Part shown: one piece after another, positions 1-64,000 of the stretch
Layout of the letters: each line of letters starts with the position of its first letter
Position numbering within the stretch: position 1 is the stretch's first letter
NCBI RefSeq assembly: GCF_903064525.1
Contig: NZ_LR797830.1
Span: 1,054,001 to 1,118,000, forward strand
Length of the DNA stretch: 64,000 nucleotides
DNA from: Methylacidimicrobium sp. AP8
GTDB taxonomy: Bacteria; Verrucomicrobiota; Verrucomicrobiia; Methylacidiphilales; Methylacidiphilaceae
Reading direction: 5' to 3'
The notes under the pieces: generated by a model
Seen by the model: only the letters and a program-made list of their open reading frames with translations
Told to the model about the DNA's origin: nothing
Databases searched by the model: none
Position numbers and translations under genes: made by a program

Positions 1-265
1 GTTCGATGGCTTCCCGGACGACCTGCGCCCGTGCGGCCAGGAAGAGGAGGAGTTCGGCTTCCGGACAGATCGAAAGTTCGGGGGTTCGCTCCTTGAGCAA
101 GGCGCGGAGCCGCTCCCCAAGCAGAGTGCCGCCCGGCTCCCGGACGGTGAGGACCCGGTGGCCCAAAGCGCGCAGCCGGGCTTCGAGCCGGCGGACTTGG
201 GTCGACTTGCCGGCTCCTTCCGACCCCTCGAAGGTGATCAGGCGGATCGGTCGGGGGAGGCTCAT
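1..265 (-). CDS. tmk: Thymidylate kinase, N-terminal part (runs off window)
   Basis: Thymidylate kinase phosphorylates dTMP to dTDP in the cytosol. Only the first 88 codons lie in the window; the rest is beyond base 1. The visible protein begins MSLPRPIRLITFEG and contains the P-loop GSEGAGKST, followed by the REPGGT motif that contacts the nucleotide in this family. The ATG at 265 overlaps the cysS stop as ATGA, so translation is probably coupled to cysS. The gene is too short to be in a standard ORF list because of truncation, but the two motifs make the identification firm. Confidence 0.9.
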   Translation of the reverse strand, partial: MSLPRPIRLITFEGSEGAGKSTQVRRLEARLRALGHRVLTVREPGGTLLGERLRALLKERTPELSICPEAELLLFLAARAQVVREAIE

Positions 266-1659
266 TTCCTCCGGAGCTCCTGGCCGCCGGGGGTATCCCG
301 GACGGTCCATCCCTCCTTTTCGATCGCTTCCCGCAGCAAGTCGCTCTGCGGCCAATCCTTCCGCTTCCGCGCCTCCGCCCGCCGGGCGGCCATCTCCTGC
401 ACGTGCGGCGGGATCGCATCCTGCGGCTCGCCGAGGCCGAGGATGGCATCGATCGCCTTCCAGATCGACGGCAGATCCGGCAGAGGGGCGCCGAGATCGA
501 TGGCCCGGTTGGTGGCGCGGAGGAATTCGAAGAAATGGCCCAGAGCCTCCGGGAGGTTGAGGTCGTCGGCCAGGGAGGCGCAGAATTTGTCCAGGAACTC
601 GTTGCCGACCGGAGACCCGGCAGCGAACCGTTCGGCGGGAAGGGTGCGCCAGCGCGCCGTCCAGTCGTCGATCCGTTCGACGGCCGCCTTGGCCGCGGCG
701 AGGCCATCCCAGGTGAAGTTCAAGGTCTGGCGGTAGTGGGCGGACGTGAGCAGGAGGAAGCGAAGATGGCGGCCGGTGTAGCCTTTGGAGAGGATGTCCT
801 CGACCGAGTAGGTGTTGCCGAGGGATTTGGACATCTTCTCTCCGTCGACGAGCATGTGGCTGCAGTGGAGCCAGGTGCGGACGAAAGCCTTTCCGGTCGC
901 GCAGCAGCTCTGCGCGATCTCGTTTTCATGGTGCGGGAAGATCAGATCGACGCCGCCGCAATGGATGTCGAACTCCTGCCCCAGGTAATGCATGCTCATG
1001 GCCGAGCACTCGATATGCCAGCCGGGCCTCCCTCTGCCCCAGGGAGAATCCCAACCGACCTCCCCATCCTCGGGCTTCCAGGCTTTCCAGAGGGCGAAGT
1101 CGCCCACGCTCTCCTTGATGTATTCATCCTCCGCAATCCGGGTGCCGGGCTGGAGCCCCTGGCGATCGAGGTGGGCGAGCTTCCCGTAGTTAGGGTAGGA
1201 GCTGATCCGGAAGTAGACCGAGCCGTCTTCGCCTACGTAGGCATGTCCTTTCCGAAGCAGCTCCTCGATCAGGGCGATCATGATCCCGATGTGGTCGGTC
1301 GCCTTGGGGTGGTGATCCGGGAGCAGGATGTGAAGGATCTTCAGGTCTTCCTCGAAGAGGCGGATGTACCGGCTCGTGAATTCCCGGAGCGGAAGGGATG
1401 CCGCCCGCGCCGCGGCGATCGTCTTGTCGTCGACGTCGGTGTAATTCATGACCGATTCGGGCTCGAAGCCGAAAAGCCGGAGGACCCGCCGGAGAAGGTC
1501 GACGAAGAGAAAGGTCCGGAAGTTCCCGATGTGGGCCCGTCCATAGACCGTCGGACCGCAGGCGTAAAGGCGGACCTTGGGCGGGGAGAGCGGTTGGAAC
1601 TCCTCCCGCCGACGGGAGAGGGTGTTGAAGAAATGCAGGCGGTGGCGGCAGCGGATCAT
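262..1659 (-). CDS. cysS: Cysteinyl-tRNA synthetase
   Basis: This class I aminoacyl-tRNA synthetase charges tRNA-Cys with cysteine. The 465-residue length is normal for CysRS. The zinc ligand Cys34 sits in CGPTVYG, the HIGH signature is present as HIGN (residues 43-46), and KMSKSLGN occurs in the C-terminal half of the catalytic domain. Further zinc-site features are visible in WHIECSAM and HCGGVDLIFPHHENE. The ATG at 1659 follows the stop of the upstream disulfide reductase gene by 4 bases, and its own stop overlaps tmk, so three genes form a compact minus-strand unit. Confidence 0.97.
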   Translation of the reverse strand: MIRCRHRLHFFNTLSRRREEFQPLSPPKVRLYACGPTVYGRAHIGNFRTFLFVDLLRRVLRLFGFEPESVMNYTDVDDKTIAAARAASLPLREFTSRYIRLFEEDLKILHILLPDHHPKATDHIGIMIALIEELLRKGHAYVGEDGSVYFRISSYPNYGKLAHLDRQGLQPGTRIAEDEYIKESVGDFALWKAWKPEDGEVGWDSPWGRGRPGWHIECSAMSMHYLGQEFDIHCGGVDLIFPHHENEIAQSCCATGKAFVRTWLHCSHMLVDGEKMSKSLGNTYSVEDILSKGYTGRHLRFLLLTSAHYRQTLNFTWDGLAAAKAAVERIDDWTARWRTLPAERFAAGSPVGNEFLDKFCASLADDLNLPEALGHFFEFLRATNRAIDLGAPLPDLPSIWKAIDAILGLGEPQDAIPPHVQEMAARRAEARKRKDWPQSDLLREAIEKEGWTVRDTPGGQELRRK

Positions 1660-1663
1660 GGGT

Positions 1664-3113
1664 TCATCGGCTTCCGTCGAGGGCGGGAGACCCGGACGCC
1701 CGGCGCCGGGCGACCAGCCGATCGATCTCTTCGGCCGGATAGGTCAGAATCTCGGAGAGGGTGGGATGATAGTGGGGTAGCCGGGCCAAGTCGCCTGCCG
1801 TGGCGCGGACGGACTGGAGGGCGACGAGCTCATGGATGAGCTCCGACGCTTCGGGGCCCGCGATCCCCGCCCCGAGGAGCTCGCCGTTCTCGGGGTCCGC
1901 CAGCAGCTTGACGAAGCCTTTGGTTCGTCCCATCAGAATCGATTTGCCGTGATCGGCGAAAGGGTACCGGGCGACAACCACCGGGCGGCCGGCGAGGCGC
2001 GCAGCGGCCTCGGTCAGGCCCAGGCGGGCCATTTGCGGTTCGGTAAAGACAATTTCCATCGCAAGCCGGTAATCGAGGCGGCGAAACGGTCCGCCGAGGC
2101 CCATCGCCTGCCGGGCCGCATTCTCTCCGGCCGCCTCTCCTTGGAGCACTGCGATGTGGACGACCTCCTCGATTCCGGTAACGTCGCCTGCGGCGAAGAT
2201 GTGGAGCACGCATGTCCGCATTTCGGCATCGATGGCGGGAGCCCGAGAATGCGCTTTGATCCCGGCGGCCGAGAGGCGGAGCCCTTCTACGGCCGGGGAC
2301 CGCCCGGTGGCCAAGAAAATCTCCTCGGCCACCAAGTCCTGGACTGCTTCCTGTCGGACGATGCGGAGCCGCTTCCGCTCTCCGCACCGGTCCGCGGAAA
2401 GAAGGGAGGCGTGGGTGAAAAGCTCGATCCCCTCTTCCCGAAAGGCCTCTTCCAGTACGACGGCGAGGTCCGGATCGAACCGTTTGAGGAGATGGGCTCC
2501 CCGCTGGACGAGAGAGACGGCGGTGCCGAGCCTGGCAAAGAACTGGGCGTATTCGACGGCGACCGGCCCGCCGCCCAACACGATGAGGCTTTCCGGGAGC
2601 TTGTCCTGCTCGAGGACGGTGTTACTGTCCCAGAAGCCCACCTCCCGGAGCTCGGGCAGGGGGAGGGCTGATCCGTGATCCGGTGGCGATCACGAAGGTC
2701 TTGCTGCGCAGGCGGCTCTTCTGACCGTCCCGGTGGGTCAGCTCGACGTGATCGGCGTCGAGAAAGGCGGCGTGGGCGCGGATCAGCCGGAAGCCGCCTT
2801 TGGCGAGGTCTTTTTGACGGTCGGCGGCAAACTCCGAGACGAGCCGCCGGGTCCGGGCCAGGATTGCGGAAAAATCGGCTCGTACCGGCCGCACCTCCAG
2901 GCCGAAGAGCCCCGCCTCCCGGCTGTCGTGCCAGCGCCGACTCGCTTCGAGCAGGGCCTTGGTCGGCATGCAGCCGGCCAGGATACAGAGGCCGCCCAGT
3001 CGCTCCGCTCCGTCCACCAAGGCTGTGCGCGCCCCCATGGCGGCCGCAGTCCGCGCCGCGGCGAAGCCCGCGCTGCCTCCGCCGATGACCGTTACGTCAA
3101 ATACCGGCACCAT
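1664..3113 (-). pseudogene. Frameshifted class I disulfide oxidoreductase (Lpd/MerA-like)
   Basis: The product is a flavoprotein of the dihydrolipoamide dehydrogenase/mercuric reductase family, read in two frames. The N-terminal part starts at the ATG at 3113, which has GGAGG seven bases upstream. It has the FAD motif IGGGSAG and the redox pair Cys43-x4-Cys48 in GGLCILAGCMPTK. It runs to ATGSRISPP and then leaves frame. The remainder (VLGGGPVAVEYAQFFA NAD-binding fold and the dimer-interface motif HYHPTLSEILTYPAEE) lies one frame away. The switch falls at a G5 run at 2659-2663 (C5 on the coding strand); removing one C restores a protein of about 482 residues. Either a real recent frameshift or a homopolymer sequencing error would explain this. 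The exact substrate cannot be told; no 2-oxoacid dehydrogenase or mer genes are adjacent. Confidence 0.8.
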
Positions 3114-3193
3114 TCCTTTGCCTCCGGACTCCGGCTCCATACCCCCCTTACGTCGCCTCGCGCTTCTGCCCTCCGTTGTGATGCGGATCGGTC

Positions 3194-3898
3194 TCAGGAG
3201 CACCCACCGACGAGGGCGAGCACCGGCTTGAACTGGGCCAAATCCGGCAACAGCAGGGTCGGCCGATAGGCGGCGAGCTCCGAGAGGGAATAGCCCCCGG
3301 TGGCCACGGCGATAGAATAGGCGCCGATTGCTTGCGCGCAAAGCACGTCGTAAGGGGTATCGCCGATCAAGAAGATCTGCCGGGCGCAGAGGGTATCGCC
3401 CCATCGCTCCCGGAGGAACGCGAAGGCGGCCCGCGCCACCTCGTTCCGACACTCCCGCCTGTCACCGAAGGAGCCGAACGCGAAGAAACGTCGCAGCCCG
3501 AAGCGGTCGAGCTTGATCTCGGCTCCGCGCTCGAAGTTTCCCGTGAGCAGACCCTGCGTCCAACCCGGTGTCTGTTCGATCGTGGAAAGCATCGGCTCCA
3601 CCCCGGGAAAGACCTGTCCGGAGCAGGCCGCGATCTCTTCCTGCAGATGTTCGAGGTAGGTGTCGCGGAATCGGACCACGTTCTCTTCGGACCAGGGGAT
3701 TCCGAACCGCGTGAAGATCTGCCGGACGATCCGGGAATCGGTTTGGCCCCGGTAGTCCAGCTCGTGCAGGGCGAGATCTTTTCCGTAGAGGGTCCGGGCG
3801 GTACGGATGATCGCCCTCTCTCCTGCCCCTCCGCTATGCAGAAGCGTGCCGTCGATATCCCAAAGGATGACGCGATGCGGATTCACGGTAAAACACAC
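3194..3898 (-). CDS. HAD-superfamily phosphatase (phosphoglycolate-phosphatase-like)
   Basis: This is a cytosolic haloacid-dehalogenase-fold hydrolase of 234 residues. Motif I is DIDGTLLHSG, with the nucleophilic Asp and the DxD general acid. The LLTGN stretch corresponds to motif II and LIGDTPYDV to motif IV. A helical cap of about 70 residues between motifs I and II resembles phosphoglycolate phosphatase and beta-phosphoglucomutase relatives. The substrate cannot be assigned from sequence. The start is GTG at 3898; a second GTG four codons later (before NPHRVILWDIDG) is equally possible. It is on the same strand as fabI, 18 bases downstream of it. Confidence 0.75.
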   Translation of the reverse strand: MCFTVNPHRVILWDIDGTLLHSGGAGERAIIRTARTLYGKDLALHELDYRGQTDSRIVRQIFTRFGIPWSEENVVRFRDTYLEHLQEEIAACSGQVFPGVEPMLSTIEQTPGWTQGLLTGNFERGAEIKLDRFGLRRFFAFGSFGDRRECRNEVARAAFAFLRERWGDTLCARQIFLIGDTPYDVLCAQAIGAYSIAVATGGYSLSELAAYRPTLLLPDLAQFKPVLALVGGCS

Positions 3899-3916
3899 AC
3901 CCTCGGCAGCCGGCGG

Positions 3917-4693
3917 CTAGGCGCCCAGGATCGAATAGCCGCCGTCGAGATAGATCGTCTGCCCGGTGATCGCGGCTCCTCCTTCGCTGGCCAGAAAGAC
4001 GGCGGCAGCCCCGATTTCCGCCGGCTCCACCAGCTTCCGCAAGGGAGCCTTCTCCTGGTGATGCTTGAGCATCCGGGTAAAGCCCGGGATCCCGCGGGCG
4101 GCGAGGGTGTTGACCGGACCCGGGCTCAGCGCGTTGACCCGGATCCCCCGCGGCCCGAGCTCGTAGGCCAGATAGCGGACCGAGGCTTCCAAGGCCGCCT
4201 TGGCGGTTCCCATGATATGATATTGCGGCGTCACCTTCTCCGACCCGTAGTAGGTGAGGGTTAGCAACAGCCCGCCGCGAGTCATGAGCCCCTTCGCGCG
4301 CCGCGCGATCGCCAGAAACGAATAGACGCTGATGTCGAAGGTAGTAAGGAAATCGGTCCGCTTGACGTCGGAAAGCTCGCCGTCAAGCGCCTCCTTCGGC
4401 GCAAAGGCGACGCTGTGCAGGACTAGGTCGACGGTAGGCGTTGCAGCCGCGACCTCGGCGAAAAAGGAATCGAGCTGCCGATCGTCGCCGACGTCACAGC
4501 CGATCGCTTTTCCCGGCGCCGGCAGGGACCGAGCCAGCTCTTCGACATTTTCGCGCAACCGTTCTCCTTGGTAGCCGAGGACGAGCGAGGCGCCGGCCGC
4601 GCTCCAGGCCTGCGCGATCGCCCAAGCGAGGCTTCTCTTGTTGGCCACTCCGAAGACGAGGCCGGTTTTCCCTTCGAGGGATTCCGTTTTCAT
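3917..4693 (-). CDS. fabI: Enoyl-ACP reductase (NADH)
   Basis: FabI reduces trans-2-enoyl-ACP in the last step of each fatty-acid elongation cycle. The 258-residue product is a short-chain-dehydrogenase-fold protein beginning MKTESLEGKTGLVFGVANKRS, with the FabI-type nucleotide loop. It has the FabI catalytic arrangement Tyr-x6-Tyr-x3-x-Lys in YGSEKVTPQYHIMGTAKAA. The C-terminus TGQTIYLDGGYSILG is typical. I chose the ATG at 4693 because an in-frame upstream TTG adds ten residues outside the family's usual N-terminus. It is the housekeeping enoyl reductase and stands apart from the ketosynthase cluster at 52-57 kb. Confidence 0.93.
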   Translation of the reverse strand: MKTESLEGKTGLVFGVANKRSLAWAIAQAWSAAGASLVLGYQGERLRENVEELARSLPAPGKAIGCDVGDDRQLDSFFAEVAAATPTVDLVLHSVAFAPKEALDGELSDVKRTDFLTTFDISVYSFLAIARRAKGLMTRGGLLLTLTYYGSEKVTPQYHIMGTAKAALEASVRYLAYELGPRGIRVNALSPGPVNTLAARGIPGFTRMLKHHQEKAPLRKLVEPAEIGAAAVFLASEGGAAITGQTIYLDGGYSILGA

Positions 4694-4789
4694 CTTCTTC
4701 ACAGAAGCCCGCACCCGGGGCAAAAGTCACGTTCTTTTGTGGGTCGGCCAGCTTCGGAAGGGAAACGGATGGGGAGGAGCACAAGCGGG

Positions 4790-5431
4790 CTATGCCGCTC
4801 CCTCTTGCAGAAAGGGGTTGGTCGCCTTCTCCAGACCGATTGTCGTCGGACGTCCATGGCCGGGGAAGACCTCGGTTTCCGGAGGGAGCCGGAGCAGGTA
4901 GCGGCGGATGCCCTCGAGGAGCTCCTGCCGGGAGCCGCCGGGCAGATCCCAGCGGCCGACGCCGCCGGCGAAGAGGATGTCGCCGTCGAAGACCCGGCCG
5001 GCGCGGGGTTCGTAGAAGGCGGTGCTACCCGGACAGTGGCCGGGAATGTGAAAGAGGACGAACTCGCGGCCGCTGCAGCTCCAACGGACCGAGCCGTGCG
5101 GTGGGACCGGGAGCGGCGTCACCTGCCGGAGGGGGGGGTACTCTCCGGATACGCCGTAGTTTCGCGGCACAACTGGATGGTAAAGCAGCGGGAAGTCGGC
5201 CGGATGGGCATAGGCGACCGCTCCGAATTCGGAAACGAGCTCGGCCGCATCCCAAACATGGTCGAAGTGGCCGTGGGTAAGAAGGAGGGTTTCCAGGCGC
5301 AGCTTTTTTTGCCGCACAAAGGAAGCGATTCCTTGCGGCGCGTCGACGCAGATCCAGCCGTCTTCGCCGGGGAAAAGGTAGGCGTTGGTCTGGAGTGGGC
5401 CTCCGACGAAGATGTGAAGATCGCGGTTCAT
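4790..5431 (-). CDS. Metallo-beta-lactamase-fold hydrolase (GloB-like)
   Basis: This is a 213-residue zinc hydrolase of the glyoxalase II/hydroxyacylglutathione hydrolase type. The metal-binding motif THGHFDH is present, followed by HIPGHCPGS (second metal His), DGDILF (bridging Asp) and PGHGRPTT (final His). Family members hydrolyse thioesters such as S-lactoylglutathione, but many homologues have other substrates, so a precise reaction is not assigned. The ATG overlaps the stop of the GH1 gene as ATGA, placing it as the distal gene of the GT28-GH1 unit. Confidence 0.8.
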   Translation of the reverse strand: MNRDLHIFVGGPLQTNAYLFPGEDGWICVDAPQGIASFVRQKKLRLETLLLTHGHFDHVWDAAELVSEFGAVAYAHPADFPLLYHPVVPRNYGVSGEYPPLRQVTPLPVPPHGSVRWSCSGREFVLFHIPGHCPGSTAFYEPRAGRVFDGDILFAGGVGRWDLPGGSRQELLEGIRRYLLRLPPETEVFPGHGRPTTIGLEKATNPFLQEGAA

Positions 5432-7077
5432 GGCAGGGTTTTCCGGCTCATCCGTTCTCGGGCCCGCGCCACCTCTTCCGCGTAGGTCTGCGCGGGGTTT
5501 TCGCCCTCAAGCCCGCTCTCCTTGCGCTCCCAGGAGCCCGGAGTGCCCGCCGAGTAGAGGCCGAAGCGCGGAGCATAGCTGCCCCACTCGTAGTTATCGA
5601 CGAGGGACCAGTAGAGGTAACCGAAGAGCGGAGCTCCCTCCTCCCAGAGACGGGTCACCGTTTGGACGTGGGCGCGGATGTAATCGGTCCGCCGCACCGC
5701 GTCCGGCCGGTCTTCCAGGACGCCGGAAGCATCGCCGCGGTAGGCGATTCCGTTTTCGGCGATGAGCAGGGGGAGGCCGAAGCGGCGGAGCTGCTCGACG
5801 ACAAAGGCGAGTCCCTCGGGCAGCATGTGCCAGTCCCACCATTTGCTCGTGAACCCTTCGACGAGCCATTCGTGGAACGCCTTGTTCTGGCGGGGGAGCT
5901 CGTCCCGCCAGTGAGGCCAGCGAAAGGCGTGCTCGACAAAGGGGTCGTAATAGTCAAAGGCGATGTAGTCGAGCGGGCGCCTCGGGGAGGAGTAGAGCAC
6001 ATCGACCAGCCGGTCCCAGCTATCCCCTAGGGAGCAGGCGTAAGCCAGGAAGTGCTGCAGCATTTTGATGGCGCTTCCGAGGAACCTGCGCCCGAGGGAA
6101 AGGGTGGGGAATCGGGCGCGCCCGAACTCCCGGTCGAGACGGCGGGCGTTTTCCCAGAGGTGGGAAAAGATCCGCTGCTTGGGGATCCCACGGTGCTGGC
6201 AGTGGAGGAGGTCGAGCCACGCCTGATCGAGCCAGTAGAGGTTGTTCGCGTAATTGTTGAACCCGACCAGCGGGCGGATCGGGGTGTCCCGATAGAGGTC
6301 GTGGATGACGCGGTAGGCGCGGATATGGGCTTCCAACAGATGCATGAGCGTCTTGGCCGCCGGGTGCACTCCTCGGGCGGGGCCGGTGGGAAAATAGCCG
6401 TAGAGGTAGTGGCAGGCCGCAAGCATGTTGGGCTCGTTCGTCGTGAGGTAAACGCGGGGCGGGAGGACGCCGTGCCTTTCGGCGAGCAGGGAGAGGAGAG
6501 ATTGGACTGTATGGCGGACATAGGCGACGTAGTGGTCGATCGTCTCGGTGTGGAGCCAGGCATCCAGGCCGAGCCAAGCCGGGTGGGTAAAATGGTGGAG
6601 AGTGACGATCGGCTCGAGTCGGAGGAGACGGCAGTGGGCCAGGATCTCGGCATACCGCTCGAGAGCGCCGGAGTCGAAAGGAGGCGGTGCTGCGCCCCTA
6701 TCCGGGTCGGGAAGAATGCGGATCGGCTGGATGCGGCTCCAGGAAAGCTCGAGCCGAAAGGAGTTGAGTCCAAGCCGGGCCGCCCTCTCCAGGTCGGCTT
6801 CGGCCAGCTCCCAGAAATTGCTGGCCCGTCCAGAGATCTCGACCAGCCGGTCCCGTTCGGCCCAAGCCCAATTGTTGAGAGGTTCTCCGGCCCCGTTGAT
6901 CCCCCCCTCGTGCTGATAGCCGGAAGTGGCCACACCCCAGAGGAATTCGGGGAAGGCGGTGGCGACGTCCGAAAGAAAAGCACGGGAAGGAATTCCCGGA
7001 AGGCCGAAACTCTTACCTAGAGTCGCACTGCCTTGGCCGCCTGGGCGATCTGTTCTTTTTGTTTGCGATTGATCCAA
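5428..7077 (-). CDS. Glycoside hydrolase family 1 beta-glycosidase
   Basis: This is a retaining beta-glucosidase/galactosidase-type enzyme. The N-terminal strand FLWGVATSGYQHEGG opens the TIM barrel. The acid/base Glu lies in TTNEPNML, the nucleophile Glu in LLIAENGIAY, and the late motif SLVDNYEWGSYAPRFGLY is typical of GH1. No signal peptide is seen, so it is probably cytosolic. The start is uncertain. The only initiator-like codon before the barrel is a TTG at 7077, which lies 61 bases inside the upstream glycosyltransferase gene and lacks a clear ribosome binding site. The downstream MBL gene overlaps by ATGA. Its association with LPS and glycolipid genes suggests turnover of a glycoconjugate or reserve sugar, but that is inference. 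Confidence 0.85.
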   Translation of the reverse strand: MDQSQTKRTDRPGGQGSATLGKSFGLPGIPSRAFLSDVATAFPEFLWGVATSGYQHEGGINGAGEPLNNWAWAERDRLVEISGRASNFWELAEADLERAARLGLNSFRLELSWSRIQPIRILPDPDRGAAPPPFDSGALERYAEILAHCRLLRLEPIVTLHHFTHPAWLGLDAWLHTETIDHYVAYVRHTVQSLLSLLAERHGVLPPRVYLTTNEPNMLAACHYLYGYFPTGPARGVHPAAKTLMHLLEAHIRAYRVIHDLYRDTPIRPLVGFNNYANNLYWLDQAWLDLLHCQHRGIPKQRIFSHLWENARRLDREFGRARFPTLSLGRRFLGSAIKMLQHFLAYACSLGDSWDRLVDVLYSSPRRPLDYIAFDYYDPFVEHAFRWPHWRDELPRQNKAFHEWLVEGFTSKWWDWHMLPEGLAFVVEQLRRFGLPLLIAENGIAYRGDASGVLEDRPDAVRRTDYIRAHVQTVTRLWEEGAPLFGYLYWSLVDNYEWGSYAPRFGLYSAGTPGSWERKESGLEGENPAQTYAEEVARARERMSRKTLP

Positions 7078-8219
7078 ATCGGTTCTGGCTCCTGGGCTTC
7101 GTCTTCGAGAAGGCGGCGGACAATGATCTGCGCGGCGTTGGGGTGGGCCGCGTTCCGAGCCGCCGTCCGCATCACCTGCAAGCGGGAAGGATTGCCGAGA
7201 AGGGAGTCAACCTTGTAAGCGAGGGTGGTGAACTCGTGGCATTTGACCGCAGCACCCTGCTCCAGCAGGTAATCGCTGTTCAGCTCTTCCTGGCCGGGGA
7301 TGGGGGCCACGATGACCATCGGCAGCCCCCTGGCCATCGCTTCTGAGGCGGTAAGACCGCCGGGCTTGCCGATCAGGAGGTCGGCAGCGGCCATCCACCG
7401 GTGCATCTCTTGGGTGTAGCCGAACACTTTCAGAGGGGAAGATGCCCTCCATTCGGCTTTCGTCTTCAAGAGCCGCTCGCGGAGAGAAGGGTTCTTGCCG
7501 CAGATGACCACGATCTGGACGAGCGTGGAAAGGCTGCGGAGGGATTCGACAACCACCTCTGCGGGTCCGACGCCGAGGGCGCCGGCGGAGACCAAAAGGA
7601 GGGGGAGGTGCGGGTCGACCCCCAGGGCCCGACGCGCGTCGGAGCGGGCGAGCGGCACAGAAAACACGGGGTCGATCGGGATCCCGCTGACAGTGATCCG
7701 CTCTTCCGGCAGACCGAGGCGGCTCAAGTGGACGCGCGTCTCTTCGGTGGCGACGAAGTAACGGTGGAAAAGGCGGCAGAGCCACATAGCATGGAAATGG
7801 AAATCGGTCACGACAATCGAAAGGCGCGTGCGCAATCGAGCCTGGGAGATCAAGTGAGAGATCAGCTCCGCCGGAAGGAAGTGGGTGCAGACGGTGATGT
7901 CGGGGGCGTAGCTTTCGAGGAATTCGACGAGCGGGCCGGTATTGAGCCGATCGAGCATCAGCCGCATCCGGTCGGTCTTCCACGGCTCGTCGGTCATCTT
8001 GTACCACCAGCCGAGAAAGGCAGGCGCTTTTTCCACGAGCTGGATGTAGAGGCTCGAATAGAAATCGCGAAAGATCTTGTTCGTGAACTTGAGGGCGTCG
8101 AGGGTCAGGACTTCGTCGGTTTCCGGTTGGCGGCGGAAGACCTTGCCCAGCGCCTCGGCTGCGCGAAGATGCCCCGTGCCGGCGCTCGTGGAAAGGATGA
8201 GAACGCGTCGACGAAACAT
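7017..8219 (-). CDS. GT28-family glycosyltransferase (MGDG synthase/UgtP-like)
   Basis: This 400-residue MurG-like GT-B enzyme resembles monogalactosyl- and processive glucosyl-diacylglycerol synthases. It has the N-terminal ILSTSAGTGHLRAAEAL glycine loop, a HFLPAELISHLIS segment, and a C-terminal nucleotide-sugar site with GKPGGLTASEAMARGLP and PIPGQEELNSDYL. The likely role is transfer of a hexose from a UDP-sugar to a lipid at the inner face of the cytoplasmic membrane. It lies 15 bases downstream of lptA, where many Gram-negatives carry lptB, so a link to envelope lipid glycosylation is plausible. The sugar donor and the lipid acceptor are not determinable from sequence. Confidence 0.8.
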   Translation of the reverse strand: MFRRRVLILSTSAGTGHLRAAEALGKVFRRQPETDEVLTLDALKFTNKIFRDFYSSLYIQLVEKAPAFLGWWYKMTDEPWKTDRMRLMLDRLNTGPLVEFLESYAPDITVCTHFLPAELISHLISQARLRTRLSIVVTDFHFHAMWLCRLFHRYFVATEETRVHLSRLGLPEERITVSGIPIDPVFSVPLARSDARRALGVDPHLPLLLVSAGALGVGPAEVVVESLRSLSTLVQIVVICGKNPSLRERLLKTKAEWRASSPLKVFGYTQEMHRWMAAADLLIGKPGGLTASEAMARGLPMVIVAPIPGQEELNSDYLLEQGAAVKCHEFTTLAYKVDSLLGNPSRLQVMRTAARNAAHPNAAQIIVRRLLEDEAQEPEPIWINRKQKEQIAQAAKAVRL

Positions 8220-8234
8220 GGCGCGGGCCTTTCC

Positions 8235-8762
8235 TTATCGATTGGGGGCGGGCTGCGGCGGCTGCGCCGGATTCGCCCCTTGGTAGAGGACGACCTTGCT
8301 ATGGCCGTCGACCTGCATCTGGTCGGTGTCCCGAAACAGGGTGATGACCGTTCCGGTCACATGGTTCTGATCATCGATCACCTCCGGATTTCCCGTCATG
8401 ATGAGCTTGTTCTCCGCGACGATGTATTCCATCTGTTGGGACTTGCCTGTCCTCTTCGGCTGCTCGAGAAGGGCATCGCCGCGGGCGATCAGCCGCTTCA
8501 CCTGGCTGCCGCTCTCATCGAAGAAGACGGTCATCTCGTTGGATCGCAGGCGCATGTTGTTGGTGATCATGATGACGTTCCCGTTAAAAAAGCCCTGATG
8601 GATATTCATGTCCAGCCGGAAGGTGTTGGAGGTGACGACCGTAGCGTCCGGATGCGCCTGCAACTCCGGCGGCTTCGCCTCCGGAAACTGAGCATGAAGC
8701 TCGGAGGGCCCGCCGGCGATGAGAACCAGCAGGCAGGCTGCGAGAGGAAGGAGGGATTTCAT
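8235..8762 (-). CDS. lptA: LptA/OstA-like periplasmic LPS transport protein
   Basis: LptA forms the periplasmic bridge that carries LPS from the inner to the outer membrane. The 175-residue product has a signal peptide (MKSLLPLAACLLVLIAG, cut near LHAQ), followed by OstA-type beta-strand repeats such as ALLEQPKRTGKSQQMEYIVAENK cut across two strands. The Pro/Gln-rich tail is short. The ATG at 8762 overlaps the stop of the lptC-like gene by ATGA, the same arrangement as the lptC-lptA pair of other diderms. The lptB ATPase gene is not in this window. Confidence 0.82.
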   Translation of the reverse strand: MKSLLPLAACLLVLIAGGPSELHAQFPEAKPPELQAHPDATVVTSNTFRLDMNIHQGFFNGNVIMITNNMRLRSNEMTVFFDESGSQVKRLIARGDALLEQPKRTGKSQQMEYIVAENKLIMTGNPEVIDDQNHVTGTVITLFRDTDQMQVDGHSKVVLYQGANPAQPPQPAPNR

Positions 8763-9370
8763 GGCGTCGATTCCAACGGCTTTAAGAGAGGCGGTCCGCC
8801 GGACCGCAAAGCGGGAGCTCCGTTGCCGGCGCTCTCCTGCCTGGCGGGCTTGGCCAGGGGGAGATGATAGAGGACGACGCGGACGTTTTGGCGGAAGACG
8901 CCGCGGTGCCCGCCGACCTCCCAGTCCATGATCTGGCTCGTCAGCCGCAGATCGGGCCGCTCGATCACCGCTCCCGATTGCGTGCTCAGCCGGCCCTCCA
9001 GCTTCCAGAGGTCGCACCGCGGCGAAAGAATCGTGGTGCTCACCTTGCCTTGGTCGTAGAGGTCGATCTTCATATCCAGGATTTCGGTCCGGTTGACGCT
9101 AATCGCCCGGGCTTCGCGGCCGGTGATGATGCCGTCGAGCTGGCCTTGGGAGTTCCGTTGCGGGAGGCGGAACTCCTTGACGACCGATCCAAGCGGGATC
9201 GAAGCCGAGTCGGCGGCCGACCGCTCCGAGAAAGCGAGGATCACCGCCCAGCAGAGCGCTAGGAGCAGGAAAGCCGGGGAGAGGGAGACCTCCCGCGGCG
9301 GGCGGGTCCCTCGACGGACAGGCTGGGGATCCCCGTTTTTAGGCAGGCTCGCCGGGTTCGGCCGCTTCAT
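8759..9370 (-). CDS. lptC: LptC-like bitopic membrane protein
   Basis: This 203-residue protein has a basic cytoplasmic N-terminus, one transmembrane segment near residues 31-48 (LSPAFLLLALCWAVILAF), and a periplasmic beta-rich domain with ARAISVNRTEILDMKIDLYD. This matches the LptC/DUF1239 architecture, which passes LPS from the LptBFG extractor to LptA. The sequence is divergent, and the assignment leans on position between kdsA and lptA. The ATG at 9370 lies 32 bases inside the end of kdsA. The C-terminal 30 residues are Pro/Gly-rich and look disordered. Confidence 0.7.
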   Translation of the reverse strand: MKRPNPASLPKNGDPQPVRRGTRPPREVSLSPAFLLLALCWAVILAFSERSAADSASIPLGSVVKEFRLPQRNSQGQLDGIITGREARAISVNRTEILDMKIDLYDQGKVSTTILSPRCDLWKLEGRLSTQSGAVIERPDLRLTSQIMDWEVGGHRGVFRQNVRVVLYHLPLAKPARQESAGNGAPALRSGGPPLLKPLESTP

Positions 9371-10142
9371 GGATTTTCAAGAGCTTCTCGAGGACAGAGG
9401 GGACTTGCGCCAGGGGAATCATGGTCGCTCCGTCGGAAGGGGATTCTTCGGGTGCGGGATGGGTCTCCAGGAAGAGTCCGTCGATTCCCACGGCGACGGC
9501 CGCCCGCGCCAAGGGATAGGCCAGATCCCGGTCTCCTCCGGAAGCGGAGCCGAGAGCGCTCGGCTTCTGGACCGAGTGGGTGGCATCGAAGATGACGCGG
9601 TGACCGCTCTTTCGCATCCGCACTAGATTTCGCATATCGACGACGAGGTCATGATAGCCGAACGAAGTCCCCCTCTCGGTAAAAAAGAAGTGGGAGCAGC
9701 CCGCCGAGCGGAGCTTTTCGGCAATCCGGTCGACGTCCGAGGCGGCAAGAAACTGCCCCTTCTTCACGTTGACAGGCTTCCCCGTCTCGGCGGCGGCCAA
9801 GAGAAGGTCGGTCTGCCGGGAAAGAAACGCAGGGATCTGCAGCAGGTCGACCACCGCCGCGACGGGCGCGGCCTGGGCGCTCTCGTGGATGTCGGTGGTC
9901 ACCGGGATGCCCAGCTTTTCGCGGATGCGCCCCAAGGTTTCGAGGCCGGCGGCCAATCCCGGGCCCCGGTAGGAACCCAGGGACGATCGGTTGGCCTTGT
10001 CGAAGGAAGCTTTGAAGCAGAAAGGGATCCCGAGCCGTGCGGTGGTTTCCCGCAGGCTTGCGGCGATCTGAAGCGCCAGAGGCTCGGATTCTAACACGCA
10101 GGGTCCGGCGATGAGGAAAAAAGATCGACTCTTCGGGAACAT
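9339..10142 (-). CDS. kdsA: 3-deoxy-D-manno-octulosonate-8-phosphate synthase
   Basis: KdsA condenses phosphoenolpyruvate with arabinose 5-phosphate to form Kdo-8-phosphate. The 267-residue TIM-barrel protein shows FKASFDKANRSSLGSYRGPG, RGTSFGYHDLVVDM and FDATHSVQKPS. Near the N-terminus it has IAGPCVLESE. A Cys at this place is the metal ligand in the metal-dependent class of the enzyme (known from Aquifex), while the metal-independent E. coli type has Asn. I therefore infer a metal-dependent KdsA. It lies 4 bases downstream of pyrG in the LPS operon. Confidence 0.95.
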   Translation of the reverse strand: MFPKSRSFFLIAGPCVLESEPLALQIAASLRETTARLGIPFCFKASFDKANRSSLGSYRGPGLAAGLETLGRIREKLGIPVTTDIHESAQAAPVAAVVDLLQIPAFLSRQTDLLLAAAETGKPVNVKKGQFLAASDVDRIAEKLRSAGCSHFFFTERGTSFGYHDLVVDMRNLVRMRKSGHRVIFDATHSVQKPSALGSASGGDRDLAYPLARAAVAVGIDGLFLETHPAPEESPSDGATMIPLAQVPSVLEKLLKIHEAAEPGEPA

Positions 10143-10146
10143 GGGA

Positions 10147-12482
<2,336 letters not shown>

Positions 12483-12504
12483 GAGGATCCCGTAGGAAGC
12501 CGCC

Positions 12505-13059
12505 TCAGGCGGGATCCGTCGAGGCCAAAATCCAATCCGCCGCTGCCGGCAAGGAAGGAACCACCCGGTCCGCAAGGTTCCGCGCCCACTCCGCCGCCCG
12601 CTCGGTCTCTGGATCCGGCCGGTCGTCGGCAAGGAGGACGGTGCGGCAGCCGGCATTCCGTCCACAGAGGACGTCGGCGATCCGATCGCCGACGAAATAG
12701 GATCGGCGGAGCGCGATGTCGAATTCAGCCGCAGCGCGCCAGAGGAGGAGCGGAGAGGGTTTCCGATCGCCTAGCGGGTCGTTGTCGGGAGCGGCAAAGG
12801 AAAGATAGATCTTTGCAAACGAGATTTCTAGCCGCTTCTGAAGGGACCGGTTGACCGCCTCAACGTCTTGCGGGCGCAGCCAGCCGCGGCCTACACCGGA
12901 TTGATTGCTGACCAGGAAGAGCAGGAAGCCGGCGTCCCGGAGACGGGCGAGGCTTTCCTTAGCTCCCTCGGCAAGGACGATCTTCTCCGGATCTCCTAAG
13001 TAGGGGAAATTTTTGATCAGGGTATCGTCCCGATCAAAGAAGACAGCCCGCCTCTTCAT
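12505..13059 (-). CDS. gmhB: HAD-IIIA phosphatase, GmhB-like (zinc loop absent)
   Basis: The predicted role is removal of the C7 phosphate from heptose 1,7-bisphosphate in ADP-heptose synthesis. The 184-residue protein has HAD motif I as FFDRDDTLIKNFPY, motif II as LVSNQSGVGRGW and motif IV as FVGDRIADVLCGR. Most GmhB enzymes carry a Cys/His zinc loop before the RKP motif. Here the matching stretch reads SFAAPDNDPLGDRKPSP and has no Cys, so the zinc site appears lost. Genomic context (directly followed downstream by kdsB, overlapping hldE by ATGA) still favours a GmhB role over histidinol phosphatase. Confidence 0.82.
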   Translation of the reverse strand: MKRRAVFFDRDDTLIKNFPYLGDPEKIVLAEGAKESLARLRDAGFLLFLVSNQSGVGRGWLRPQDVEAVNRSLQKRLEISFAKIYLSFAAPDNDPLGDRKPSPLLLWRAAAEFDIALRRSYFVGDRIADVLCGRNAGCRTVLLADDRPDPETERAAEWARNLADRVVPSLPAAADWILASTDPA

Positions 13060-14051
13060 GGCACCGGCGTGAGGTTCGCGCGGAGCTCAGCGGGGGAGAC
13101 CGTTGCGGTCCCCAGCTTTCCGACGACGATACCCGCCCCGAGATTGGCCAGCTCGGCGGCCTCCATCGCCTCCGAGCCGGCCGCGAGCGCAAGGCTGAAG
13201 AGACAGAGGGAGGTGTCTCCGGCCCCTGAAACATCGAAGACCTCGCGTGCCGCCGTCGGGATGCGCCGAGGACGGCTCTGCTCGTCAAGCAGCAGCATGC
13301 CTTCTTCTCCGAGAGTCACGAGCAGGTGGAGACAGCCCCACCGTTCCTGCAGTTGACGGGCCGCGTTCTCGACCGCGGCAAGGCTCTCCTCCGGGTCTTC
13401 CATGCCGCTTAGAGCGAGCGCTTCGGAGCGGTTCGGCTTGAGCACGCTCACCCCCTTCCAGCACAGGCGGTTGTGGGTGTGTGGATCGGCCGCCGTGAGC
13501 TTGCCGGCCCGGGTTCCCTCTTCGAGGATGAGGTCGACGATCTCCTGGTCAAGTAGCCCCTTCGCGTAGTCTTCGACCAGGATCAGATCGAAGGAAGGGA
13601 TCCTCCGCCGAAGGAAATCGAGAAGTTCCCCTCGTGCCGGAAAGGGCAAGGCATCTCTCGTCTCCCGGTCAACGCGGACGATCTGCTGCTGCCTCCCGAA
13701 GACCCGGGTCTTGACGGTCGTCGGCCGCCCGGGAATGGACCAGATGCCGCTGACATCGCATCCGATCTGCTTCAAGGATCCGACGAGCTCCACCCCGGCG
13801 GGATCGTCGCCGACCATTCCGCATAGCGTGACGTGCGGGGTGAATTCCAAAAGATTGCGAGCGACGTTGGCAGCACCGCCGGGAAAGCGGGAGCAGCGCT
13901 GCACCTCGACCACGGGGACGGGCGCCTCCGGAGAGAGCCGGCGGACCCGTCCCCAGAGAAACTCATCGAGCATGAGATCTCCGATCACCAGGGCGCGCAA
14001 GCGGCCGAAGCGCGCCAGCAGCAGGTCCAGCCGGTCGGGGGCGAGAGGCAC
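13056..14051 (-). CDS. hldE: D-glycero-beta-D-manno-heptose-7-phosphate kinase (RfaE domain I)
   Basis: This PfkB-family kinase phosphorylates heptose 7-phosphate at C1. It is 331 residues, matching only the kinase domain of bifunctional HldE; no nucleotidyltransferase domain is attached, so ADP-heptose formation must be encoded elsewhere. Motifs include VIGDLMLDEFLWG near the N-terminus, FPGGAANVARNL, LKPNRSEAL, and the catalytic DVSGAGDTSL. The start is GTG at 14051, the first gene of the long minus-strand LPS run. The symbol hldE is used for the kinase part (also called rfaE1/hldA). Confidence 0.9.
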   Translation of the reverse strand: MPLAPDRLDLLLARFGRLRALVIGDLMLDEFLWGRVRRLSPEAPVPVVEVQRCSRFPGGAANVARNLLEFTPHVTLCGMVGDDPAGVELVGSLKQIGCDVSGIWSIPGRPTTVKTRVFGRQQQIVRVDRETRDALPFPARGELLDFLRRRIPSFDLILVEDYAKGLLDQEIVDLILEEGTRAGKLTAADPHTHNRLCWKGVSVLKPNRSEALALSGMEDPEESLAAVENAARQLQERWGCLHLLVTLGEEGMLLLDEQSRPRRIPTAAREVFDVSGAGDTSLCLFSLALAAGSEAMEAAELANLGAGIVVGKLGTATVSPAELRANLTPVP

Positions 14052-14091
14052 GGAGCCAAGGGGTACCCGAAGGTCTCCGCTCTGTCAAACG

Positions 14092-14117
14092 CCATCTCCG
14101 GCTTCGCCGGAAGATGG
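14092..14117. repeat. Inverted repeat (hairpin) between hldE and pheA
   Basis: CCATCT and AGATGG flank CCGGC-TTC-GCCGG, giving an 11-bp stem with one bulged A. It sits 40 bases upstream of the hldE start and about 90 bases upstream of the pheA start, within the shared divergent leader. There is no T-tract on either side, so it is not a classical terminator. It could influence either leader RNA. Confidence 0.5.
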
Positions 14118-14205
14118 AGGCGGAAAGACAAAGAATCTTGCTCCGCCGGACATTCTCTCGAAGGATACAGCATCGCATCGAATCGCGCGAAAGGAGATCC
14201 TTTTC

Positions 14206-15024
14206 TTGTCCATCATCGCCTATCTCGGTCCGGAGCATACTTTTTCCCATCTGGTCGCACGCAAGAGGTTCCCACAAGGACGGCTTTTTCCCTGCGCGTC
14301 GATCGCCGAGGTGATCGCCTTCGCGCAGGACCAGGAAGAGCATCTGGGCCTGGTCCCGATTGAGAACTCCTCCGGCGGGATGATCCTGGAAACCGTCGAT
14401 CTCCTCCTAGAGGAGGACAGCCCGCTCTTCATCCAGGAGGAACTCTCTCTCCGTGTCCGTTTGGCCCTCGTCGGGCATCCCGGCACCCCTCCGCGGATCG
14501 TCTTTTCGCACTGGGCGCCGCTTGGCCACTGCCGGCGCTGGATCGAGACCCGGTTCCCCCGAGCCGAGCTGCGGGTCGCCGGAAGCACCGCCGAGGCCGC
14601 CCGACTGGCGGCGAAGACTCCCGGAGCCGTAGCGCTGGCGACTCGAGAGGCGGCGGCCGCGACCGGGCTTTCCGTGCTCCACTACCCGGTGGAGGAGGAG
14701 ATCCTCAACTTGACGCAGTTCGTTCTCCTGGGCCGGCAGAAGCTTACCTCCGGAGGACAGGAGACCAGCCTCGTGTTTTCCTTGCCGCAGAAGCCCGGGA
14801 GCCTCTGTTCGTTCTTGGAGCCGTTTCGTGCCGAAGCGATCAACCTCAAGCGGATCGTTTCCCGGCCCGTCCCCGGACAACCCAACACCTACGTCTTCTT
14901 CGCCAGCCTTGAGGGGAGCGATGCGGAGCCTCCGATGGAGCGGGCTCTCAAGACGGCCGAGGGGCGGGCGCTCCGGTGCCGTTCCCTCGGCTCCTATCCG
15001 GTTCTTGCTCCTTACGAGTCGTAG
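14206..15024 (+). CDS. pheA: Prephenate dehydratase
   Basis: PheA converts prephenate to phenylpyruvate in phenylalanine synthesis. The 272-residue protein has the PDT domain (AYLGPEHTFSHLVA; VPIENSSGGMILETVDLL) and a C-terminal ACT domain (ETSLVFSLPQKPGSLCSFLEPF) for Phe feedback. The usual ESRP motif of the regulatory region is replaced by INLKRIVSRPVPGQPNTYVFF, which keeps SRP. No chorismate mutase domain is fused. The start is TTG at 14206, preceded by AAGGAGA at 14191-14197 with ideal spacing; longer readings have no ribosome binding site. The 3' end overlaps the convergent transpeptidase gene by 77 bases. Confidence 0.92.
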   Translation: MSIIAYLGPEHTFSHLVARKRFPQGRLFPCASIAEVIAFAQDQEEHLGLVPIENSSGGMILETVDLLLEEDSPLFIQEELSLRVRLALVGHPGTPPRIVFSHWAPLGHCRRWIETRFPRAELRVAGSTAEAARLAAKTPGAVALATREAAAATGLSVLHYPVEEEILNLTQFVLLGRQKLTSGGQETSLVFSLPQKPGSLCSFLEPFRAEAINLKRIVSRPVPGQPNTYVFFASLEGSDAEPPMERALKTAEGRALRCRSLGSYPVLAPYES

Positions 15025-15775
15025 CGGCCGGCGCTTTCGCGCCGAGGCCCCGGGCCGGCTCTCTCCCCGGCCGGAGGATGTCCTCCCACGGTGTGGTGAA
15101 GCTCTCGTCCGAAAGGAAGAAAGAGGCGGGCGGGTCGGGCGCTTTTTCATCCTCGGGGTGGCGCACGTTCTTCCCAAGCGTCTGATCTTCGGGCTGGGTT
15201 TTGGCGATCGAAACGGGCGTCCCCGGGCCGATCAGCTCGTAGAGGCGCTCCGCATCCCTTCCGGTCAAATGGAGGCAACCATGCGTCCGAGGAACCGACC
15301 AGAGAAACCCTTCGTGGAAGCCGTACCCGGGTAGGAACCCTATCCAGAAGGGCATCGGGTAGCCGACGTAGCGCCAGCCGGGCTTTCGATCCGGAGGGCC
15401 GCCGACCCGGGTGCCTTCGACCGCCCGGCCATCCTTGACCCAAAATCCATACCGCCCCGAGCGGCGCCGCTTAGCCTTGCCTCGCACATGAAAGTCGCCG
15501 GTCGGCGTGGCATGGCCCGGCATTCCGGAGCAGATCGGGGCGACCAGCAGGGGCTGACCGCCTTCCAGCACGTAGACAACCCGCCTCTCAAGGGAAACTT
15601 TGACGATCCGCGAAGAAGCGGCGGACGCAGGCACCCGGTGGTGGACGCCGGCGGTCCACGAGCCCGCCTGCGTCGTTCCGGCACGGGCCGAAGGGCCGGC
15701 CGGGAAGAGCGCCGGAACCAAGAGGAATATTAGGATAGGACCAAGAGCGGGCCGACCATGCCGGAGCGTCTGCAT
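14948..15775 (-). CDS. Secreted L,D-transpeptidase (YkuD)
   Basis: YkuD enzymes form 3-3 peptidoglycan crosslinks or attach lipoproteins in the periplasm. The 275-residue protein has a signal peptide (MQTLRHGRPALGPILIFLLV, cut near ARA). The catalytic domain contains GMPGHATPTGDFHV and the active-site Cys in SVPRTHGCLHLTG. Most YkuD proteins read SHGCIR or SHGCVR; here a His stands where the conserved Arg is expected. A 70-residue charged, Pro-rich tail follows and overlaps pheA on the other strand. The ATG at 15775 is preferred over an upstream reading because it starts the signal peptide. Confidence 0.85.
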   Translation of the reverse strand: MQTLRHGRPALGPILIFLLVPALFPAGPSARAGTTQAGSWTAGVHHRVPASAASSRIVKVSLERRVVYVLEGGQPLLVAPICSGMPGHATPTGDFHVRGKAKRRRSGRYGFWVKDGRAVEGTRVGGPPDRKPGWRYVGYPMPFWIGFLPGYGFHEGFLWSVPRTHGCLHLTGRDAERLYELIGPGTPVSIAKTQPEDQTLGKNVRHPEDEKAPDPPASFFLSDESFTTPWEDILRPGREPARGLGAKAPAATTRKEQEPDRSRGNGTGAPAPRPS

Positions 15776-16020
15776 CGCCGCGAGGAGTCGAACTCTTCTA
15801 TCGGATCCCCCGGCTCGGGGAAAGGCCAAAAGAATCGGCGGCTTTCGCGGCACCGGCAGCCGGCTTGCCTCCTGCGGAGGGGGAGGCGCCGCTTTTGCCC
15901 TTTGCCTTTATACAACATTAACGTAGCATGCACGGTATCGGCCGACCGGCCCGGCGATATTCTCCCCTCGTTTCGCAGGCAATCGAATGGACCGTGCCGG
16001 GCCGGCGGAGGACGCGCGTC

Positions 16021-17214
16021 ATGCCACTTGAAAACCCATGGGTCTTCCTTTCCGTTTGGATGGGAGCGGCTTTTCTCGCCGCCGTCATAGCCCTCCAGCT
16101 CCGAGTTTCGGTCGCCCTGATGGAGGTGCTGGTCGGCATCGCGATGAGCCATCTCCTCGGAATGGACCAGCCGACGGAGTGGATGGTCTTTTTGGGCCGG
16201 ATGGGGAGCGTGACCCTCGCCTTTCTGGCGGGAACGGAGATCGATCCCCGATCGTTCCGCCACCACCTCGGCTCCAGCCTCACCATCGGCTTCCTTTCCT
16301 TTCTCCTGCCCTTCGGGCTCATCTTCCTGCTGGCGCATTCCACTCTCGGCTGGACCCCCGCCCAATCGGTCATCGCCGGCATCGCCCTGGCGACCACATC
16401 GGTCGCAATCGTCTACACGGCCGTGGTCGAAAAGGGGATGCAGTCGACCCGCTTCGGCCAGCTGCTCTTGACAAGCTGCTTCGTAACCGATTTCGCCTCG
16501 GTCTTGTTCTTGGGTCTTTTCTTCTCCCACTGGGCGCCGCGCTCCTTCCTCCTGCTCCTCTGCGCTCTTCTCCTGCTTCTGGCTCTTCCGCTTTCGCTCC
16601 GACCGCTGCTCCGCTGGTTGCGGCAAAGTCCGGTCAGCGAACCGGAAATCAAGTTTCTTTTTTTCGTTCTCGCTCTTCTGGGTGCCCTCGCGTCGGTAGC
16701 CCAGACCGAGCCCGTGCTGCCGGCCTATCTCGCCGGCGTCCTCGTCGCGAAGCCCTTCGCCACCGATCGGGAGCTGGTCCATCGGATGCGGTCGCTCGCC
16801 TACGGCCTCCTTACGCCGTTTTTCTTCATGAAAGCGGGCTTTCACGTGTCGCTCCATACGCTTTTGTACGGCTCGCTGCCCATTTTCCTCTTAATCGGAG
16901 CCAAGCTTCTGGGCAAGGTAGCCGCCGTATGGCCGTCGCTCCGCCTGTACCGGTTCTCCCGGCAAGAGGCGCTTTTCGGCTCTTTGCTGACGAGTGGTGG
17001 CCTTACCTTCGGGCTCATCGCCGCTCACTACGGCGTGGCCAACGGCATCTTGGGAAGGAAGATGTATTCGCAGGTGACGATCGCGATTCTCTTGAGTACC
17101 CTGATTCCGGTTATCGGGGCGAGCCGGCTTTCGCTGCCGCCCACCGGTATCAGGGAGAAGACGGAGGAGGAGCGGGAGATCGCCAAGCCCGGGGAGTTCG
17201 AAGAAGAGGGGTGA
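16021..17214 (+). CDS. CPA2-family cation/proton antiporter
   Basis: This 397-residue integral membrane protein has about 11-12 hydrophobic segments. Typical Na+/H+ exchanger-domain landmarks are GRMGSVTLAFLAGTEIDP, IAGIALATTSVAIVYTA, LLTSCFVTDFASVLFLG and PFFFMKAGFHVS. The TSVA/VTDF region corresponds to the ion-site helices of CPA2 exchangers (KefB/NapA type). There is no C-terminal Rossmann TrkA-N domain, only a 30-residue acidic tail. The ATG at 16021 begins the first hydrophobic region. The 245 bases upstream contain no gene that I can support. Confidence 0.88.
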   Translation: MPLENPWVFLSVWMGAAFLAAVIALQLRVSVALMEVLVGIAMSHLLGMDQPTEWMVFLGRMGSVTLAFLAGTEIDPRSFRHHLGSSLTIGFLSFLLPFGLIFLLAHSTLGWTPAQSVIAGIALATTSVAIVYTAVVEKGMQSTRFGQLLLTSCFVTDFASVLFLGLFFSHWAPRSFLLLLCALLLLLALPLSLRPLLRWLRQSPVSEPEIKFLFFVLALLGALASVAQTEPVLPAYLAGVLVAKPFATDRELVHRMRSLAYGLLTPFFFMKAGFHVSLHTLLYGSLPIFLLIGAKLLGKVAAVWPSLRLYRFSRQEALFGSLLTSGGLTFGLIAAHYGVANGILGRKMYSQVTIAILLSTLIPVIGASRLSLPPTGIREKTEEEREIAKPGEFEEEG

Positions 17215-17332
17215 ACCGCCTCGTGCGGGTCCAAGGAGGGATTCGGCCGGCGGCGAGGGAGGATCGACGTTAAGCCGCCGCGGGGCCCGCCGAGGCTCGG
17301 CGAAAGAGAGACCGAAGGGATAAACACTTGCC

Positions 17333-17665
17333 ATGCCCGATCGCACGCTGATCCGGAGGCTGCGCCTCGCCTCGCTGCTGGAAGGCTTCTCCTTGCTTCT
17401 GCTCGTCTTTGTGGCCGTCCCGGCCAAGCACCTTTTCGGCCACCCGATGGCTGTACGGATCATCGGGTCGGTTCACGGCCTCTTTTTCCTCTTTTTCGTC
17501 TGGAGCCTTGTCGCGGCCGTTTCTGCCGGCGGATGGTCCCGCGCTGAGGTGTTGCGCGTTTTCGTAGGGGCCTTTATCCCGTTCGGGGTCTTCCTCAACA
17601 CATCTCTCCTCAAGCAGAAAGAGATGGTGGCGAGCCTGAGCGAACGGGGGGAGGGAAGTTCTTGA
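17333..17665 (+). CDS. DUF3817 small membrane protein
   Basis: This 110-residue inner-membrane protein has three hydrophobic segments, around residues 15-32, 42-62 and 73-92. The sequence RLRLASLLEGFSLLLLVFVAVPAKHLFG and VRIIGSVHGLFFLFFVW (read in two parts) fits the DUF3817/YdzA family, whose function is unknown. Its stop overlaps the TTG start of the next gene, so the two are probably co-translated. Confidence 0.75.
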   Translation: MPDRTLIRRLRLASLLEGFSLLLLVFVAVPAKHLFGHPMAVRIIGSVHGLFFLFFVWSLVAAVSAGGWSRAEVLRVFVGAFIPFGVFLNTSLLKQKEMVASLSERGEGSS

Positions 17666-18090
17666 CCTACCTCTACCTCTGGATCAAGGCCTTGCACGTC
17701 GCGGCGGTCCTGGTCTGGATCGGAGGGCTTTTCACGCAGTCGATCCTCCTCGCAACCGCGACCCGGACGGGTCTGGATTCCTCCTCCCGGGCGCTGATCG
17801 GATCACTGCGCGCCTGGGATCGATGGTTGACGGTTCCGGCGCTCCTCTTGACCTGGGGACTCGGAATCGTGCTCGGGGTGTGGGGCGGGAGCTTCCGGAC
17901 AGGGTGGCTTTCCGCGAAGCTTGTGTTCGTGATCGTCCTCTCAGGCCTCCACGGGATGCAGGCCGGGATGCTCCGGCGCGCTTCGTCCAGTCCCGGAACG
18001 CGAATTCCCGGATTCGCCCGCTTCCTTCCCGGCCTGATCGCCCTCTCGGTGCTCGCGATTGCGGTGCTCGCGATCGTGAAGCCGGGATAG
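17662..18090 (+). CDS. HemJ/CopD-like four-helix membrane protein
   Basis: This 142-residue protein has four predicted transmembrane helices. The first helix carries YLWIKALHVAAVLVWIGG and the third region SAKLVFVIVLSGLHG. The His in helix 1 and the Lys before helix 3 are the pattern seen in HemJ-type protoporphyrinogen oxidases and in CopD-related proteins. I cannot choose between a haem-synthesis and a copper-related role. The start is a TTG at 17662 overlapping the previous stop (TTGA), which suggests coupling to the DUF3817 gene. Confidence 0.6.
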   Translation: MTYLYLWIKALHVAAVLVWIGGLFTQSILLATATRTGLDSSSRALIGSLRAWDRWLTVPALLLTWGLGIVLGVWGGSFRTGWLSAKLVFVIVLSGLHGMQAGMLRRASSSPGTRIPGFARFLPGLIALSVLAIAVLAIVKPG

Positions 18091-18106
18091 AGCGGATCGT
18101 TGGGCC

Positions 18107-18616
18107 TCAACCCGACACCGGCGGGGGTGCGTATTCGCGGGGAATGACCTGGGTTCCGGACACGCGATCGACGAACCGGTAGTAGAGCCAAACGGCTGAC
18201 GGGATGCTCAGCGCCAGGAGTGCCCAATGCAAGGGCGAGGGAACCTTGGTTCCCGAAAGAGCCAGCGGCCAGAGTGCCGCTATCGCCCCGGCGATCCGGC
18301 AGCAATGGCGGAGGGTGGCACGCACCAGGGTTATCGGTTCACCCGCGGTGGTGTAGACGCGGAGGTTGAGCCAAATTTTTCCCTGGGCGCCGCCGTGCGA
18401 GCTTCGCTCCAAAAGGGCGAAATAGGTCCACGGCCCGAGAATGAAGGCCGCAGGCAGACCGACCGATCGGAATGCCGGAATCGCAGCATGATGCTGCGAG
18501 AGATAAAAGGCCGCCGCGAATCCTTCCAGCTGAAAGAAGAGGAGGGCGGCGAAGTAGGCGCCGAAGGCGTCGATCAGGTCGGCGGTGATCCGCCGCCGCC
18601 AATAGTGCCGAACCAT
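18107..18616 (-). CDS. RDD-family membrane protein
   Basis: This 169-residue protein has three to four membrane segments. The N-terminal RRRITADLIDAFGAYFAALL contains the RDD-type Arg and Asp pattern, and GAQGKIWLNLRVYTTAGEPI matches the family's conserved loop. The function of RDD proteins is poorly known; some act as Na+/H+ exchangers. I take the ATG at 18616, which has GGAG five bases upstream, rather than an earlier ATG at 18646 with no ribosome binding site. It is convergent with the HemJ-like gene. Confidence 0.72.
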   Translation of the reverse strand: MVRHYWRRRITADLIDAFGAYFAALLFFQLEGFAAAFYLSQHHAAIPAFRSVGLPAAFILGPWTYFALLERSSHGGAQGKIWLNLRVYTTAGEPITLVRATLRHCCRIAGAIAALWPLALSGTKVPSPLHWALLALSIPSAVWLYYRFVDRVSGTQVIPREYAPPPVSG

Positions 18617-18735
18617 GCCGTCTCCACGCGGGCCTGGATTTTCCATGCGTCAAAAAAAAATCTACTCCGTCTTGGTTGCAAACGCCAGGGGGAGTTTCGG
18701 TTCTTGTCGCTTTCGGCCCGCCCCGCCCTATCGGC

Positions 18736-20946
18736 TCATCTTGTATGCACTAAGACAAGTTGGACGGCACCGCTGCTTTTGAGAATTTCGATCGAGGCAT
18801 CGCCCCGATGACGGCGGATCTTAACATCGAGGCTTGCGTCCAGCAGCCGCAATCTCCGGAGGACGACTTCGTCCAGAAAAGCGGGCAGATGCGGATTTCT
18901 CATTCGGATCTCCCCCGCCTGCGTGTCGAACTCCAACCCGAGAGACGCGGAAAGGAGCGCGAAAGGAGTTGCGCTCGCCCAAGCCTGCGGTGAACAAGCA
19001 ACCGGATAGAGGGTGGGTCCTTGACCGCGGACGCGCTGAAAGCCGCAAAAAAGCTCGGGAAGGCGTCGGAATTCCATGTAGCTTGCCGCTTCGAACAGGG
19101 CGGTGAATACCCGTTCCACCGCATCTTTCCGATCGTAGCGGGCCAGGCCGAGAGCGATAAGGCTATTGTCATGCGGCCAAACCGAACCGTTGTGATAGGA
19201 CATCGGATTGTACCGCAGCTGTCCTGACGCCACGGTGCGAATCCCCCATCCCGAGAAGAACCGGTGCTCCAAAAGCCCGCTCGCCACTTGTGCCGCGCGC
19301 TCGGCCGAGGCGATTCCGCTGAACAAGACCTGCCCGGCGTTAGACGTGCAGACCTGACACGGTTTCTTTTCTCCGTCAAGGGCGAGCGCGTAAGTTTTCA
19401 GCTCGGGACACCAGTAAGCGGTCTCGAATCGCGCGGCCAAGTCCTGCGCTTCCGCCTCCAGCTTGGCCGCGTAGCTCTCCCAACCCATTCGACGCGCGTA
19501 GCGCGCGATCACGCGCTTGGCGGCGAAGACATAGCCTTGAACTTCGCAGAGAGCGATCGGCCCTTGAGCCAAGCTCCCGTCGGCATGAAAGACGGCGTCG
19601 CGCGAATCCTTCCAACCCTGGTTCTGCAGTCCTTGCCGCCCGCCGCGCTCATACTCGACGAAGCCGTCTTGATCGCAATCGCCGAAGTGGTCGATCCAAT
19701 GCAGCGCGGACACGATGGACGGCCAGAGTGCCGCCATCGTTTCGCTATCGCCCGTACGCTCGAAATAGAGGCCGGCGAGGAGGACGAAGAGCGGAGTGGA
19801 ATCGACGCTGCCATAGTACAGCCCGAACGGGATCTCGTGGAGGGCGGCCATTTCGCCGCTGCGCATTTCATGAAGAATCTTGCCGGGTTGTGCATCGGCC
19901 GCCGGGTCGACCTCCTTGGCCTGATAAGCGGCAAGGCGTTTGAGCACGCCGCGCGCGATGTCCGGGTCGACCCAGAGCATTTGCAGCGCGGTGATGAGGC
20001 CGTCGCGACCGAACGTGGTCGAATACCAGGGTATTCCCGCATAAGGGTATCGTCCTTCGGGCGTGTCGGTCATCAACATGTGCAAGTCGGCCATGGAACG
20101 GCACAAGACCTCGTTGAAGATGTCGTTGGAGGTCTCCACGGTGGTCCCGCCACGGGTTATGGCTCTGAGCTCGCGACGCGCAGCCCGAACACCACGGAAG
20201 AACGGCAAGGGGGAATGGCCGCCGGGCGGGTTGCAATCGACCGTCAGGAAGACGGAGTCGGTGTGTCCGGGCGGCAGATCGAGACAAAAGGACGCCTTCG
20301 TCAGCTCGAGGGTAGACGGGATGGGCTCGAAGGTCAGCGTCGTATGGCGCCGCTTGCCGTCCAGCCCCTGGTAGGTGAGAATCACCCGGTCGGTCCCGAT
20401 TGCGTGGCGAACAACGACCCCGCGCTTCTGCCGGTGGAGTCCGCGCACCTCGAATATGTCGGCGAAATCGCTGTCGAATGCGAATGCAAGGCGAACCCCG
20501 ACCTTTCGCTCGCCGTAATTGCGCAACCCGATTCTCTGATAGACAACGCCACGCCATATAAATGTCGTGCGGATGATATGGATGGTGTCCTTCGGGAGGA
20601 CCAGACGCCTGTCCAGGTAAAGGTCGGGATTGGCGAGATCGACGGTTAGGATGGCGTTGTCATCGCGTAGATTCGAGCCGAGCAAGAGCGGTTGCAGGTC
20701 ATTGAGAGATAGCTCCAAGCGGGAAAGGTGGCGTGTATCCTCGTGAAACAGCCCGTCCGGCCCGTCCGCCGAAACGCCGACGTCGCCGTGGCTGTCGAGG
20801 ACGATGAAGCTGTCGCCGTATTTCAACGTCCGGCGAGGCCGCGCCACAGGCCCGGTCGCAGGAATGTAAAACGGAACTTCTTCCGCGGCGTCCAAGCCTG
20901 CGGAAACTTCTTCCAAGAGCTTTTTGGCAGACGAGTCGGAAAGCAT
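18736..20946 (-). CDS. Amylo-alpha-1,6-glucosidase / glycogen-debranching-type enzyme
   Basis: This 736-residue cytosolic protein has an N-terminal beta-sandwich domain (residues about 40-250; YGDSFIVLDSHGDV, GLFHEDTRHLSRLEL). An (alpha/alpha)6 glucosidase domain follows, with PYAGIPWYSTTFGRDGLIT, NQGWKDSRDAVFHADG and YHNGSVWPHDNSLIALGLAR. The catalytic acids of related GH133/GH63-like enzymes lie in these last motifs. It probably hydrolyses alpha-1,6 branches or small alpha-glucans. The downstream neighbour is a GT4 glycosyltransferase on the same strand (125 bases apart), consistent with alpha-glucan or trehalose-type metabolism, though this is inference. Confidence 0.83.
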   Translation of the reverse strand: MLSDSSAKKLLEEVSAGLDAAEEVPFYIPATGPVARPRRTLKYGDSFIVLDSHGDVGVSADGPDGLFHEDTRHLSRLELSLNDLQPLLLGSNLRDDNAILTVDLANPDLYLDRRLVLPKDTIHIIRTTFIWRGVVYQRIGLRNYGERKVGVRLAFAFDSDFADIFEVRGLHRQKRGVVVRHAIGTDRVILTYQGLDGKRRHTTLTFEPIPSTLELTKASFCLDLPPGHTDSVFLTVDCNPPGGHSPLPFFRGVRAARRELRAITRGGTTVETSNDIFNEVLCRSMADLHMLMTDTPEGRYPYAGIPWYSTTFGRDGLITALQMLWVDPDIARGVLKRLAAYQAKEVDPAADAQPGKILHEMRSGEMAALHEIPFGLYYGSVDSTPLFVLLAGLYFERTGDSETMAALWPSIVSALHWIDHFGDCDQDGFVEYERGGRQGLQNQGWKDSRDAVFHADGSLAQGPIALCEVQGYVFAAKRVIARYARRMGWESYAAKLEAEAQDLAARFETAYWCPELKTYALALDGEKKPCQVCTSNAGQVLFSGIASAERAAQVASGLLEHRFFSGWGIRTVASGQLRYNPMSYHNGSVWPHDNSLIALGLARYDRKDAVERVFTALFEAASYMEFRRLPELFCGFQRVRGQGPTLYPVACSPQAWASATPFALLSASLGLEFDTQAGEIRMRNPHLPAFLDEVVLRRLRLLDASLDVKIRRHRGDASIEILKSSGAVQLVLVHTR

Positions 20947-21071
20947 ACCGTTATCCCGTTGTGGGCTAAAACTCCTCTCCGTCCATTCGGCGACTGGTCG
21001 GCGGAATGGAAACGCCCGCGGCGCCGATCGCCGCAGCGGAACGTTTCCGCATGCCGATAGCGCTCACCGCT

Positions 21072-22289
21072 TCAGGAGTCGTAAGCCGGGTCTTCCAGGA
21101 GGGGCTCGCCAGCCCCATCCGATATCCCCTGCGAATCGGGTCCGCGGCGACGGAAGCCCGCTCCCCCTTCCGGCATTCCGTGGACGCCGCCCCTACCGAT
21201 ACCCAGGGGAGTTTTTCGGTTTCCCTCCACTGCCGCCTCGATAAGCATAACGGCCGAACGCGACGCGATAAGCTGGCGGTACAGCTCGAGGTAATCCCTC
21301 GCCATCCGCTCCACCGTAAAGCGGCGCTCAAATGCCGCCCGAACGCGGCGGCGGTCCAGGTCGGGAAGGCGGCGAACGGCGGCGACGGCCTGCCCGACAT
21401 CCTCCACGATGAATCCGGAGACGCCATCTTCGACTACTTCGGGAACCGAACCGCGGCGAAACGCAATCACGGGTGTGCCGCAGGCCATCGCTTCGATCAT
21501 GACCAGCCCGAACGGCTCCGGCCAGTCGATCGGAAAGAGCAGCGCGGCGGCGCCGCCCAGCAGCTGCGCTTTTTCCCGCTCATTGACCTCGCCGATGAAC
21601 TCTACGTTAGGATGCGTCTTGACCATGGGCCGGATTTTCTCCTCCCAATAGGCTTGATCGACCCGGTCGACTTTGGCTGCTATCTTGAGCGGCATACCCG
21701 CCTTGGCCGCAATCTTGATAGCGAGGTCGGGCCTCTTTTCCGGGGCGATGCGGCCGAGGAAAGCCAGATAGCCGCCATGGGCTTGCGCTTGAAACGGCAA
21801 AAGGTCGCGGGGCAGCCCATGATGGACCGTGCCGACCCAGTGGGCGTGGTGTAGGTAGCTGCGCTGATCTTTCGATATGGAGACCAGCGGCATGTCGCGG
21901 AACAGCCGGTAAAACTCGTTTATCTCCGGCTGGTCAAGCCGGCCATGATGCGTCGTCAGCGATGGACAGGGCAAATGGGGAAGCAACGGGGCGTGAAGGA
22001 AATCGATGTGGAAGTGGAGGATATCGAAGCGGCCGGCTCTCCGCCGAACCTCCTCCAGCATCATGGCATAATAGGGTATCGGGTCCCGAATGGTCGGGTG
22101 GAGCCGTAGCGCCCGATCGGAACAGGGCACAAGCTTTGCCGACGTCGTCGAGTCGCCGCTGGCGAAAAGCGTCACCTCGTGGCCCTGCCGGACAAGCTCT
22201 TCGGTCAAGTAGGAAACGATTCGTTCGGTCCCCCCGTAGCACTTGGGGGGCACGCTCTCGCATAAAGGGGCGACTTGGCCAATCTTCAT
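21072..22289 (-). CDS. GT4-family glycosyltransferase
   Basis: This 405-residue GT-B enzyme begins MKIGQVAPLCESVPPKCYGG with the donor-side glycine loop, followed by TERIVSYLTEELVRQGHEV. The C-terminal retaining-transferase motif is PIDWPEPFGLVMIEAMACG (EX7E), and YLAFLGRIAPEKRPDLAI marks the start of the nucleotide domain. Last, a 50-residue Gly/Arg-rich tail (from about residue 355) has no family counterpart. The acceptor is unknown. It is upstream of the debranching-type enzyme on the same strand. The 251 bases between its start and the tRNA-Ser gene hold no gene that I can support. Confidence 0.83.
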   Translation of the reverse strand: MKIGQVAPLCESVPPKCYGGTERIVSYLTEELVRQGHEVTLFASGDSTTSAKLVPCSDRALRLHPTIRDPIPYYAMMLEEVRRRAGRFDILHFHIDFLHAPLLPHLPCPSLTTHHGRLDQPEINEFYRLFRDMPLVSISKDQRSYLHHAHWVGTVHHGLPRDLLPFQAQAHGGYLAFLGRIAPEKRPDLAIKIAAKAGMPLKIAAKVDRVDQAYWEEKIRPMVKTHPNVEFIGEVNEREKAQLLGGAAALLFPIDWPEPFGLVMIEAMACGTPVIAFRRGSVPEVVEDGVSGFIVEDVGQAVAAVRRLPDLDRRRVRAAFERRFTVERMARDYLELYRQLIASRSAVMLIEAAVEGNRKTPLGIGRGGVHGMPEGGAGFRRRGPDSQGISDGAGEPLLEDPAYDS

Positions 22290-22540
22290 TGAACCTCCTC
22301 GCTCTTTATCTACTTACTAAACTTGCCGCGGAAATTATGCCTTATGAGGCACGCTTCGCAAGTCCGGCGTGAAGCCGGCGCCAAGCGTCCCCAGGATCGG
22401 CTGCCGGGCGGCGCCTGTTTTAGCGTTGCTGATCGGACAGGATCCTCGGGTGGCGCTTATCCTGGAACATCGCCGAGCGGCTCCAAGCGCTTTGGCGAGA
22501 ATACCGGTGCAAGCGAGGGCGTAGCGGCGAACGAACCTGC

Positions 22541-22627
22541 GGACAGGGAGGGATTCGAACCCTCGGGCCGCTTTTGGCGACCACACGCTCTCCAGGCGTG
22601 CCCAATCAACCGCTCTGGCACCTGTCC
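22541..22627 (-). tRNA. tRNA-Ser (anticodon GGA)
   Basis: The 87-base minus-strand transcript folds as a class II tRNA. The acceptor stem is GGACAGG/CCTGTCC. The anticodon stem-loop is CACGC-CTGGAGA-GCGTG, giving anticodon GGA. A long variable arm follows, then the T-arm GAGGG-TTCGAAT-CCCTC. The 3' CCA is not encoded. It reads the serine codons UCC and UCU. Confidence 0.95.
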
Positions 22628-22697
22628 TCGGGAATAAGACGAGAGAACGGCAACCGCGGGCCGATCGCAAGTAGATTCTCGGATCGGCGGGGGGCGG

Positions 22698-23054
22698 TCA
22701 AAACATTCCGGCGCTGCCCATCGAGGAACCGCCGTAAGCCCCCATTCCGGCTTGCTCCGGTCCCCGTTGCAGGTCGGACATGCGCACGAACCCGCGGATT
22801 CCCCGCGTTGTCTCCACACGGGCATACGCCCCTGTCGATTGGACGATCCTCACCCGGGTCCCCTTCTCGAGGTAGGTGTCCGGCACTTCCTGACCCGGCC
22901 CCTGGTAATAAAGAGGGGTGTCGTTCTTGGTGACCAGGTCGTAGCCTCCCGAGAGCGATGCGCATCCGGGAAAGCTCAGCGCAAAGGCAAGGATGAAAAC
23001 CAGGGGACTGAGGAAGGGGAGACGCGGCGGCGAGCAAGCTGGGGATGCGTTCAC
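22698..23054 (-). CDS. SH3-domain lipoprotein
   Basis: This 118-residue protein starts at a GTG whose codon overlaps the leuC stop (GTGA). A hydrophobic leader ends in a lipobox ALSFPGCAS, so it is probably an acylated lipoprotein. The mature part carries one bacterial SH3 unit (YQGPGQEVPDTYLEKGTRV, then TRGIRGFVRMSDL), followed by a short Gly/Ser/Met-rich tail. SH3b lipoproteins often bind cell wall. No specific role is visible. Confidence 0.72.
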   Translation of the reverse strand: MNASPACSPPRLPFLSPLVFILAFALSFPGCASLSGGYDLVTKNDTPLYYQGPGQEVPDTYLEKGTRVRIVQSTGAYARVETTRGIRGFVRMSDLQRGPEQAGMGAYGGSSMGSAGMF

Positions 23055-24424
23055 GAAGACAGATATTCCCGCGGATCGGTGATGCGTCCGGTCAGCGCGG
23101 AGGCGGCGACGGTATATGGAGAAGCCAGATAGACCTTCGATTCCTTGTGGCCCATCCGCCCGGGAAAGTTCCGGTTGGTCGCCGAAATGCAGACCAACGG
23201 CCGGTCGAGCCGCCCGAAGGTGTCCATAGGGCCTCCCAGGCAGGCGGCGCAAGAGGGGTTTTCCGTGAGCTGCACGCCCGCAGAACGTAAGATCTCCCAG
23301 ACGCTCTTTCCGTCGATCCGCCTCCGGTGAAGCTCCGCGACAACCTTCGGCGTCGCGGGCACGGCGAAGGTTTCTACGGCGACGGTCCTTCCGTTGAGGA
23401 TTTGCGCGAAGGCGAGGAAGTCGGAAAGCTTTCCGCCGGTGCAGGAACCCAGGTAGGCGCGATCGATCCGCACCGAAGAAAGACGTTCCGCCAGCTCTCG
23501 GTTGCCGGGGTTGGGCGGCTGGGCCACGGTCGGCCGCAGCGTGGAAAGATCGATGGTGTACTCGGCTTGAAAGCGAGCCTTCGGATCAAGCTCCACGGGC
23601 TCGAAGTCCACACGGGTTCCGTTGCGCGTGCAGCTTTCCCGCACGAAGTCGGTGGTTGTTTGGTCGGCGGGGAAGACCCCGTTTTTGCCGCCCGCTTCGA
23701 TCGCCATGTTCGCGATTGTCATCCGGTCCTCCATGGAGAGGCCGGCAACGCCGGGGCCGTCGAACTGCATAGCGCAGTAGGTCGCCCCGTCGAATCCAAT
23801 GCGACCGATGATCTCCAGGATCACATCCTTTGCCATGACTCCCTTGGGAAGCTCCCCTTCCAAGCGGAAGTGCAGGGTGGGCGGCACCTTGAGGAGCAAC
23901 TTTCCCGTGCCCAGTACAAATCCTGCTTCGGTGTTGCCGATACCGGTGGAGAATAGGTTGAAGGCTCCGGCGGTGCAGGTGTGGCTGTCGGTGCCCAGAA
24001 AGATCTCTCCGGGCCGGGCATGGCCCAGCTCGGGCGCGGCGGCATGGCAGATGCCCGCGTAACGGCTGCCGTATTGACGGGCCAGGGGCCCCAGGGAGGG
24101 GTCGAACTGCCAGCGGCCCCTTTCGTCGTCGATCACGTCGTAGAAGTAGGGCAGCCCCTGCTCGCGGGCGAATTCGCGGAGCAAATCGACGTTCCGGTTC
24201 GACTGGGAATCGGAGGTGAAGATGTAATGATCGGGAATAATCACAATTTTGCGCGGATCCCAGACTCGAGCCGATTTGCCGAATTCCCGCTGAAAGACGC
24301 CAATGGTCCCGGGGCCGCAGATGTCGTGGGTCAAAAGGACATCCACGTTTACCCAAATATTATCGCCGGGGGAGACGGTTTTTTTTCCGCTCGCCCGCGC
24401 AAGAAGATGTTCGGTGAGAGTCAT
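23051..24424 (-). CDS. leuC: 3-isopropylmalate dehydratase large subunit family
   Basis: This 457-residue aconitase-superfamily subunit carries the [4Fe-4S] ligands in YLGSCTGGKL and NPSCAACLGGP. Other landmarks are FLGTDSHTCTAGAFN and VIIPDHYIFT. It could act on isopropylmalate (leucine), (R)-2-methylmalate, or homoaconitate. No leuD small subunit, leuA or leuB is in the window, so the pathway is inferred from family only. The gene follows thrC by 67 bases and is coupled to the lipoprotein gene downstream. Confidence 0.87.
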   Translation of the reverse strand: MTLTEHLLARASGKKTVSPGDNIWVNVDVLLTHDICGPGTIGVFQREFGKSARVWDPRKIVIIPDHYIFTSDSQSNRNVDLLREFAREQGLPYFYDVIDDERGRWQFDPSLGPLARQYGSRYAGICHAAAPELGHARPGEIFLGTDSHTCTAGAFNLFSTGIGNTEAGFVLGTGKLLLKVPPTLHFRLEGELPKGVMAKDVILEIIGRIGFDGATYCAMQFDGPGVAGLSMEDRMTIANMAIEAGGKNGVFPADQTTTDFVRESCTRNGTRVDFEPVELDPKARFQAEYTIDLSTLRPTVAQPPNPGNRELAERLSSVRIDRAYLGSCTGGKLSDFLAFAQILNGRTVAVETFAVPATPKVVAELHRRRIDGKSVWEILRSAGVQLTENPSCAACLGGPMDTFGRLDRPLVCISATNRNFPGRMGHKESKVYLASPYTVAASALTGRITDPREYLSS

Positions 24425-24491
24425 GGTCGAGTCGGATACTCTACCCGCGTGTCCCGCCCCTTGTCAAAGCGGTGGAGCAATCGCGGACTCC

Positions 24492-25556
24492 TCACGCTTC
24501 GATCACGGCTAAAAGTTCGGTGAGCGTGGGCCCGATCGAGATCGGTTCGGGGGGCGCGATGCAGGTGGCCATGTCCGGGTCCTTGAGTCCGTGTCCGGTC
24601 AAGGTGATCACGATGCGGCTCCCGGGAGGAATGCGCCCACGGGCGACCTCCTTGCGAAGTCCGGCCACTCCGGCTGCGGAAGCCGGCTCGACGAAGAGGC
24701 CCTCCGCCCTAGCCAGGAACCGGTAGGCATCGAGGATCTCGTCGTCGGTGACCGAGCCGAACCATCCCCCGGATTCTTCTGCGGCGGCCAGCGCTCCTTT
24801 CCAACTCGCAGGGTTGCCGATGCGGATCGCCGAAGCGACGGTCTGCGGGTCGGAGACGGGCCGTCCCTCGACGATCGGAGCCGCTCCCCCCGCTTGAAAG
24901 CCGACCATCCGCGGCCGGCACGCGATCTTTCCGGCCTCCGCGTACTCCCGGTAGCCTTTCCAATAGGCGGTGATATTGCCCGCGTTGCCCACGGGCAGGA
25001 AGTGGAAATCGGGACCGTCGCCCAGGGTGTCGGCGATTTCGAAGGCGGCTGTCTTTTGTCCTTCGATCCGGTAGGGGTTGACCGAGTTGACAAGCTCGAT
25101 CTCCGGCCGCTGCGCCGCCAGCTCCTGCGCCAACCGCATTGCGTTGTCGAAGGGACCGGAAACCGACACGATGCGGGCACCGTGCATGGCGGCCTGGGCG
25201 AGCTTGCCCCGGGCGATGCTCCCTCCGGGCAGAAGGACGATGCAGCGAAGGCGGGCGCGGGCCGCATAGGCGGCCGCCGAAGCAGCCGTGTTGCCGGTGC
25301 TCGCGCACACGCAAACGGAGGCCTTTCGCGCCAGGGCCCGGGCGAACGCGACAACCATGCCGCGATCCTTGAAGGAGCCGGTGGGGTTGAGGCCTTCGTA
25401 CTTAAAGAAGATCTGGAGGTTCCCCGCCAGGCTCTCATGGAGCGCCGCCGAGCGGAGGAGCGGGGTGTTGCCCTCCAGGAGGGTCAGATCCGGAGCATCG
25501 TCCGGCAGCGCCAGCCGACTTCGATACGCCGCGATTACGCCCGCCCACGGCTTCAT
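24492..25556 (-). CDS. thrC: Threonine synthase
   Basis: ThrC converts O-phosphohomoserine to threonine using pyridoxal phosphate. The 354-residue protein has the PLP lysine in [11 protein letters not shown], the phosphate loop PVGNAGNI and the entry motif [11 protein letters not shown]. The start is the ATG at 25556, overlapping the hom stop by ATGA. A much longer in-frame upstream reading exists, but it is the antisense-like frame of hom and has no family homology. Hom and ThrC together form the threonine branch from aspartate semialdehyde. Confidence 0.95.
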
Positions 25557-26866
25557 CCGGCGGCTTCCTCCTCTCCGAGGTCTTCGACGCGCAGGAGAAT
25601 CGCTGGCTGCTTCACCGCGGGTAGGGTCTCGATGATCCGGCAGGCCCTCTGCACGTCGGCTTCCCGGGAGCGATGAAGCAGGACGATGAGCGGGACGGTT
25701 TCGCCCCGATGTCCCTCCGGCTGGATCACCGAGGAGATGCTGATCTTCTCCGCGGCGAAGACCCGCGCAATCTCCGCCAGCACCCCTGGCCGGTCTTCCA
25801 CGAGAAAGCGGACGTAGTACCGGGTGAGGATCTGCTCCATCGGTCGAAGCGAAAGAGCGGCTTGCGGCTCCGAGGAATAGCCCGCGCGGGCGATGGCTTC
25901 CCCGGATGCCAAGGAGGCCAGATCGCTGATCACCGAGCTCGAGGTAGGATCCCCGCCGGCCCCCCGGCCGTAGAAGAGGGTTTCGCCGACGATGTCTCCC
26001 CGAACGGCCACGGCGTTGAAGACCCCGTTTACCGAGCTTAGGAGGTGACCCTTGCGGAGGAGGGTCGGGTGCACGCGCACCTCGATCTCCCGGCTCGCCG
26101 CGTGGCTCCGGAGAATCGCGAGGAGCTTCAAGCTGTAGCCGAGCTCCTGGGCGTAGTGGAGATCGAGGGGATCGACCCGCTCGATTCCTTCGGTATGCAC
26201 CTCGCTGAGCGGCGGCCAAAAGCCGTAAGCGAGGGCGCAGAGAATGACCGCTTTGTGCGCGGTGTCATGACCCGCCACGTCGAGGGTCTCGTCGGCCTCC
26301 GCATAGCCGAGCTCCTTAGCTTCCCGCAGCGCTTCACGATACGGAAGGCCGCGGGAGGCCATGGCGGAAAGGAGGTAGTTGCAGGTGCCGTTGATGATGC
26401 CGTGGATGGAGAGGATCTCGTCGGCGATCAATCCCCTTCGCAGCGCGAGGAGTAGAGGGATACCCCCGGCCACGCTCGCCTCGAAGAGCAGCCGCTTGCC
26501 CCTCTGCGCGGCGAAGGCGGCCAGCTCGCTTCCCCGTTCGGCCAGCAGCGCCTTGTTTGCGGTGACGACGTCCTTTCCATGAGAGAGGCTCTCCCGGATG
26601 AGATCGGCGGCGACCCCGGTTCCTCCGATGAGCTCGATGACGACGTCGAGGGAGGGATCCCGAACCACATCCCGCCAATCGGTGGTCCAGCAGGATTCGG
26701 GAACGCCGGCGGCGAGCACCCGTCCCCGGTCTTTTTCGGCGACCTTTTCGATGCGGAGGGCCTTGCCGCAGCGGCGCAACAGGAGCTTCTCTTGCACACG
26801 AAGATTTTTCCAGACACTAGCGCCGACCGTTCCGAGTCCTACCAGTCCGATCCGCAGCGCCTTCAT
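25553..26866 (-). CDS. hom: Homoserine dehydrogenase
   Basis: Hom reduces aspartate semialdehyde to homoserine. The 437-residue protein has the NAD(P) loop [14 protein letters not shown], the family segment [14 protein letters not shown], and the catalytic stretch [21 protein letters not shown] with its Lys/Asp. A C-terminal ACT domain ([21 protein letters not shown]) predicts threonine feedback. It overlaps both lpxD (start side) and thrC (stop side) by ATGA. Confidence 0.96.
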
Positions 26867-27924
26867 GGTTGGTTCGAGGGCGTGTCGGATTCGGTGCCGC
26901 CGGATCCGGACGCCACCCGTTTTTCGAGCGCGAGGAGCCGCCGCCAGATCTCGGGAAGCCGGAGGTAGAGGGCTTCCAGACGGAGGGTGTCGTTCGCCGG
27001 CCGCCCATGGCGCCCGGACAGGACGGCTCCGGGAGGCACATCCTTGGTGATGCCCGATTGGGCGGTGATGATCGCGCCGTCACCGATGCGCAGGTGGCCG
27101 GCAAGGCCCACTTGGCCCGCGAGCGTGACGCGGGACCCGAGTGTGGTGCTTCCGGAAATTCCGGTCTGCGCGACAACCAGGCAGTGAGGTCCTAGGACGA
27201 CGTTGTGCGCGATCTGCACCAGATTGTCGATCTTGCAACCTTCCTGGATCCAGGTTTTCCCGAAGCGTCCTCGATCGATCGTCGTGTTCGCCCCGATCTC
27301 GACATCGTCGTCGAGCTGGACCGTTCCGGTCTGGGGGATCTTCCAATGACGACCGCCGGAGAACTCGTAGCCGAATCCGTCGGAGCCGATCACGACGCCG
27401 GGATGGAGTATCACCCGTTTGCCGATCCGGCAGCGTTCGCGGATCACGACGTGAGGATAGAGAAAGCAGCCCTCGCCCAGAGAGGTCTCGGTACCGATGA
27501 AGCAGCCTGCGCCGATGACCGTTCCCGCCCCTACTCGGACGCCGGCCTCGATGACGGCTAGCGGGCCGACATGGACTCCTTCCTCGAGGACGACACCGGG
27601 TCCGATCACTGCTGTCGGGTGGACGCCCGGCGGATAGGTGACCGGAGGCGGGGCGAAGAGCGCGACGATCTTGGCGAAGGCTAAGGAAGGCGCGTCGACG
27701 CGCACCAAGGCGCAGGGAAAGTCTCCGGAAAGATCCCGATGAATCAGGAGCGCCGAAGCCCGGGTCCGGCGGGCGGCCTTCTCGTACCGGGGGTTGGCGT
27801 AGAAGGAGATCTCGCCCTCGACCGCAGACTCGATATCGGCTACCCCACGGATGACCGTCTTTCTTTCCCCCTGAACTTCGCCGTTAACCAGATCGGCTAA
27901 TTCTCCCAGTAGGAAAGATGCCAC
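26863..27924 (-). CDS. lpxD: UDP-3-O-acylglucosamine N-acyltransferase
   Basis: LpxD adds the N-linked acyl chain in lipid A synthesis, using acyl-ACP. The 353-residue protein has an N-terminal uridine-binding domain (IRGVADIESAVEGEISFYAN) and a left-handed beta-helix of hexapeptide repeats (residues about 105-310). The catalytic His is in DNLVQIAHNV. A C-terminal helix with Ser/Gly tail follows. The start is GTG at 27924, 12 bases after the skp stop. The bamA-skp-lpxD order is classic for diderm envelope assembly. Confidence 0.95.
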   Translation of the reverse strand: MASFLLGELADLVNGEVQGERKTVIRGVADIESAVEGEISFYANPRYEKAARRTRASALLIHRDLSGDFPCALVRVDAPSLAFAKIVALFAPPPVTYPPGVHPTAVIGPGVVLEEGVHVGPLAVIEAGVRVGAGTVIGAGCFIGTETSLGEGCFLYPHVVIRERCRIGKRVILHPGVVIGSDGFGYEFSGGRHWKIPQTGTVQLDDDVEIGANTTIDRGRFGKTWIQEGCKIDNLVQIAHNVVLGPHCLVVAQTGISGSTTLGSRVTLAGQVGLAGHLRIGDGAIITAQSGITKDVPPGAVLSGRHGRPANDTLRLEALYLRLPEIWRRLLALEKRVASGSGGTESDTPSNQP

Positions 27925-27936
27925 GCCGCGCCTCGA

Positions 27937-28542
27937 TCATGGATGGACGGATGCCGCCTTGGGAGCCGCCGCCCCCGCTCCCTTGGTCGCGTTGATCGTG
28001 CGGACGACTTCCTCGGTGATGTCGGGAAGGTCCTGGCAGTAGAGAAGAACGGGGGTCCCATTGAGGCTCCGCCCTGTCTTGTCGATCACCATCGTATACT
28101 TCTCCTTGGCGCCAATCTCCAGAACGACCTTGGTGATCTCATCGATAAGCCCCTGCCGGATGCGTTGGGAACGCTCTTCGAGCTCGCGGCCGCGGGTCGC
28201 GCGGAATTCCTGGATCGCCCGTTGCAGATTCTGCACTTCCTGAACCTTGGCCTGGAAGGCCTTCAGCCTTTCCTGGCGCGCCGCCTCGGAAAGCGTCTTA
28301 TCCTGGGCGCCGTCCTGGAGCTTCTGCGCCTCTTCCGCCAGCTTCCGATAGTCGTTGGTTCTTTCCTGATCTTCCTTCTTGAAGGTCGCCACGCGGGCTT
28401 GGAGCTCTCCTTCCGCTTCCTTCGTCTTGTAGTATTCGCTGAAGGCTTTTTGGAAGTCGAAGGTCGCGATCCGGAGCTGCTGGGCTCCCGCGAGCGATGC
28501 GGAAAGAAGCAGAGCCGATACAAAGAACAATCCTGGTTTCAT
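27937..28542 (-). CDS. skp: OmpH/Skp-family periplasmic chaperone
   Basis: Skp holds unfolded outer-membrane proteins in the periplasm. The 201-residue protein has a signal peptide (MKPGLFFVSALLLSASLAGA) and begins the mature form with QQLRIATFDFQKAFSEYYKT. A long coiled-coil arm of charged heptads follows (residues about 45-130), then a C-terminal beta segment and an Ala/Pro tail. The ATG at 28542 has AGGA eight bases upstream. It lies 19 bases downstream of bamA. Confidence 0.9.
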   Translation of the reverse strand: MKPGLFFVSALLLSASLAGAQQLRIATFDFQKAFSEYYKTKEAEGELQARVATFKKEDQERTNDYRKLAEEAQKLQDGAQDKTLSEAARQERLKAFQAKVQEVQNLQRAIQEFRATRGRELEERSQRIRQGLIDEITKVVLEIGAKEKYTMVIDKTGRSLNGTPVLLYCQDLPDITEEVVRTINATKGAGAAAPKAASVHP

Positions 28543-28561
28543 GTTGCGTCCTGCAAGGTAG

Positions 28562-31327
28562 TTAAAACGAGTAACCGACGTCAAAGTAAAATCGCCCGGT
28601 TTGGTTGAGCCACGACGTGTAGATGTAGGGAATCCCGTAGTCGAGCCGCAAAGGCCCGATCGGCAGGTAAAGGCGAAGGCCGATGCCCGCATCGGCGACG
28701 ATGTTGATCCCCTCGCCGGCGATGAGGCCCGGTATGTTCGGCGTCTGGATCGGCCCGATTAGCGAACCCGCGTTGAAGCCGATATCGGTGAAGGCCGCCA
28801 CGCGCACCCGGTCGACCACCGGAACCGTAAACTCGAGGTTGGTGAAGGCCATCGTCTGGCCGCCGATCGGAAAGTCGTACGGAAGGTAATTCGGGCCGAC
28901 GAGCGCATAGTCGAAGCCCCGGAGGCTCCGCGGGCCGCCCAGGAAGTAGCTGTCGAAGAGGGGCACGAAGCTGCTGGTGCCGTACGCCTGCACCATGCCC
29001 GCGTTGAGGTGGGACCAGAAGATGATGTCGAAGGGAAGGCTTTCGTAGTGGGAGATGTTGATTTGCGCCTTGTAGATATCGGTCTGCCCCAGCAGAGGCC
29101 CGCCGGCGCCCAGGAGGTTCAAGTCGACCATGGTGCCGTGCCGGGTGATGGTCACGCTGTCCCGGCTATCGTAGATCAGGTCGACCGACACGTCGCTCTG
29201 CGAGCGGGAACCGTGGTTTTGGGCGTAGACGGGAACCTGCTCGATCTGCGGCAGCATGCCCCAGAGGGTGTAGTCGGTGAGGTCGTAGCGGGTCGAGAGG
29301 GTCACCCACTGGGAAAGCCGCTTGGCCGCGCGCAGGTCGAAGCCCATGTTGGTCATGTTGAATCCCTGGTAGAACTGCATGTAGGTGTACTGGTTGAAGA
29401 AGAGGTCGCCGCCGACCGCGATCGGCTTGTCCATGAACCAGGGCTCGGTGAACGACATGAGCAAGGTCTCCATGAAGATGCCGAGCTGGGCGCGGACGCG
29501 GAACTTCTGCCCGGCCCCGGTGAACGAAGGCGGGTTGGCGATATCGAAATTACCCTGGTTGAGCTCGACGAAACCCATCAGGCTTTCGATCGTGCTGTAG
29601 CCGAGCCCGAAGCTCAGGTTGCCGGTATGTTTCTCCTGGAGGGTGATCACCATGTTCTTCCGGTTGGGAACGTTGGTATCCTGGGGATTGATCTCGACCT
29701 TCTCGAAATATCCGAGGTTTTCGAGCCGCTTGCGGCTCGCGTCGACCTCGACGCTGTTGTAGACATCCCCCGGCTGCACCGCCAGCTCACGCCGGATCAC
29801 CTTGTCCTTGGTGACCGTGTTCCCTTGAATGACGATCTTGTCTACGTAGGCCTGGCTCCCTTCCGTGATCTTGAAGAGGAGGTCGATCTTGCCGCTCTCC
29901 ACATTGGGGAGCCGCTCGGGCCGGATCTCGGCGTCGATGTAGCCCCGTTGGCCGTAGTAGTCGCGCAACTCCTTGATGTCGTCGTCGAGCCCCTTCGGCG
30001 AAAAGACCGACCCTTCGGTCATCTTCAGCAAAGAGAGGATCTCGCCGTTGGAATAGATCTGGTTGCCGGAAAGCTGGATCGTGCCGACGTGGTATTGCAC
30101 CCCCTCATGGATGACGATCGTGATGGTCGTCTGCTCCTTGGTCGGATGCTCGATCTTGATGTCACGGATGCTCATGTCGATGTAGCCGTGGTTCTGGTAG
30201 AATTCCTTGAGCTTCCGGAGGTCCTCCTGGAACTGTTCTTCCTTGAGCAGTCCCGATTTGTTGAAGAAGGAAAGCAGGTCCTTTTTCTTGGTCTTGAATG
30301 ATTTCCGCAGCTCCTTCGCAGGGAAGCTGTTGTTGCCGACGAAGTTCAAGCTGGTGATGAACCGCTTTTCCCCTTCCGTGATCAGCATGGTGACCACGGC
30401 CCGCCCGAACTCCTCGTTCACGTCGATCTTGTAGTTGACCTGCGCGTCGCCGTAGCCGTGGTTCTGGTAGTACTCCTTGATCTTTTCCGCGTCGGCCGAT
30501 ATCTGGAATTCGCTCAACGGGTCACCGACCTTGGCTTTCATCTGGCGGCGGATCGTCTCGGTTTTGATTCCGCCGGAGCCCTTGATCACGATCTCCTTGA
30601 TGAGGGGCTTGGGCTGAACGACCACCAGAACTTTGACGCCGTCCTCCATCGGTTCGGTGGTGATCCGTAAGTTTGTGAAGAGGCCGGTCGCATAAAGGTT
30701 GCGCACGTCTTCCTCGACGGTCGCTGGCACGTACGGCTGCCCGACGGTGGTGTGCATGTTGGAGAGGATCATGCTCCGGTTGACCGACTTCGGCCCCACG
30801 TAGACAACCTCGATCTCCTTGACGGGCGGACCGGGCGCCTGCGCCCCGGACGCGCTGGGCGGGGCGACGACCTTCTTCGGCCGATGCTTCTTCGGCGCGG
30901 CGGGAGCTGGGGAGGGCTGTTCCTCCGCAGGGGCTGCCGGCTGCGCCGCCGGCGGGGAGGGCGCCTCGGAGGGAAGAGGCGGTGGGGCGAGTCGCGGTGC
31001 GGTGGGAACGACGGGTTCCGGCGCCGGCGACTCCGCCGGCGCAGGACCGGCCGCTTGCGCTTCGCTCGCGGTGGCAGCCGGCACCGGAGGCTGATCGAGG
31101 AGCGCCGGAGGCGTTTTCGGGGCGCTATCCAGGGGGGAAATCGCCTGGGCCCCTGTGCCCGCGCTGCCTTGGGACGAAGAAGCGCTGGTCTCTTCCCCTT
31201 CCGTCGCGGAGCCTGCCGGATGCGCTTCGTATTCCCACAGCCAGAAGGCGAGGCCCAGGATAAACGGGGTAAGCGCCGATGCCCGACCGCGGAGCCACCG
31301 AAGCGGAAACCCTGTTGATCGCTTCAC
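28562..31327 (-). CDS. bamA: Outer-membrane assembly factor BamA with Pro/Ala-rich N-terminal linker
   Basis: BamA inserts beta-barrel proteins into the outer membrane. The product of about 921 residues has a leader-like N-terminus (GRASALTPFILGLAFWLWEY). A disordered region of roughly 125 residues rich in Pro, Ala, Ser and Glu follows, then five POTRA repeats starting near KEIEVVYVGPKSVNRS, and the 16-stranded barrel. The barrel holds the conserved SFLGGPRSLRGFDY loop (family motif VRGF/LRGF) and ends in Phe (FYFDVGYSF). The Pro/Ala linker is absent from E. coli BamA. The start is uncertain: I use GTG at 31327; a TTG at 31360 adds 11 residues, and neither has a clear ribosome binding site. 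Confidence 0.93.
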   Translation of the reverse strand: MKRSTGFPLRWLRGRASALTPFILGLAFWLWEYEAHPAGSATEGEETSASSSQGSAGTGAQAISPLDSAPKTPPALLDQPPVPAATASEAQAAGPAPAESPAPEPVVPTAPRLAPPPLPSEAPSPPAAQPAAPAEEQPSPAPAAPKKHRPKKVVAPPSASGAQAPGPPVKEIEVVYVGPKSVNRSMILSNMHTTVGQPYVPATVEEDVRNLYATGLFTNLRITTEPMEDGVKVLVVVQPKPLIKEIVIKGSGGIKTETIRRQMKAKVGDPLSEFQISADAEKIKEYYQNHGYGDAQVNYKIDVNEEFGRAVVTMLITEGEKRFITSLNFVGNNSFPAKELRKSFKTKKKDLLSFFNKSGLLKEEQFQEDLRKLKEFYQNHGYIDMSIRDIKIEHPTKEQTTITIVIHEGVQYHVGTIQLSGNQIYSNGEILSLLKMTEGSVFSPKGLDDDIKELRDYYGQRGYIDAEIRPERLPNVESGKIDLLFKITEGSQAYVDKIVIQGNTVTKDKVIRRELAVQPGDVYNSVEVDASRKRLENLGYFEKVEINPQDTNVPNRKNMVITLQEKHTGNLSFGLGYSTIESLMGFVELNQGNFDIANPPSFTGAGQKFRVRAQLGIFMETLLMSFTEPWFMDKPIAVGGDLFFNQYTYMQFYQGFNMTNMGFDLRAAKRLSQWVTLSTRYDLTDYTLWGMLPQIEQVPVYAQNHGSRSQSDVSVDLIYDSRDSVTITRHGTMVDLNLLGAGGPLLGQTDIYKAQINISHYESLPFDIIFWSHLNAGMVQAYGTSSFVPLFDSYFLGGPRSLRGFDYALVGPNYLPYDFPIGGQTMAFTNLEFTVPVVDRVRVAAFTDIGFNAGSLIGPIQTPNIPGLIAGEGINIVADAGIGLRLYLPIGPLRLDYGIPYIYTSWLNQTGRFYFDVGYSF

Positions 31328-31387
31328 GAGTGGGTGCTTTGGGTCCGGATGGACGGGCAAGCCCTTCGTTTCCGAATCAAGGGCTGC

Positions 31388-31966
31388 TTACGCGGCGGTG
31401 CCGGGCGAGGGATGTTCCTTCTCGGACGAGGGCACGATCTTGGTTTTCCTCGATGAGGGCTTCTTCGGCGCGTCGGATTTCGCTTTAGCCTCTTTGCGCT
31501 TGGGTTTGTCGGTCGGCGCGACGAGCTCGACGGAGAGCTGTGCGGTCACATCGGGATGGAGGTCGACCGGTAGGGTGTAGGCCCGCAGCTCCTTTAGAGG
31601 ACGATCCAAACGGATCTTCTTCCGATCGATTTCGATCCCTTCCTCCCGCAGACGGTCTGCGATATGCTGCGCAGTGACCGCGCCGAAAACCTTTTCCTGC
31701 TCTTCGCCGCCCGAGGCGAGCGTGAAGACAAGCTTGAGCTTTTGCAGGCGGGATGCCAACTCCTGCGCGGCTTGGAACTCGGCGGCTTCTCGCTCGGCCC
31801 GGCGCTTCCGCAAAAGCTCGATATGGCGTTTGGTCGCCATCGTCGCGATCGTCGCCATGCGCTTGGGCAACAAAAAATTGCGCGCGTAACCGCTTTTGAC
31901 CTTCACGAGGTCGCCCTCCGCTCCCAATCCGTCGATTCTCGTGTGCAGAACCACTTCTACCAGCAT
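31388..31966 (-). CDS. rplI: 50S ribosomal protein L9
   Basis: L9 binds 23S rRNA domain V. The 192-residue product starts MLVEVVLHTRIDGLGAEGD and contains the signature VKSGYARNFLLPKRMA. The usual connecting helix and C-terminal domain end near residue 150 (DLHPDVTAQLSVELV). The remaining 40 residues form a Lys/Ser/Pro-rich tail that most L9 proteins lack. The ATG at 31966 has GGAG eight bases upstream. Confidence 0.95.
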   Translation of the reverse strand: MLVEVVLHTRIDGLGAEGDLVKVKSGYARNFLLPKRMATIATMATKRHIELLRKRRAEREAAEFQAAQELASRLQKLKLVFTLASGGEEQEKVFGAVTAQHIADRLREEGIEIDRKKIRLDRPLKELRAYTLPVDLHPDVTAQLSVELVAPTDKPKRKEAKAKSDAPKKPSSRKTKIVPSSEKEHPSPGTAA

Positions 31967-32016
31967 GCTATTTCTCCGTTGTTCGCCCTGGAAAATTCGT
32001 TCGCCGGCCACCGGGT

Positions 32017-32460
32017 TCAGAACGGGACGTCGTCAGCCTCGGGCATGCTTTCTTCCGTAGGCCGGGCTGCCTCTCCCGTTTCGCGAGGCCGTTCGGATTC
32101 TTCGCCGGGAGGATGGCTTCCGGCCGGTCTGCCCCGACCGAGGAACTGGACCCGCTCCGCCCGAACCCGAATGCGGTTTCGCTTCTCTCCTTCTTTCGTT
32201 TCCCACTGGTCGAACTGGAGCCTTCCTTCGACCAAGACCGGCGAACCTCGGTGCAGGTACTCCTTGGCCGTTTCCGCCTGCCGTCCCCAAGTCACCACGT
32301 CGATGAAGCAGGTTTCTTCCTTCACCTGCCCGTCAGGACTGCGGATCGTCGTGTTGACCGCCAGCGAGAGATCTCCGACCGCGGTTCCCTTGGGGGTATA
32401 CCGCACCTCGGGATCCCGGGTTAAATTGCCGATCAGAAAGACGCGATTGAGGTCAGCCAC
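32017..32460 (-). CDS. ssb: Single-stranded DNA-binding protein
   Basis: SSB coats single-stranded DNA in replication and repair. The 147-residue protein has an OB fold (LNRVFLIGNLTRDPEVRYTP; WGRQAETAKEYLHRGSPVLV), a Gly/Glu/Arg-rich disordered linker, and the acidic C-terminal tip EADDVPF that recruits partner proteins. The start is GTG at 32460 with GGAG five bases upstream. It lies between rpsF and rplI, a widespread order. Confidence 0.96.
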   Translation of the reverse strand: MADLNRVFLIGNLTRDPEVRYTPKGTAVGDLSLAVNTTIRSPDGQVKEETCFIDVVTWGRQAETAKEYLHRGSPVLVEGRLQFDQWETKEGEKRNRIRVRAERVQFLGRGRPAGSHPPGEESERPRETGEAARPTEESMPEADDVPF

Positions 32461-32474
32461 AGGAACTCCTTGGT

Positions 32475-32792
32475 CTAGGCGGTGGATGGGGCGGGCTCCG
32501 GAGCCCGCTTTCTGCGAAGATAGAACTGCCGGAAGAGGAAGGGGTGGGCTTTTTGTGCTTCGGCTAAAGCGGCGATGCGGTCCGGCGCCAGCGAAAACGT
32601 TAGGTTGACGTAATAGCCGAACTCGATCCGGTGCGCGATCCGCTCGAAGCGCCGCCGATCCATTTTCTGGCACCCGAGCAGCTCGCCTCCTTCGGCGCGG
32701 AGAGTCTTCTCGAGAACTTCGATGGCTTCCTTCACGCTCTCGTCCTTCCCCTGCACATTCAGGATATACAATCCGTCATAAATTGCTTTCAT
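32475..32792 (-). CDS. rpsF: 30S ribosomal protein S6
   Basis: S6 binds the central domain of 16S rRNA with S18. The 105-residue product has the ferredoxin-like fold signatures YDGLYILNV and RRFERIAHRIEFGYYVNLTF. The tail is short and basic/Pro-rich. The rpsR gene for S18, often next to it, is not present here; the gene is followed directly by ssb. Confidence 0.93.
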   Translation of the reverse strand: MKAIYDGLYILNVQGKDESVKEAIEVLEKTLRAEGGELLGCQKMDRRRFERIAHRIEFGYYVNLTFSLAPDRIAALAEAQKAHPFLFRQFYLRRKRAPEPAPSTA

Positions 32793-32832
32793 GATCGTTC
32801 CGAACGCCTTTCTTCGCGAACGGTGTGATGGG

Positions 32833-33387
32833 TTACGAGTTAAACCGGCTCATCGCTACCGCAATGCCACCCTCCTGGCAACACTCAAATGCATCGACGG
32901 CCCTCTCGATCATCTGGCCGAGCAGCGGCAGCTCTTCCTCCCGGAATCGGGCGAGGACGAAATCCGCCAAGTCGATGCCTGGAGGGAGCGGGCCGATTCC
33001 GCAGCGCAGCCTGCTGAAGCTCTCCGTCCCGATGGCGGAGGCCACGGAAATCAGCCCGCGGTGGCCGCCGGAAGAGCCGGCCGCGCGCAAGCGCACCTTG
33101 CCCAGCGGAAGGGCGACATCATCAACAATAACGATGATCTCCTCCGGTTTCTTTCCTAATCTTTTTAGGATCTTACGCACGACCACCCCACTTTCGTTCA
33201 TATAGCAGGTCGGGGCGATCAAGAGCGCGTCCTTGTCCTGGGCGACAAAGGCGGGTGCCCAACGCTCCGGCCGCCACGAAAGCCGGCGGCGCTGGGCGAT
33301 GGCCTCGACCACCATAAGACCCACGTTGTGCCGCGTGCCGGCGTACTCCGGACCCGGGTTGCCCAACCCGAAAACAAGAGAAAACAT
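32833..33387 (-). CDS. pth: Peptidyl-tRNA hydrolase
   Basis: Pth cleaves peptidyl-tRNA released by ribosome drop-off. The 184-residue protein has FGLGNPGPEYAGTRHNVG with the catalytic His, the tRNA-site PTCYMNESG (Asn), and VDDVALPLGKVRLRAAGSSGGHRG. Length and motifs are normal. It sits 92 bases downstream of rplY on the same strand. Confidence 0.96.
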   Translation of the reverse strand: MFSLVFGLGNPGPEYAGTRHNVGLMVVEAIAQRRRLSWRPERWAPAFVAQDKDALLIAPTCYMNESGVVVRKILKRLGKKPEEIIVIVDDVALPLGKVRLRAAGSSGGHRGLISVASAIGTESFSRLRCGIGPLPPGIDLADFVLARFREEELPLLGQMIERAVDAFECCQEGGIAVAMSRFNS

Positions 33388-33479
33388 TGTCCCGCATCCC
33401 CGGGTCGGTGGCGAAAACCCGGGCGGGAGGGCACACCGACCGGGGGCTCCACCCGTACCCTTCCTCGGACGAAGAGCGG

Positions 33480-34136
33480 CTAGGATTCTTCGTTCTCTTC
33501 CCCGCCCTCCTTCCGCTCGCGCACCAGCTCGGGCTCCTTCGTCTCCTGCGTCGCGGCAGCTTCTTCGGTCTGCGGGGCCGTAACCGTGAAGAGAACTTGG
33601 TCCTTCGGGTTGAGAAATTCGACGCCGGCCGGAGGAGTGATGTCGCCGACGTGGATCGACTGGCCTACGTCGAGCGCTTCGACATTCACCGAGATCGACT
33701 CCGGAAGATCGTGGGGCAGGCAGCTGATGCGCAGGTGGCGGATCGGCGTTTGCAGCAAACCTCCGCCGGTCCGAACGCCAACCGGTTCTCCAACAGGGTG
33801 AAGCTCAACCTCGGTGTGGATCTTCTCATCGGTGGAGAGCTCGTGCAGGTCGACGTGGAGGATGCGATCGGTCAGCGGGTGCTCCTGGATCGCCTGCAAG
33901 AACGCGAGCTTCTGCTGCTCGCCCTCCTCGCCTTCGACCTTCAGATCGATCAGCACTTTTTCCGTCTTCCTTCCGTGAAGGGCCGCGAGGAGATCCACGG
34001 CGTGGATTTCGAGCGCCATATGGCCCTTCCTTCCGTAGAGCACGGCGGGGATTTTTCCTTCCGCCCGCAATCGGCGCACCCGATGTCTTCCGACCGCCGA
34101 GCGCTCTCGCGCCTTGAGCGATATTGTACGCGCCAT
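33480..34136 (-). CDS. rplY: 50S ribosomal protein L25 (Ctc/TL5 type)
   Basis: L25 binds 5S rRNA. The 218-residue product is the longer Ctc form. An N-terminal 5S-binding domain (ARTISLKARERSAVGRHRVR; GKIPAVLYGRKG) is followed by a second beta domain (SISVNVEALDVGQSIHVGDI). A Glu-rich tail of about 30 residues ends the protein. The ATG at 34136 has GGAGG ten bases upstream, and a plausible promoter lies 40 bases further out. Confidence 0.95.
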   Translation of the reverse strand: MARTISLKARERSAVGRHRVRRLRAEGKIPAVLYGRKGHMALEIHAVDLLAALHGRKTEKVLIDLKVEGEEGEQQKLAFLQAIQEHPLTDRILHVDLHELSTDEKIHTEVELHPVGEPVGVRTGGGLLQTPIRHLRISCLPHDLPESISVNVEALDVGQSIHVGDITPPAGVEFLNPKDQVLFTVTAPQTEEAAATQETKEPELVRERKEGGEENEES

Positions 34137-34176
34137 AGTTGGTGGACCTCCGATTCGATTCAAAAAAGGAAGCCCT

Positions 34177-34205
34177 AGCATACAGGCGGCAAGCATGCAC
34201 GACAA
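34177..34205 (-). promoter_or_regulatory. Candidate sigma70-type promoter for rplY
   Basis: On the minus strand TTGTCG is followed after 17 bases by TATGCT, near the consensus -35/-10 pair. The predicted transcript would start about 30 bases upstream of the rplY ribosome binding site. It is placed sensibly between the divergent rplY and kdpD genes, but this is pattern matching only. Confidence 0.45.
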
Positions 34206-34304
34206 TTCTCTTTTCTTGCGCATGTCGGGGCCTAGGAGGAACTGCTTCCTGGTTTTGCTCGTAGGAGAAGAGGATCGATAATTATTATTACTGTAGGAAA
34301 GGTC

Positions 34305-37001
34305 ATGGCCGCGCAGTCAGACGAGCGTCCCAATCCGGATTCGCTCTTAGCCGTCGTCGCAAAAGAGGAACAGGAGAAGCGGCGAGGCAATCTCAAGATC
34401 TTCCTTGGCATGTGCCCAGGGGTCGGAAAGACCTTCGCCATGCTTCAGGCGGCCCGGGTGGAGCACGCCAACGGCCGTGACGTCGTGATCGGGTACGTCG
34501 AGACGCACGGGCGCAAGGAGACGGAGGCGCTGGCCGAAGGGCTGCCCAAGATTCCGCGCCGCACAGTGGAGTATCGGGGACTCCGGCTCGAGGAGATGGA
34601 CCTCGACGCTTTGTTGGAGCGGCGCCCGCATCTGGCCGTCGTCGATGAGCTGGCCCACAGCAACGCACCCGGCAGCCGCCATCCGAAGCGCTATCAGGAC
34701 GTGGAGGAATTGCTCGAAGCCGGAATCGATGTGTTCACCACGCTCAACGTCCAGCACATCGAGAGCCGTACGGATACCGTCCGGCAAATCACCGGCGCTC
34801 CCGTCCAGGAGACGGTGCCGGATCAGCTCATCGATCTGGGGGAAATCGAGGTCATCGACCTTCCGGCCGAGGATCTGCTCAAACGCCTATCCGAAGGGAA
34901 GGTCTACATTCCGGAACGGGCGCGCGCCGCCGCCCTCCACTTCTTTCGCGAAGGGAACCTGCGGGCGCTTCGGGAGATCGTCCTGCGGCTGGCCGCGGAA
35001 AAGGCGGGCAAGGATGTGCACGAGTACATGCAGCTCATGCATATCCTGGGGCCGTGGAAAACCGGCCATCGACTGATGGTCGCGGTGAGCGCCAGTCCCT
35101 TTTCGGAGCCGCTCATCCGGTGGACCCGCCGGCTGGCCGACAGCCTCGGCTGCCCCTGGATAGCCGCCTACGTCGAGTCGCCGCACCCTCTCTCCGCGGC
35201 AGAGGAAGCCCGCTTGGGGAACCATCTCGACTTGGCCCGCCGGCTGGGTGGAGAAGTAGTCACGGCGACCGACGAAGATCTGGTGCGCGGGCTGGTGCGC
35301 GTGGCCCGGCAGCGTAATGTGACCCAGATCGTTTTCGGGAAGCCGGGGGGCAGCGGTTTTCTCGACTGGTTCCGGAGCCGGTCTCTGCTGCACCGATTGG
35401 CTCGGGAGAGCGGAGAGATCGACCTCCATATCGTGCGAGTGGAGGAAGAGGCCAAACTGCCACGACCCCCGCGCCGGTGGCGGGCGACGGAATCCCCCGG
35501 CTCTTCCTATGGAATCGCGGCCGCCGTCGTCGCGGCCGTAAGCGTTCTCAATCTCACCTTCCACCACTGGCTCGGCAGCCGGTCGATCGGCCTGATCTAC
35601 TTGCTGGCGATCGTCCTGTTGGCGCTCTTCGTGGGACGGGGTCCGGTCCTCTTCGCCGCCTTCCTGAGCGCGCTTCTCTGGGACTTTTTCTTTCTCTCTC
35701 CACGTTTCACGCTGGGCGTCTTCGAGCTCGAAAACGCGATCATGGTGGGCACCTTTCTTGTGGTCGCCCTGGTCCTGGGGCAATTCATCGCCCGGAATCG
35801 GGCGCAGGAAAAGGCGGAACGAAGGCGCGAGCAGCGGGTGACCGCGCTCTATCTGCTGACCCAGGAGCTCTCCTCCGCCACGACAATGGACGATATCGTC
35901 TCGCGCGTCGTGGAACACATCGGCAGAACTTTTCACGCGGAGGTGGCCTTCTTTTTGGCGAACCCGATGGAGAAGAGCCTCTACTCGGTGCCGCACTGGG
36001 CGAGCACCTTCCGGGTGAGCGAGCGGGAGGCGGCCGTCGCCGCCTGGGCGTTCGCAAACGTCCGTCCTTCGGGGCGCTTTACCGATAACCTTCCGCTTTC
36101 CCAGGGCCACTATGTCCCGCTGGTCAGCTCGGGAAAGGCGGTCGGCGTGCTCGGGGTGCGGTTTTCGGAGGAAAGAAACCTGACCTTCGATGAAAAGACC
36201 CTGCTGCAAGCGTGCGCCAATCAGATCGCCCTTGTGGTCGACCGGCAGAATCTCTGCGAGATGGCGGAGCATTCCCGCGTGGCGGCCGAGTCCGAACGCC
36301 TGAGTCAAACGCTCCTCAATTCAATCTCCCACGAGATGCGCACTCCCTTGGCCGTGATCACGGCGGCCGTCTCCAGCCTTTCCGAAGAATCGAGGAGAAA
36401 GCTGGGAAATGAGGCGGTCTACCTGGAGGAGATCGCCTCCGCCTCCACCCGGATGAACCGGATCGTCGAAAATCTCCTCGATATGGCCCGGCTCAGTTCC
36501 GGCCGTTTCACACTCAAACGGGAGTGGTGCGACGCGAAGGACCTGATCGATGCGGCGCTCCGCGACACGGAAAAGGAGCTGCGGGGGCGGGAAATCCAGG
36601 TCAGGACACCGAGCGGCCTTCCCTTGGTCCGCCTCGATTTTCCGCTGGTGCAGCAGGCGCTCACCAATCTTCTGCTCAACGCCGCCATGCATACGCCCTC
36701 CGGCACTCCGGTTGAAGTGACGCTCGAGGCGGATCCGATTCGGGAGGAGTTGGTCATCCGGGTGGCGGACCGCGGGCCGGGACTGGGGCCGGACACCGGA
36801 GGCCACCTCTTCAACAAGTTCTACCGAGGGAGCGGAGCGCCGCCGGGAGGGACCGGACTGGGGCTGTCGATCGTTAAAGGGGTGGTCGAAGCGCACGGCG
36901 GCAGAGCCGAAGCCGAGAATCGAGAGGGGGGAGGAGCGGTCTTCTCTCTGTTCTTCCCCTTGGAAAAGGTTCCGGAGACCGCTGTCTCCCTGAAGGCATG
37001 A
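34305..37001 (+). CDS. kdpD: Osmosensitive K+ channel sensor histidine kinase KdpD
   Basis: KdpD senses potassium limitation and phosphorylates KdpE. The 898-residue protein is full length. It has an N-terminal KdpD domain with Walker A (CPGVGKTFAMLQA) and Walker B-like LAVVDELAHSNAPGSRH, a universal-stress-protein-like domain (about 250-370), four membrane helices (about 400-500), a GAF domain, the H-box ISHEMRTPLAVI and an HATPase domain (NLLLNAAMHTP, DRGPGLG, GTGLGLSI). The ATG at 34305 has AGGAAAGG upstream. It overlaps kdpE by ATGA. The kdpFABC pump genes are not in this window. Confidence 0.95.
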   Translation: MAAQSDERPNPDSLLAVVAKEEQEKRRGNLKIFLGMCPGVGKTFAMLQAARVEHANGRDVVIGYVETHGRKETEALAEGLPKIPRRTVEYRGLRLEEMDLDALLERRPHLAVVDELAHSNAPGSRHPKRYQDVEELLEAGIDVFTTLNVQHIESRTDTVRQITGAPVQETVPDQLIDLGEIEVIDLPAEDLLKRLSEGKVYIPERARAAALHFFREGNLRALREIVLRLAAEKAGKDVHEYMQLMHILGPWKTGHRLMVAVSASPFSEPLIRWTRRLADSLGCPWIAAYVESPHPLSAAEEARLGNHLDLARRLGGEVVTATDEDLVRGLVRVARQRNVTQIVFGKPGGSGFLDWFRSRSLLHRLARESGEIDLHIVRVEEEAKLPRPPRRWRATESPGSSYGIAAAVVAAVSVLNLTFHHWLGSRSIGLIYLLAIVLLALFVGRGPVLFAAFLSALLWDFFFLSPRFTLGVFELENAIMVGTFLVVALVLGQFIARNRAQEKAERRREQRVTALYLLTQELSSATTMDDIVSRVVEHIGRTFHAEVAFFLANPMEKSLYSVPHWASTFRVSEREAAVAAWAFANVRPSGRFTDNLPLSQGHYVPLVSSGKAVGVLGVRFSEERNLTFDEKTLLQACANQIALVVDRQNLCEMAEHSRVAAESERLSQTLLNSISHEMRTPLAVITAAVSSLSEESRRKLGNEAVYLEEIASASTRMNRIVENLLDMARLSSGRFTLKREWCDAKDLIDAALRDTEKELRGREIQVRTPSGLPLVRLDFPLVQQALTNLLLNAAMHTPSGTPVEVTLEADPIREELVIRVADRGPGLGPDTGGHLFNKFYRGSGAPPGGTGLGLSIVKGVVEAHGGRAEAENREGGGAVFSLFFPLEKVPETAVSLKA

Positions 37002-37714
37002 TCGTCCCGGAAACAACAGCCAATCCGGAGCACCCGGCCCGGCTCGTCGTGATCGACGACGAGCCGCAAATCCGCCGCCTGCTCCGGCTGGCGACGGAAA
37101 GCCATGGCTACGAAACGGTCGAGGCCGCAAGCGGCCAAGAGGGGGTCCTGGCGGTGGCCCAAAGCAGGCCGGAAGCGGTGGTGCTCGATCTGCTGCTGCC
37201 GGACATCAGCGGCGTGGAGGTGATCCGGCGCATTCGCGAGTGGAGCGAGGTTCCGATCCTGGTGCTCTCGGCCCTCGGTCAAGAGAAGGAGAAGGTAAGC
37301 GCGCTCGATGCGGGCGCAGACGATTATCTGACCAAGCCGTTCGGGGTCGAGGAGCTGCTCGCTCGGATTCGAGTCATGCTCCGGCGCGCCCTGCGCCCTG
37401 CCGAAAGCCCTCATTTTTCGAGCGGGGGCCTCAAAGTCGACCTGAGCGCCCGTCGCGTCTGGGCCAAAGGGGAGGAGATTCATTTGACGGCGACCGAATA
37501 TGCTCTTCTCCGGCTTTTTGTCCGTCATGCAGGCAAGGTGCTGACCCATCGGCAAATTCTCCAAGAGATCTGGGGCCCGAAGGCGGTAGAGCAGATTCAT
37601 TACCTGCGGGTCTACGTCGGACGCCTCCGTGAGAAGATCGAAGCCGATCCCGCTCGACCGCTCCTGCTCCGGACCGAGTCGGGTGTAGGGTATCGCCTCG
37701 CGTTGCTCGATTAA
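36998..37714 (+). CDS. kdpE: Response regulator KdpE (OmpR family)
   Basis: KdpE activates kdpFABC transcription in known systems. The 238-residue protein has a receiver domain with the acidic pair VVIDDEP, the phospho-acceptor Asp in AVVLDLLLPDISG and the Lys in YLTKPFGVEELLAR. The C-terminal winged-helix domain ends with YLRVYVGRLREKIEADP. It is translationally coupled to kdpD. Its own target operon lies outside the window, so autoregulation or a distant kdp operon is expected. Confidence 0.93.
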   Translation: MIVPETTANPEHPARLVVIDDEPQIRRLLRLATESHGYETVEAASGQEGVLAVAQSRPEAVVLDLLLPDISGVEVIRRIREWSEVPILVLSALGQEKEKVSALDAGADDYLTKPFGVEELLARIRVMLRRALRPAESPHFSSGGLKVDLSARRVWAKGEEIHLTATEYALLRLFVRHAGKVLTHRQILQEIWGPKAVEQIHYLRVYVGRLREKIEADPARPLLLRTESGVGYRLALLD

Positions 37715-37857
37715 TCCATCTCTCCGCCCCGGCCGCAATGTTCTGCGCGGACTGCTGCGCATGGGCTCGAACGCGAGGGGAAGGGGAGAAGGCTAGCAAG
37801 AGGGGCTGGAGGAAAATCGGGTTGCTCCCAGGGCAGGTTGGTGGCAGCTTTCTCCCG

Positions 37858-38790
37858 ATGCCGGCCAGCCACCAGAAGCCGATGGAAGCCTCCGTCTGGG
37901 AAGGGGTCGGCGGCTGGCAGCAACTCCAAGGAGATATTCACGGTCTCGGCTGGAGCGTGGAAGCGCTCGACTTTTCCGCGGCCGAATCGGTGAACTGGGC
38001 GAAGAGCTTTCATCCCGACTGCTTGGAAATTTGCGTCAATTTCGCCGGACATGGATTGGTGCGGGCGGGGGAGCGCAGCCTCGTTTTCCGACCGGGTTTC
38101 TTCGGATTCTATGCGCAGCACGAGCAGGGGCTGGAGGCTACCCGGTCGAGTGGGGAGGCAAACCGGTTCTTGACATTCGAGTGGTCGCGTTCCCGTCTCG
38201 CCCGGGAGGTCGAGGGGCTGGAGGATACCCTTCGGGCCGAGGTGCGCAAGTGGCTGGCCGGGCGGAGCAGCGACCCGCTGGTCGGCGGGGTGCGGCCGCT
38301 CCCGGAATACTGGGGTCATGCCTGGAGCCATTGGGTATCTCCCGACGTGCCGGGCCGAGCGCGTTTTCTCTGGTTTTGGGGCCGCGCGCTCGAGCTGGCG
38401 GGAGCGCTCCTTTTCGCAGAGGCTCCGAACAAGGGGCAGGCGCGTCGACGGTGGAATAATGCCCGCCGCCGGGTGGAGCGTGCGCAGGAATATCTTCGGG
38501 AGCACCTCGCCGAGCCGCTCTGCTTGCAGTCTCTGGCCCGGGAAGTCGGATGCAGTCCGTTCTACCTCAGCCGAATCTTTTCGGAGCAAACGGGGGAAAC
38601 CCTCCCGGGCTACCTCCGCCGCCTGCGCATGGAGAAAGCAGCGGAGCTGCTTCGAGCCGGAGGGCACAACGTCACGGAAGCGGCCATGGCGGTCGGCTAT
38701 TCGAGCCTAAGCCATTTCAGCAAAGCGTTTTGCCGAGTCATGGGATGTTGCCCCTGCGTTTATCCCTATCCGGCGCGTCTGGCGCGGTAG
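37858..38790 (+). CDS. AraC-family transcriptional regulator
   Basis: This regulator of about 310 residues has an N-terminal cupin-like sensing half and a C-terminal double helix-turn-helix. The HTH region reads LCLQSLAREVGCSPFYLSRIF, then GYLRRLRMEKAAELL and VTEAAMAVGYSSLSHFSKAF, the classical AraC signature. The start is uncertain. An ATG at 37738 extends the protein by 40 Cys/Arg/Gly-rich residues that look non-native, so I start at the ATG at 37858; one at 37882 is also possible. The target is unknown; it lies 143 bases after kdpE. Confidence 0.8.
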   Translation: MPASHQKPMEASVWEGVGGWQQLQGDIHGLGWSVEALDFSAAESVNWAKSFHPDCLEICVNFAGHGLVRAGERSLVFRPGFFGFYAQHEQGLEATRSSGEANRFLTFEWSRSRLAREVEGLEDTLRAEVRKWLAGRSSDPLVGGVRPLPEYWGHAWSHWVSPDVPGRARFLWFWGRALELAGALLFAEAPNKGQARRRWNNARRRVERAQEYLREHLAEPLCLQSLAREVGCSPFYLSRIFSEQTGETLPGYLRRLRMEKAAELLRAGGHNVTEAAMAVGYSSLSHFSKAFCRVMGCCPCVYPYPARLAR

Positions 38791-38799
38791 CGCCCCGCG

Positions 38800-39540
38800 T
38801 CATTCCCCCGCCGCCAGCCCGACCATCTCCCGGATCGCTTTTTGCCACCCGACCCACAGCGCGCGGCAGACGATCGCGTGGCCGATGTTGAGAGTATGCA
38901 GGTGGGGGACTCTAGCCACGTAGCGGCGGACGTTCCGGTAGGTCAGCCCATGGCCGGCATGGACTTCCAACCCGAGCGAATGGGCTAAATCGGCGGCGGC
39001 CGTCTGCTTGGCGATCTCTTTCTCTTGGTCTTCCACCCGGATCGCATTGGCGTAGCCGCCGGTATGCAGCTCGACGCAATCGGCCCCGGCGGCACGCGCG
39101 GCCCGAACCTGGGCTTCGACCGGATCGATAAAGGCGGTGACGAGGATTCCTGCGGCGCGGAGGCGAGCGATGCCGGGACGGAAACGTTCCTCTTGGCCGA
39201 GAAGATTCAAGCCGCCTTCGGTCGTCACTTCCTCGCGTCGCTCGGGGACGAGGCAGACCTCATCCGGGCGAAGCTCGCACGCAAAGGCGATCATTTCCGG
39301 GAGAAACGCCATTTCAAGGTTGAGCCGGCGGACAATGCGGCGGATCCTAAGGATGTCCTCGCGCTGGATGTGGCGCTGGTCCTCGCGGAGATGGGCGGTG
39401 ACAACGGCCGCCCCCGCCTCTTCGGCGAGCCGGGCGGCTTCCGTGGGGTCGGGCTCCGCCAACACCGAAAAGGGATCGGCCCGATACCGGGCTTGCCGCA
39501 AGGTTGCTACGTGGTCGATATTTACGCCTAAGCTAGCCAT
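38800..39540 (-). CDS. pdxJ: Pyridoxine 5'-phosphate synthase
   Basis: PdxJ closes the pyridine ring of vitamin B6 from 1-deoxyxylulose 5-phosphate and 3-amino-1-hydroxyacetone phosphate. The 246-residue TIM-barrel protein shows LGVNIDHVATLRQARY, MAFLPEMIAFACELRPDEVC and HAGHGLTYRNV. I start at the ATG at 39540 (MASLGVNID); an upstream ATG at 39576 would run into the glnD start. The gene is divergent from glnD with only 13 bases between the two starts. Confidence 0.93.
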   Translation of the reverse strand: MASLGVNIDHVATLRQARYRADPFSVLAEPDPTEAARLAEEAGAAVVTAHLREDQRHIQREDILRIRRIVRRLNLEMAFLPEMIAFACELRPDEVCLVPERREEVTTEGGLNLLGQEERFRPGIARLRAAGILVTAFIDPVEAQVRAARAAGADCVELHTGGYANAIRVEDQEKEIAKQTAAADLAHSLGLEVHAGHGLTYRNVRRYVARVPHLHTLNIGHAIVCRALWVGWQKAIREMVGLAAGE

Positions 39541-39553
39541 AGATTCTGTGTGG

Positions 39554-42325
39554 ATGGTCGTGGGAAAACCTGACAAGGAAATTCTGCCGGATCCGGTCGC
39601 ACCTTTCCTGAAGCCGCTTGAGAAAGCGCTCCGCGAGGCCGAGCGAGAGCAGCTCTCCGGCGAGAGGCGGATCGCGGATCGCGCCGCCTTCTACCGGCAG
39701 TTCCTCCGCAAGCAGCTCCATATCCTGCGGACGGAGCATTCCCTCGGGGCCGGGGGGAGGGTCAGGGCTCGGCGTCAGGCCGCGCTGTTGACGGCCTTGC
39801 TGCGGCATCTGTGGGGATCGATCGTGGAACGGCTCTTTCGCACGGCCGAAGACGTTCCTCCTCTTCTCCTGGCCGCGGTCGGCGGGTTCGGTCGGGGGGA
39901 ACTCTGCCCGTATAGCGATGTCGATCTCCTCTTTCTCTCCGGACCTTGCTCCCGCGATGAGGAAGAGCGGGTCGCGGAGATCGTGCAGCAGGTACTCTAC
40001 ACGCTTTGGGACATCGGGCTTCAGGTAGGTCACTCGACGCGGCAGATCGAAGATACCGTCGACTATGCCAACCAAGACCTGCGGACCAAGACTTCTCTGC
40101 TGGAGGCTCGGCTTATCGCCGGCCCGCCGGCGCTCTGGAAAGAATTTCAAGCGCTCTTCGAGAACCGGTGCCTACGGGGACGGGAGGAGGAATATGTCGA
40201 ATGGCGTATGGTGGATCAGCAGATGCGCCATGCCAAATACGGGGGCACGGTCCTGGTGCAAGAGCCCCACATCAAGAACGGCTGCGGCAGCCTTCGGGAC
40301 TACCAGAATCTTTTTTGGGTTCTTCGCGTGCGCGAGGGGATCGGCACCACCGATCACCTGGTCAAAAGCGGGCGACTGGAGGCGAAGGAAGGGGAGCGTC
40401 TGGAAGAGGCCTACGATTTTCTGCTCCGCGTGAGGGCCGAGATGCACTACATCGAGAAGCGACCGAGCGATCTCTTGACCCTCGGATTGCAGGCGAAGGT
40501 GGCGGGAGGTCTCCGGTACCCGGGGCCGAACCTCTTGCGGCGGATCGAGGAGTGCATGCGCGACTACTATCGGCGCGCTTATGTCATCTACCAGCTAGCC
40601 AATCTCGTGTTCGACAGCCTCGCCAAGTCCAAGCGCGCTTGCTCGGCCGTCACGGATCGGGACCGACAATTCATCGAGGATTTCCCCCTTGTCGACGGCA
40701 AGCTTGAGGTTCCTCCGCGGCGAAGGCTGCGCGAGAATCCCCTTGGGATCCTCAAGGCCTTCGTGCTCGCCGCGAGGCACGACGTCGGGATCGGGCCGGG
40801 ACTGGCCATCGAGATCACCCGCACGCTGCCGTTGCTCCGAGGGGCTCTCCTGCAAAGGAAAGAGGTGCGGGAGATGCTGCTTCTGCTTCTTTCGAGCAAG
40901 GGAAGGGTGGGTCGGGTCTTGCGACAGATGCATGAACTGGGGCTGCTCGGTAGGCTCGTTCCGGAGTTCGCTCCGTTGACCTGCCTGGTGCAGCATGAGT
41001 TCTACCATCGCTACACGGCCGACGAGCACACGTTGCGCTGCCTGGAAATGCTTGACCGGATCTGGACCGATCCGGATGCCCCGTTCGCCGCCTACCGGCC
41101 TATTCTGGAGAGTGTGGAACGCCCCTATCTTCTCCCCTTGGCGATCCTCCTCCATGATACTGGGCGCGCGACGAACCGGCGGCATCATGCCGAAGAGAGC
41201 GCGACCAACGCGATGCGGGTCGCCAAAAGACTCCGGCTTTCGCCGCGGGATCTGGCTACGGTGGTCTTTCTGGTCAGCAACCATTTGCTCATGTGGCAGA
41301 CGGCGCTCCGGCGGGACCTTGACGAGGAAGAGACGGTCGAAGAGTTTTGCAAGATCGTGGCGACCCAGGAGCGTCTCGATCTCCTCATGGTGCTCACCTT
41401 CGTCGATGGAGAGGGAACAGCCGGAACCGATGCCTGGTCGAGTTGGAAGGATCTTCTTCTCTGGCGGCTCTACCGGTCGGCGAGCGCCCATTTCGGCCGG
41501 GCAATCGCGGCGGAAGGAGGGCCGAAGCAATCCAGGGAAGAGATAGCCAAGCAGATGCGGGAGCGGCCTCCGCCGGAGGTTTCTCTCGAAGAGGTCGACG
41601 CGCACTTCGAGCACCTGCCCAAGAGCTATTTTCTCCGCTGTCCGGAGGATCGGATTCGGCGCCATCTCTCCGTGATCCACCGGTTTCTTTACCAGCAGGT
41701 CGTTGCGGTGGAGCCCATGCTTTGTCCTGTGGTCGACTGGGTGGACGTACCCGCGCAGGGATATTCCGAAGTCATCGTGGTCACCTGGGATCGTGCCCGC
41801 GTCTTCGCGCGGATCTGCGGCGGCTTCGCCGCTCTGGGCGTCTCGATCCTGAGCGCCGAGGTCTATTCGCGCAGCGACGGGATCGCGATCGATACGTTCT
41901 GGGTCTGTCTTCCGGATGGTCTGGTGGCGGACGCGGATCGGTATCTGGCTCCCTTTTCGCGGCTGCTCGACAATGCCTTTTCAGTCGAGGAGTTCGATTT
42001 TTCTCCCTTGGTCGAGAAACAGTTCGACCGCCTGCCCGAGTGGATGCGGCAGGCGGAGTTCCCGACGCGGATCCATTTCGATCTGACAAGCAGCAAGCAC
42101 TTTACCATTCTCGACCTGGAGACTCCCGACCGGCCCGGACTGCTCTACCGGATCGCCTCCTCCCTGGCCGCCGCAGGTATCGACGTGGCTTCCGCTCGGA
42201 TCGCCACGGAGAAAGGGGCCGCCCTCGATACCTTTTACCTGCGAAAGGCCGGCGGCGGTAAGCTTGAGGACGAGAAGGAGATCGAAAGGGTCACCCGGCG
42301 CCTCCGGAAAGCCATGGGCGTTTGA
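39554..42325 (+). CDS. glnD: PII uridylyltransferase/uridylyl-removing enzyme
   Basis: GlnD modifies the PII nitrogen-signalling protein in response to glutamine. The 923-residue protein has the nucleotidyltransferase motif VGGFGRGELCPYSDVDLLFL, an HD hydrolase domain (LLHDTGRATNRRHHAEES), and two C-terminal ACT domains (from EVIVVTWDRARVFARICGGF and ILDLETPDRPGLLYRIASSL). This is the full four-domain architecture. The ATG at 39554 (GTG at 39548 is an alternative) follows pdxJ's start on the other strand. It is followed 1 base later by a histidine kinase gene. Confidence 0.94.
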   Translation: MVVGKPDKEILPDPVAPFLKPLEKALREAEREQLSGERRIADRAAFYRQFLRKQLHILRTEHSLGAGGRVRARRQAALLTALLRHLWGSIVERLFRTAEDVPPLLLAAVGGFGRGELCPYSDVDLLFLSGPCSRDEEERVAEIVQQVLYTLWDIGLQVGHSTRQIEDTVDYANQDLRTKTSLLEARLIAGPPALWKEFQALFENRCLRGREEEYVEWRMVDQQMRHAKYGGTVLVQEPHIKNGCGSLRDYQNLFWVLRVREGIGTTDHLVKSGRLEAKEGERLEEAYDFLLRVRAEMHYIEKRPSDLLTLGLQAKVAGGLRYPGPNLLRRIEECMRDYYRRAYVIYQLANLVFDSLAKSKRACSAVTDRDRQFIEDFPLVDGKLEVPPRRRLRENPLGILKAFVLAARHDVGIGPGLAIEITRTLPLLRGALLQRKEVREMLLLLLSSKGRVGRVLRQMHELGLLGRLVPEFAPLTCLVQHEFYHRYTADEHTLRCLEMLDRIWTDPDAPFAAYRPILESVERPYLLPLAILLHDTGRATNRRHHAEESATNAMRVAKRLRLSPRDLATVVFLVSNHLLMWQTALRRDLDEEETVEEFCKIVATQERLDLLMVLTFVDGEGTAGTDAWSSWKDLLLWRLYRSASAHFGRAIAAEGGPKQSREEIAKQMRERPPPEVSLEEVDAHFEHLPKSYFLRCPEDRIRRHLSVIHRFLYQQVVAVEPMLCPVVDWVDVPAQGYSEVIVVTWDRARVFARICGGFAALGVSILSAEVYSRSDGIAIDTFWVCLPDGLVADADRYLAPFSRLLDNAFSVEEFDFSPLVEKQFDRLPEWMRQAEFPTRIHFDLTSSKHFTILDLETPDRPGLLYRIASSLAAAGIDVASARIATEKGAALDTFYLRKAGGGKLEDEKEIERVTRRLRKAMGV

Positions 42326-42326
42326 T

Positions 42327-44018
42327 ATGCGCGGGGCCGGATTGATTATCGAGAGGGCCCGACCGGAGGAAATCCATACCCTCCTGAACCCACGGGCCGC
42401 CATCCGTCACTTTCTGCGGCTCGCCCTGGCGAAGACGGAGGCGGACAGCGGCTCTTTTGTCTTGCTCAATCCGAGCACGGGATTTCTCGACATCGAGGCT
42501 TCTTTCGGCCTTCGAAAGGGGGCCGGGCGCACGAAGCTGCGGGCAGACGAAGGGGTAACCGGTTGGGTGGCGACCACCGGCAGGTCGATGCGCGTCTCCG
42601 ACGTGCGGCGGGAATGGCGCTACGTTCCCATCGATCCGCGCATCCGCGCCGAGCTCGCGGTCCCGGTGGAGATCGGCTCGACGGTGATCGGCGTGCTCAA
42701 TGTCGACAGTCATCGGGTCGGCCATTTCACGCGGGCTCATGAGCAGGTTCTGATCCAATTGGCGGCGAAGGCGGCCCGTTGGCTGGCGATCGGATGGGAG
42801 ATCGAAGGCTTTCGCCAGAAGGCCAGACAGTTGGGGATGCTGGTGGAGATCGCCCAGACGCTGGTTTCACAACCGGGCTTGGATGCGCTTTTCGAGGGCA
42901 TCGTCCGAAACGCGGCCCGCTTGATGGGCGCAGCCCGCTCTTTTCTTTTCCTGCTCACGGAGGATAAGGAGCATCTTGTCCTCCGAGCGGCATTCGGAGA
43001 GGGCTGCGGCCTTCCCGCGGACTTTACGATCCCGGTGGATGAATCGGTTTTCTCTGTCGTGGGGAAAAAAGGAAAGCCGCTCTTGGTTTTGGACCTCATG
43101 GAAGAACCTTATGTCCATTGCCCGGAACTCCGGCTCGGGAAGGACGTTCGATCGCTCCTCGCCGTCCCGCTCTCGTTCGTCGAGAGGATGGGGGTCCTGT
43201 GCGTCGGCATGGCGCAGCGCCACCGCTTCGCCAAGAGCGAGATCGAACTCTTGCAAACCCTGGCGGATCTTTCGACGGTCTCCATTCAAAAGGCGCAGCT
43301 GCTTCAGCAGGTGATGAAAATCGAGGAAGGGTTGCGGCAGTCGGAGCGCCTCTCGGCGCTCGGCCTCCTCGCCACGGAGGTCGCCCACGAGATTCGGAAC
43401 CCTCTCACGGTTATCCAGATGCTCTTTTACACGCTGGCGGATCGGCTCCCCGATGATCCCGGAGTGCGCAAAGACGTGGAGGTGATCGCGGCGAAGCTGC
43501 GCCAGATGAACCGGATCACCGAGCAAGTGCTCTCCTTGGGTCGGTCGACCCAACCACTGGTGGAAACGATTTCGGTCGAGCGGATGCTCGACGAGATTCT
43601 CCTCTTGGTCCGCCACAAGCTTTCGGCGCAGGCCATCCGGGTGGAAAAGTCGATTTCTCCTCAGGTTCCCGCGCTGCAAGGTGACCGCGGGCAGATCGAG
43701 CAGGCGCTCCTCAACCTGATCTTGAACGCCGCAGAAGCCATGCCGGGAGGCGGAGTCCTGGAGCTGGATGCCTCGGTTGTGGAGCGGGACGGCGTCGCCT
43801 ATCTTGCCGTCGCCGTCGGAGACAGCGGCCCCGGAATGACTCCGGAGGAGATCGAAAGCCTCTTCGTCCCCTTTCTCACCCGAAAGGCGCAGGGCACCGG
43901 AATCGGGATGGCGATCGTGCGGAAGATCATGGAGGATCATCGCGGGAAGGTGGAGGTCGACTCGACTCCCGGCCGGGGCAGCCGGATCTCGCTGCTCTTT
44001 CCGCTGACTCCGATCTAA
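42327..44018 (+). CDS. GAF-domain sensor histidine kinase (cytosolic)
   Basis: This 563-residue kinase has no membrane segment. It has two GAF domains (about residues 25-170 and 195-335; GVTGWVATTGRSMRVSDV, then VFSVVGKKGKPLLVLDL), a dimerisation domain with the phospho-acceptor in TEVAHEIRNPLTVI, and an HATPase domain (NLILNAAEAMPGGG, GDSGPGMTPEEI, GTGIGMAIVRKI). It resembles NtrB/AtoS-type kinases of nitrogen control. It starts 1 base after the glnD stop, and this proximity suggests a link to nitrogen regulation. No partner response regulator is adjacent. Confidence 0.88.
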   Translation: MRGAGLIIERARPEEIHTLLNPRAAIRHFLRLALAKTEADSGSFVLLNPSTGFLDIEASFGLRKGAGRTKLRADEGVTGWVATTGRSMRVSDVRREWRYVPIDPRIRAELAVPVEIGSTVIGVLNVDSHRVGHFTRAHEQVLIQLAAKAARWLAIGWEIEGFRQKARQLGMLVEIAQTLVSQPGLDALFEGIVRNAARLMGAARSFLFLLTEDKEHLVLRAAFGEGCGLPADFTIPVDESVFSVVGKKGKPLLVLDLMEEPYVHCPELRLGKDVRSLLAVPLSFVERMGVLCVGMAQRHRFAKSEIELLQTLADLSTVSIQKAQLLQQVMKIEEGLRQSERLSALGLLATEVAHEIRNPLTVIQMLFYTLADRLPDDPGVRKDVEVIAAKLRQMNRITEQVLSLGRSTQPLVETISVERMLDEILLLVRHKLSAQAIRVEKSISPQVPALQGDRGQIEQALLNLILNAAEAMPGGGVLELDASVVERDGVAYLAVAVGDSGPGMTPEEIESLFVPFLTRKAQGTGIGMAIVRKIMEDHRGKVEVDSTPGRGSRISLLFPLTPI

Positions 44019-44485
44019 CCGTTCGTTCCGGTTGCGCCCGAAGGGTTCGGTTCGAAGGAGGTCCAGAGGCTGCGGGCACGGGGCCCGTCGAACTCGCAGA
44101 AGAACACCGCCTGCCAGGTGCCCAGGCGCAATCGCCCCTCATGGAGGAAGCAGCGGATCGAGGAACCGAGCAGCGCCGCCTTGATGTGGGCTGCGGTGTT
44201 CCCCTCGCCATGACGGTAGGCACGGCTCTCCCAGGGGACCGCCGAGCCGAGCCAGCCCAGGATATCGTGGACCACATCCGGATCGGCTCCTTCCTGGATC
44301 GTGATCCCGGCCGTCGTGTGGGGAACGAAGACGGTGAGGATCCCCTCCCGCCAGCCAAGGCGTTGCGCCAGCTCCTGGAGGCGGCCGGTAATATTCACAA
44401 ACTCCTCCCGGCGCGCAGTTCGAATCTCCAGATCGGCTCGCAGGGACGGGTACGATCGATCTTTGGCTTTCGGCGGAATCTCCAT
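44015..44485 (-). CDS. YjbQ/UPF0047 family protein
   Basis: This 156-residue protein has the conserved YjbQ motifs: LTVFVPHTTAGITIQEGAD with the metal-like His, GNTAAHIKAALLG, and LGTWQAVFFCEFDGPR at the C-terminal end. Some members have weak thiamine-phosphate-synthase activity, but the physiological role is not established. It converges on the histidine kinase gene, overlapping by four bases. tRNA-Glu lies immediately upstream on the same strand. Confidence 0.85.
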   Translation of the reverse strand: MEIPPKAKDRSYPSLRADLEIRTARREEFVNITGRLQELAQRLGWREGILTVFVPHTTAGITIQEGADPDVVHDILGWLGSAVPWESRAYRHGEGNTAAHIKAALLGSSIRCFLHEGRLRLGTWQAVFFCEFDGPRARSLWTSFEPNPSGATGTNG

Positions 44486-44496
44486 GAACCGAAGGA

Positions 44497-44572
44497 TGGT
44501 AGCCCCAACGGGATTCGAACCCGTGCACCGGCCTTGAGAGGGCCGTATCCTAACCAGCTAGATGATGGGGCC
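44497..44572 (-). tRNA. tRNA-Glu (anticodon CTC)
   Basis: The 76-base minus-strand transcript has acceptor stem GGCCCCA/TGGGGCT. The anticodon loop is CTCTCAA, giving CTC, and the T-loop is TTCGAATC. The 3' CCA is encoded. It reads GAG codons. Confidence 0.95.
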
Positions 44573-44719
44573 GTCCGATTATCCTGAGAAACACAACTAA
44601 ATCCGTCGTGTTTTCTTGGCAAGCTCGGTCTTTGCCGGGCGGAGTGAGAAGGGTAGGGGATGTCGCACGGGGAGGACCGATACTGTCCGCGGATCGGGCT
44701 CCATGGCTTGCGCGATCCG

Positions 44720-45622
44720 TCAAATCCTGGCCCCGGCGTCGGGCGATCCAGGCGGGGAGAGGGGATCGATGACATCGATCAGAGCGGAATAATCGAGATC
44801 CATCCGTCCCGATTCCGCCGCTTCCCGCACGATCCTCCTCGCTCCTTTCAAGGCATCCGAGCGCACTCCCAGCCGATCGGCTTCCGGGAGGAAAAGGTCG
44901 ATGTCCTTGAGAAGCAGACGGAGCGAAAAGGTGGGAGCGGTGAAGTTCCGATCCCGCATCCGCGCAAGCTTCTTGTCGAAGGTTGGACAGTAGAGCGAGC
45001 TTCCCCGGAGGATTTCGAGGAAGAGCTCGACCGGTACACCGGAGCGGCGGACGAATCCCAGGCTGAGTGCGAAGGCGGCCGTCTCAGCGGCGATCAGCTG
45101 ATTCAAGGCGAGCTTGAGAGCGGCAGCCTTGCCGACCGGTCCGATCCAAAAGCAACGACCCAGCAACCCGAGAAGACGGCACCAGCGATCGTGGTCCTCG
45201 GATTCGGCTCCGATCATGACCTGGGCTCGGCCTTCCTCGGCATCCTTGCCGTTGCCGAGGATCGGGGATTCCAGATAGCGGGCTCCTCGGGAGGAAGCGA
45301 GCCGGGCCAGGTCTCGGCTCTCGTCCGGACCTATGGTCCCCATCTGGCAGAGGCTTTTTCCCGACAGGAACCGCGACAGAGGGTCCGAAAAGATGGTTTG
45401 CCGGATCGCGGCCGCATCGGCCAGACAGAGGATAGCGAGCTCGGACGCTTCGATCGCCTCGCGGGGGGTCAGGCAGAGCAACGCCCCGAGGGGGACAAGG
45501 GCTTCGGCCTTGGCGGGCGAGCGGTTGTAGACAGCAACGGAGAGCCCGCAGGCGAGAAGGCGTCGCGCAACGCCCTGACCCAAAAGGCCGGTCCCCAAAA
45601 CGGCCAAGCTTGTCGGAGTCAT
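44720..45622 (-). CDS. NAD-dependent beta-hydroxyacid dehydrogenase family
   Basis: This 300-residue protein is of the 3-hydroxyisobutyrate/tartronate-semialdehyde/6-phosphogluconate dehydrogenase superfamily. The Rossmann loop is LAVLGTGLLGQGVARRL, the substrate-binding region ICQMGTIGP is replaced by SLCQMGTIGPDESR, and the catalytic Lys is in GKAAALKLALNQL. A typical all-helical C-terminal domain follows. The exact substrate cannot be read from sequence; glyoxylate/succinic-semialdehyde reductase-type activity is possible. It is divergent from ispF across 108 bases. Confidence 0.8.
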   Translation of the reverse strand: MTPTSLAVLGTGLLGQGVARRLLACGLSVAVYNRSPAKAEALVPLGALLCLTPREAIEASELAILCLADAAAIRQTIFSDPLSRFLSGKSLCQMGTIGPDESRDLARLASSRGARYLESPILGNGKDAEEGRAQVMIGAESEDHDRWCRLLGLLGRCFWIGPVGKAAALKLALNQLIAAETAAFALSLGFVRRSGVPVELFLEILRGSSLYCPTFDKKLARMRDRNFTAPTFSLRLLLKDIDLFLPEADRLGVRSDALKGARRIVREAAESGRMDLDYSALIDVIDPLSPPGSPDAGARI

Positions 45623-45730
45623 CTCCGCTAGCTATAGAGCGGATCGAGGCCGGGGTAAAGTGTCGGCTCCAGCCGATCCGGTCGAGCGGAACGCCGAAGT
45701 GTGGGCCTAAGCGAAGCGAAAGGAACCAAA

Positions 45731-46303
45731 ATGGGACGCGTGGGAATTGGCTATGACGCCCACCGCTTGGTGGAGGGGAGGAAGCTCATGCTAGGGGGGG
45801 TAGCCATTCCCTCCGACAAGGGGCTGCTTGGTCATTCCGATGGCGACGTGCTTCTCCACGCCGTCGCGGATGCCCTTCTCGGCGCGGCGGGGGAGCGCGA
45901 TATCGGGCATCTCTTCCCGAATACCGATCCGCAGTGGAAGGGAGCTTCAAGCCTGTTGTTCCTCGAGCGGATCGCTGAGCGGCTCCGGCAGAAAGGATGG
46001 AGGATCGACAACGTCGACGTGTCGTTGATCGCGGAGGCGCCGAAGATCGCTCCTTATCTGACGGCGATGCGCGAAGCGGTGGCGAAAGCTTTGGGGATCG
46101 AGCCCGAGCGGATCGGCATCAAGGCGACGACCAACGAGGGGATGGGTTTTCCCGGGAGGGGCGAAGGAATGGCCGCGATGGCGGTTGCTGCCCTGGAGCG
46201 GGCTGAGGGCGGTGGTCCTGGAAACGCGCGGGCTGCCGCAGGCCCTGCCGGGGGCACCGGCCTTGCCGGTTCCACCGGATCTACTTTGGATATGGGGCGT
46301 TGA
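45731..46303 (+). CDS. ispF: 2-C-methyl-D-erythritol 2,4-cyclodiphosphate synthase
   Basis: IspF forms the cyclodiphosphate in the non-mevalonate isoprenoid route. The product begins MGRVGIGYDAHRLVEGRKL with the metal-binding DxH, then GHSDGDVLLHAVADALLGAAG, DIGHLFPNTDPQWKG and KATTNEGMGFPGRGEG. The family normally ends near residue 158. Here 30 further Gly/Ala-rich residues follow, running into the convergent SYLF gene by 23 bases. The ATG at 45731 is preceded by AGGA seven bases away. Confidence 0.94.
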   Translation: MGRVGIGYDAHRLVEGRKLMLGGVAIPSDKGLLGHSDGDVLLHAVADALLGAAGERDIGHLFPNTDPQWKGASSLLFLERIAERLRQKGWRIDNVDVSLIAEAPKIAPYLTAMREAVAKALGIEPERIGIKATTNEGMGFPGRGEGMAAMAVAALERAEGGGPGNARAAAGPAGGTGLAGSTGSTLDMGR

Positions 46304-46958
46304 GCGCGTCCAAAAGCGGTTTCGCCTTTCGGGGCGGCGCCACTTTTCCGGAAAGAATCTCGCCGGCCGTAACCGCACGGTGATAATAGCGTTCGTTGGT
46401 ATCGGGCGCTTCCCGCAGATCCGACCCGGTGAACGCGATGCCTCCGAAGAGTCCTTCTGTGGACCGGTAGACGTAGACGGCGCCCTTAGGCTTTAAGAAA
46501 ACCTCGTGCTCGCTTTCGGGGCCGGCGACTCCGCTCATCTCCCCGGTCATGTGCACCTTGCCGCCGCGGGCGAACCGCCGGACGGCGCGATCGGTGTTCA
46601 AGATGAAAATGTAGTTGGTCTCGCTTGCGCCGATCTGCGCCCCGATTCCCACTGCACTGCTCGAGATCGCCGAAGGACCGGACCAGCCGCCGTTAGGCAA
46701 GCGTTGGACGACCAGCCCATGACCGTACTCTCCGCTGATGACGAGTCCGCCCTTGGTCATCCGCAGAAAAGCGATACCCTTGGCCCGGTCGAACACGCTT
46801 TTGGGGATCTTTCCCTCTTGCTTGAACTGGTGAATGACGGCGGCCGCTTCGTCGACGGTCTCCTGCAAATTCCAGGAAGCAAAGCATCGTGGGGCGGCCG
46901 AAAGGCAGCCGAGCAAAAAGAGAAGCGACCATGCGGATAAGAAGAGGCGATTTTTCAC
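46281..46958 (-). CDS. SYLF (Ysc84)-domain secreted lipid-binding protein
   Basis: This 225-residue protein starts at GTG 46958 with GGGAG nine bases upstream. A leader (LFLSAWSLLFLLGCLSAAP) contains LLGC, which could be a lipobox; cleavage after CFA is the alternative. The SYLF domain follows, with KSVFDRAKGIAFLRMTKGGLV, GGWSGPSAISSSAVGIGAQIG, and FARGGKVHMTGEMSG. The domain binds phosphoinositide lipids in eukaryotes; bacterial roles are unclear. A short tail ends near the ispF stop on the other strand. Confidence 0.75.
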   Translation of the reverse strand: MKNRLFLSAWSLLFLLGCLSAAPRCFASWNLQETVDEAAAVIHQFKQEGKIPKSVFDRAKGIAFLRMTKGGLVISGEYGHGLVVQRLPNGGWSGPSAISSSAVGIGAQIGASETNYIFILNTDRAVRRFARGGKVHMTGEMSGVAGPESEHEVFLKPKGAVYVYRSTEGLFGGIAFTGSDLREAPDTNERYYHRAVTAGEILSGKVAPPRKAKPLLDALNAPYPK

Positions 46959-47117
46959 AGAGATTTTCTCCCGGAATTTGTACGATATAGTATGAGCTAG
47001 CTCGAGAGTAGCTTGCCGCCGCCGGTTGGCAAGTAAGAAGTGATTGATATTTCCCGTGATGCAGGAGGCGGGCCGGAGAGAGCCGGCGATTGGCTCCAGG
47101 GAAACGGAAGCGCCGGA

Positions 47118-47645
47118 ATGAGGAAAATAGGGGGAAAGGCACCGATGGGACGGCTTGCCCAGGCGATCGGCTCGGGTCTTTTCTTGACGGGCGCTCTGCT
47201 GCTTTCCGCCGTCTCTGTCGAGGCTCGAAACGTCGCTTTCCAACCCTGGAAGGGAGAGCCGCCTCCGCCAGAGACGGGGGCCCGGATTCTCGCGATCTAC
47301 CGGATCGGCGGACAGGACATGCCGGTCTGGTCGCGAATGCCGCGGAGGCCGTATCGCGTCTTGGGAGTGCTCCGTTCGTTCGAGACCGTTGGTCTCTCCC
47401 ATCGACCTTTCTATCGCCTGGCACAGGAGGCGCGCCGACGCGGAGGAGATGCGATCGCGGTGCTGGCTCCTAGGGATCTTCCCGGCGGTTGGATTCGCGG
47501 CGATGACCCTGGGGTCACCATCCATGGGGAACGTTTCACGGTCTTGGTCCTCCGTTCGGAAAGCGGACTGCTTCTGCCGAACCCGCCCCGAGCCGTCGCA
47601 GAAGGGTGCGGGATCATCACCCGGGCCGCGTGCCGGACGACATGA
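47118..47645 (+). CDS. Secreted protein of unknown function
   Basis: I do not recognise this gene's family. It encodes a protein of 175 residues with a signal peptide (GRLAQAIGSGLFLTGALLLS, cut near VEA). The mature part contains YRVLGVLRSFETVGLSHR and QEARRRGGDAIAVLAPRD. The pattern of a strand followed by an alpha helix and a GxDAI strand is reminiscent of RcsF/YbjQ-like domains, but weakly. The start is either the ATG at 47118 or the one at 47145. Its stop overlaps the start of the dehydratase gene (ATGA), so it may be co-expressed with the fatty-acid-like cluster. Confidence 0.55.
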   Translation: MRKIGGKAPMGRLAQAIGSGLFLTGALLLSAVSVEARNVAFQPWKGEPPPPETGARILAIYRIGGQDMPVWSRMPRRPYRVLGVLRSFETVGLSHRPFYRLAQEARRRGGDAIAVLAPRDLPGGWIRGDDPGVTIHGERFTVLVLRSESGLLLPNPPRAVAEGCGIITRAACRTT

Positions 47646-48065
47646 GCCTGCCGCGATTGCCGCACGGCCCGGGCTTTACCTGGATCGACGAGGTGGAGGT
47701 CGATCGGGAGAGAGCGAGCGCCCGCGCAAAAACTTTTCTCGATCCGTCGCTGCTTGTCTTCGCGGATCACTTTCCCGGCCGGGCGATCTTTCCCGGGGTC
47801 CTGCTGGTCGAGTGCGGAGCCCAGGCCGCGGGATGCCTCTGGTCCGAACTTCTGGGCGTGACGCATCCGCAGCCCCTCCTGCTGGCGCGGATTCAAGCAT
47901 TCCGATTCCGACGGCCCGCCTTGCCCGGCCAGACTCTTGTTGTGGAGATCCGGCGGGAACGCTTACGGCAGGCTGGCGGAATTCTCCGTATCCATTTACG
48001 AATCGGAGGAGCCGCTCGCCGAAGGACGCATCTGGCTCGCGCGGGTCGACGGGAACGGGCGATAG
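47642..48065 (+). pseudogene. FabZ-like hot-dog dehydratase, frameshifted near the C-terminus
   Basis: The product would be a 3-hydroxyacyl-ACP dehydratase of about 140 residues. The active-site motif is ADHFPGRAIFPGVLLVECGAQAAG split as ADHFPGRAIFPG and VLLVECGAQAAG, with the catalytic His and Glu. After VVEIRRERLR the expected C-terminus appears one frame over, as RLAEFSVSIYESEEPLAEGR, ending at the stop at 48063-48065. The switch falls near 47966-47972 and needs loss of one base to restore frame. Without that correction the reading frame runs on antisense to the ligase gene. The start ATG overlaps the previous stop. A sequencing error would also explain this. Confidence 0.7.
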
Positions 48066-49522
48066 ATATCGTGAAAAAGCGCCCGCAGCGATTTTTCCTC
48101 GACCTTCCCTCGTGCGTTGCGGGGAAGCGCCGGAAGGCAGACGAGAAAGCGCGGGATCTTCCATTCCGGCGCGACATCGGCCAGGAGCCGCAGGAGCTCG
48201 CTTGCGCTTTTCGGGCTTTCCGCGGCGGCGATCAAATAGCTTCGGGTTCGGCCGCGCACGCCGCGAACATGGGCGTCGGTCACCGACGGGAGCCGACGCA
48301 ATAGGGCTTCGACTTCGGCCGGATGGATTTTACGGCCGCCTATCGTGATGACCGGATCGGCGCGGCCGAGCAAGCGTATCTCTCCCCGATCGGTCCACTC
48401 GGCGAGGTCGGGAAGGGTGATCCGTCGGCGACGGCCGAAGAGGGCTCTGCTGGAAACGGAGACGCGTCGAGTGCGCGTGATCGTGACCGAGACGCGGGGC
48501 AGCGGAGTGCCGACGGAGCGGCCTGCTAGGGTGGCCTCGCCGGAACCGTCATAGCTGATGCTCCCGGTTTCGGACGACCCGTAAAGGCTGTGGATCTTCA
48601 CAGAAAAGCGTTCCTGGATGCGTTGGGCCGTTTCCGCCGGCAGAGCGGCACCCGCGGAAACGGCGATCCGGAGGGATGGAAGGGGCAACGGCCTGGGCAG
48701 CTGCCCCAACGCGCGCCAGACATCGGGAACCGAAGGAAAGAAGGTGATCCGATGGCTTCGAATCCATCTCGGAATCTGGCTTGCCAGGAACGTCGCGGCC
48801 GAGACGAGGCGCATGCCCCGAAGCAGGAAGGGGAGGACCAAGCTTCCGAGAGCGTAGGAGTGTCCGAGCGGAAGGAGGGCCAAGGCTCGGTCGTTTTCTC
48901 CCGTGCCCATGGCGCAGGAGGTGTTCCATCCGTCTTCGATCATGGCTTCGGCGGAGAAGGGGAGCGGCACGGCTTCCCGCCGGCTTCCCGAAGAAAGCTT
49001 GACGACAGCGATTCCGGCGCGTCCGATTCGTCGAGGGGCAAGCCGTTCCCAGCGATGCGGTGTCCACAGGAACGAGGCGCCCAGCCGTTGGGCCGTCGGC
49101 GCTAGCTCTCCCTCCGGGATCGTAGCGTCCAGCGGCATGGCTGCGGCTCCCGCCGCCTGGCAAGCGAGAAAAGCCCCGATCCACTCCGGCCCGTTCGGCA
49201 AAGAGAAGGCGATCCAGGCGTTGCGCGCGTCGGACAGATGCTCGTGCGCAAGGGCTCGCGCCGCCGAATCGATTTCACGAAAGGAAATCCACCGATCGGA
49301 TTCCAAGGGAAGGAAGGCGGGTTCCTCCGCCAGACGTGCCGCGGTGCGTTCCCAGGCCTTCCAGAGAGCGGTCGCGCAGGGAAATGCCGTCGGAGGCGCA
49401 GGGGCGCCTTGTGCTTGTTCCTTTCGGAGTGACGGCGCGGCTTTGCTCCGGGCCGGGATCTGGAGCGGCCGGCTCCCGTCGGTCGGTTCCGTCTCGGATC
49501 GACTACCAACTTTGTGAGCCAT
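47996..49522 (-). CDS. AMP-forming acyl-activating enzyme (acyl-CoA/ACP synthetase-like)
   Basis: ANL-superfamily enzymes adenylate a carboxylic acid and pass it to CoA or a carrier protein. The 508-residue protein has an atypical A3 core (KLSSGSRREAVPLPFSA instead of TSGTTGxPK), the A5 motif HSLYGSSETGSISYDG, the A8 hinge LGRADPVITIGGRKIHPAEVE, and the catalytic Lys region RNARGKVEEKSL. The start at ATG 49522 is preferred over an upstream reading. It converges with the dehydratase gene, overlapping by 70 bases. It is probably the starter-activating enzyme of the pathway at 47-57 kb, but this rests on context. Confidence 0.78.
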   Translation of the reverse strand: MAHKVGSRSETEPTDGSRPLQIPARSKAAPSLRKEQAQGAPAPPTAFPCATALWKAWERTAARLAEEPAFLPLESDRWISFREIDSAARALAHEHLSDARNAWIAFSLPNGPEWIGAFLACQAAGAAAMPLDATIPEGELAPTAQRLGASFLWTPHRWERLAPRRIGRAGIAVVKLSSGSRREAVPLPFSAEAMIEDGWNTSCAMGTGENDRALALLPLGHSYALGSLVLPFLLRGMRLVSAATFLASQIPRWIRSHRITFFPSVPDVWRALGQLPRPLPLPSLRIAVSAGAALPAETAQRIQERFSVKIHSLYGSSETGSISYDGSGEATLAGRSVGTPLPRVSVTITRTRRVSVSSRALFGRRRRITLPDLAEWTDRGEIRLLGRADPVITIGGRKIHPAEVEALLRRLPSVTDAHVRGVRGRTRSYLIAAAESPKSASELLRLLADVAPEWKIPRFLVCLPALPRNARGKVEEKSLRALFHDIYRPFPSTRASQMRPSASGSSDS

Positions 49523-49683
49523 GCAAGCGAGGCCCCGCCATAACGGCGGCGGAGACTCATAACGCTTTTGCTCTCGCGAAGGCGAGCGTAATCGAGCGGA
49601 GAACGAGCGCAAGCGGCGACCCACTGTGAAGAAAAAATAAAATCTTGCCCGGGCTGCCGGTTTCCGGCATAAGGCAATGCCCG

Positions 49684-50262
49684 ATGGCTTTTGCTAAGCT
49701 TCTTTTTAGCGGTTCGGTCGTATTTTCGGTTGCGGTAGCGGCTTACGGCCAGAAAGGAGCGGCGGTCTCCTCCATCCCGGTGAGCCCGAATCCCAGGGCG
49801 TTCGTGCAGGCGCTCCCCAAGCAAAAGCACTCCCGCGGGATGTGCGCGCGTGCGGTGCGCATGGCCGTAGAAAAGCTCACGGGCCGGAAACTCGAGCGGA
49901 GGGACTATGCCAAGGAGTACGGAGTGCCGCTTCTGAAGACCGGCTGCTATCGGCGGATCTCCGCCAACGTGGTGCCGAAGAACTACGACGTGCGGATCCT
50001 TCTACCGAGAAAGAGAAGCCACTACGGCCATATCGAGGTGTTTTACCAGGGGCACTGGTACTCCGACTTCCGGCAGCCGGGTTCTCTTTGGAATGTTTGG
50101 CCCAAGGAGTATGCCGGCATCCAGCATTACCGATTCGTCGGTCAGACGTCCCCGCAACCGACAGAACGACGGGCGATTCCGGTCCAGCACGTGAGCCGGA
50201 CGGGCGCGCGCCGGGCGAACCTGCGGACCGCCGGGGCTGCCTTGGCCAGCCCGGTCTTTTAA
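49684..50262 (+). CDS. Secreted CHAP/NlpC-like cysteine hydrolase, putative
   Basis: This 192-residue protein has a signal peptide (MAFAKLLFSGSVVFSVAVAAYG). The mature part has RGMCARAVRMAVEKLTG with a candidate catalytic Cys, then HYGHIEVFYQGHWYSDFRQ with a candidate His and a Trp. This Cys..His spacing and the YGHI..F pattern resemble CHAP and NlpC/P60 peptidoglycan amidases. A Pro/Arg-rich tail follows. The upstream 160 bases hold no gene that I can support. The peptidase assignment is tentative because the family match is only by motif. Confidence 0.5.
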   Translation: MAFAKLLFSGSVVFSVAVAAYGQKGAAVSSIPVSPNPRAFVQALPKQKHSRGMCARAVRMAVEKLTGRKLERRDYAKEYGVPLLKTGCYRRISANVVPKNYDVRILLPRKRSHYGHIEVFYQGHWYSDFRQPGSLWNVWPKEYAGIQHYRFVGQTSPQPTERRAIPVQHVSRTGARRANLRTAGAALASPVF

Positions 50263-50385
50263 CCTCCGGCTTCCTGCCGTTTCTGCGCAAGGAGTCGAAA
50301 AGGAGCAGGCCTGGAACGACCCGGTTGCGCTCCGGCAGTACTCTTGCGGCGTTCCGGAAGCAGCAGGGCTCGGGAATGAGCCGGG

Positions 50386-50772
50386 TTATTTGTCGACCGT
50401 GCGCTTGCCGGTGAAAAATTCTTCCAAGTCGCCGCCGATCCCGCGGAAGGTTTTGTCCACGTCGTTCCCGAACTTCCCGAACGCGTCGGACTTGCCCGTT
50501 TTTTTGGACTGCAAACCGTGCTTCCTGCCGGCAGACCGCTTCGTGCCCGCGCCTGCGGTTTTGCCGGCGGATGCCTGATTCCGGCCGGCAGAAGAAGGAG
50601 AACCGTTCCGCGCTCCGGATTGCGCCGTCTTCCCTCCCGAAGGAGACGCCGCCGCGGACGCCGGAGCAGCGGCAGCACGACACAGCAGGGCAGCCGGCGT
50701 GAAGAGCGAAGCGGTGGCCAGCGCCCCGGTCGCCAGCAAAGAGAGCGAACGCGCAGAAAGTCCGTCCCTCAT
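50386..50772 (-). CDS. Small secreted protein A with EEFF-RTVDK C-terminal motif
   Basis: I do not recognise this family. The 128-residue protein has a signal peptide (RSLSLLATGALATASLFTPA), a low-complexity Ala/Gly/Ser/Lys-rich middle, and ends in KTFRGIGGD followed by LEEFFTGKRTVDK. The last 22 residues share 16 identities with the C-terminus of the neighbouring gene at 50965-51399. The body of the two proteins is otherwise unlike. The conserved tail suggests the functional part is the C-terminal helix. The ATG at 50772 follows a region with no other gene. Confidence 0.65.
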   Translation of the reverse strand: MRDGLSARSLSLLATGALATASLFTPAALLCRAAAAPASAAASPSGGKTAQSGARNGSPSSAGRNQASAGKTAGAGTKRSAGRKHGLQSKKTGKSDAFGKFGNDVDKTFRGIGGDLEEFFTGKRTVDK

Positions 50773-50830
50773 GCTTTAATACGAATAATCATACGGCGTA
50801 GATCCGATTTATCCAGCGAGAAGAAAAGAA

Positions 50831-50878
50831 AAACGGTTCGACAACCGGGTGCGCATGCCGGTGAAGAACGAACCGTTT
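50831..50878 (-). terminator. Rho-independent terminator downstream of small protein B
   Basis: AAACGGTTCG (50869-50878 on the minus strand) pairs with CGAACCGTTT (50831-50840) in a perfect 10-bp stem around an ACCGG/CCGGT inner hairpin. On the minus strand the stem is followed by TTCTTTTCTTCT. It lies 86 bases past the stop of the gene at 50965-51399. The loop carries a stretch resembling the end of small protein A. Confidence 0.7.
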
Positions 50879-50964
50879 CCGGCGTGAAGCCGCCCGCGAG
50901 AGTGCGACCTACCCATAAGATGGGAAGTGCTCGCCGGGGCCACAGACAGCCTGCCCGCGACGGC

Positions 50965-51399
50965 TCAATCATCCTTATCCACCGTTCGGGTTCCGACGAA
51001 AAACTCTTCGAAGTCGGCGCCGATCTTCCGGAAGAGCTTCGCGATCTGAATGCCGACGGGTTCGGGCTTGGCGGCCTGCGTCGTTTTCGCGCTTTTGCGC
51101 TGCTGCTCCGTCGAGGACAATCGGCTCGGCCGGGGTTGTGCTGGAGCGGTTTTGCGGCCGGTCTGCGGGCGGGCGAGGGGCCCTGGCTTGTCTAACGAAT
51201 CGGTTCCCGCTGCCGTCGGCGGGACGCTGGCCGGTTCATCGGAGTGGGTGGTGGTCCATTCGGATCGATCGGCACCGGCTGCGCTGCTGCCGTATGCCGT
51301 AAAGAGGGACGGAAAAAACTCGGCGCTCAGGAGCCAGCCTGCGCTTACCATCGCCGGAAGAACAGCGTAACGGGCCGCGGCCCGAACCACGGATCGCAC
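50965..51399 (-). CDS. Small secreted protein B with EEFF-RTVDK C-terminal motif
   Basis: This 144-residue protein is a paralogue of the gene at 50386-50772 in its last 22 residues. The start is GTG at 51399, giving a signal peptide (VVRAAARYAVLPAMVSAGWL, cut near SSA). A Pro/Thr/Ser-rich linker follows, then KLFRKIGAD and FEEFFVGTRTVDKDD. The function is unknown. A conserved pattern K-x-F-R-x-I-G-x-D, x-E-E-F-F-x-G-x-R-T-V-D-K is shared with protein A. Both genes are on the minus strand, in tandem, and a terminator lies between them. Confidence 0.6.
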   Translation of the reverse strand: MRSVVRAAARYAVLPAMVSAGWLLSAEFFPSLFTAYGSSAAGADRSEWTTTHSDEPASVPPTAAGTDSLDKPGPLARPQTGRKTAPAQPRPSRLSSTEQQRKSAKTTQAAKPEPVGIQIAKLFRKIGADFEEFFVGTRTVDKDD

Positions 51400-51582
51400 G
51401 CCGGAAAGCTGACCGAGGTGGCACTGCGAATCAAGAAGAAAATTGACAACGTATTTAGACAGATCAGCTTCTAGGGAATGAACGCCTGCCGGCACGACGT
51501 TGCGGAGACAAAAATCCGAGGTGGCGGAGAGAGGCGTTGGACCCGGGCTCGGCTCGACAGCGAGATCTCTGGGAGCGTGCGA

Positions 51583-51590
51583 GGGGGGGG
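51583..51590. repeat. G8 homopolymer tract near the start of the radical SAM gene
   Basis: Eight G residues separate a frame reading DLWERAR (start TTG 51537 with GGAGAG upstream) from the frame reading AREPIFGNRIFVRGVIE. A ninth G would join them. Such tracts can vary by slippage during replication, or can be miscalled in sequencing. Confidence 0.6.
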
Positions 51591-52158
51591 CGCGCGAGCC
51601 GATTTTCGGCAACCGGATTTTCGTCCGTGGGGTGATTGAAGTCGGCAATTTTTGCCGGCAAAACTGCATGTATTGCGGGATGCGCCGGGAGAACGGCGAT
51701 CTTCGCCGATTCCGCTTGGCGCGGGAAGCCGTTCGGCGCCTGCTCGAAGAGCGTCTGCCCGCGTCCGTTACGGACCTGAACTTCCAGGCGGGGGAGGATC
51801 CTGTCGTCCTTCGGGAGGTGGTGCTGCCGGTGATCGAAGATCTGGCAAAGGAAAGCCGGCTCGGGATCAGCCTCTGCATGGGAACTCTCGCGTTTCGTCT
51901 TTACGATGCCGCGAAACGAGCCGGCGCACGGGGATACATCCTCAAGTTGGAAACGGGGGATGCCCGGCATTATCGGCTGCTGCAACGCCCGGGAACGCTG
52001 GAAAGCCGGATCGAGGCGATCCGGTATCCGGCCGAAACGGGTTGGCGCGTCTCCTTTGGCTGGATCCACGGGTTGCCGCAGCAGACCCCTGCTCAGGAAG
52101 CGGAGACGCTCGATTTGCTCTGTTCGCTGCCGCTTTCCGGTTGCGGCGTGAGCCCTTT

Positions 52159-52340
52159 GACGGCCATTTCTCACAAATTTCGTAGCCGAGGCGCCGCAAA
52201 TGGGCTTGGGTGCGAGGCGGGCGCAGGTTTTCCACCGGAGCTGTATGAAGACATACTGCGAGGATGGAAAACCAAGCGGGAGCGAAGCAGACGAGCCCGT
52301 TTTGCAAGCCGTAGGAGAAAGCTTGTGAGAAATGGCCGTT
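52159..52340. mobile_element. 182-bp palindromic MITE-like insertion
   Basis: Perfect terminal inverted repeats of 17 bp (ACGGCCATTTCTCACAA at 52160-52176 and its complement at 52323-52339) bound the element. The inner sequence is palindromic about the same axis (52249.5): GGTTTTCCA at 52226-52234 mirrors TGGAAAACC at 52265-52273, and GTATG-AAGA-CATAC forms the centre. No transposase gene fits inside. Deleting 52159-52340 rejoins the radical SAM reading frame as GVSP|FIPGEGTP. The flanks suggest a TT target duplication, though that short sequence could be chance. Confidence 0.85.
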
Positions 52341-52710
52341 CATACCCGGGGAGGGTACTCCGGTCGCTTCCGAACCGCCGGGAGACCTCAACCGCACGCT
52401 CAACGCCGTGGCGGTTCTTCGGCTCTCCTCGTCGCACTGGATGATTCCGGCCGTGAGCGCCCTGAACCTTTGCGACGTTTCCGGGTACGTGCGGGCGATC
52501 GAGGCGGGAGCGAACCTGGCTACCGTCAATCTGACGCCCGACGAATGGCGGGAAGATTACCGAATCTACTGCCGGAGCCGATGGATTATGACCGAGGAGC
52601 GGGTTCTGCGGGCGATCGAGCAGGCGGGCTGCGAGCCGAGCTCGCAGAGTTGGATCGCCGCCTTATCGCCTCGCTGCCGCCTACGTCTCCTCATCCCGAA
52701 ACGAGCAAGC

Positions 52711-53766
52711 CTACGGCTTGAAGAACGGCGGGCGGCGCTCTCTTCGGCCGGCCCCCGGCGCGAAGTGGAGATGGATCCACGACAGCTGGTGGCTGGTACC
52801 CCAAATCGGAACAAGGATTTCCGGCCTCTTTTCGGATAAGAGCGTAGCCGCGCGGATCGTCTGCCATCCGGAGGAGACAGAGAATGCGCTTCCGATATAG
52901 GGATAGGATTCCACGCAAGGGAAGGAGCCGAGCACCTGTCTTTCCAGCGACTCAAGCCACGAGCCCCGCGCCGTCGGATGGACGGGCACATGCGGCAGCC
53001 CTTGGGCGAAGCGGGATGCAATCAGCGGCAGTTCCTTTCGGCTCGCATACGGGAAACTCATCGGCGCGGGTGCAACGGAGAAAAGCCCGCTTTCCGGGCG
53101 GGCGGTCAGAAGCAGCGCAACCGCGCCTTCCGCCGGTCGAAAAGGTCGAGAGGGATGAAGCCAGCTGGCGGAGCGGAAGGCGTCCAGGGTTATGGAGGTG
53201 ATCTCCTCGGAGGCGGCGAGCAGAACCGTCGACGCGTGTCCGAGTTCCAGCCAGATCCTTCCCATCCGGAGTCCTTCCACCCAAGCCGATTCATCTCCGA
53301 CGAGCGAGCAGCTAGGACCGCGAAGGCCGAATACGGCGGCCGCATGGCTGGTAGCCGCATTGTAGACGGTTTCAGGAAAGAGAAGAGGACTGGCGAACCG
53401 CCGCCCTTGGCCTCGATAGCCGGCGAAGAAGCGGGCGCTATGGGAGATGCTGCCGTTGTTGAAGACCGCAATGAGCCCCATTCCGCCTCGATCCGCTGCA
53501 CCGGCTCCGGCCAGCGCTTGTCCGATCGCTTCCACGAGGAACTGTGTAAGCGAGCCCGCCCGGCGAAGCCGCGGCTCTTCCGCCCAAACCTGCCACCGCC
53601 GATCCGATCGGTCCACCGCGAAGACAGGAAAGCTCCGGGTCGGGGCGGAAGCCAGGACCATGGCGCGCTCTTCCGGCGGGACCGGCCGGATCAGGCTTTC
53701 CGGGCCGAATCCGGCGGGGGAAACCACGCCGAGGGCACGCGCGTGGAGGAGCAGACGGTCAGTCAT
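52711..53766 (-). CDS. Ketosynthase-like chain-length-factor partner (non-catalytic)
   Basis: This 351-residue thiolase-fold protein resembles beta-ketoacyl synthases but lacks catalytic residues. Where the neighbouring ketosynthase has ANSCSSGTDA, this one has VGDESAWVEG, with Glu in place of the nucleophile Cys, at the same distance from the following GEAD/GHAS strand. No HGTGT motif is present. Such proteins serve as partner subunits (chain-length factors) in type II polyketide and aryl-polyene-like systems. It overlaps the ketosynthase gene by 8 bases, consistent with a heterodimer. Confidence 0.75.
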   Translation of the reverse strand: MTDRLLLHARALGVVSPAGFGPESLIRPVPPEERAMVLASAPTRSFPVFAVDRSDRRWQVWAEEPRLRRAGSLTQFLVEAIGQALAGAGAADRGGMGLIAVFNNGSISHSARFFAGYRGQGRRFASPLLFPETVYNAATSHAAAVFGLRGPSCSLVGDESAWVEGLRMGRIWLELGHASTVLLAASEEITSITLDAFRSASWLHPSRPFRPAEGAVALLLTARPESGLFSVAPAPMSFPYASRKELPLIASRFAQGLPHVPVHPTARGSWLESLERQVLGSFPCVESYPYIGSAFSVSSGWQTIRAATLLSEKRPEILVPIWGTSHQLSWIHLHFAPGAGRRERRPPFFKP

Positions 53767-54991
53767 GTCGGGTAAAGACCAGTGCGGCGTTGGTCCCGCC
53801 GAATCCGGCGTTTACGCTCATCACGTGGGTGAGCGGCTGGAGTGGTTCCTGCGGTCGGACAAGGGCTTGCTCGACTTCGGCAAGGGGAGAGACGGTGTTC
53901 CACTGCGGAGGCAGCCGCCCCGTCCGCAAGGCGAAGATCGAAAAGACGGCTTCGATCGCGCCGGCAGCGCCCAGCGTATGGCCGATGATCGCCTTCACAC
54001 TGCTCATCCGCGGGATCCGCCAGCCGATCCCGAAGAGGCGCGAGTAAGCGCGGGCCTCCGATTCATCGTTCAGGCATGTACCGGTCCCGTGTGCATTCAG
54101 GTACCCGATTTCCCCCGGATCTACTTTCGCGGAAAGGAGGGCCGCCTCGATGGCCCGGCAAAGGGCGGTTCCGTCCGGGGCCGGCTGGGTCAGATGATAG
54201 AGGTCGGTGGCTTGACCGTACCCGCTCAGCAGGCAGAGAGGGCGCGCGCGCCGGCTCGATGCGTGCTCTAGGCTTTCCAGCACCAGAAAGGCCGCGCCTT
54301 CTCCGAGAAGAAGTCCACTTCGCCTCTGGTCGAAGGGAGCGCAACGCCCGGCAGTGAGGATTCGTAACGAATCGAATCCAACGAAGACGGTCTCCGCAAG
54401 AGCCTCGAACCCCCCCGCCAGAACGCAGTCGGCTTCGCCGGACCAGATCATTTGAGCGGCATGGCCGAGCGCATCGGTCCCGCTGGAACAGGAATTGGCG
54501 ATCACGAGCGAGCGGCCGCACAGGCCGAATGCTCGCTGAAGATCGACGGCCTGCTGCTGGGGCTGGTACCGCCCGACCCAACGGAGGCGCCCGCGGCGGC
54601 CTGCGAGAAGCTCGCCGAGAAATCGCTCTCCGAACTCCATGGCTCCTTCGGTGGTGGCCAGGCAGAGGGGGATCTGCGGAAGCCGCACCCGCCCATCGGA
54701 GGTAAGCAGATCCGCCTGCGCGAGGGCTTCCCGAGCGGCCGGAATCGCCAGGCGCGAGGCGCGCGGGAGTTTGCGGGACGTGTGCGAGGGGAGGGAGGGC
54801 AGGCATGCTTGAGCCGCAGAGCGGCAGCGGCATCCTTCCGTATCGAATAGATCGACCGCGCGAGCGCCGTCTTTTCCTTCGAGCAGCCCATCGCAGGAAG
54901 AGCTGACGTCTTCTCCGAGAGCCGTAACCATCCCAACTCCGGTTACGGCGACGATGGGTCTTTGTGTGCTTCGGGTGGCCATGCCCCGCAT
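53759..54991 (-). CDS. Beta-ketoacyl-ACP synthase II-like ketosynthase (FabF family)
   Basis: The catalytic ketosynthase condenses acyl-ACP with malonyl-ACP. The protein of about 410 residues shows the nucleophile Cys in ANSCSSGTDALGH, the first His in NAHGTGTCLNDESE, the Lys/second His in SSVKAIIGHTLGAAGAIEA, and the C-terminal NAGFGGTNAALVF. The fold starts VAVTGVGMVTALGEDV. The ATG is either 54991 or 54982. The gene is divergent from the ACP gene across 195 bases, which probably hold the shared promoters. It differs from the housekeeping set, as no fabG, fabD or fabH is present nearby. Confidence 0.9.
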   Translation of the reverse strand: MRGMATRSTQRPIVAVTGVGMVTALGEDVSSSCDGLLEGKDGARAVDLFDTEGCRCRSAAQACLPSLPSHTSRKLPRASRLAIPAAREALAQADLLTSDGRVRLPQIPLCLATTEGAMEFGERFLGELLAGRRGRLRWVGRYQPQQQAVDLQRAFGLCGRSLVIANSCSSGTDALGHAAQMIWSGEADCVLAGGFEALAETVFVGFDSLRILTAGRCAPFDQRRSGLLLGEGAAFLVLESLEHASSRRARPLCLLSGYGQATDLYHLTQPAPDGTALCRAIEAALLSAKVDPGEIGYLNAHGTGTCLNDESEARAYSRLFGIGWRIPRMSSVKAIIGHTLGAAGAIEAVFSIFALRTGRLPPQWNTVSPLAEVEQALVRPQEPLQPLTHVMSVNAGFGGTNAALVFTRHD

Positions 54992-55186
54992 GCTACCGGA
55001 TAAAGAGCCAGAAGACGATCTAGGAAGGAAAGAAGCGGCGTTATCTTGCCGGGCCCATGGAGGGCCTCTGTGCGCTTGCCGCTGCGGAGGCGGGCTTTAC
55101 CGCGGTCGATGGGGCGGAAAAGAGAAATTTTCGGGTAGACTTCTCCATAGCGTTTTTCTCTAAATACACCCGACCTTTCTGCCTGG

Positions 55187-55459
55187 ATGCCGGCCCAATC
55201 GGTAACGTACGACGAATTGCGCGCCCTTTTGCGAGAATGCTGCATGCTTCGGTTCCCGGCCGAAAGCCTCGGGGAGGAGACTCCTTTTTTCGGACCGAAC
55301 GGGATCGGACTTGATTCGATCGATGCGCTCCAGCTCACCACGGAACTCGAGCGGAGGTACGGGGTCTCCCTCCAGGATCCGGAAGCGGCGAGGAGGGTAT
55401 TGGAAAACTTGTCCACACTGCGTGCCTGGCTCATTGCGCAGCAGGCGGAGGCGAAATGA
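55187..55459 (+). CDS. Acyl carrier protein
   Basis: This 90-residue carrier protein has the phosphopantetheine attachment Ser44 in GIGLDSIDALQLTTELE. The family usually reads GxDSL or GLDSIE. It begins MPAQSVTYDELRALLREC and has a C-terminal helix. It is the carrier for the neighbouring ketosynthase pair and possibly the substrate handle for the FAD enzyme, whose ATG overlaps its stop (ATGA). It is distinct from a housekeeping AcpP by sequence and context. Confidence 0.88.
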   Translation: MPAQSVTYDELRALLRECCMLRFPAESLGEETPFFGPNGIGLDSIDALQLTTELERRYGVSLQDPEAARRVLENLSTLRAWLIAQQAEAK

Positions 55460-56748
55460 ACGATCCGGTGATCATCGTGGGAGGGGGTCCGGCGGGAAGC
55501 GCCGCCGCAAGCCTGCTGGCTCGGAACGGGAAGCGGGTCTTGCTTCTGGAGAAAGAGAGCTTCCCCCGCTTTCATATCGGCGAATCGCTCCTGCCTTTTT
55601 GCCATCGAGTGCTGCAGAGGATCGGAGTCTGGGACAAAGTGCGGAATGCCGGCTTTATGGTCAAGGCCGGAGCCGAGTTCGTGCTGAGCGATGGGAGCTC
55701 CTTTCGGCGCTTCTGGTTCGGGGAAAGCCTACCCGAGCCCTATGATAAGACTTTCCAAGTGGAGCGGTCGAAGTTCGACGCGCTGCTCCTTGATCATGCC
55801 AAAGAGTCGGGGGCGACCGTTCTCGCCGGCGCGGCGGCTCGGGACTTTCGGGAGACGCCGGACGGTGTGGAGGTGGACTATGCGCTGGCGGGAAGGATCG
55901 AGCGGGCCCGGGGGCGATGGCTGCTGGATGCGACGGGACGTGAGCCGTTTCTAAGCAGACTTTTGCGCATACCTAAAACCGACCTGGGCGTTCCGAAGAA
56001 GATGGCCGTCTACGCCCACTTCCGGAACGTGCGGCGCAACCCGGGCAAGGCCGAGGGGAACATCACGGTGGTCCGCCTCCCCCACGGCTGGTTCTGGTTC
56101 ATTCCCCTGGACGAGGAAAAGACGTCGGTCGGCATGGTGAGGCCGCTGTCGGTTTTCCAAGAAGCCAAGAAAAGTCCGGTAGAGCTCTTCGAGGCCACGG
56201 TGCAGGACAGCAAAGAGCTGCGCTCGCGCCTGCACAAGGCGCAGGCCATGACCCCATTCCGGACCACGGCCGACTACACTTATCGTTTAGAGCGGCTGGC
56301 GGGTCGGCGGTGGCTGGCGGCGGGAGATGCGGCCGGGTTCCTGGATCCGGTCTTTTCCTCCGGGGTGACGGTCGCCCTCGAGGGTGGGCTGGCAGCGGCC
56401 GAAATGATTCTAAGCCAATCGGAAAGATCGCGCGAGTTCTCCGGCGCCGCGCAGCGCGCGTACACCCGGCGGATTCATGCTCTTGCGCGCCGTTTCGAAG
56501 AGATGATCCAGATGTTTTACGACGATCGGTCCTTCGAGGTGTTCATGACTCCTCGTCCGCCGCAATCGATGAAGGAGGCGGTCATTCATCTTCTGGCGGG
56601 AAACAGCGATCTCCATCCGTCTCTCTGGCTTCGAGTGAAGGTGTTTTACCTCCTCTGCAAGCTCCAGCGGAATTGGCGGCTGGCGCCCGCTCTCGAATAT
56701 CGGCCGAATCCCGCCCTTCGCCTGGGGGCATCCCGCGTTTCCTTATAA
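55456..56748 (+). CDS. FAD-dependent halogenase-family oxidoreductase
   Basis: This 430-residue flavoprotein has the N-terminal FAD loop IIVGGGPAGSAAASLLARNG, the motif FPRFHIGESLLPFCHRV, the signature HGWFWFIPLDEEKTSVG (WxWxIP) and the second FAD motif AAGDAAGFLDPVFSSGV. The FPRFHIGESLLP and WxWxIP motifs mark the CmlS/tryptophan-halogenase-like superfamily, but many members only hydroxylate or desaturate. Coupling to the ACP gene suggests a carrier-bound substrate. The last 166 bases overlap the reverse-strand LysR gene. Confidence 0.8.
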   Translation: MNDPVIIVGGGPAGSAAASLLARNGKRVLLLEKESFPRFHIGESLLPFCHRVLQRIGVWDKVRNAGFMVKAGAEFVLSDGSSFRRFWFGESLPEPYDKTFQVERSKFDALLLDHAKESGATVLAGAAARDFRETPDGVEVDYALAGRIERARGRWLLDATGREPFLSRLLRIPKTDLGVPKKMAVYAHFRNVRRNPGKAEGNITVVRLPHGWFWFIPLDEEKTSVGMVRPLSVFQEAKKSPVELFEATVQDSKELRSRLHKAQAMTPFRTTADYTYRLERLAGRRWLAAGDAAGFLDPVFSSGVTVALEGGLAAAEMILSQSERSREFSGAAQRAYTRRIHALARRFEEMIQMFYDDRSFEVFMTPRPPQSMKEAVIHLLAGNSDLHPSLWLRVKVFYLLCKLQRNWRLAPALEYRPNPALRLGASRVSL

Positions 56749-57676
56749 CCGGCGGGACGGCCGCGCCGCTCGGCGGGTGTTCCAGAATGGCAGCGGCCTC
56801 CGCCCGGAGGAAGGCGAGGAAGGCCTCTGCGGTTCGGGAAAGATGCTTCCCCTTGGGATAGACCGCGTACCAGTGCCGCCGGAGAGGGAAACCGACGACA
56901 TCGAGGATCCGAAGACGGCCCTGCTGCAGCTCGGGCCGGATGTTGTGGACGGACAGAACCGAGATGCCCAATCCGGCGATTACGGCTTGCTTGATGGCCT
57001 CGCTGCTGCCGAGCTCCATGTAGGGTTCAACGACCATCCCTTCCCGTCGAAACGCCTGATCGACGGCCGCGCGGGTCCCGGAGCCGGATTCCCGACTCAA
57101 AAACCGTTCCCGAAGGAGGTCGCGAAGCGGAATATCCTGCCTGGCGGCATACGGATGATTCGACCAGGCTACCACTACCAGGGAGTTGTCCAAGAAGGCG
57201 AAGCTCTCCACCGGCAACCCTTCCGGCACTTGTCCCATCACCACCAAATCATCCTGGTTTTCCGCGAGCCGCTGCAGAACGCGCGCCCGATTGGTGACCG
57301 TCAGGCTCGGTCGCACCCCGGGATACAAGCGGATGAAGGCCCCAAGGAGATGGGGCATAAAATATTTGGAAGTCGTGACGCCTGCGATCCGCAGCGGCCC
57401 CTGAACCCCTCCGCGAAGCGAGAGCACCAGGGCGTCAAGGGAATCGAGCTCGCGGCGGATGATGCGAACCCGCTCTGCGACGGCTTCTCCCGCCCGGCTG
57501 AGATAGACCTTTTTCCCGATGCGCTCGAAGAGCGGAAGACCGACGGTTTCCTCAAGACGCTTGATCGCGATGGAAACGGCCGGCTGAGTCAAGTGGACGG
57601 CCTCGGCTGCTTTGGTAAAGCTCCGGTGATGGACGATCGCCTCGAACACGCGCAGTTGCTGGAGCGTTATATCCAT
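56582..57676 (-). CDS. LysR-family transcriptional regulator (CbbR-like)
   Basis: This regulator has an N-terminal winged HTH (LQQLRVFEAIVHHRSFTKAA, QPAVSIAIKRLEETVG) and a periplasmic-binding-like effector domain (ITSKYFMPHLLGAFIRLYPG is read as TTSKYFMPHLLGAFIRLYPG). The first 310 residues match the family; the remaining 54 run antisense over the 3' end of the FAD gene and are probably a non-conserved extension. It resembles CbbR and CysB-type proteins that respond to small metabolites, but no RuBisCO genes are seen. It is divergent from a small ORF and the aconitase gene. Confidence 0.85.
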   Translation of the reverse strand: MDITLQQLRVFEAIVHHRSFTKAAEAVHLTQPAVSIAIKRLEETVGLPLFERIGKKVYLSRAGEAVAERVRIIRRELDSLDALVLSLRGGVQGPLRIAGVTTSKYFMPHLLGAFIRLYPGVRPSLTVTNRARVLQRLAENQDDLVVMGQVPEGLPVESFAFLDNSLVVVAWSNHPYAARQDIPLRDLLRERFLSRESGSGTRAAVDQAFRREGMVVEPYMELGSSEAIKQAVIAGLGISVLSVHNIRPELQQGRLRILDVVGFPLRRHWYAVYPKGKHLSRTAEAFLAFLRAEAAAILEHPPSGAAVPPVIRKRGMPPGEGRDSADIRERAPAANSAGACRGGKTPSLEARETDGDRCFPPEDE

Positions 57677-57688
57677 TAAACAAAGTTA

Positions 57689-57710
57689 TTGATTAGTGTA
57701 AAACAATCAA
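57689..57710. promoter_or_regulatory. Candidate LysR operator (TTGATT-N10-AATCAA)
   Basis: The inverted repeat TTGATT-AGTGTAAAAC-AATCAA lies 13 bases upstream of the LysR start. LysR proteins often bind such T-N11-A dyads next to their own gene and autoregulate. The 228 bases around it, up to the small ORF stop, are the most AT-rich stretch in the neighbourhood. This is pattern-based. Confidence 0.55.
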
Positions 57711-57904
57711 CCCACTTCGTTTCGAGGGCGGGAAGAAAAGCGGGGGAATTCCGTCGGCGGTACGCGCCGGTCTTCTGCGGCATTTCGCCTAAAGCCGGCT
57801 ACCGGGACTGGGCATGGGGAAAGCTAAACGCCCTCTCCCGAAGAGAGGCGCTCCGCAAATGTGCTCTTCGGGATCCGAAGGGAACCGAGGCCGGGCGAAG
57901 GCGG

Positions 57905-58060
57905 CTAGTCTTCTTCCGGAAAGCCGCGGCGATGGAGATGCTGCCGGGCCTTCCGGCGCTCGTAGCGACGGGCGAGGATCTTCTCCTGCTTGTGGCCAGG
58001 CAGGCGGAACAGGGTCTTGGACTTCAGGCACGAATCGAACGGATCTTGGGCTAAACGCAT
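57905..58060 (-). CDS. Small basic protein of 51 residues
   Basis: This 51-residue ORF begins [20 protein letters not shown] and ends in a basic stretch ([18 protein letters not shown]). An unusually strong ribosome binding site, AAGGAGG, lies six bases upstream of the ATG at 58060. The gene is in the divergent space between the LysR regulator and aconitase, opposite in strand to aconitase. No family is recognised, and the cysteine, lysine and arginine content gives no clear hint. The strong translation signal is the main reason to accept it. Confidence 0.55.
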
Positions 58061-58217
58061 CCTATACCTCCTTCCGGTTTCCCTCTCCAAACCGATTCCG
58101 CTGCGGGTAGGAAAGCGAAAACCGTGCCAATCGGATTCGCCGTTCCTATTCAAAGGAATCCGGTTGCTATCGCTTTTTGCGAAGCCTACTCTTTTTGCTG
58201 ATAACACAAAGTCCGCC

Positions 58218-61067
58218 ATGAAGTCAAAGTTAGTAAATGCGGAGTGGAAGAGAAGCTTTACTCTGCCGGGAGGAGAAAAGTTTTGGTTCTTTTCGCTTCC
58301 CGCTCTGGAAGAGGCGGGATTGGGTCCCGTCCACCGGCTTCCGATCAGCTTGCGCATTTTTCTGGAGTCGCTGGCGCGCTTTTGCGGAACAGCGGGGATC
58401 GAGGAGAAGGACGTAGAGGCTCTGGCACGCTGGAACTCCAAGAACCCGGCACGCCGGGAAATTCCTTTTCGGGTGGCCCGCATTCTCCTACAGGATTTCA
58501 CGGGAGTTCCCCTATTGGTGGATCTTGCTGCGATGCGGAGCGCGCTCGCGCGGATCGGCCGGCCCCCGGGCCGGGTGGAACCGGAAATTCCGGTGGACCT
58601 CGTGATCGACCACTCCGTTCAGGTGGATTTTTTTGGAACGCCGGATGCGCTGGCGAAAAACCTGGAATGGGAGTTTGTCCGCAATCGAGAGCGGTACGCC
58701 TTCCTAAAGTGGGGGGAAGGGGCATTCCGAAAGTTGCGGATTATTCCGCCCGGAATCGGGATCTGCCACCAGGTGAACCTGGAGTTTCTTGCCAAAGGGG
58801 TCTTCGTTCAGCAAGAGCCGGACGGGAAGATCGTCTATCCGGATACTGTCCTGGGAACCGATTCCCATACAACGATGGTCAACGGGCTGGGCGTGGTCGG
58901 ATGGGGTGTCGGCGGCATCGAGGCGGAAGCCGCGATGCTGGGCGAGCCCTACTACCTGCTGACGCCCGAGGTGATCGGCGTCCAGTTGACGGGTGCTCTG
59001 GCTCCCGGAGTCACGGCGACCGATCTGGTTTTGTGGATCACCGAGAAACTCCGCCAGTTCGGAGTGGTCAATAAGATCGTGGAGTTTTTCGGCCCGGGTG
59101 CCTCATCGCTGAGCGTCCCGGATCGAGCCACTCTCGCCAATATGGCGCCCGAGTACGGAGCGACGATGGGATACTTCCCGTTCGACAAAGAATCTCTCGC
59201 CTATCTGCAGAGGACCGGACGCCCGCGGGAGCTGCTCGAGCTCGTGGAACGCTACTATGTCAGCCAGGAGTTGTGCCGCATCCCGCAAGAAGTGGACGAG
59301 ATCGACTATAGCCGGATTGTGCAGATTCCGCTGGAGGCAGTGGAGCCTGCGGTCGCCGGGCCCCGCCGCCCGCAGGATCGCATCGGGCTCAGATCGGTTA
59401 AAAGTGCGTTTCAGCGGTTGCTCGCTCTTCCCAAGGATCAGGGCGGCTATGGGAAGGGACCGGAGGAGCTGAGGACACGGGTCCGTGTCGAAGGAGGACT
59501 CATCGCCTGCGGCCTGCCGCCGGCCGATCTCAACGGAACGGAGCCGGACTCGCCCAGCGAAAGCGAGCTGCGGGATCTGCACCCGGAGCTCGACCGCGCG
59601 GCTGCGCCTATGGAAGGAATTCCCGCGGAGATCGGCCACGGGACTGTGGTCATCGCCGCTATCACCAGCTGCACGAATACTTCGAACCCGAGCGTGATGC
59701 TCGCTGCCGGGCTTCTGGCGAAGAAGGCGGTGGAGCGTGGACTGACGGTGCCCCCTCACGTGAAGACCTCGGTAGCGCCAGGCTCCCGCGTCGTCTCGGA
59801 TTATTTGGCGCGGACGGGGCTGCAAGATTTCTTGGACCGGCTCGGCTTCGCGGTGGTGGGCTACGGATGCACGACTTGCATCGGCAATAGCGGCCCATTG
59901 TCTGTGCCGTTGGAGGAGGCGATCGGCTCTAACCAGCTGATCGTGGCGGCGGTGCTCTCCGGAAATCGGAATTTCGAGGCACGGATCCATCCGGCGGTTC
60001 GCGCCAATTTTCTTATGTCCCCGCCTCTGGTCGTTGCCTTCGCGCTCGCCGGGCGGGTTGACTGGGACCCGGAATCGGAACCCTTGGGCCGGGATCCCGC
60101 CGGCCGTCCGGTGTTCCTCCGGGAGGTATGGCCGAATGCGGAAGAGGTGGCGAGGCTGATGGGATCGGCAACCGATCCCGAAGCCTTCGGCCGCCTTTAC
60201 CACGATTTCGCCGAGCTCAACCCGCAGTGGTGTCGGATCGAAGCTCCCCGCGGGGAGATTTATCCATGGGATCCGAACAATTCCTATATCCAGGAGCCGC
60301 CCTTCCTGGAAGGCTTTTCCTTGGAAGTGCCCCCCCGGCGTCCTTGCCTGGGCGCGCGCGCCCTCTGCATCCTGGGCGACTCGGTGACGACGGACCATAT
60401 CTCGCCGGCCGGTGCGATCAAGCCCGATAGCCCCGCCGGCCGCTACTTGAGCGAGTTGGGCATCGGCCGCGCTGAGTTCAATAGCTACGGCAGCCGGCGC
60501 GGCAACGATCGGGTGATGGTACGCGGCACATTCGCGAACATCCGGTTGCGCAACCGGATGGTGCCCGATGCGGAAGGAGGTGTCACCCGCCACATGCCCG
60601 ACGGAAGCCGGATGTCGATTTACGATGCCGCCATGAAGTATCGGGAAGAAGAAGTGCCGTTGCTCGTCTTCGCGGGACGGGAGTATGGGACCGGCAGCTC
60701 CCGCGACTGGGCGGCAAAGGGATGTGCTCTCTTAGGCGTGCGCGCCGTGATCGCCGAAAGCTTCGAGCGCATTCATCGAGGAAACCTTGTCGGAATGGGC
60801 GTCTTGCCTTGCACCTTCCTTGGCGGCGTCCGGCTTTCCGATCTCCTGCTCGACGGCAGCGAGCTCTTCGATATCCCCGGATTCGAGCAGGACCTCGAGC
60901 CGGGCCAGGAGCTCTGTTTGCAGATCCGCCGCGGGAACGGTTCGGTCCGCCAGGTGCCGATCCTTTGCCGGATCGACACCCCAGCCGAGGCCGACTATTT
61001 CCGGCATGGGGGAATTCTACCCTACGTGTTGCGCCGGATTCTCGCCCGCGGGACGAAGGGGACGTGA
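58218..61067 (+). CDS. acnA: Aconitate hydratase A
   Basis: AcnA interconverts citrate and isocitrate. The 949-residue protein has [19 protein letters not shown], the [4Fe-4S] ligands in [11 protein letters not shown] and [12 protein letters not shown], and the swivel domain with the substrate-binding [17 protein letters not shown]. It is longer than usual by a 30-residue variable linker between domains 3 and 4 ([18 protein letters not shown]). The ATG at 58218 has no strong ribosome binding site; longer upstream readings are not homologous. It lies in a coupled pair with an alpha/beta hydrolase-like gene. Confidence 0.94.
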
Positions 61068-61702
61068 GGACTCGGTTTCCGCCGGCCATATCCCGCATCT
61101 GCCGCATCGTGTTTCATGGTGCCGGCCCCGCCGGACCAGGATGGGTCAATTATGTGCTGGTTGAGGCCGCCAGACGGGCGGGGGCGCATGTGTTTCCTCC
61201 GAGCGCGGGCTGGATTCTTCCCCTTTTCTTCTCTGGCTTGTGGGAAAGAACCGAAGGCGTTGCTCTTTTCGGCTACAGCCGGGGTGGGGTGAGCGCCGTC
61301 CGTCTTGCCCGCTTCCTAGCCAAAGAACGGATTCGGGTGGTTCTCCTCTATTTGATCGATCCGATCACCTTTTGCGGTCGGCTGCTTTCCATCCCATCTT
61401 GGGTGGAACATGCTTTCTGCTGCCGGCAACGCGCCGGCGCCCGCTTCTGGCTCCTTCGCGGACGATTGGGCCGGGGTACCCCCTGCCGGGTCGAAGGAGC
61501 ACGGAGCACGGTATTGGAGGAAGAGGTGGTAGATTCGTTTCCGGATGGGCGGCCGCTCCGGCATGAGGACATGATCCGATACGCACTCGACTATGCCCGC
61601 TTGCCGCTGGAGCAGGGATTAACCTGCTCGTATCCGAAACTAGCTCCCGATAGGGTCGAGCCGATCCCGCAGCTTGTCTCCCAGAGCGTTGAGCGCCCAT
61701 AG
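61064..61702 (+). CDS. Alpha/beta-hydrolase-like protein
   Basis: This 212-residue protein starts at a GTG that overlaps the aconitase stop (GTGA). A GYSRGG nucleophile elbow ([20 protein letters not shown]) and an early strand-loop [18 protein letters not shown] resemble a lipase-type alpha/beta hydrolase. An acid residue follows in YLIDPITF, and the candidate His is in [14 protein letters not shown]. The substrate is unknown. The 3' end overlaps dppC on the other strand by 63 bases. Confidence 0.65.
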
Positions 61703-62533
61703 GGTCCAGGCGAGCATCCCTCCGGGAAAGACCAGCAGCCACCAAGCCGTCTTCATCGGGTTGATCGCCTGGGCTCCGTCCGCCAAGAGAGTCCCCAAGC
61801 TGGCGGAAGGCGGTTCGACGCCCAGTCCTAGGAAGCTGAGAAAGGATTCGGCCAGGATTACGGCGGGAACGGTCAAGGTCAGGTAGACCGCGACGATTCC
61901 CAAAAGGTGCGGCAGAATGTGATGACGGAGAATGCCGAAAGGCGATCGGCCGATGACGCGCGCTGCTTGAACGAAAAGTGCGGATTTGAGCACGAGGACC
62001 CGGCTCCGCACAACGCGGGCCATGGTCAGCCATTCGACGAGTCCGAGCCCGAGAAAAAGGAGGAAGATGCGGCTGTAGGGGAGAAGGCCGGCCAGCTGAC
62101 AGCCGATCAATGCCTTTCGCAAGGGAGCTTCCAGCAAGGCGATCAGGACGATGACGAAGATCAAGGTCGGGAGGGAATAGAGGAGATCGACTATCTGCAT
62201 GAGGAATCTGTCAACCTTTCCTCCGGCGTATCCGGCGACCGCTCCATAGGTAGAGCCGATCACCAGGCTCACAACCGCGCCGAAGAATCCGACGAGGAAA
62301 GAGATCCGTGCGCCGCAAAGCAGGCGGGTCAAAAGGTCGCGGCCATGGATATCGGTCCCCATCCAATGGCTCGGACTGGGAGGCGCCAAGGACTCTTCAC
62401 CGATTGCCGCCGCCGGATAGCGGGAGAGCATCGGGCCGAAGATCGCGGCTAAAACCAAGAGGGCAAGCGAGGCGGCCGCAAAGGCGGTCCACCCGTCGAA
62501 GCCTTTCTTGGAAGCACGTACACTGGCTTTCAC
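61640..62533 (-). CDS. dppC: Peptide ABC transporter permease DppC/OppC
   Basis: This 297-residue inner-membrane permease has six membrane helices. It has the conserved WMGTDIHGRDLLTRLLCGAR segment and the ABC-permease EAA-like loop FVQAARVIGRSPFGILRHHI, a hallmark of the OppC family. It starts at GTG 62533, overlapping the dppB stop (GTGA). A possible longer TTG start is not supported. It works with DppB and the binding protein in uptake of peptides or nickel. Confidence 0.87.
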   Translation of the reverse strand: MKASVRASKKGFDGWTAFAAASLALLVLAAIFGPMLSRYPAAAIGEESLAPPSPSHWMGTDIHGRDLLTRLLCGARISFLVGFFGAVVSLVIGSTYGAVAGYAGGKVDRFLMQIVDLLYSLPTLIFVIVLIALLEAPLRKALIGCQLAGLLPYSRIFLLFLGLGLVEWLTMARVVRSRVLVLKSALFVQAARVIGRSPFGILRHHILPHLLGIVAVYLTLTVPAVILAESFLSFLGLGVEPPSASLGTLLADGAQAINPMKTAWWLLVFPGGMLAWTLWALNALGDKLRDRLDPIGS

Positions 62534-63447
62534 GAAAGCTGCACTCTCTTGTCGAGCCAAGCGGATACGAGATCGGCCAACAAGTTGAAGCCGATGAGAA
62601 GGGTGCTATAGACCAGAGTCACGCCCGCAACGAGGAAGACATCGCGGCTCAGGACGCCTTCGACGAAAAAGGAGCCCATTCCCTGGATCCCGAAGATCTC
62701 CTCGATGACGAGCGAACCGGTCAGGAGATTGGCGGCCAGAGGCCCCGCGTAGGCGATGATGGGAAGAGAGGCGGGCTTGAGCGCATGGACGAAGAGGACG
62801 GCTGCGGGGGTCAGCCCCTTGGCCCGCGCGGTGCGGATATAGTCCATCGGCAGGATCTCGAGCATGCTGGCACGGGTGAGCCTGGCGACAACTGCGGCGT
62901 AGGGTAGGGCGAGGCAGATTGCAGGTAGAAGGAGCTCGCGGAAGCTTCCCCAACCGCCGGAAGGGAGAAGCTTCCATTGCAAAGAGAGCAGCAGGACGGC
63001 GAGGGGAGCCAACACAAAGCTCGGAATCGAGATGGCCCCCATACAGAGGAGCTGGATGAAGCGGTCCGCCGTCCGGTTATGGCGAACAGCCGCCCAGACA
63101 CCGGCTGCGATGCCGAAGCCGAGGGCCACACAGAACGCGCTTCCCCCGAGCGTCAAGGAGACGGGAAGGGTCTGGCCGATGATCTCACCCACGGTTCGAT
63201 TCCGATAGCGAGTCGAAAGACGGAGATCTCCATGAAGGACGTCGGATACGTAGCTCGTATACTGTTCCCAGAGGGAACCGTTGAGCTTGTAGCGGCTTTC
63301 CAGCTCCCGCAGGATCGCCGGAGGGATGGCTCGTTCTCCGGCAAACGGGCTGCCAGGAGCCAGACGTACCAAAAAGAAGGTGATGGTGATCACCCCCAGA
63401 AGCACCGGAATCGCTCGGATCAAGCGGCGGATAAGGAAGATGACCAT
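62530..63447 (-). CDS. dppB: Peptide ABC transporter permease DppB/OppB
   Basis: This 305-residue permease begins MVIFLIRRLIRAIPVLLGVI, the typical start of DppB/OppB. It has six helices and the EAA loop YIRTARAKGLTPAAVLFVHALK. It is translationally coupled to dppC. Together they form the transmembrane channel for an oligopeptide-type importer. The ATP-binding subunits (dppD/dppF) are not in the window. Confidence 0.9.
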   Translation of the reverse strand: MVIFLIRRLIRAIPVLLGVITITFFLVRLAPGSPFAGERAIPPAILRELESRYKLNGSLWEQYTSYVSDVLHGDLRLSTRYRNRTVGEIIGQTLPVSLTLGGSAFCVALGFGIAAGVWAAVRHNRTADRFIQLLCMGAISIPSFVLAPLAVLLLSLQWKLLPSGGWGSFRELLLPAICLALPYAAVVARLTRASMLEILPMDYIRTARAKGLTPAAVLFVHALKPASLPIIAYAGPLAANLLTGSLVIEEIFGIQGMGSFFVEGVLSRDVFLVAGVTLVYSTLLIGFNLLADLVSAWLDKRVQLS

Positions 63448-63550
63448 GAGGGTTTCATCCGGATTGCACCTTTCCCCTGGCGGCCGCTTCGCTACTGGCT
63501 CGGCTCGGACTGGTTGCTGCCAGGGGTGGGAGAGAGCCGATCGATGGATG

Positions 63551-63599
63551 GGAAATCAAAAAAGCAAAGAATCCCGACGAAACATAATCGTGGTCGGGA
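63551..63599 (-). terminator. Candidate terminator between dppA and dppB
   Basis: On the minus strand TCCCGAC pairs with GTCGGGA (63593-63599 with 63572-63578), and the stem is followed by ATTCTTTGCTTTTTTG. It lies downstream of the binding-protein gene's stop and upstream of dppB. It may limit read-through into the permeases, a known way to make more binding protein than channel. Confidence 0.6.
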
Positions 63600-63621
63600 G
63601 GGGGCTGGTGTGCCATGGTGG

Positions 63622-64000
63622 TCAACGCTGGACCGCGCCCGCCGCGGAGCGGGGACGGAAGTAGATCTCTCGAAACGGGTGCTCATCGAGCAGGTTGCAC
63701 GCGATGCCTCCCAGGCGGTTTTCGTCGTAAAGCATGATTCCCGAGTAGAAGTAGATCGGAAGAATGGGAAGTTCCTCGTTGACGAGAATGGTCTCGGCCT
63801 CGTGGAGCAGGGCCAAGCGTCTCTTGAGATCCACGGTGACCGTGGCTTCCGCCAGCAGCTGTTCGTAGCGGCTGTTCGACCAGCCGGTATTGTTGTTTCC
63901 GCTGCCGCGCAGAAAGCACCCGAGAAAGGTGTACGGATCCGCGTAATCCCCCACCCAGCTCGAGCGCGCGATTTCGTAGGAGAGCGACTGCACGGAATTG
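63622..64000 (-). CDS. dppA: Peptide ABC transporter substrate-binding protein, C-terminal part (runs off window)
   Basis: This is the 3' end of a solute-binding protein family 5 gene. The visible 125 residues include SSWVGDYADPYTFLGCFL and NNNTGWSNSRYEQLLAEAT, the classical C-terminal motifs of DppA/OppA. They end in LPIYFYSGIMLYDE and a short tail. The start lies beyond base 64000. It is the presumed first gene of the transporter, delivering peptides to DppB/DppC at the periplasmic face. Confidence 0.88.
   Translation of the reverse strand, partial: NSVQSLSYEIARSSWVGDYADPYTFLGCFLRGSGNNNTGWSNSRYEQLLAEATVTVDLKRRLALLHEAETILVNEELPILPIYFYSGIMLYDENRLGGIACNLLDEHPFREIYFRPRSAAGAVQR

Follow-up and report, generated by a model that had tools for sequence, protein, structure and literature searches.

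A recently amplified MITE in Methylacidimicrobium sp. AP8, most likely moved in trans by a resident IS1380-family transposase

A palindromic segment that interrupts a radical SAM gene of Methylacidimicrobium sp. AP8 is, we conclude with considerable confidence, a recently amplified MITE, most likely moved in trans by the transposase of resident IS elements of the IS1380 family. The segment lies in the window analysed here, a 64,000-nucleotide stretch that corresponds to positions 1054001–1118000 of a single-contig 2.30-Mb genome, and it had been noticed in a preliminary description made from the letters of the window. By its IS1380 relatives and by congener contigs (LP2A, M. tartarophylax 4A), the genome belongs within or next to Methylacidimicrobium, whose members are verrucomicrobial methanotrophs. 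That observation was partly confirmed and its interpretation is supported by our results; what needed correction were the borders of the element, its target duplication, the degree of palindromy, and the number of lesions in the gene, of which a second was found.

Borders of the element and the gene it interrupts

The borders were drawn from 40 or more sister copies in the same genome, and give the following features (coordinates are those of the window; TIR, terminal inverted repeat):

51522–51590, plus strand: N-terminal part of the radical SAM gene, in another frame (a tblastn search with the LP2A-type orthologue shifts frame there)
51596–52156, plus strand: principal 5' portion of the HydE-like radical SAM gene that the MITE interrupts (PF04055, E-value 6.7e-15; TIGR03956 below cut-off; 69–79% identity to congeners)
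52157–52160, no strand: left target duplication TTGA, with one mismatch to TTCA (sister copies; TTCA is present at the insertion point in 4/6 congeners)
52161–52338, plus strand: MITE core of 178 bp, without a transposase (0 differences from the family consensus)
52161–52176, plus strand: left TIR, CGGCCATTTCTCACAA (sister copies; agrees at 15/16 positions with the right end of one IS1380-family element of the same genome)
52226–52273, no strand: central hairpin with arms 52226–52247 and 52252–52273 and a 4-nt loop (arms 77% complementary; DNA and RNA folds)
52323–52338, minus strand: right TIR, reverse complement of the left (sister-copy comparison)
52339–52342, no strand: right target duplication TTCA (sister copies and congeners)
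52339–52836, plus strand: 3' part of the interrupted gene, without internal stop (congener homology to about 52668)

The insert was originally given as 182 bp (52159–52340) with perfect terminal repeats of 17 bp. A palindromic insert does lie there, and the arms 52160–52176 and 52323–52339 do pair; however, 182 bp is the sum of the 178-bp element and one 4-bp duplication, and the TIR proper, perfect in this copy, is 16 bp long because the 17th pair belongs to the target duplication in the window copy. The two flanking tetranucleotides agree at three of four bases, and this single mismatch counts against our explanation.

The claim that the element had entered a former gene held up well, as the orthologues of all six congeners (6/6) lack the segment and are unbroken at the insertion point, with a contiguous SPFIPGEGTP-type motif (SPFVPGEGTP in one of the six). 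With a TIGR03956 score of 185.7, the full-length orthologue of the LP2A type stays below the cut-off of 254.6, and we therefore call the protein, whose sequence resembles that of HydE, only a HydE-like radical SAM protein. Upstream there is a frame change, missed in the preliminary description, at or near a G8 tract (51583–51590) where the frame was probably shifted. Together with the MITE this makes two lesions in the gene, unless the G8 change is a homopolymer sequencing error. The radical SAM gene adjoins beta-ketoacyl-synthase-like genes on the minus strand (window 47996–55000), and the LP2A-type congener has the same beta-ketoacyl-synthase-like neighbour.

Copies, distribution and fold of the MITE family

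Our search of the window found no second copy, in agreement with what had been noticed before, and the proposed search of the complete genome revealed at least 42 full-length copies (about 40–50 near-identical ones), a DNA search giving 40 listed places with 95–100% identity. The TIR pattern matched at 50 forward and 54 reverse positions of this genome, as compared to 1 and 1 for a reversed control pattern; unpaired TIRs, which might have delimited a longer autonomous copy, proved to be either IS1380 ends or ends of the MITE, solo or truncated. Nine copies, that of the window among them, are identical to the family consensus and 12 more differ from it by one base, which points to a recent burst; the family has been amplified recently. 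Perfect 4-bp duplications flank 34 of the 47 near-full copies (chance about 0.5% each), with the consensus YTAR: mostly CTAG, then TTAA, CTAA and TTAG, and rarely TTCA or TCAA. The short length, the TIRs, the 4-bp duplications, the many interspersed copies and the lack of an encoded transposase all fit the initial label of a MITE-like element.

Among the congeners, G003 and G006 have diverged subfamilies (about 77–94%) with TIR variants, e.g., CCGCCATTT and CCTGC(A/C)TGT, and G001, G002, G004 and G005 have MITE remnants. There were no MITEs of this family in 33 genomes of other genera and no match to it in a plasmid collection, and the exact TIR-gap-TIR pattern matched nothing in GTDB contigs (own genome left out) or viral contigs. 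The insertion, seen in an assembly, would be compatible with an assembly artefact or misassembly, a reading made extremely improbable by the dozens of independent sites, each with its site-specific duplication, and by the occurrence of related families in six congeners whose genomes were assembled independently.

In the AP8 genome a block exceeding 4.5 kb is duplicated with 97% identity, at 76.5–81.1 kb (positions 50–4612 of locus L274) and at 797.9–802.4 kb (positions 1–4528 of locus L275). Both instances of the block terminate at a MITE copy, and the sequence beyond differs between them. It could have arisen by MITE-ended or IS1380 one-ended mobilisation, or by recombination.

Described initially as fully palindromic, the MITE does fold as one long hairpin, although an imperfect one whose stem has many interior loops; "fully" was an overstatement, given an ungapped self-complementarity of 48% (25% in shuffles, with a shuffle maximum of 39%). 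The fold is very stable both as single-stranded DNA (−51.7 kcal/mol, z −7.9) and as RNA (−96.8 kcal/mol, z −9.9), a stability reached by 0/200 shuffles. For 35 representatives below 95% identity, bases pair as in the consensus in 92% of cells, the pairing of the central hairpin is largely retained across subfamilies, and the TIR pairs have changes on both sides; inner pairs with two-sided changes number 7 versus 5.5 ± 1.2 in shuffles, 45 of 300 of which reach 7. The stem is retained, yet this is no strong proof of a selected RNA. The palindrome probably reflects the origin and retention of a two-ended minimal substrate, and a host function is unnecessary as an explanation for it.

The IS1380-family partner and competing drivers

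The preliminary description reasoned that an element without a transposase needs a partner in trans, and proposed a search for an IS with matching terminal repeats. The genome holds about ten near-complete copies (roughly 97–99.8% identical) of an IS of about 1.72 kb whose transposase belongs to the IS1380 family (NF033539, E-value 2.5e-118; PF13701). Full-length copies are flanked by YTAR-type duplications (CTAG, TTAG, CTAA, CTAT), so MITE and IS alike have a 4-bp YTAR duplication, and the IS ends, CCNNSATWTCTCACC, match the MITE TIR at 12–15 of 16 positions (15/16 at the right end of the copy at 508.1–509.8 kb, 12–14/16 at the others), whereas among 228 control 16-mers taken next to YTAR in the window none exceeded 9/16. 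The same end motif lies beside YTAG or YTAA in the related IS1380 copies found in LP2A, M. tartarophylax and Acidobacteria MAGs. With like ends and like target duplications, the MITE very likely does depend on a partner in trans, the mobilisation itself being what we infer from this match. In the Acidobacteria MAGs (L169–L173) the IS1380 transposases are 66–74% identical to those of Methylacidimicrobium, with a similar end motif, a likeness in sequence that suggests transfer between the phyla.

At least four IS copies have an unbroken 462-codon transposase frame (468342, 508227, 1409902, 1939626), and the catalytic residues D160, D238 and E351 are present in invariant columns. A search of the sequences of solved structures with the IS1380 profile gave chance-level matches only; the fold comparison was informative, the predicted structure (pLDDT 84) matching Tn5 transposase (Z 19) and piggyBac (Z 12.9). 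Tn5 and piggyBac transposases are cut-and-paste enzymes with hairpin intermediates, and because the predicted fold resembles both, cut-and-paste in trans is the most likely mechanism for the MITE. The DDE transposase of the resident IS1380 elements would recognise the common end motif, about C-N-N-C-C-A-T-T-T-C-T-C-A-C, excise the MITE, and insert it at a 4-bp YTAR target, usually CTAG, duplicating this target; for the window copy the target was TTCA within the HydE-like radical SAM gene, which the insertion breaks.

MITE and IS have little in common beyond the outer 14–16 bp, so simple internal deletion from the IS copies found does not account for the MITE. Their copy numbers are not parallel among congeners: G003 and G006 have at least 20 MITE matches and 2–4 IS matches, while G001 has 37 IS matches, mostly fragments, versus 2 MITE matches. 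Both points count against IS1380 as the driver, although draft assemblies collapse repeats.

Could the driver be another IS that targets CTAG or YTAR, such as a resident IS1182-family or IS5-group element? IS5-group elements use YTAR, and the IS1182-family copies are, like the MITE, CTAG-flanked, often directly adjoining a MITE or IS1380 copy. MITEPsy1, which has a CTAG or YTAA duplication, is tied to ISPsy2 (PMC3189936). In a comparison that covered the mapped ends of IS1380 and IS1182 elements, the IS1182 ends match the MITE TIR at 5–7/16 positions only. This rules out IS1182, and we consider a driver of this wider kind, IS5-group elements included, very unlikely.

The IS1182-family copies (ends CAGCCTGTCGG) each abut a MITE or IS1380 copy at five loci (L106, L110, L111, L112, L113), as though one element, by making a CTAG, provided the next with its target. 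A one-ended composite of IS1182 and MITE was considered for these loci and rejected, the simpler reading being that insertions occurred repeatedly in the CTAG next to a MITE. A further IS, whose transposase is of the integrase type and about 345 aa long, likewise adjoins MITE copies at CTAG (L276/L277).

Placement in the genome and relation to known systems

The placement of the MITE was compared with that of 391 YTAR sites in 264 kb of sampled sequence, with genes predicted by a home-made codon-usage gene caller. MITE copies avoid genes (8/42 within predicted genes versus 247/391 control sites, p 7e-8) and favour stop codons (15/42 versus 43/391 at a predicted stop, p 8e-5) and convergent gene ends (14/42 versus 22/391 between convergent genes, p 6e-7), the 42 sites being not fully independent as some copies share flanks. 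The window copy is among the few that interrupt a gene. As YTAR contains TAG or TAA, the duplication preserves a stop codon.

This placement is accounted for, with no need of a host role, by purifying selection against insertions that do damage. The enrichment at stop codons and between convergent genes, the largely kept stem with some two-sided changes, and the very stable RNA fold could also be taken to mean that a host function maintains the palindrome, which would act at gene ends as an RNA hairpin or a bidirectional terminator, and that its mobility is past. However, promoter and terminator scans of the MITE gave no promoter match and no U-tract terminator, and an Rfam search gave no match; the inner compensatory changes exceed those of shuffles only mildly; the near-identical copies and fresh duplications indicate recent mobility; and selection against gene damage yields the same placement. 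We regard a host function as highly improbable. Rather unlikely, if less remote, is an IS1380-driven MITE lineage in which the stop-containing YTAR target is a built-in means of avoiding harm: insertions would land on stops and convergent ends, the duplication would rebuild the stop, and excision would perhaps be scarless, as for piggyBac. Should excision indeed be scarless, insertions within genes might be undone again.

A recently active MITE/IS1380 pair in verrucomicrobial methanotrophs connects the IS1380 family, which is related to piggyBac, with a bacterial MITE. The pair shows how such elements reside at gene ends and stop codons while doing little damage, and is a natural system in which mobilisation in trans, the targeting of YTAR and the exactness of excision could be examined. 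We found no description of a MITE in verrucomicrobial methanotrophs, and no report of an IS1380-linked MITE in the open-access literature, a scope outside which subscription journals and ISfinder fall.

The nearest known system in terms of target is MITEPsy1 of Pseudomonas syringae (100 bp, 18-bp TIRs, CTAG or YTAA duplication; PMC3189936), which is likewise short and non-autonomous, with a 4-bp duplication and ends resembling a resident IS, but whose TIR, GGAAGGTCTGAAAAAGCC, is unrelated to the present one. The Chunjie MITE of Geobacter uraniireducens (178–235 bp, about 38 TIR-bearing copies, mostly intergenic and recently active; PMC10969869) is similar in size range, copy number, mostly intergenic placement and recent activity, and differs in host and sequence, in a comparison of the two MITEs themselves. 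IS1380-family elements (NF033539), which include ISEcp1 and ISPme1, share the TIR motif and the YTAR duplication and supply the candidate transposase, but are 1.7 kb long with a transposase gene, of which the MITE has essentially only the ends. DNA next to ISPme1 or ISEcp1 can be mobilised by them (PMC9330008), and mobilisation of this type may bear on the duplicated block that ends in a MITE. IS1380 transposases serve as an outgroup to piggyBac (PMC10813416), with which the present system shares a 4-bp TTAA-like target and the predicted fold match; piggyBac, however, is eukaryotic, has a nearly strict TTAA target as opposed to mostly CTAG here, and is matched less strongly than Tn5. The high-copy extragenic palindromes REP/BIME, with their RAYT transposases, are alike in these respects, but the present MITE has true TIRs and 4-bp target duplications, and does not belong with them because both features point to a DDE transposase, whereas an IS200/IS605-like RAYT would not be expected to produce them. 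The family is new and most likely IS1380-driven, and represents a kind of mobile element that is already known.
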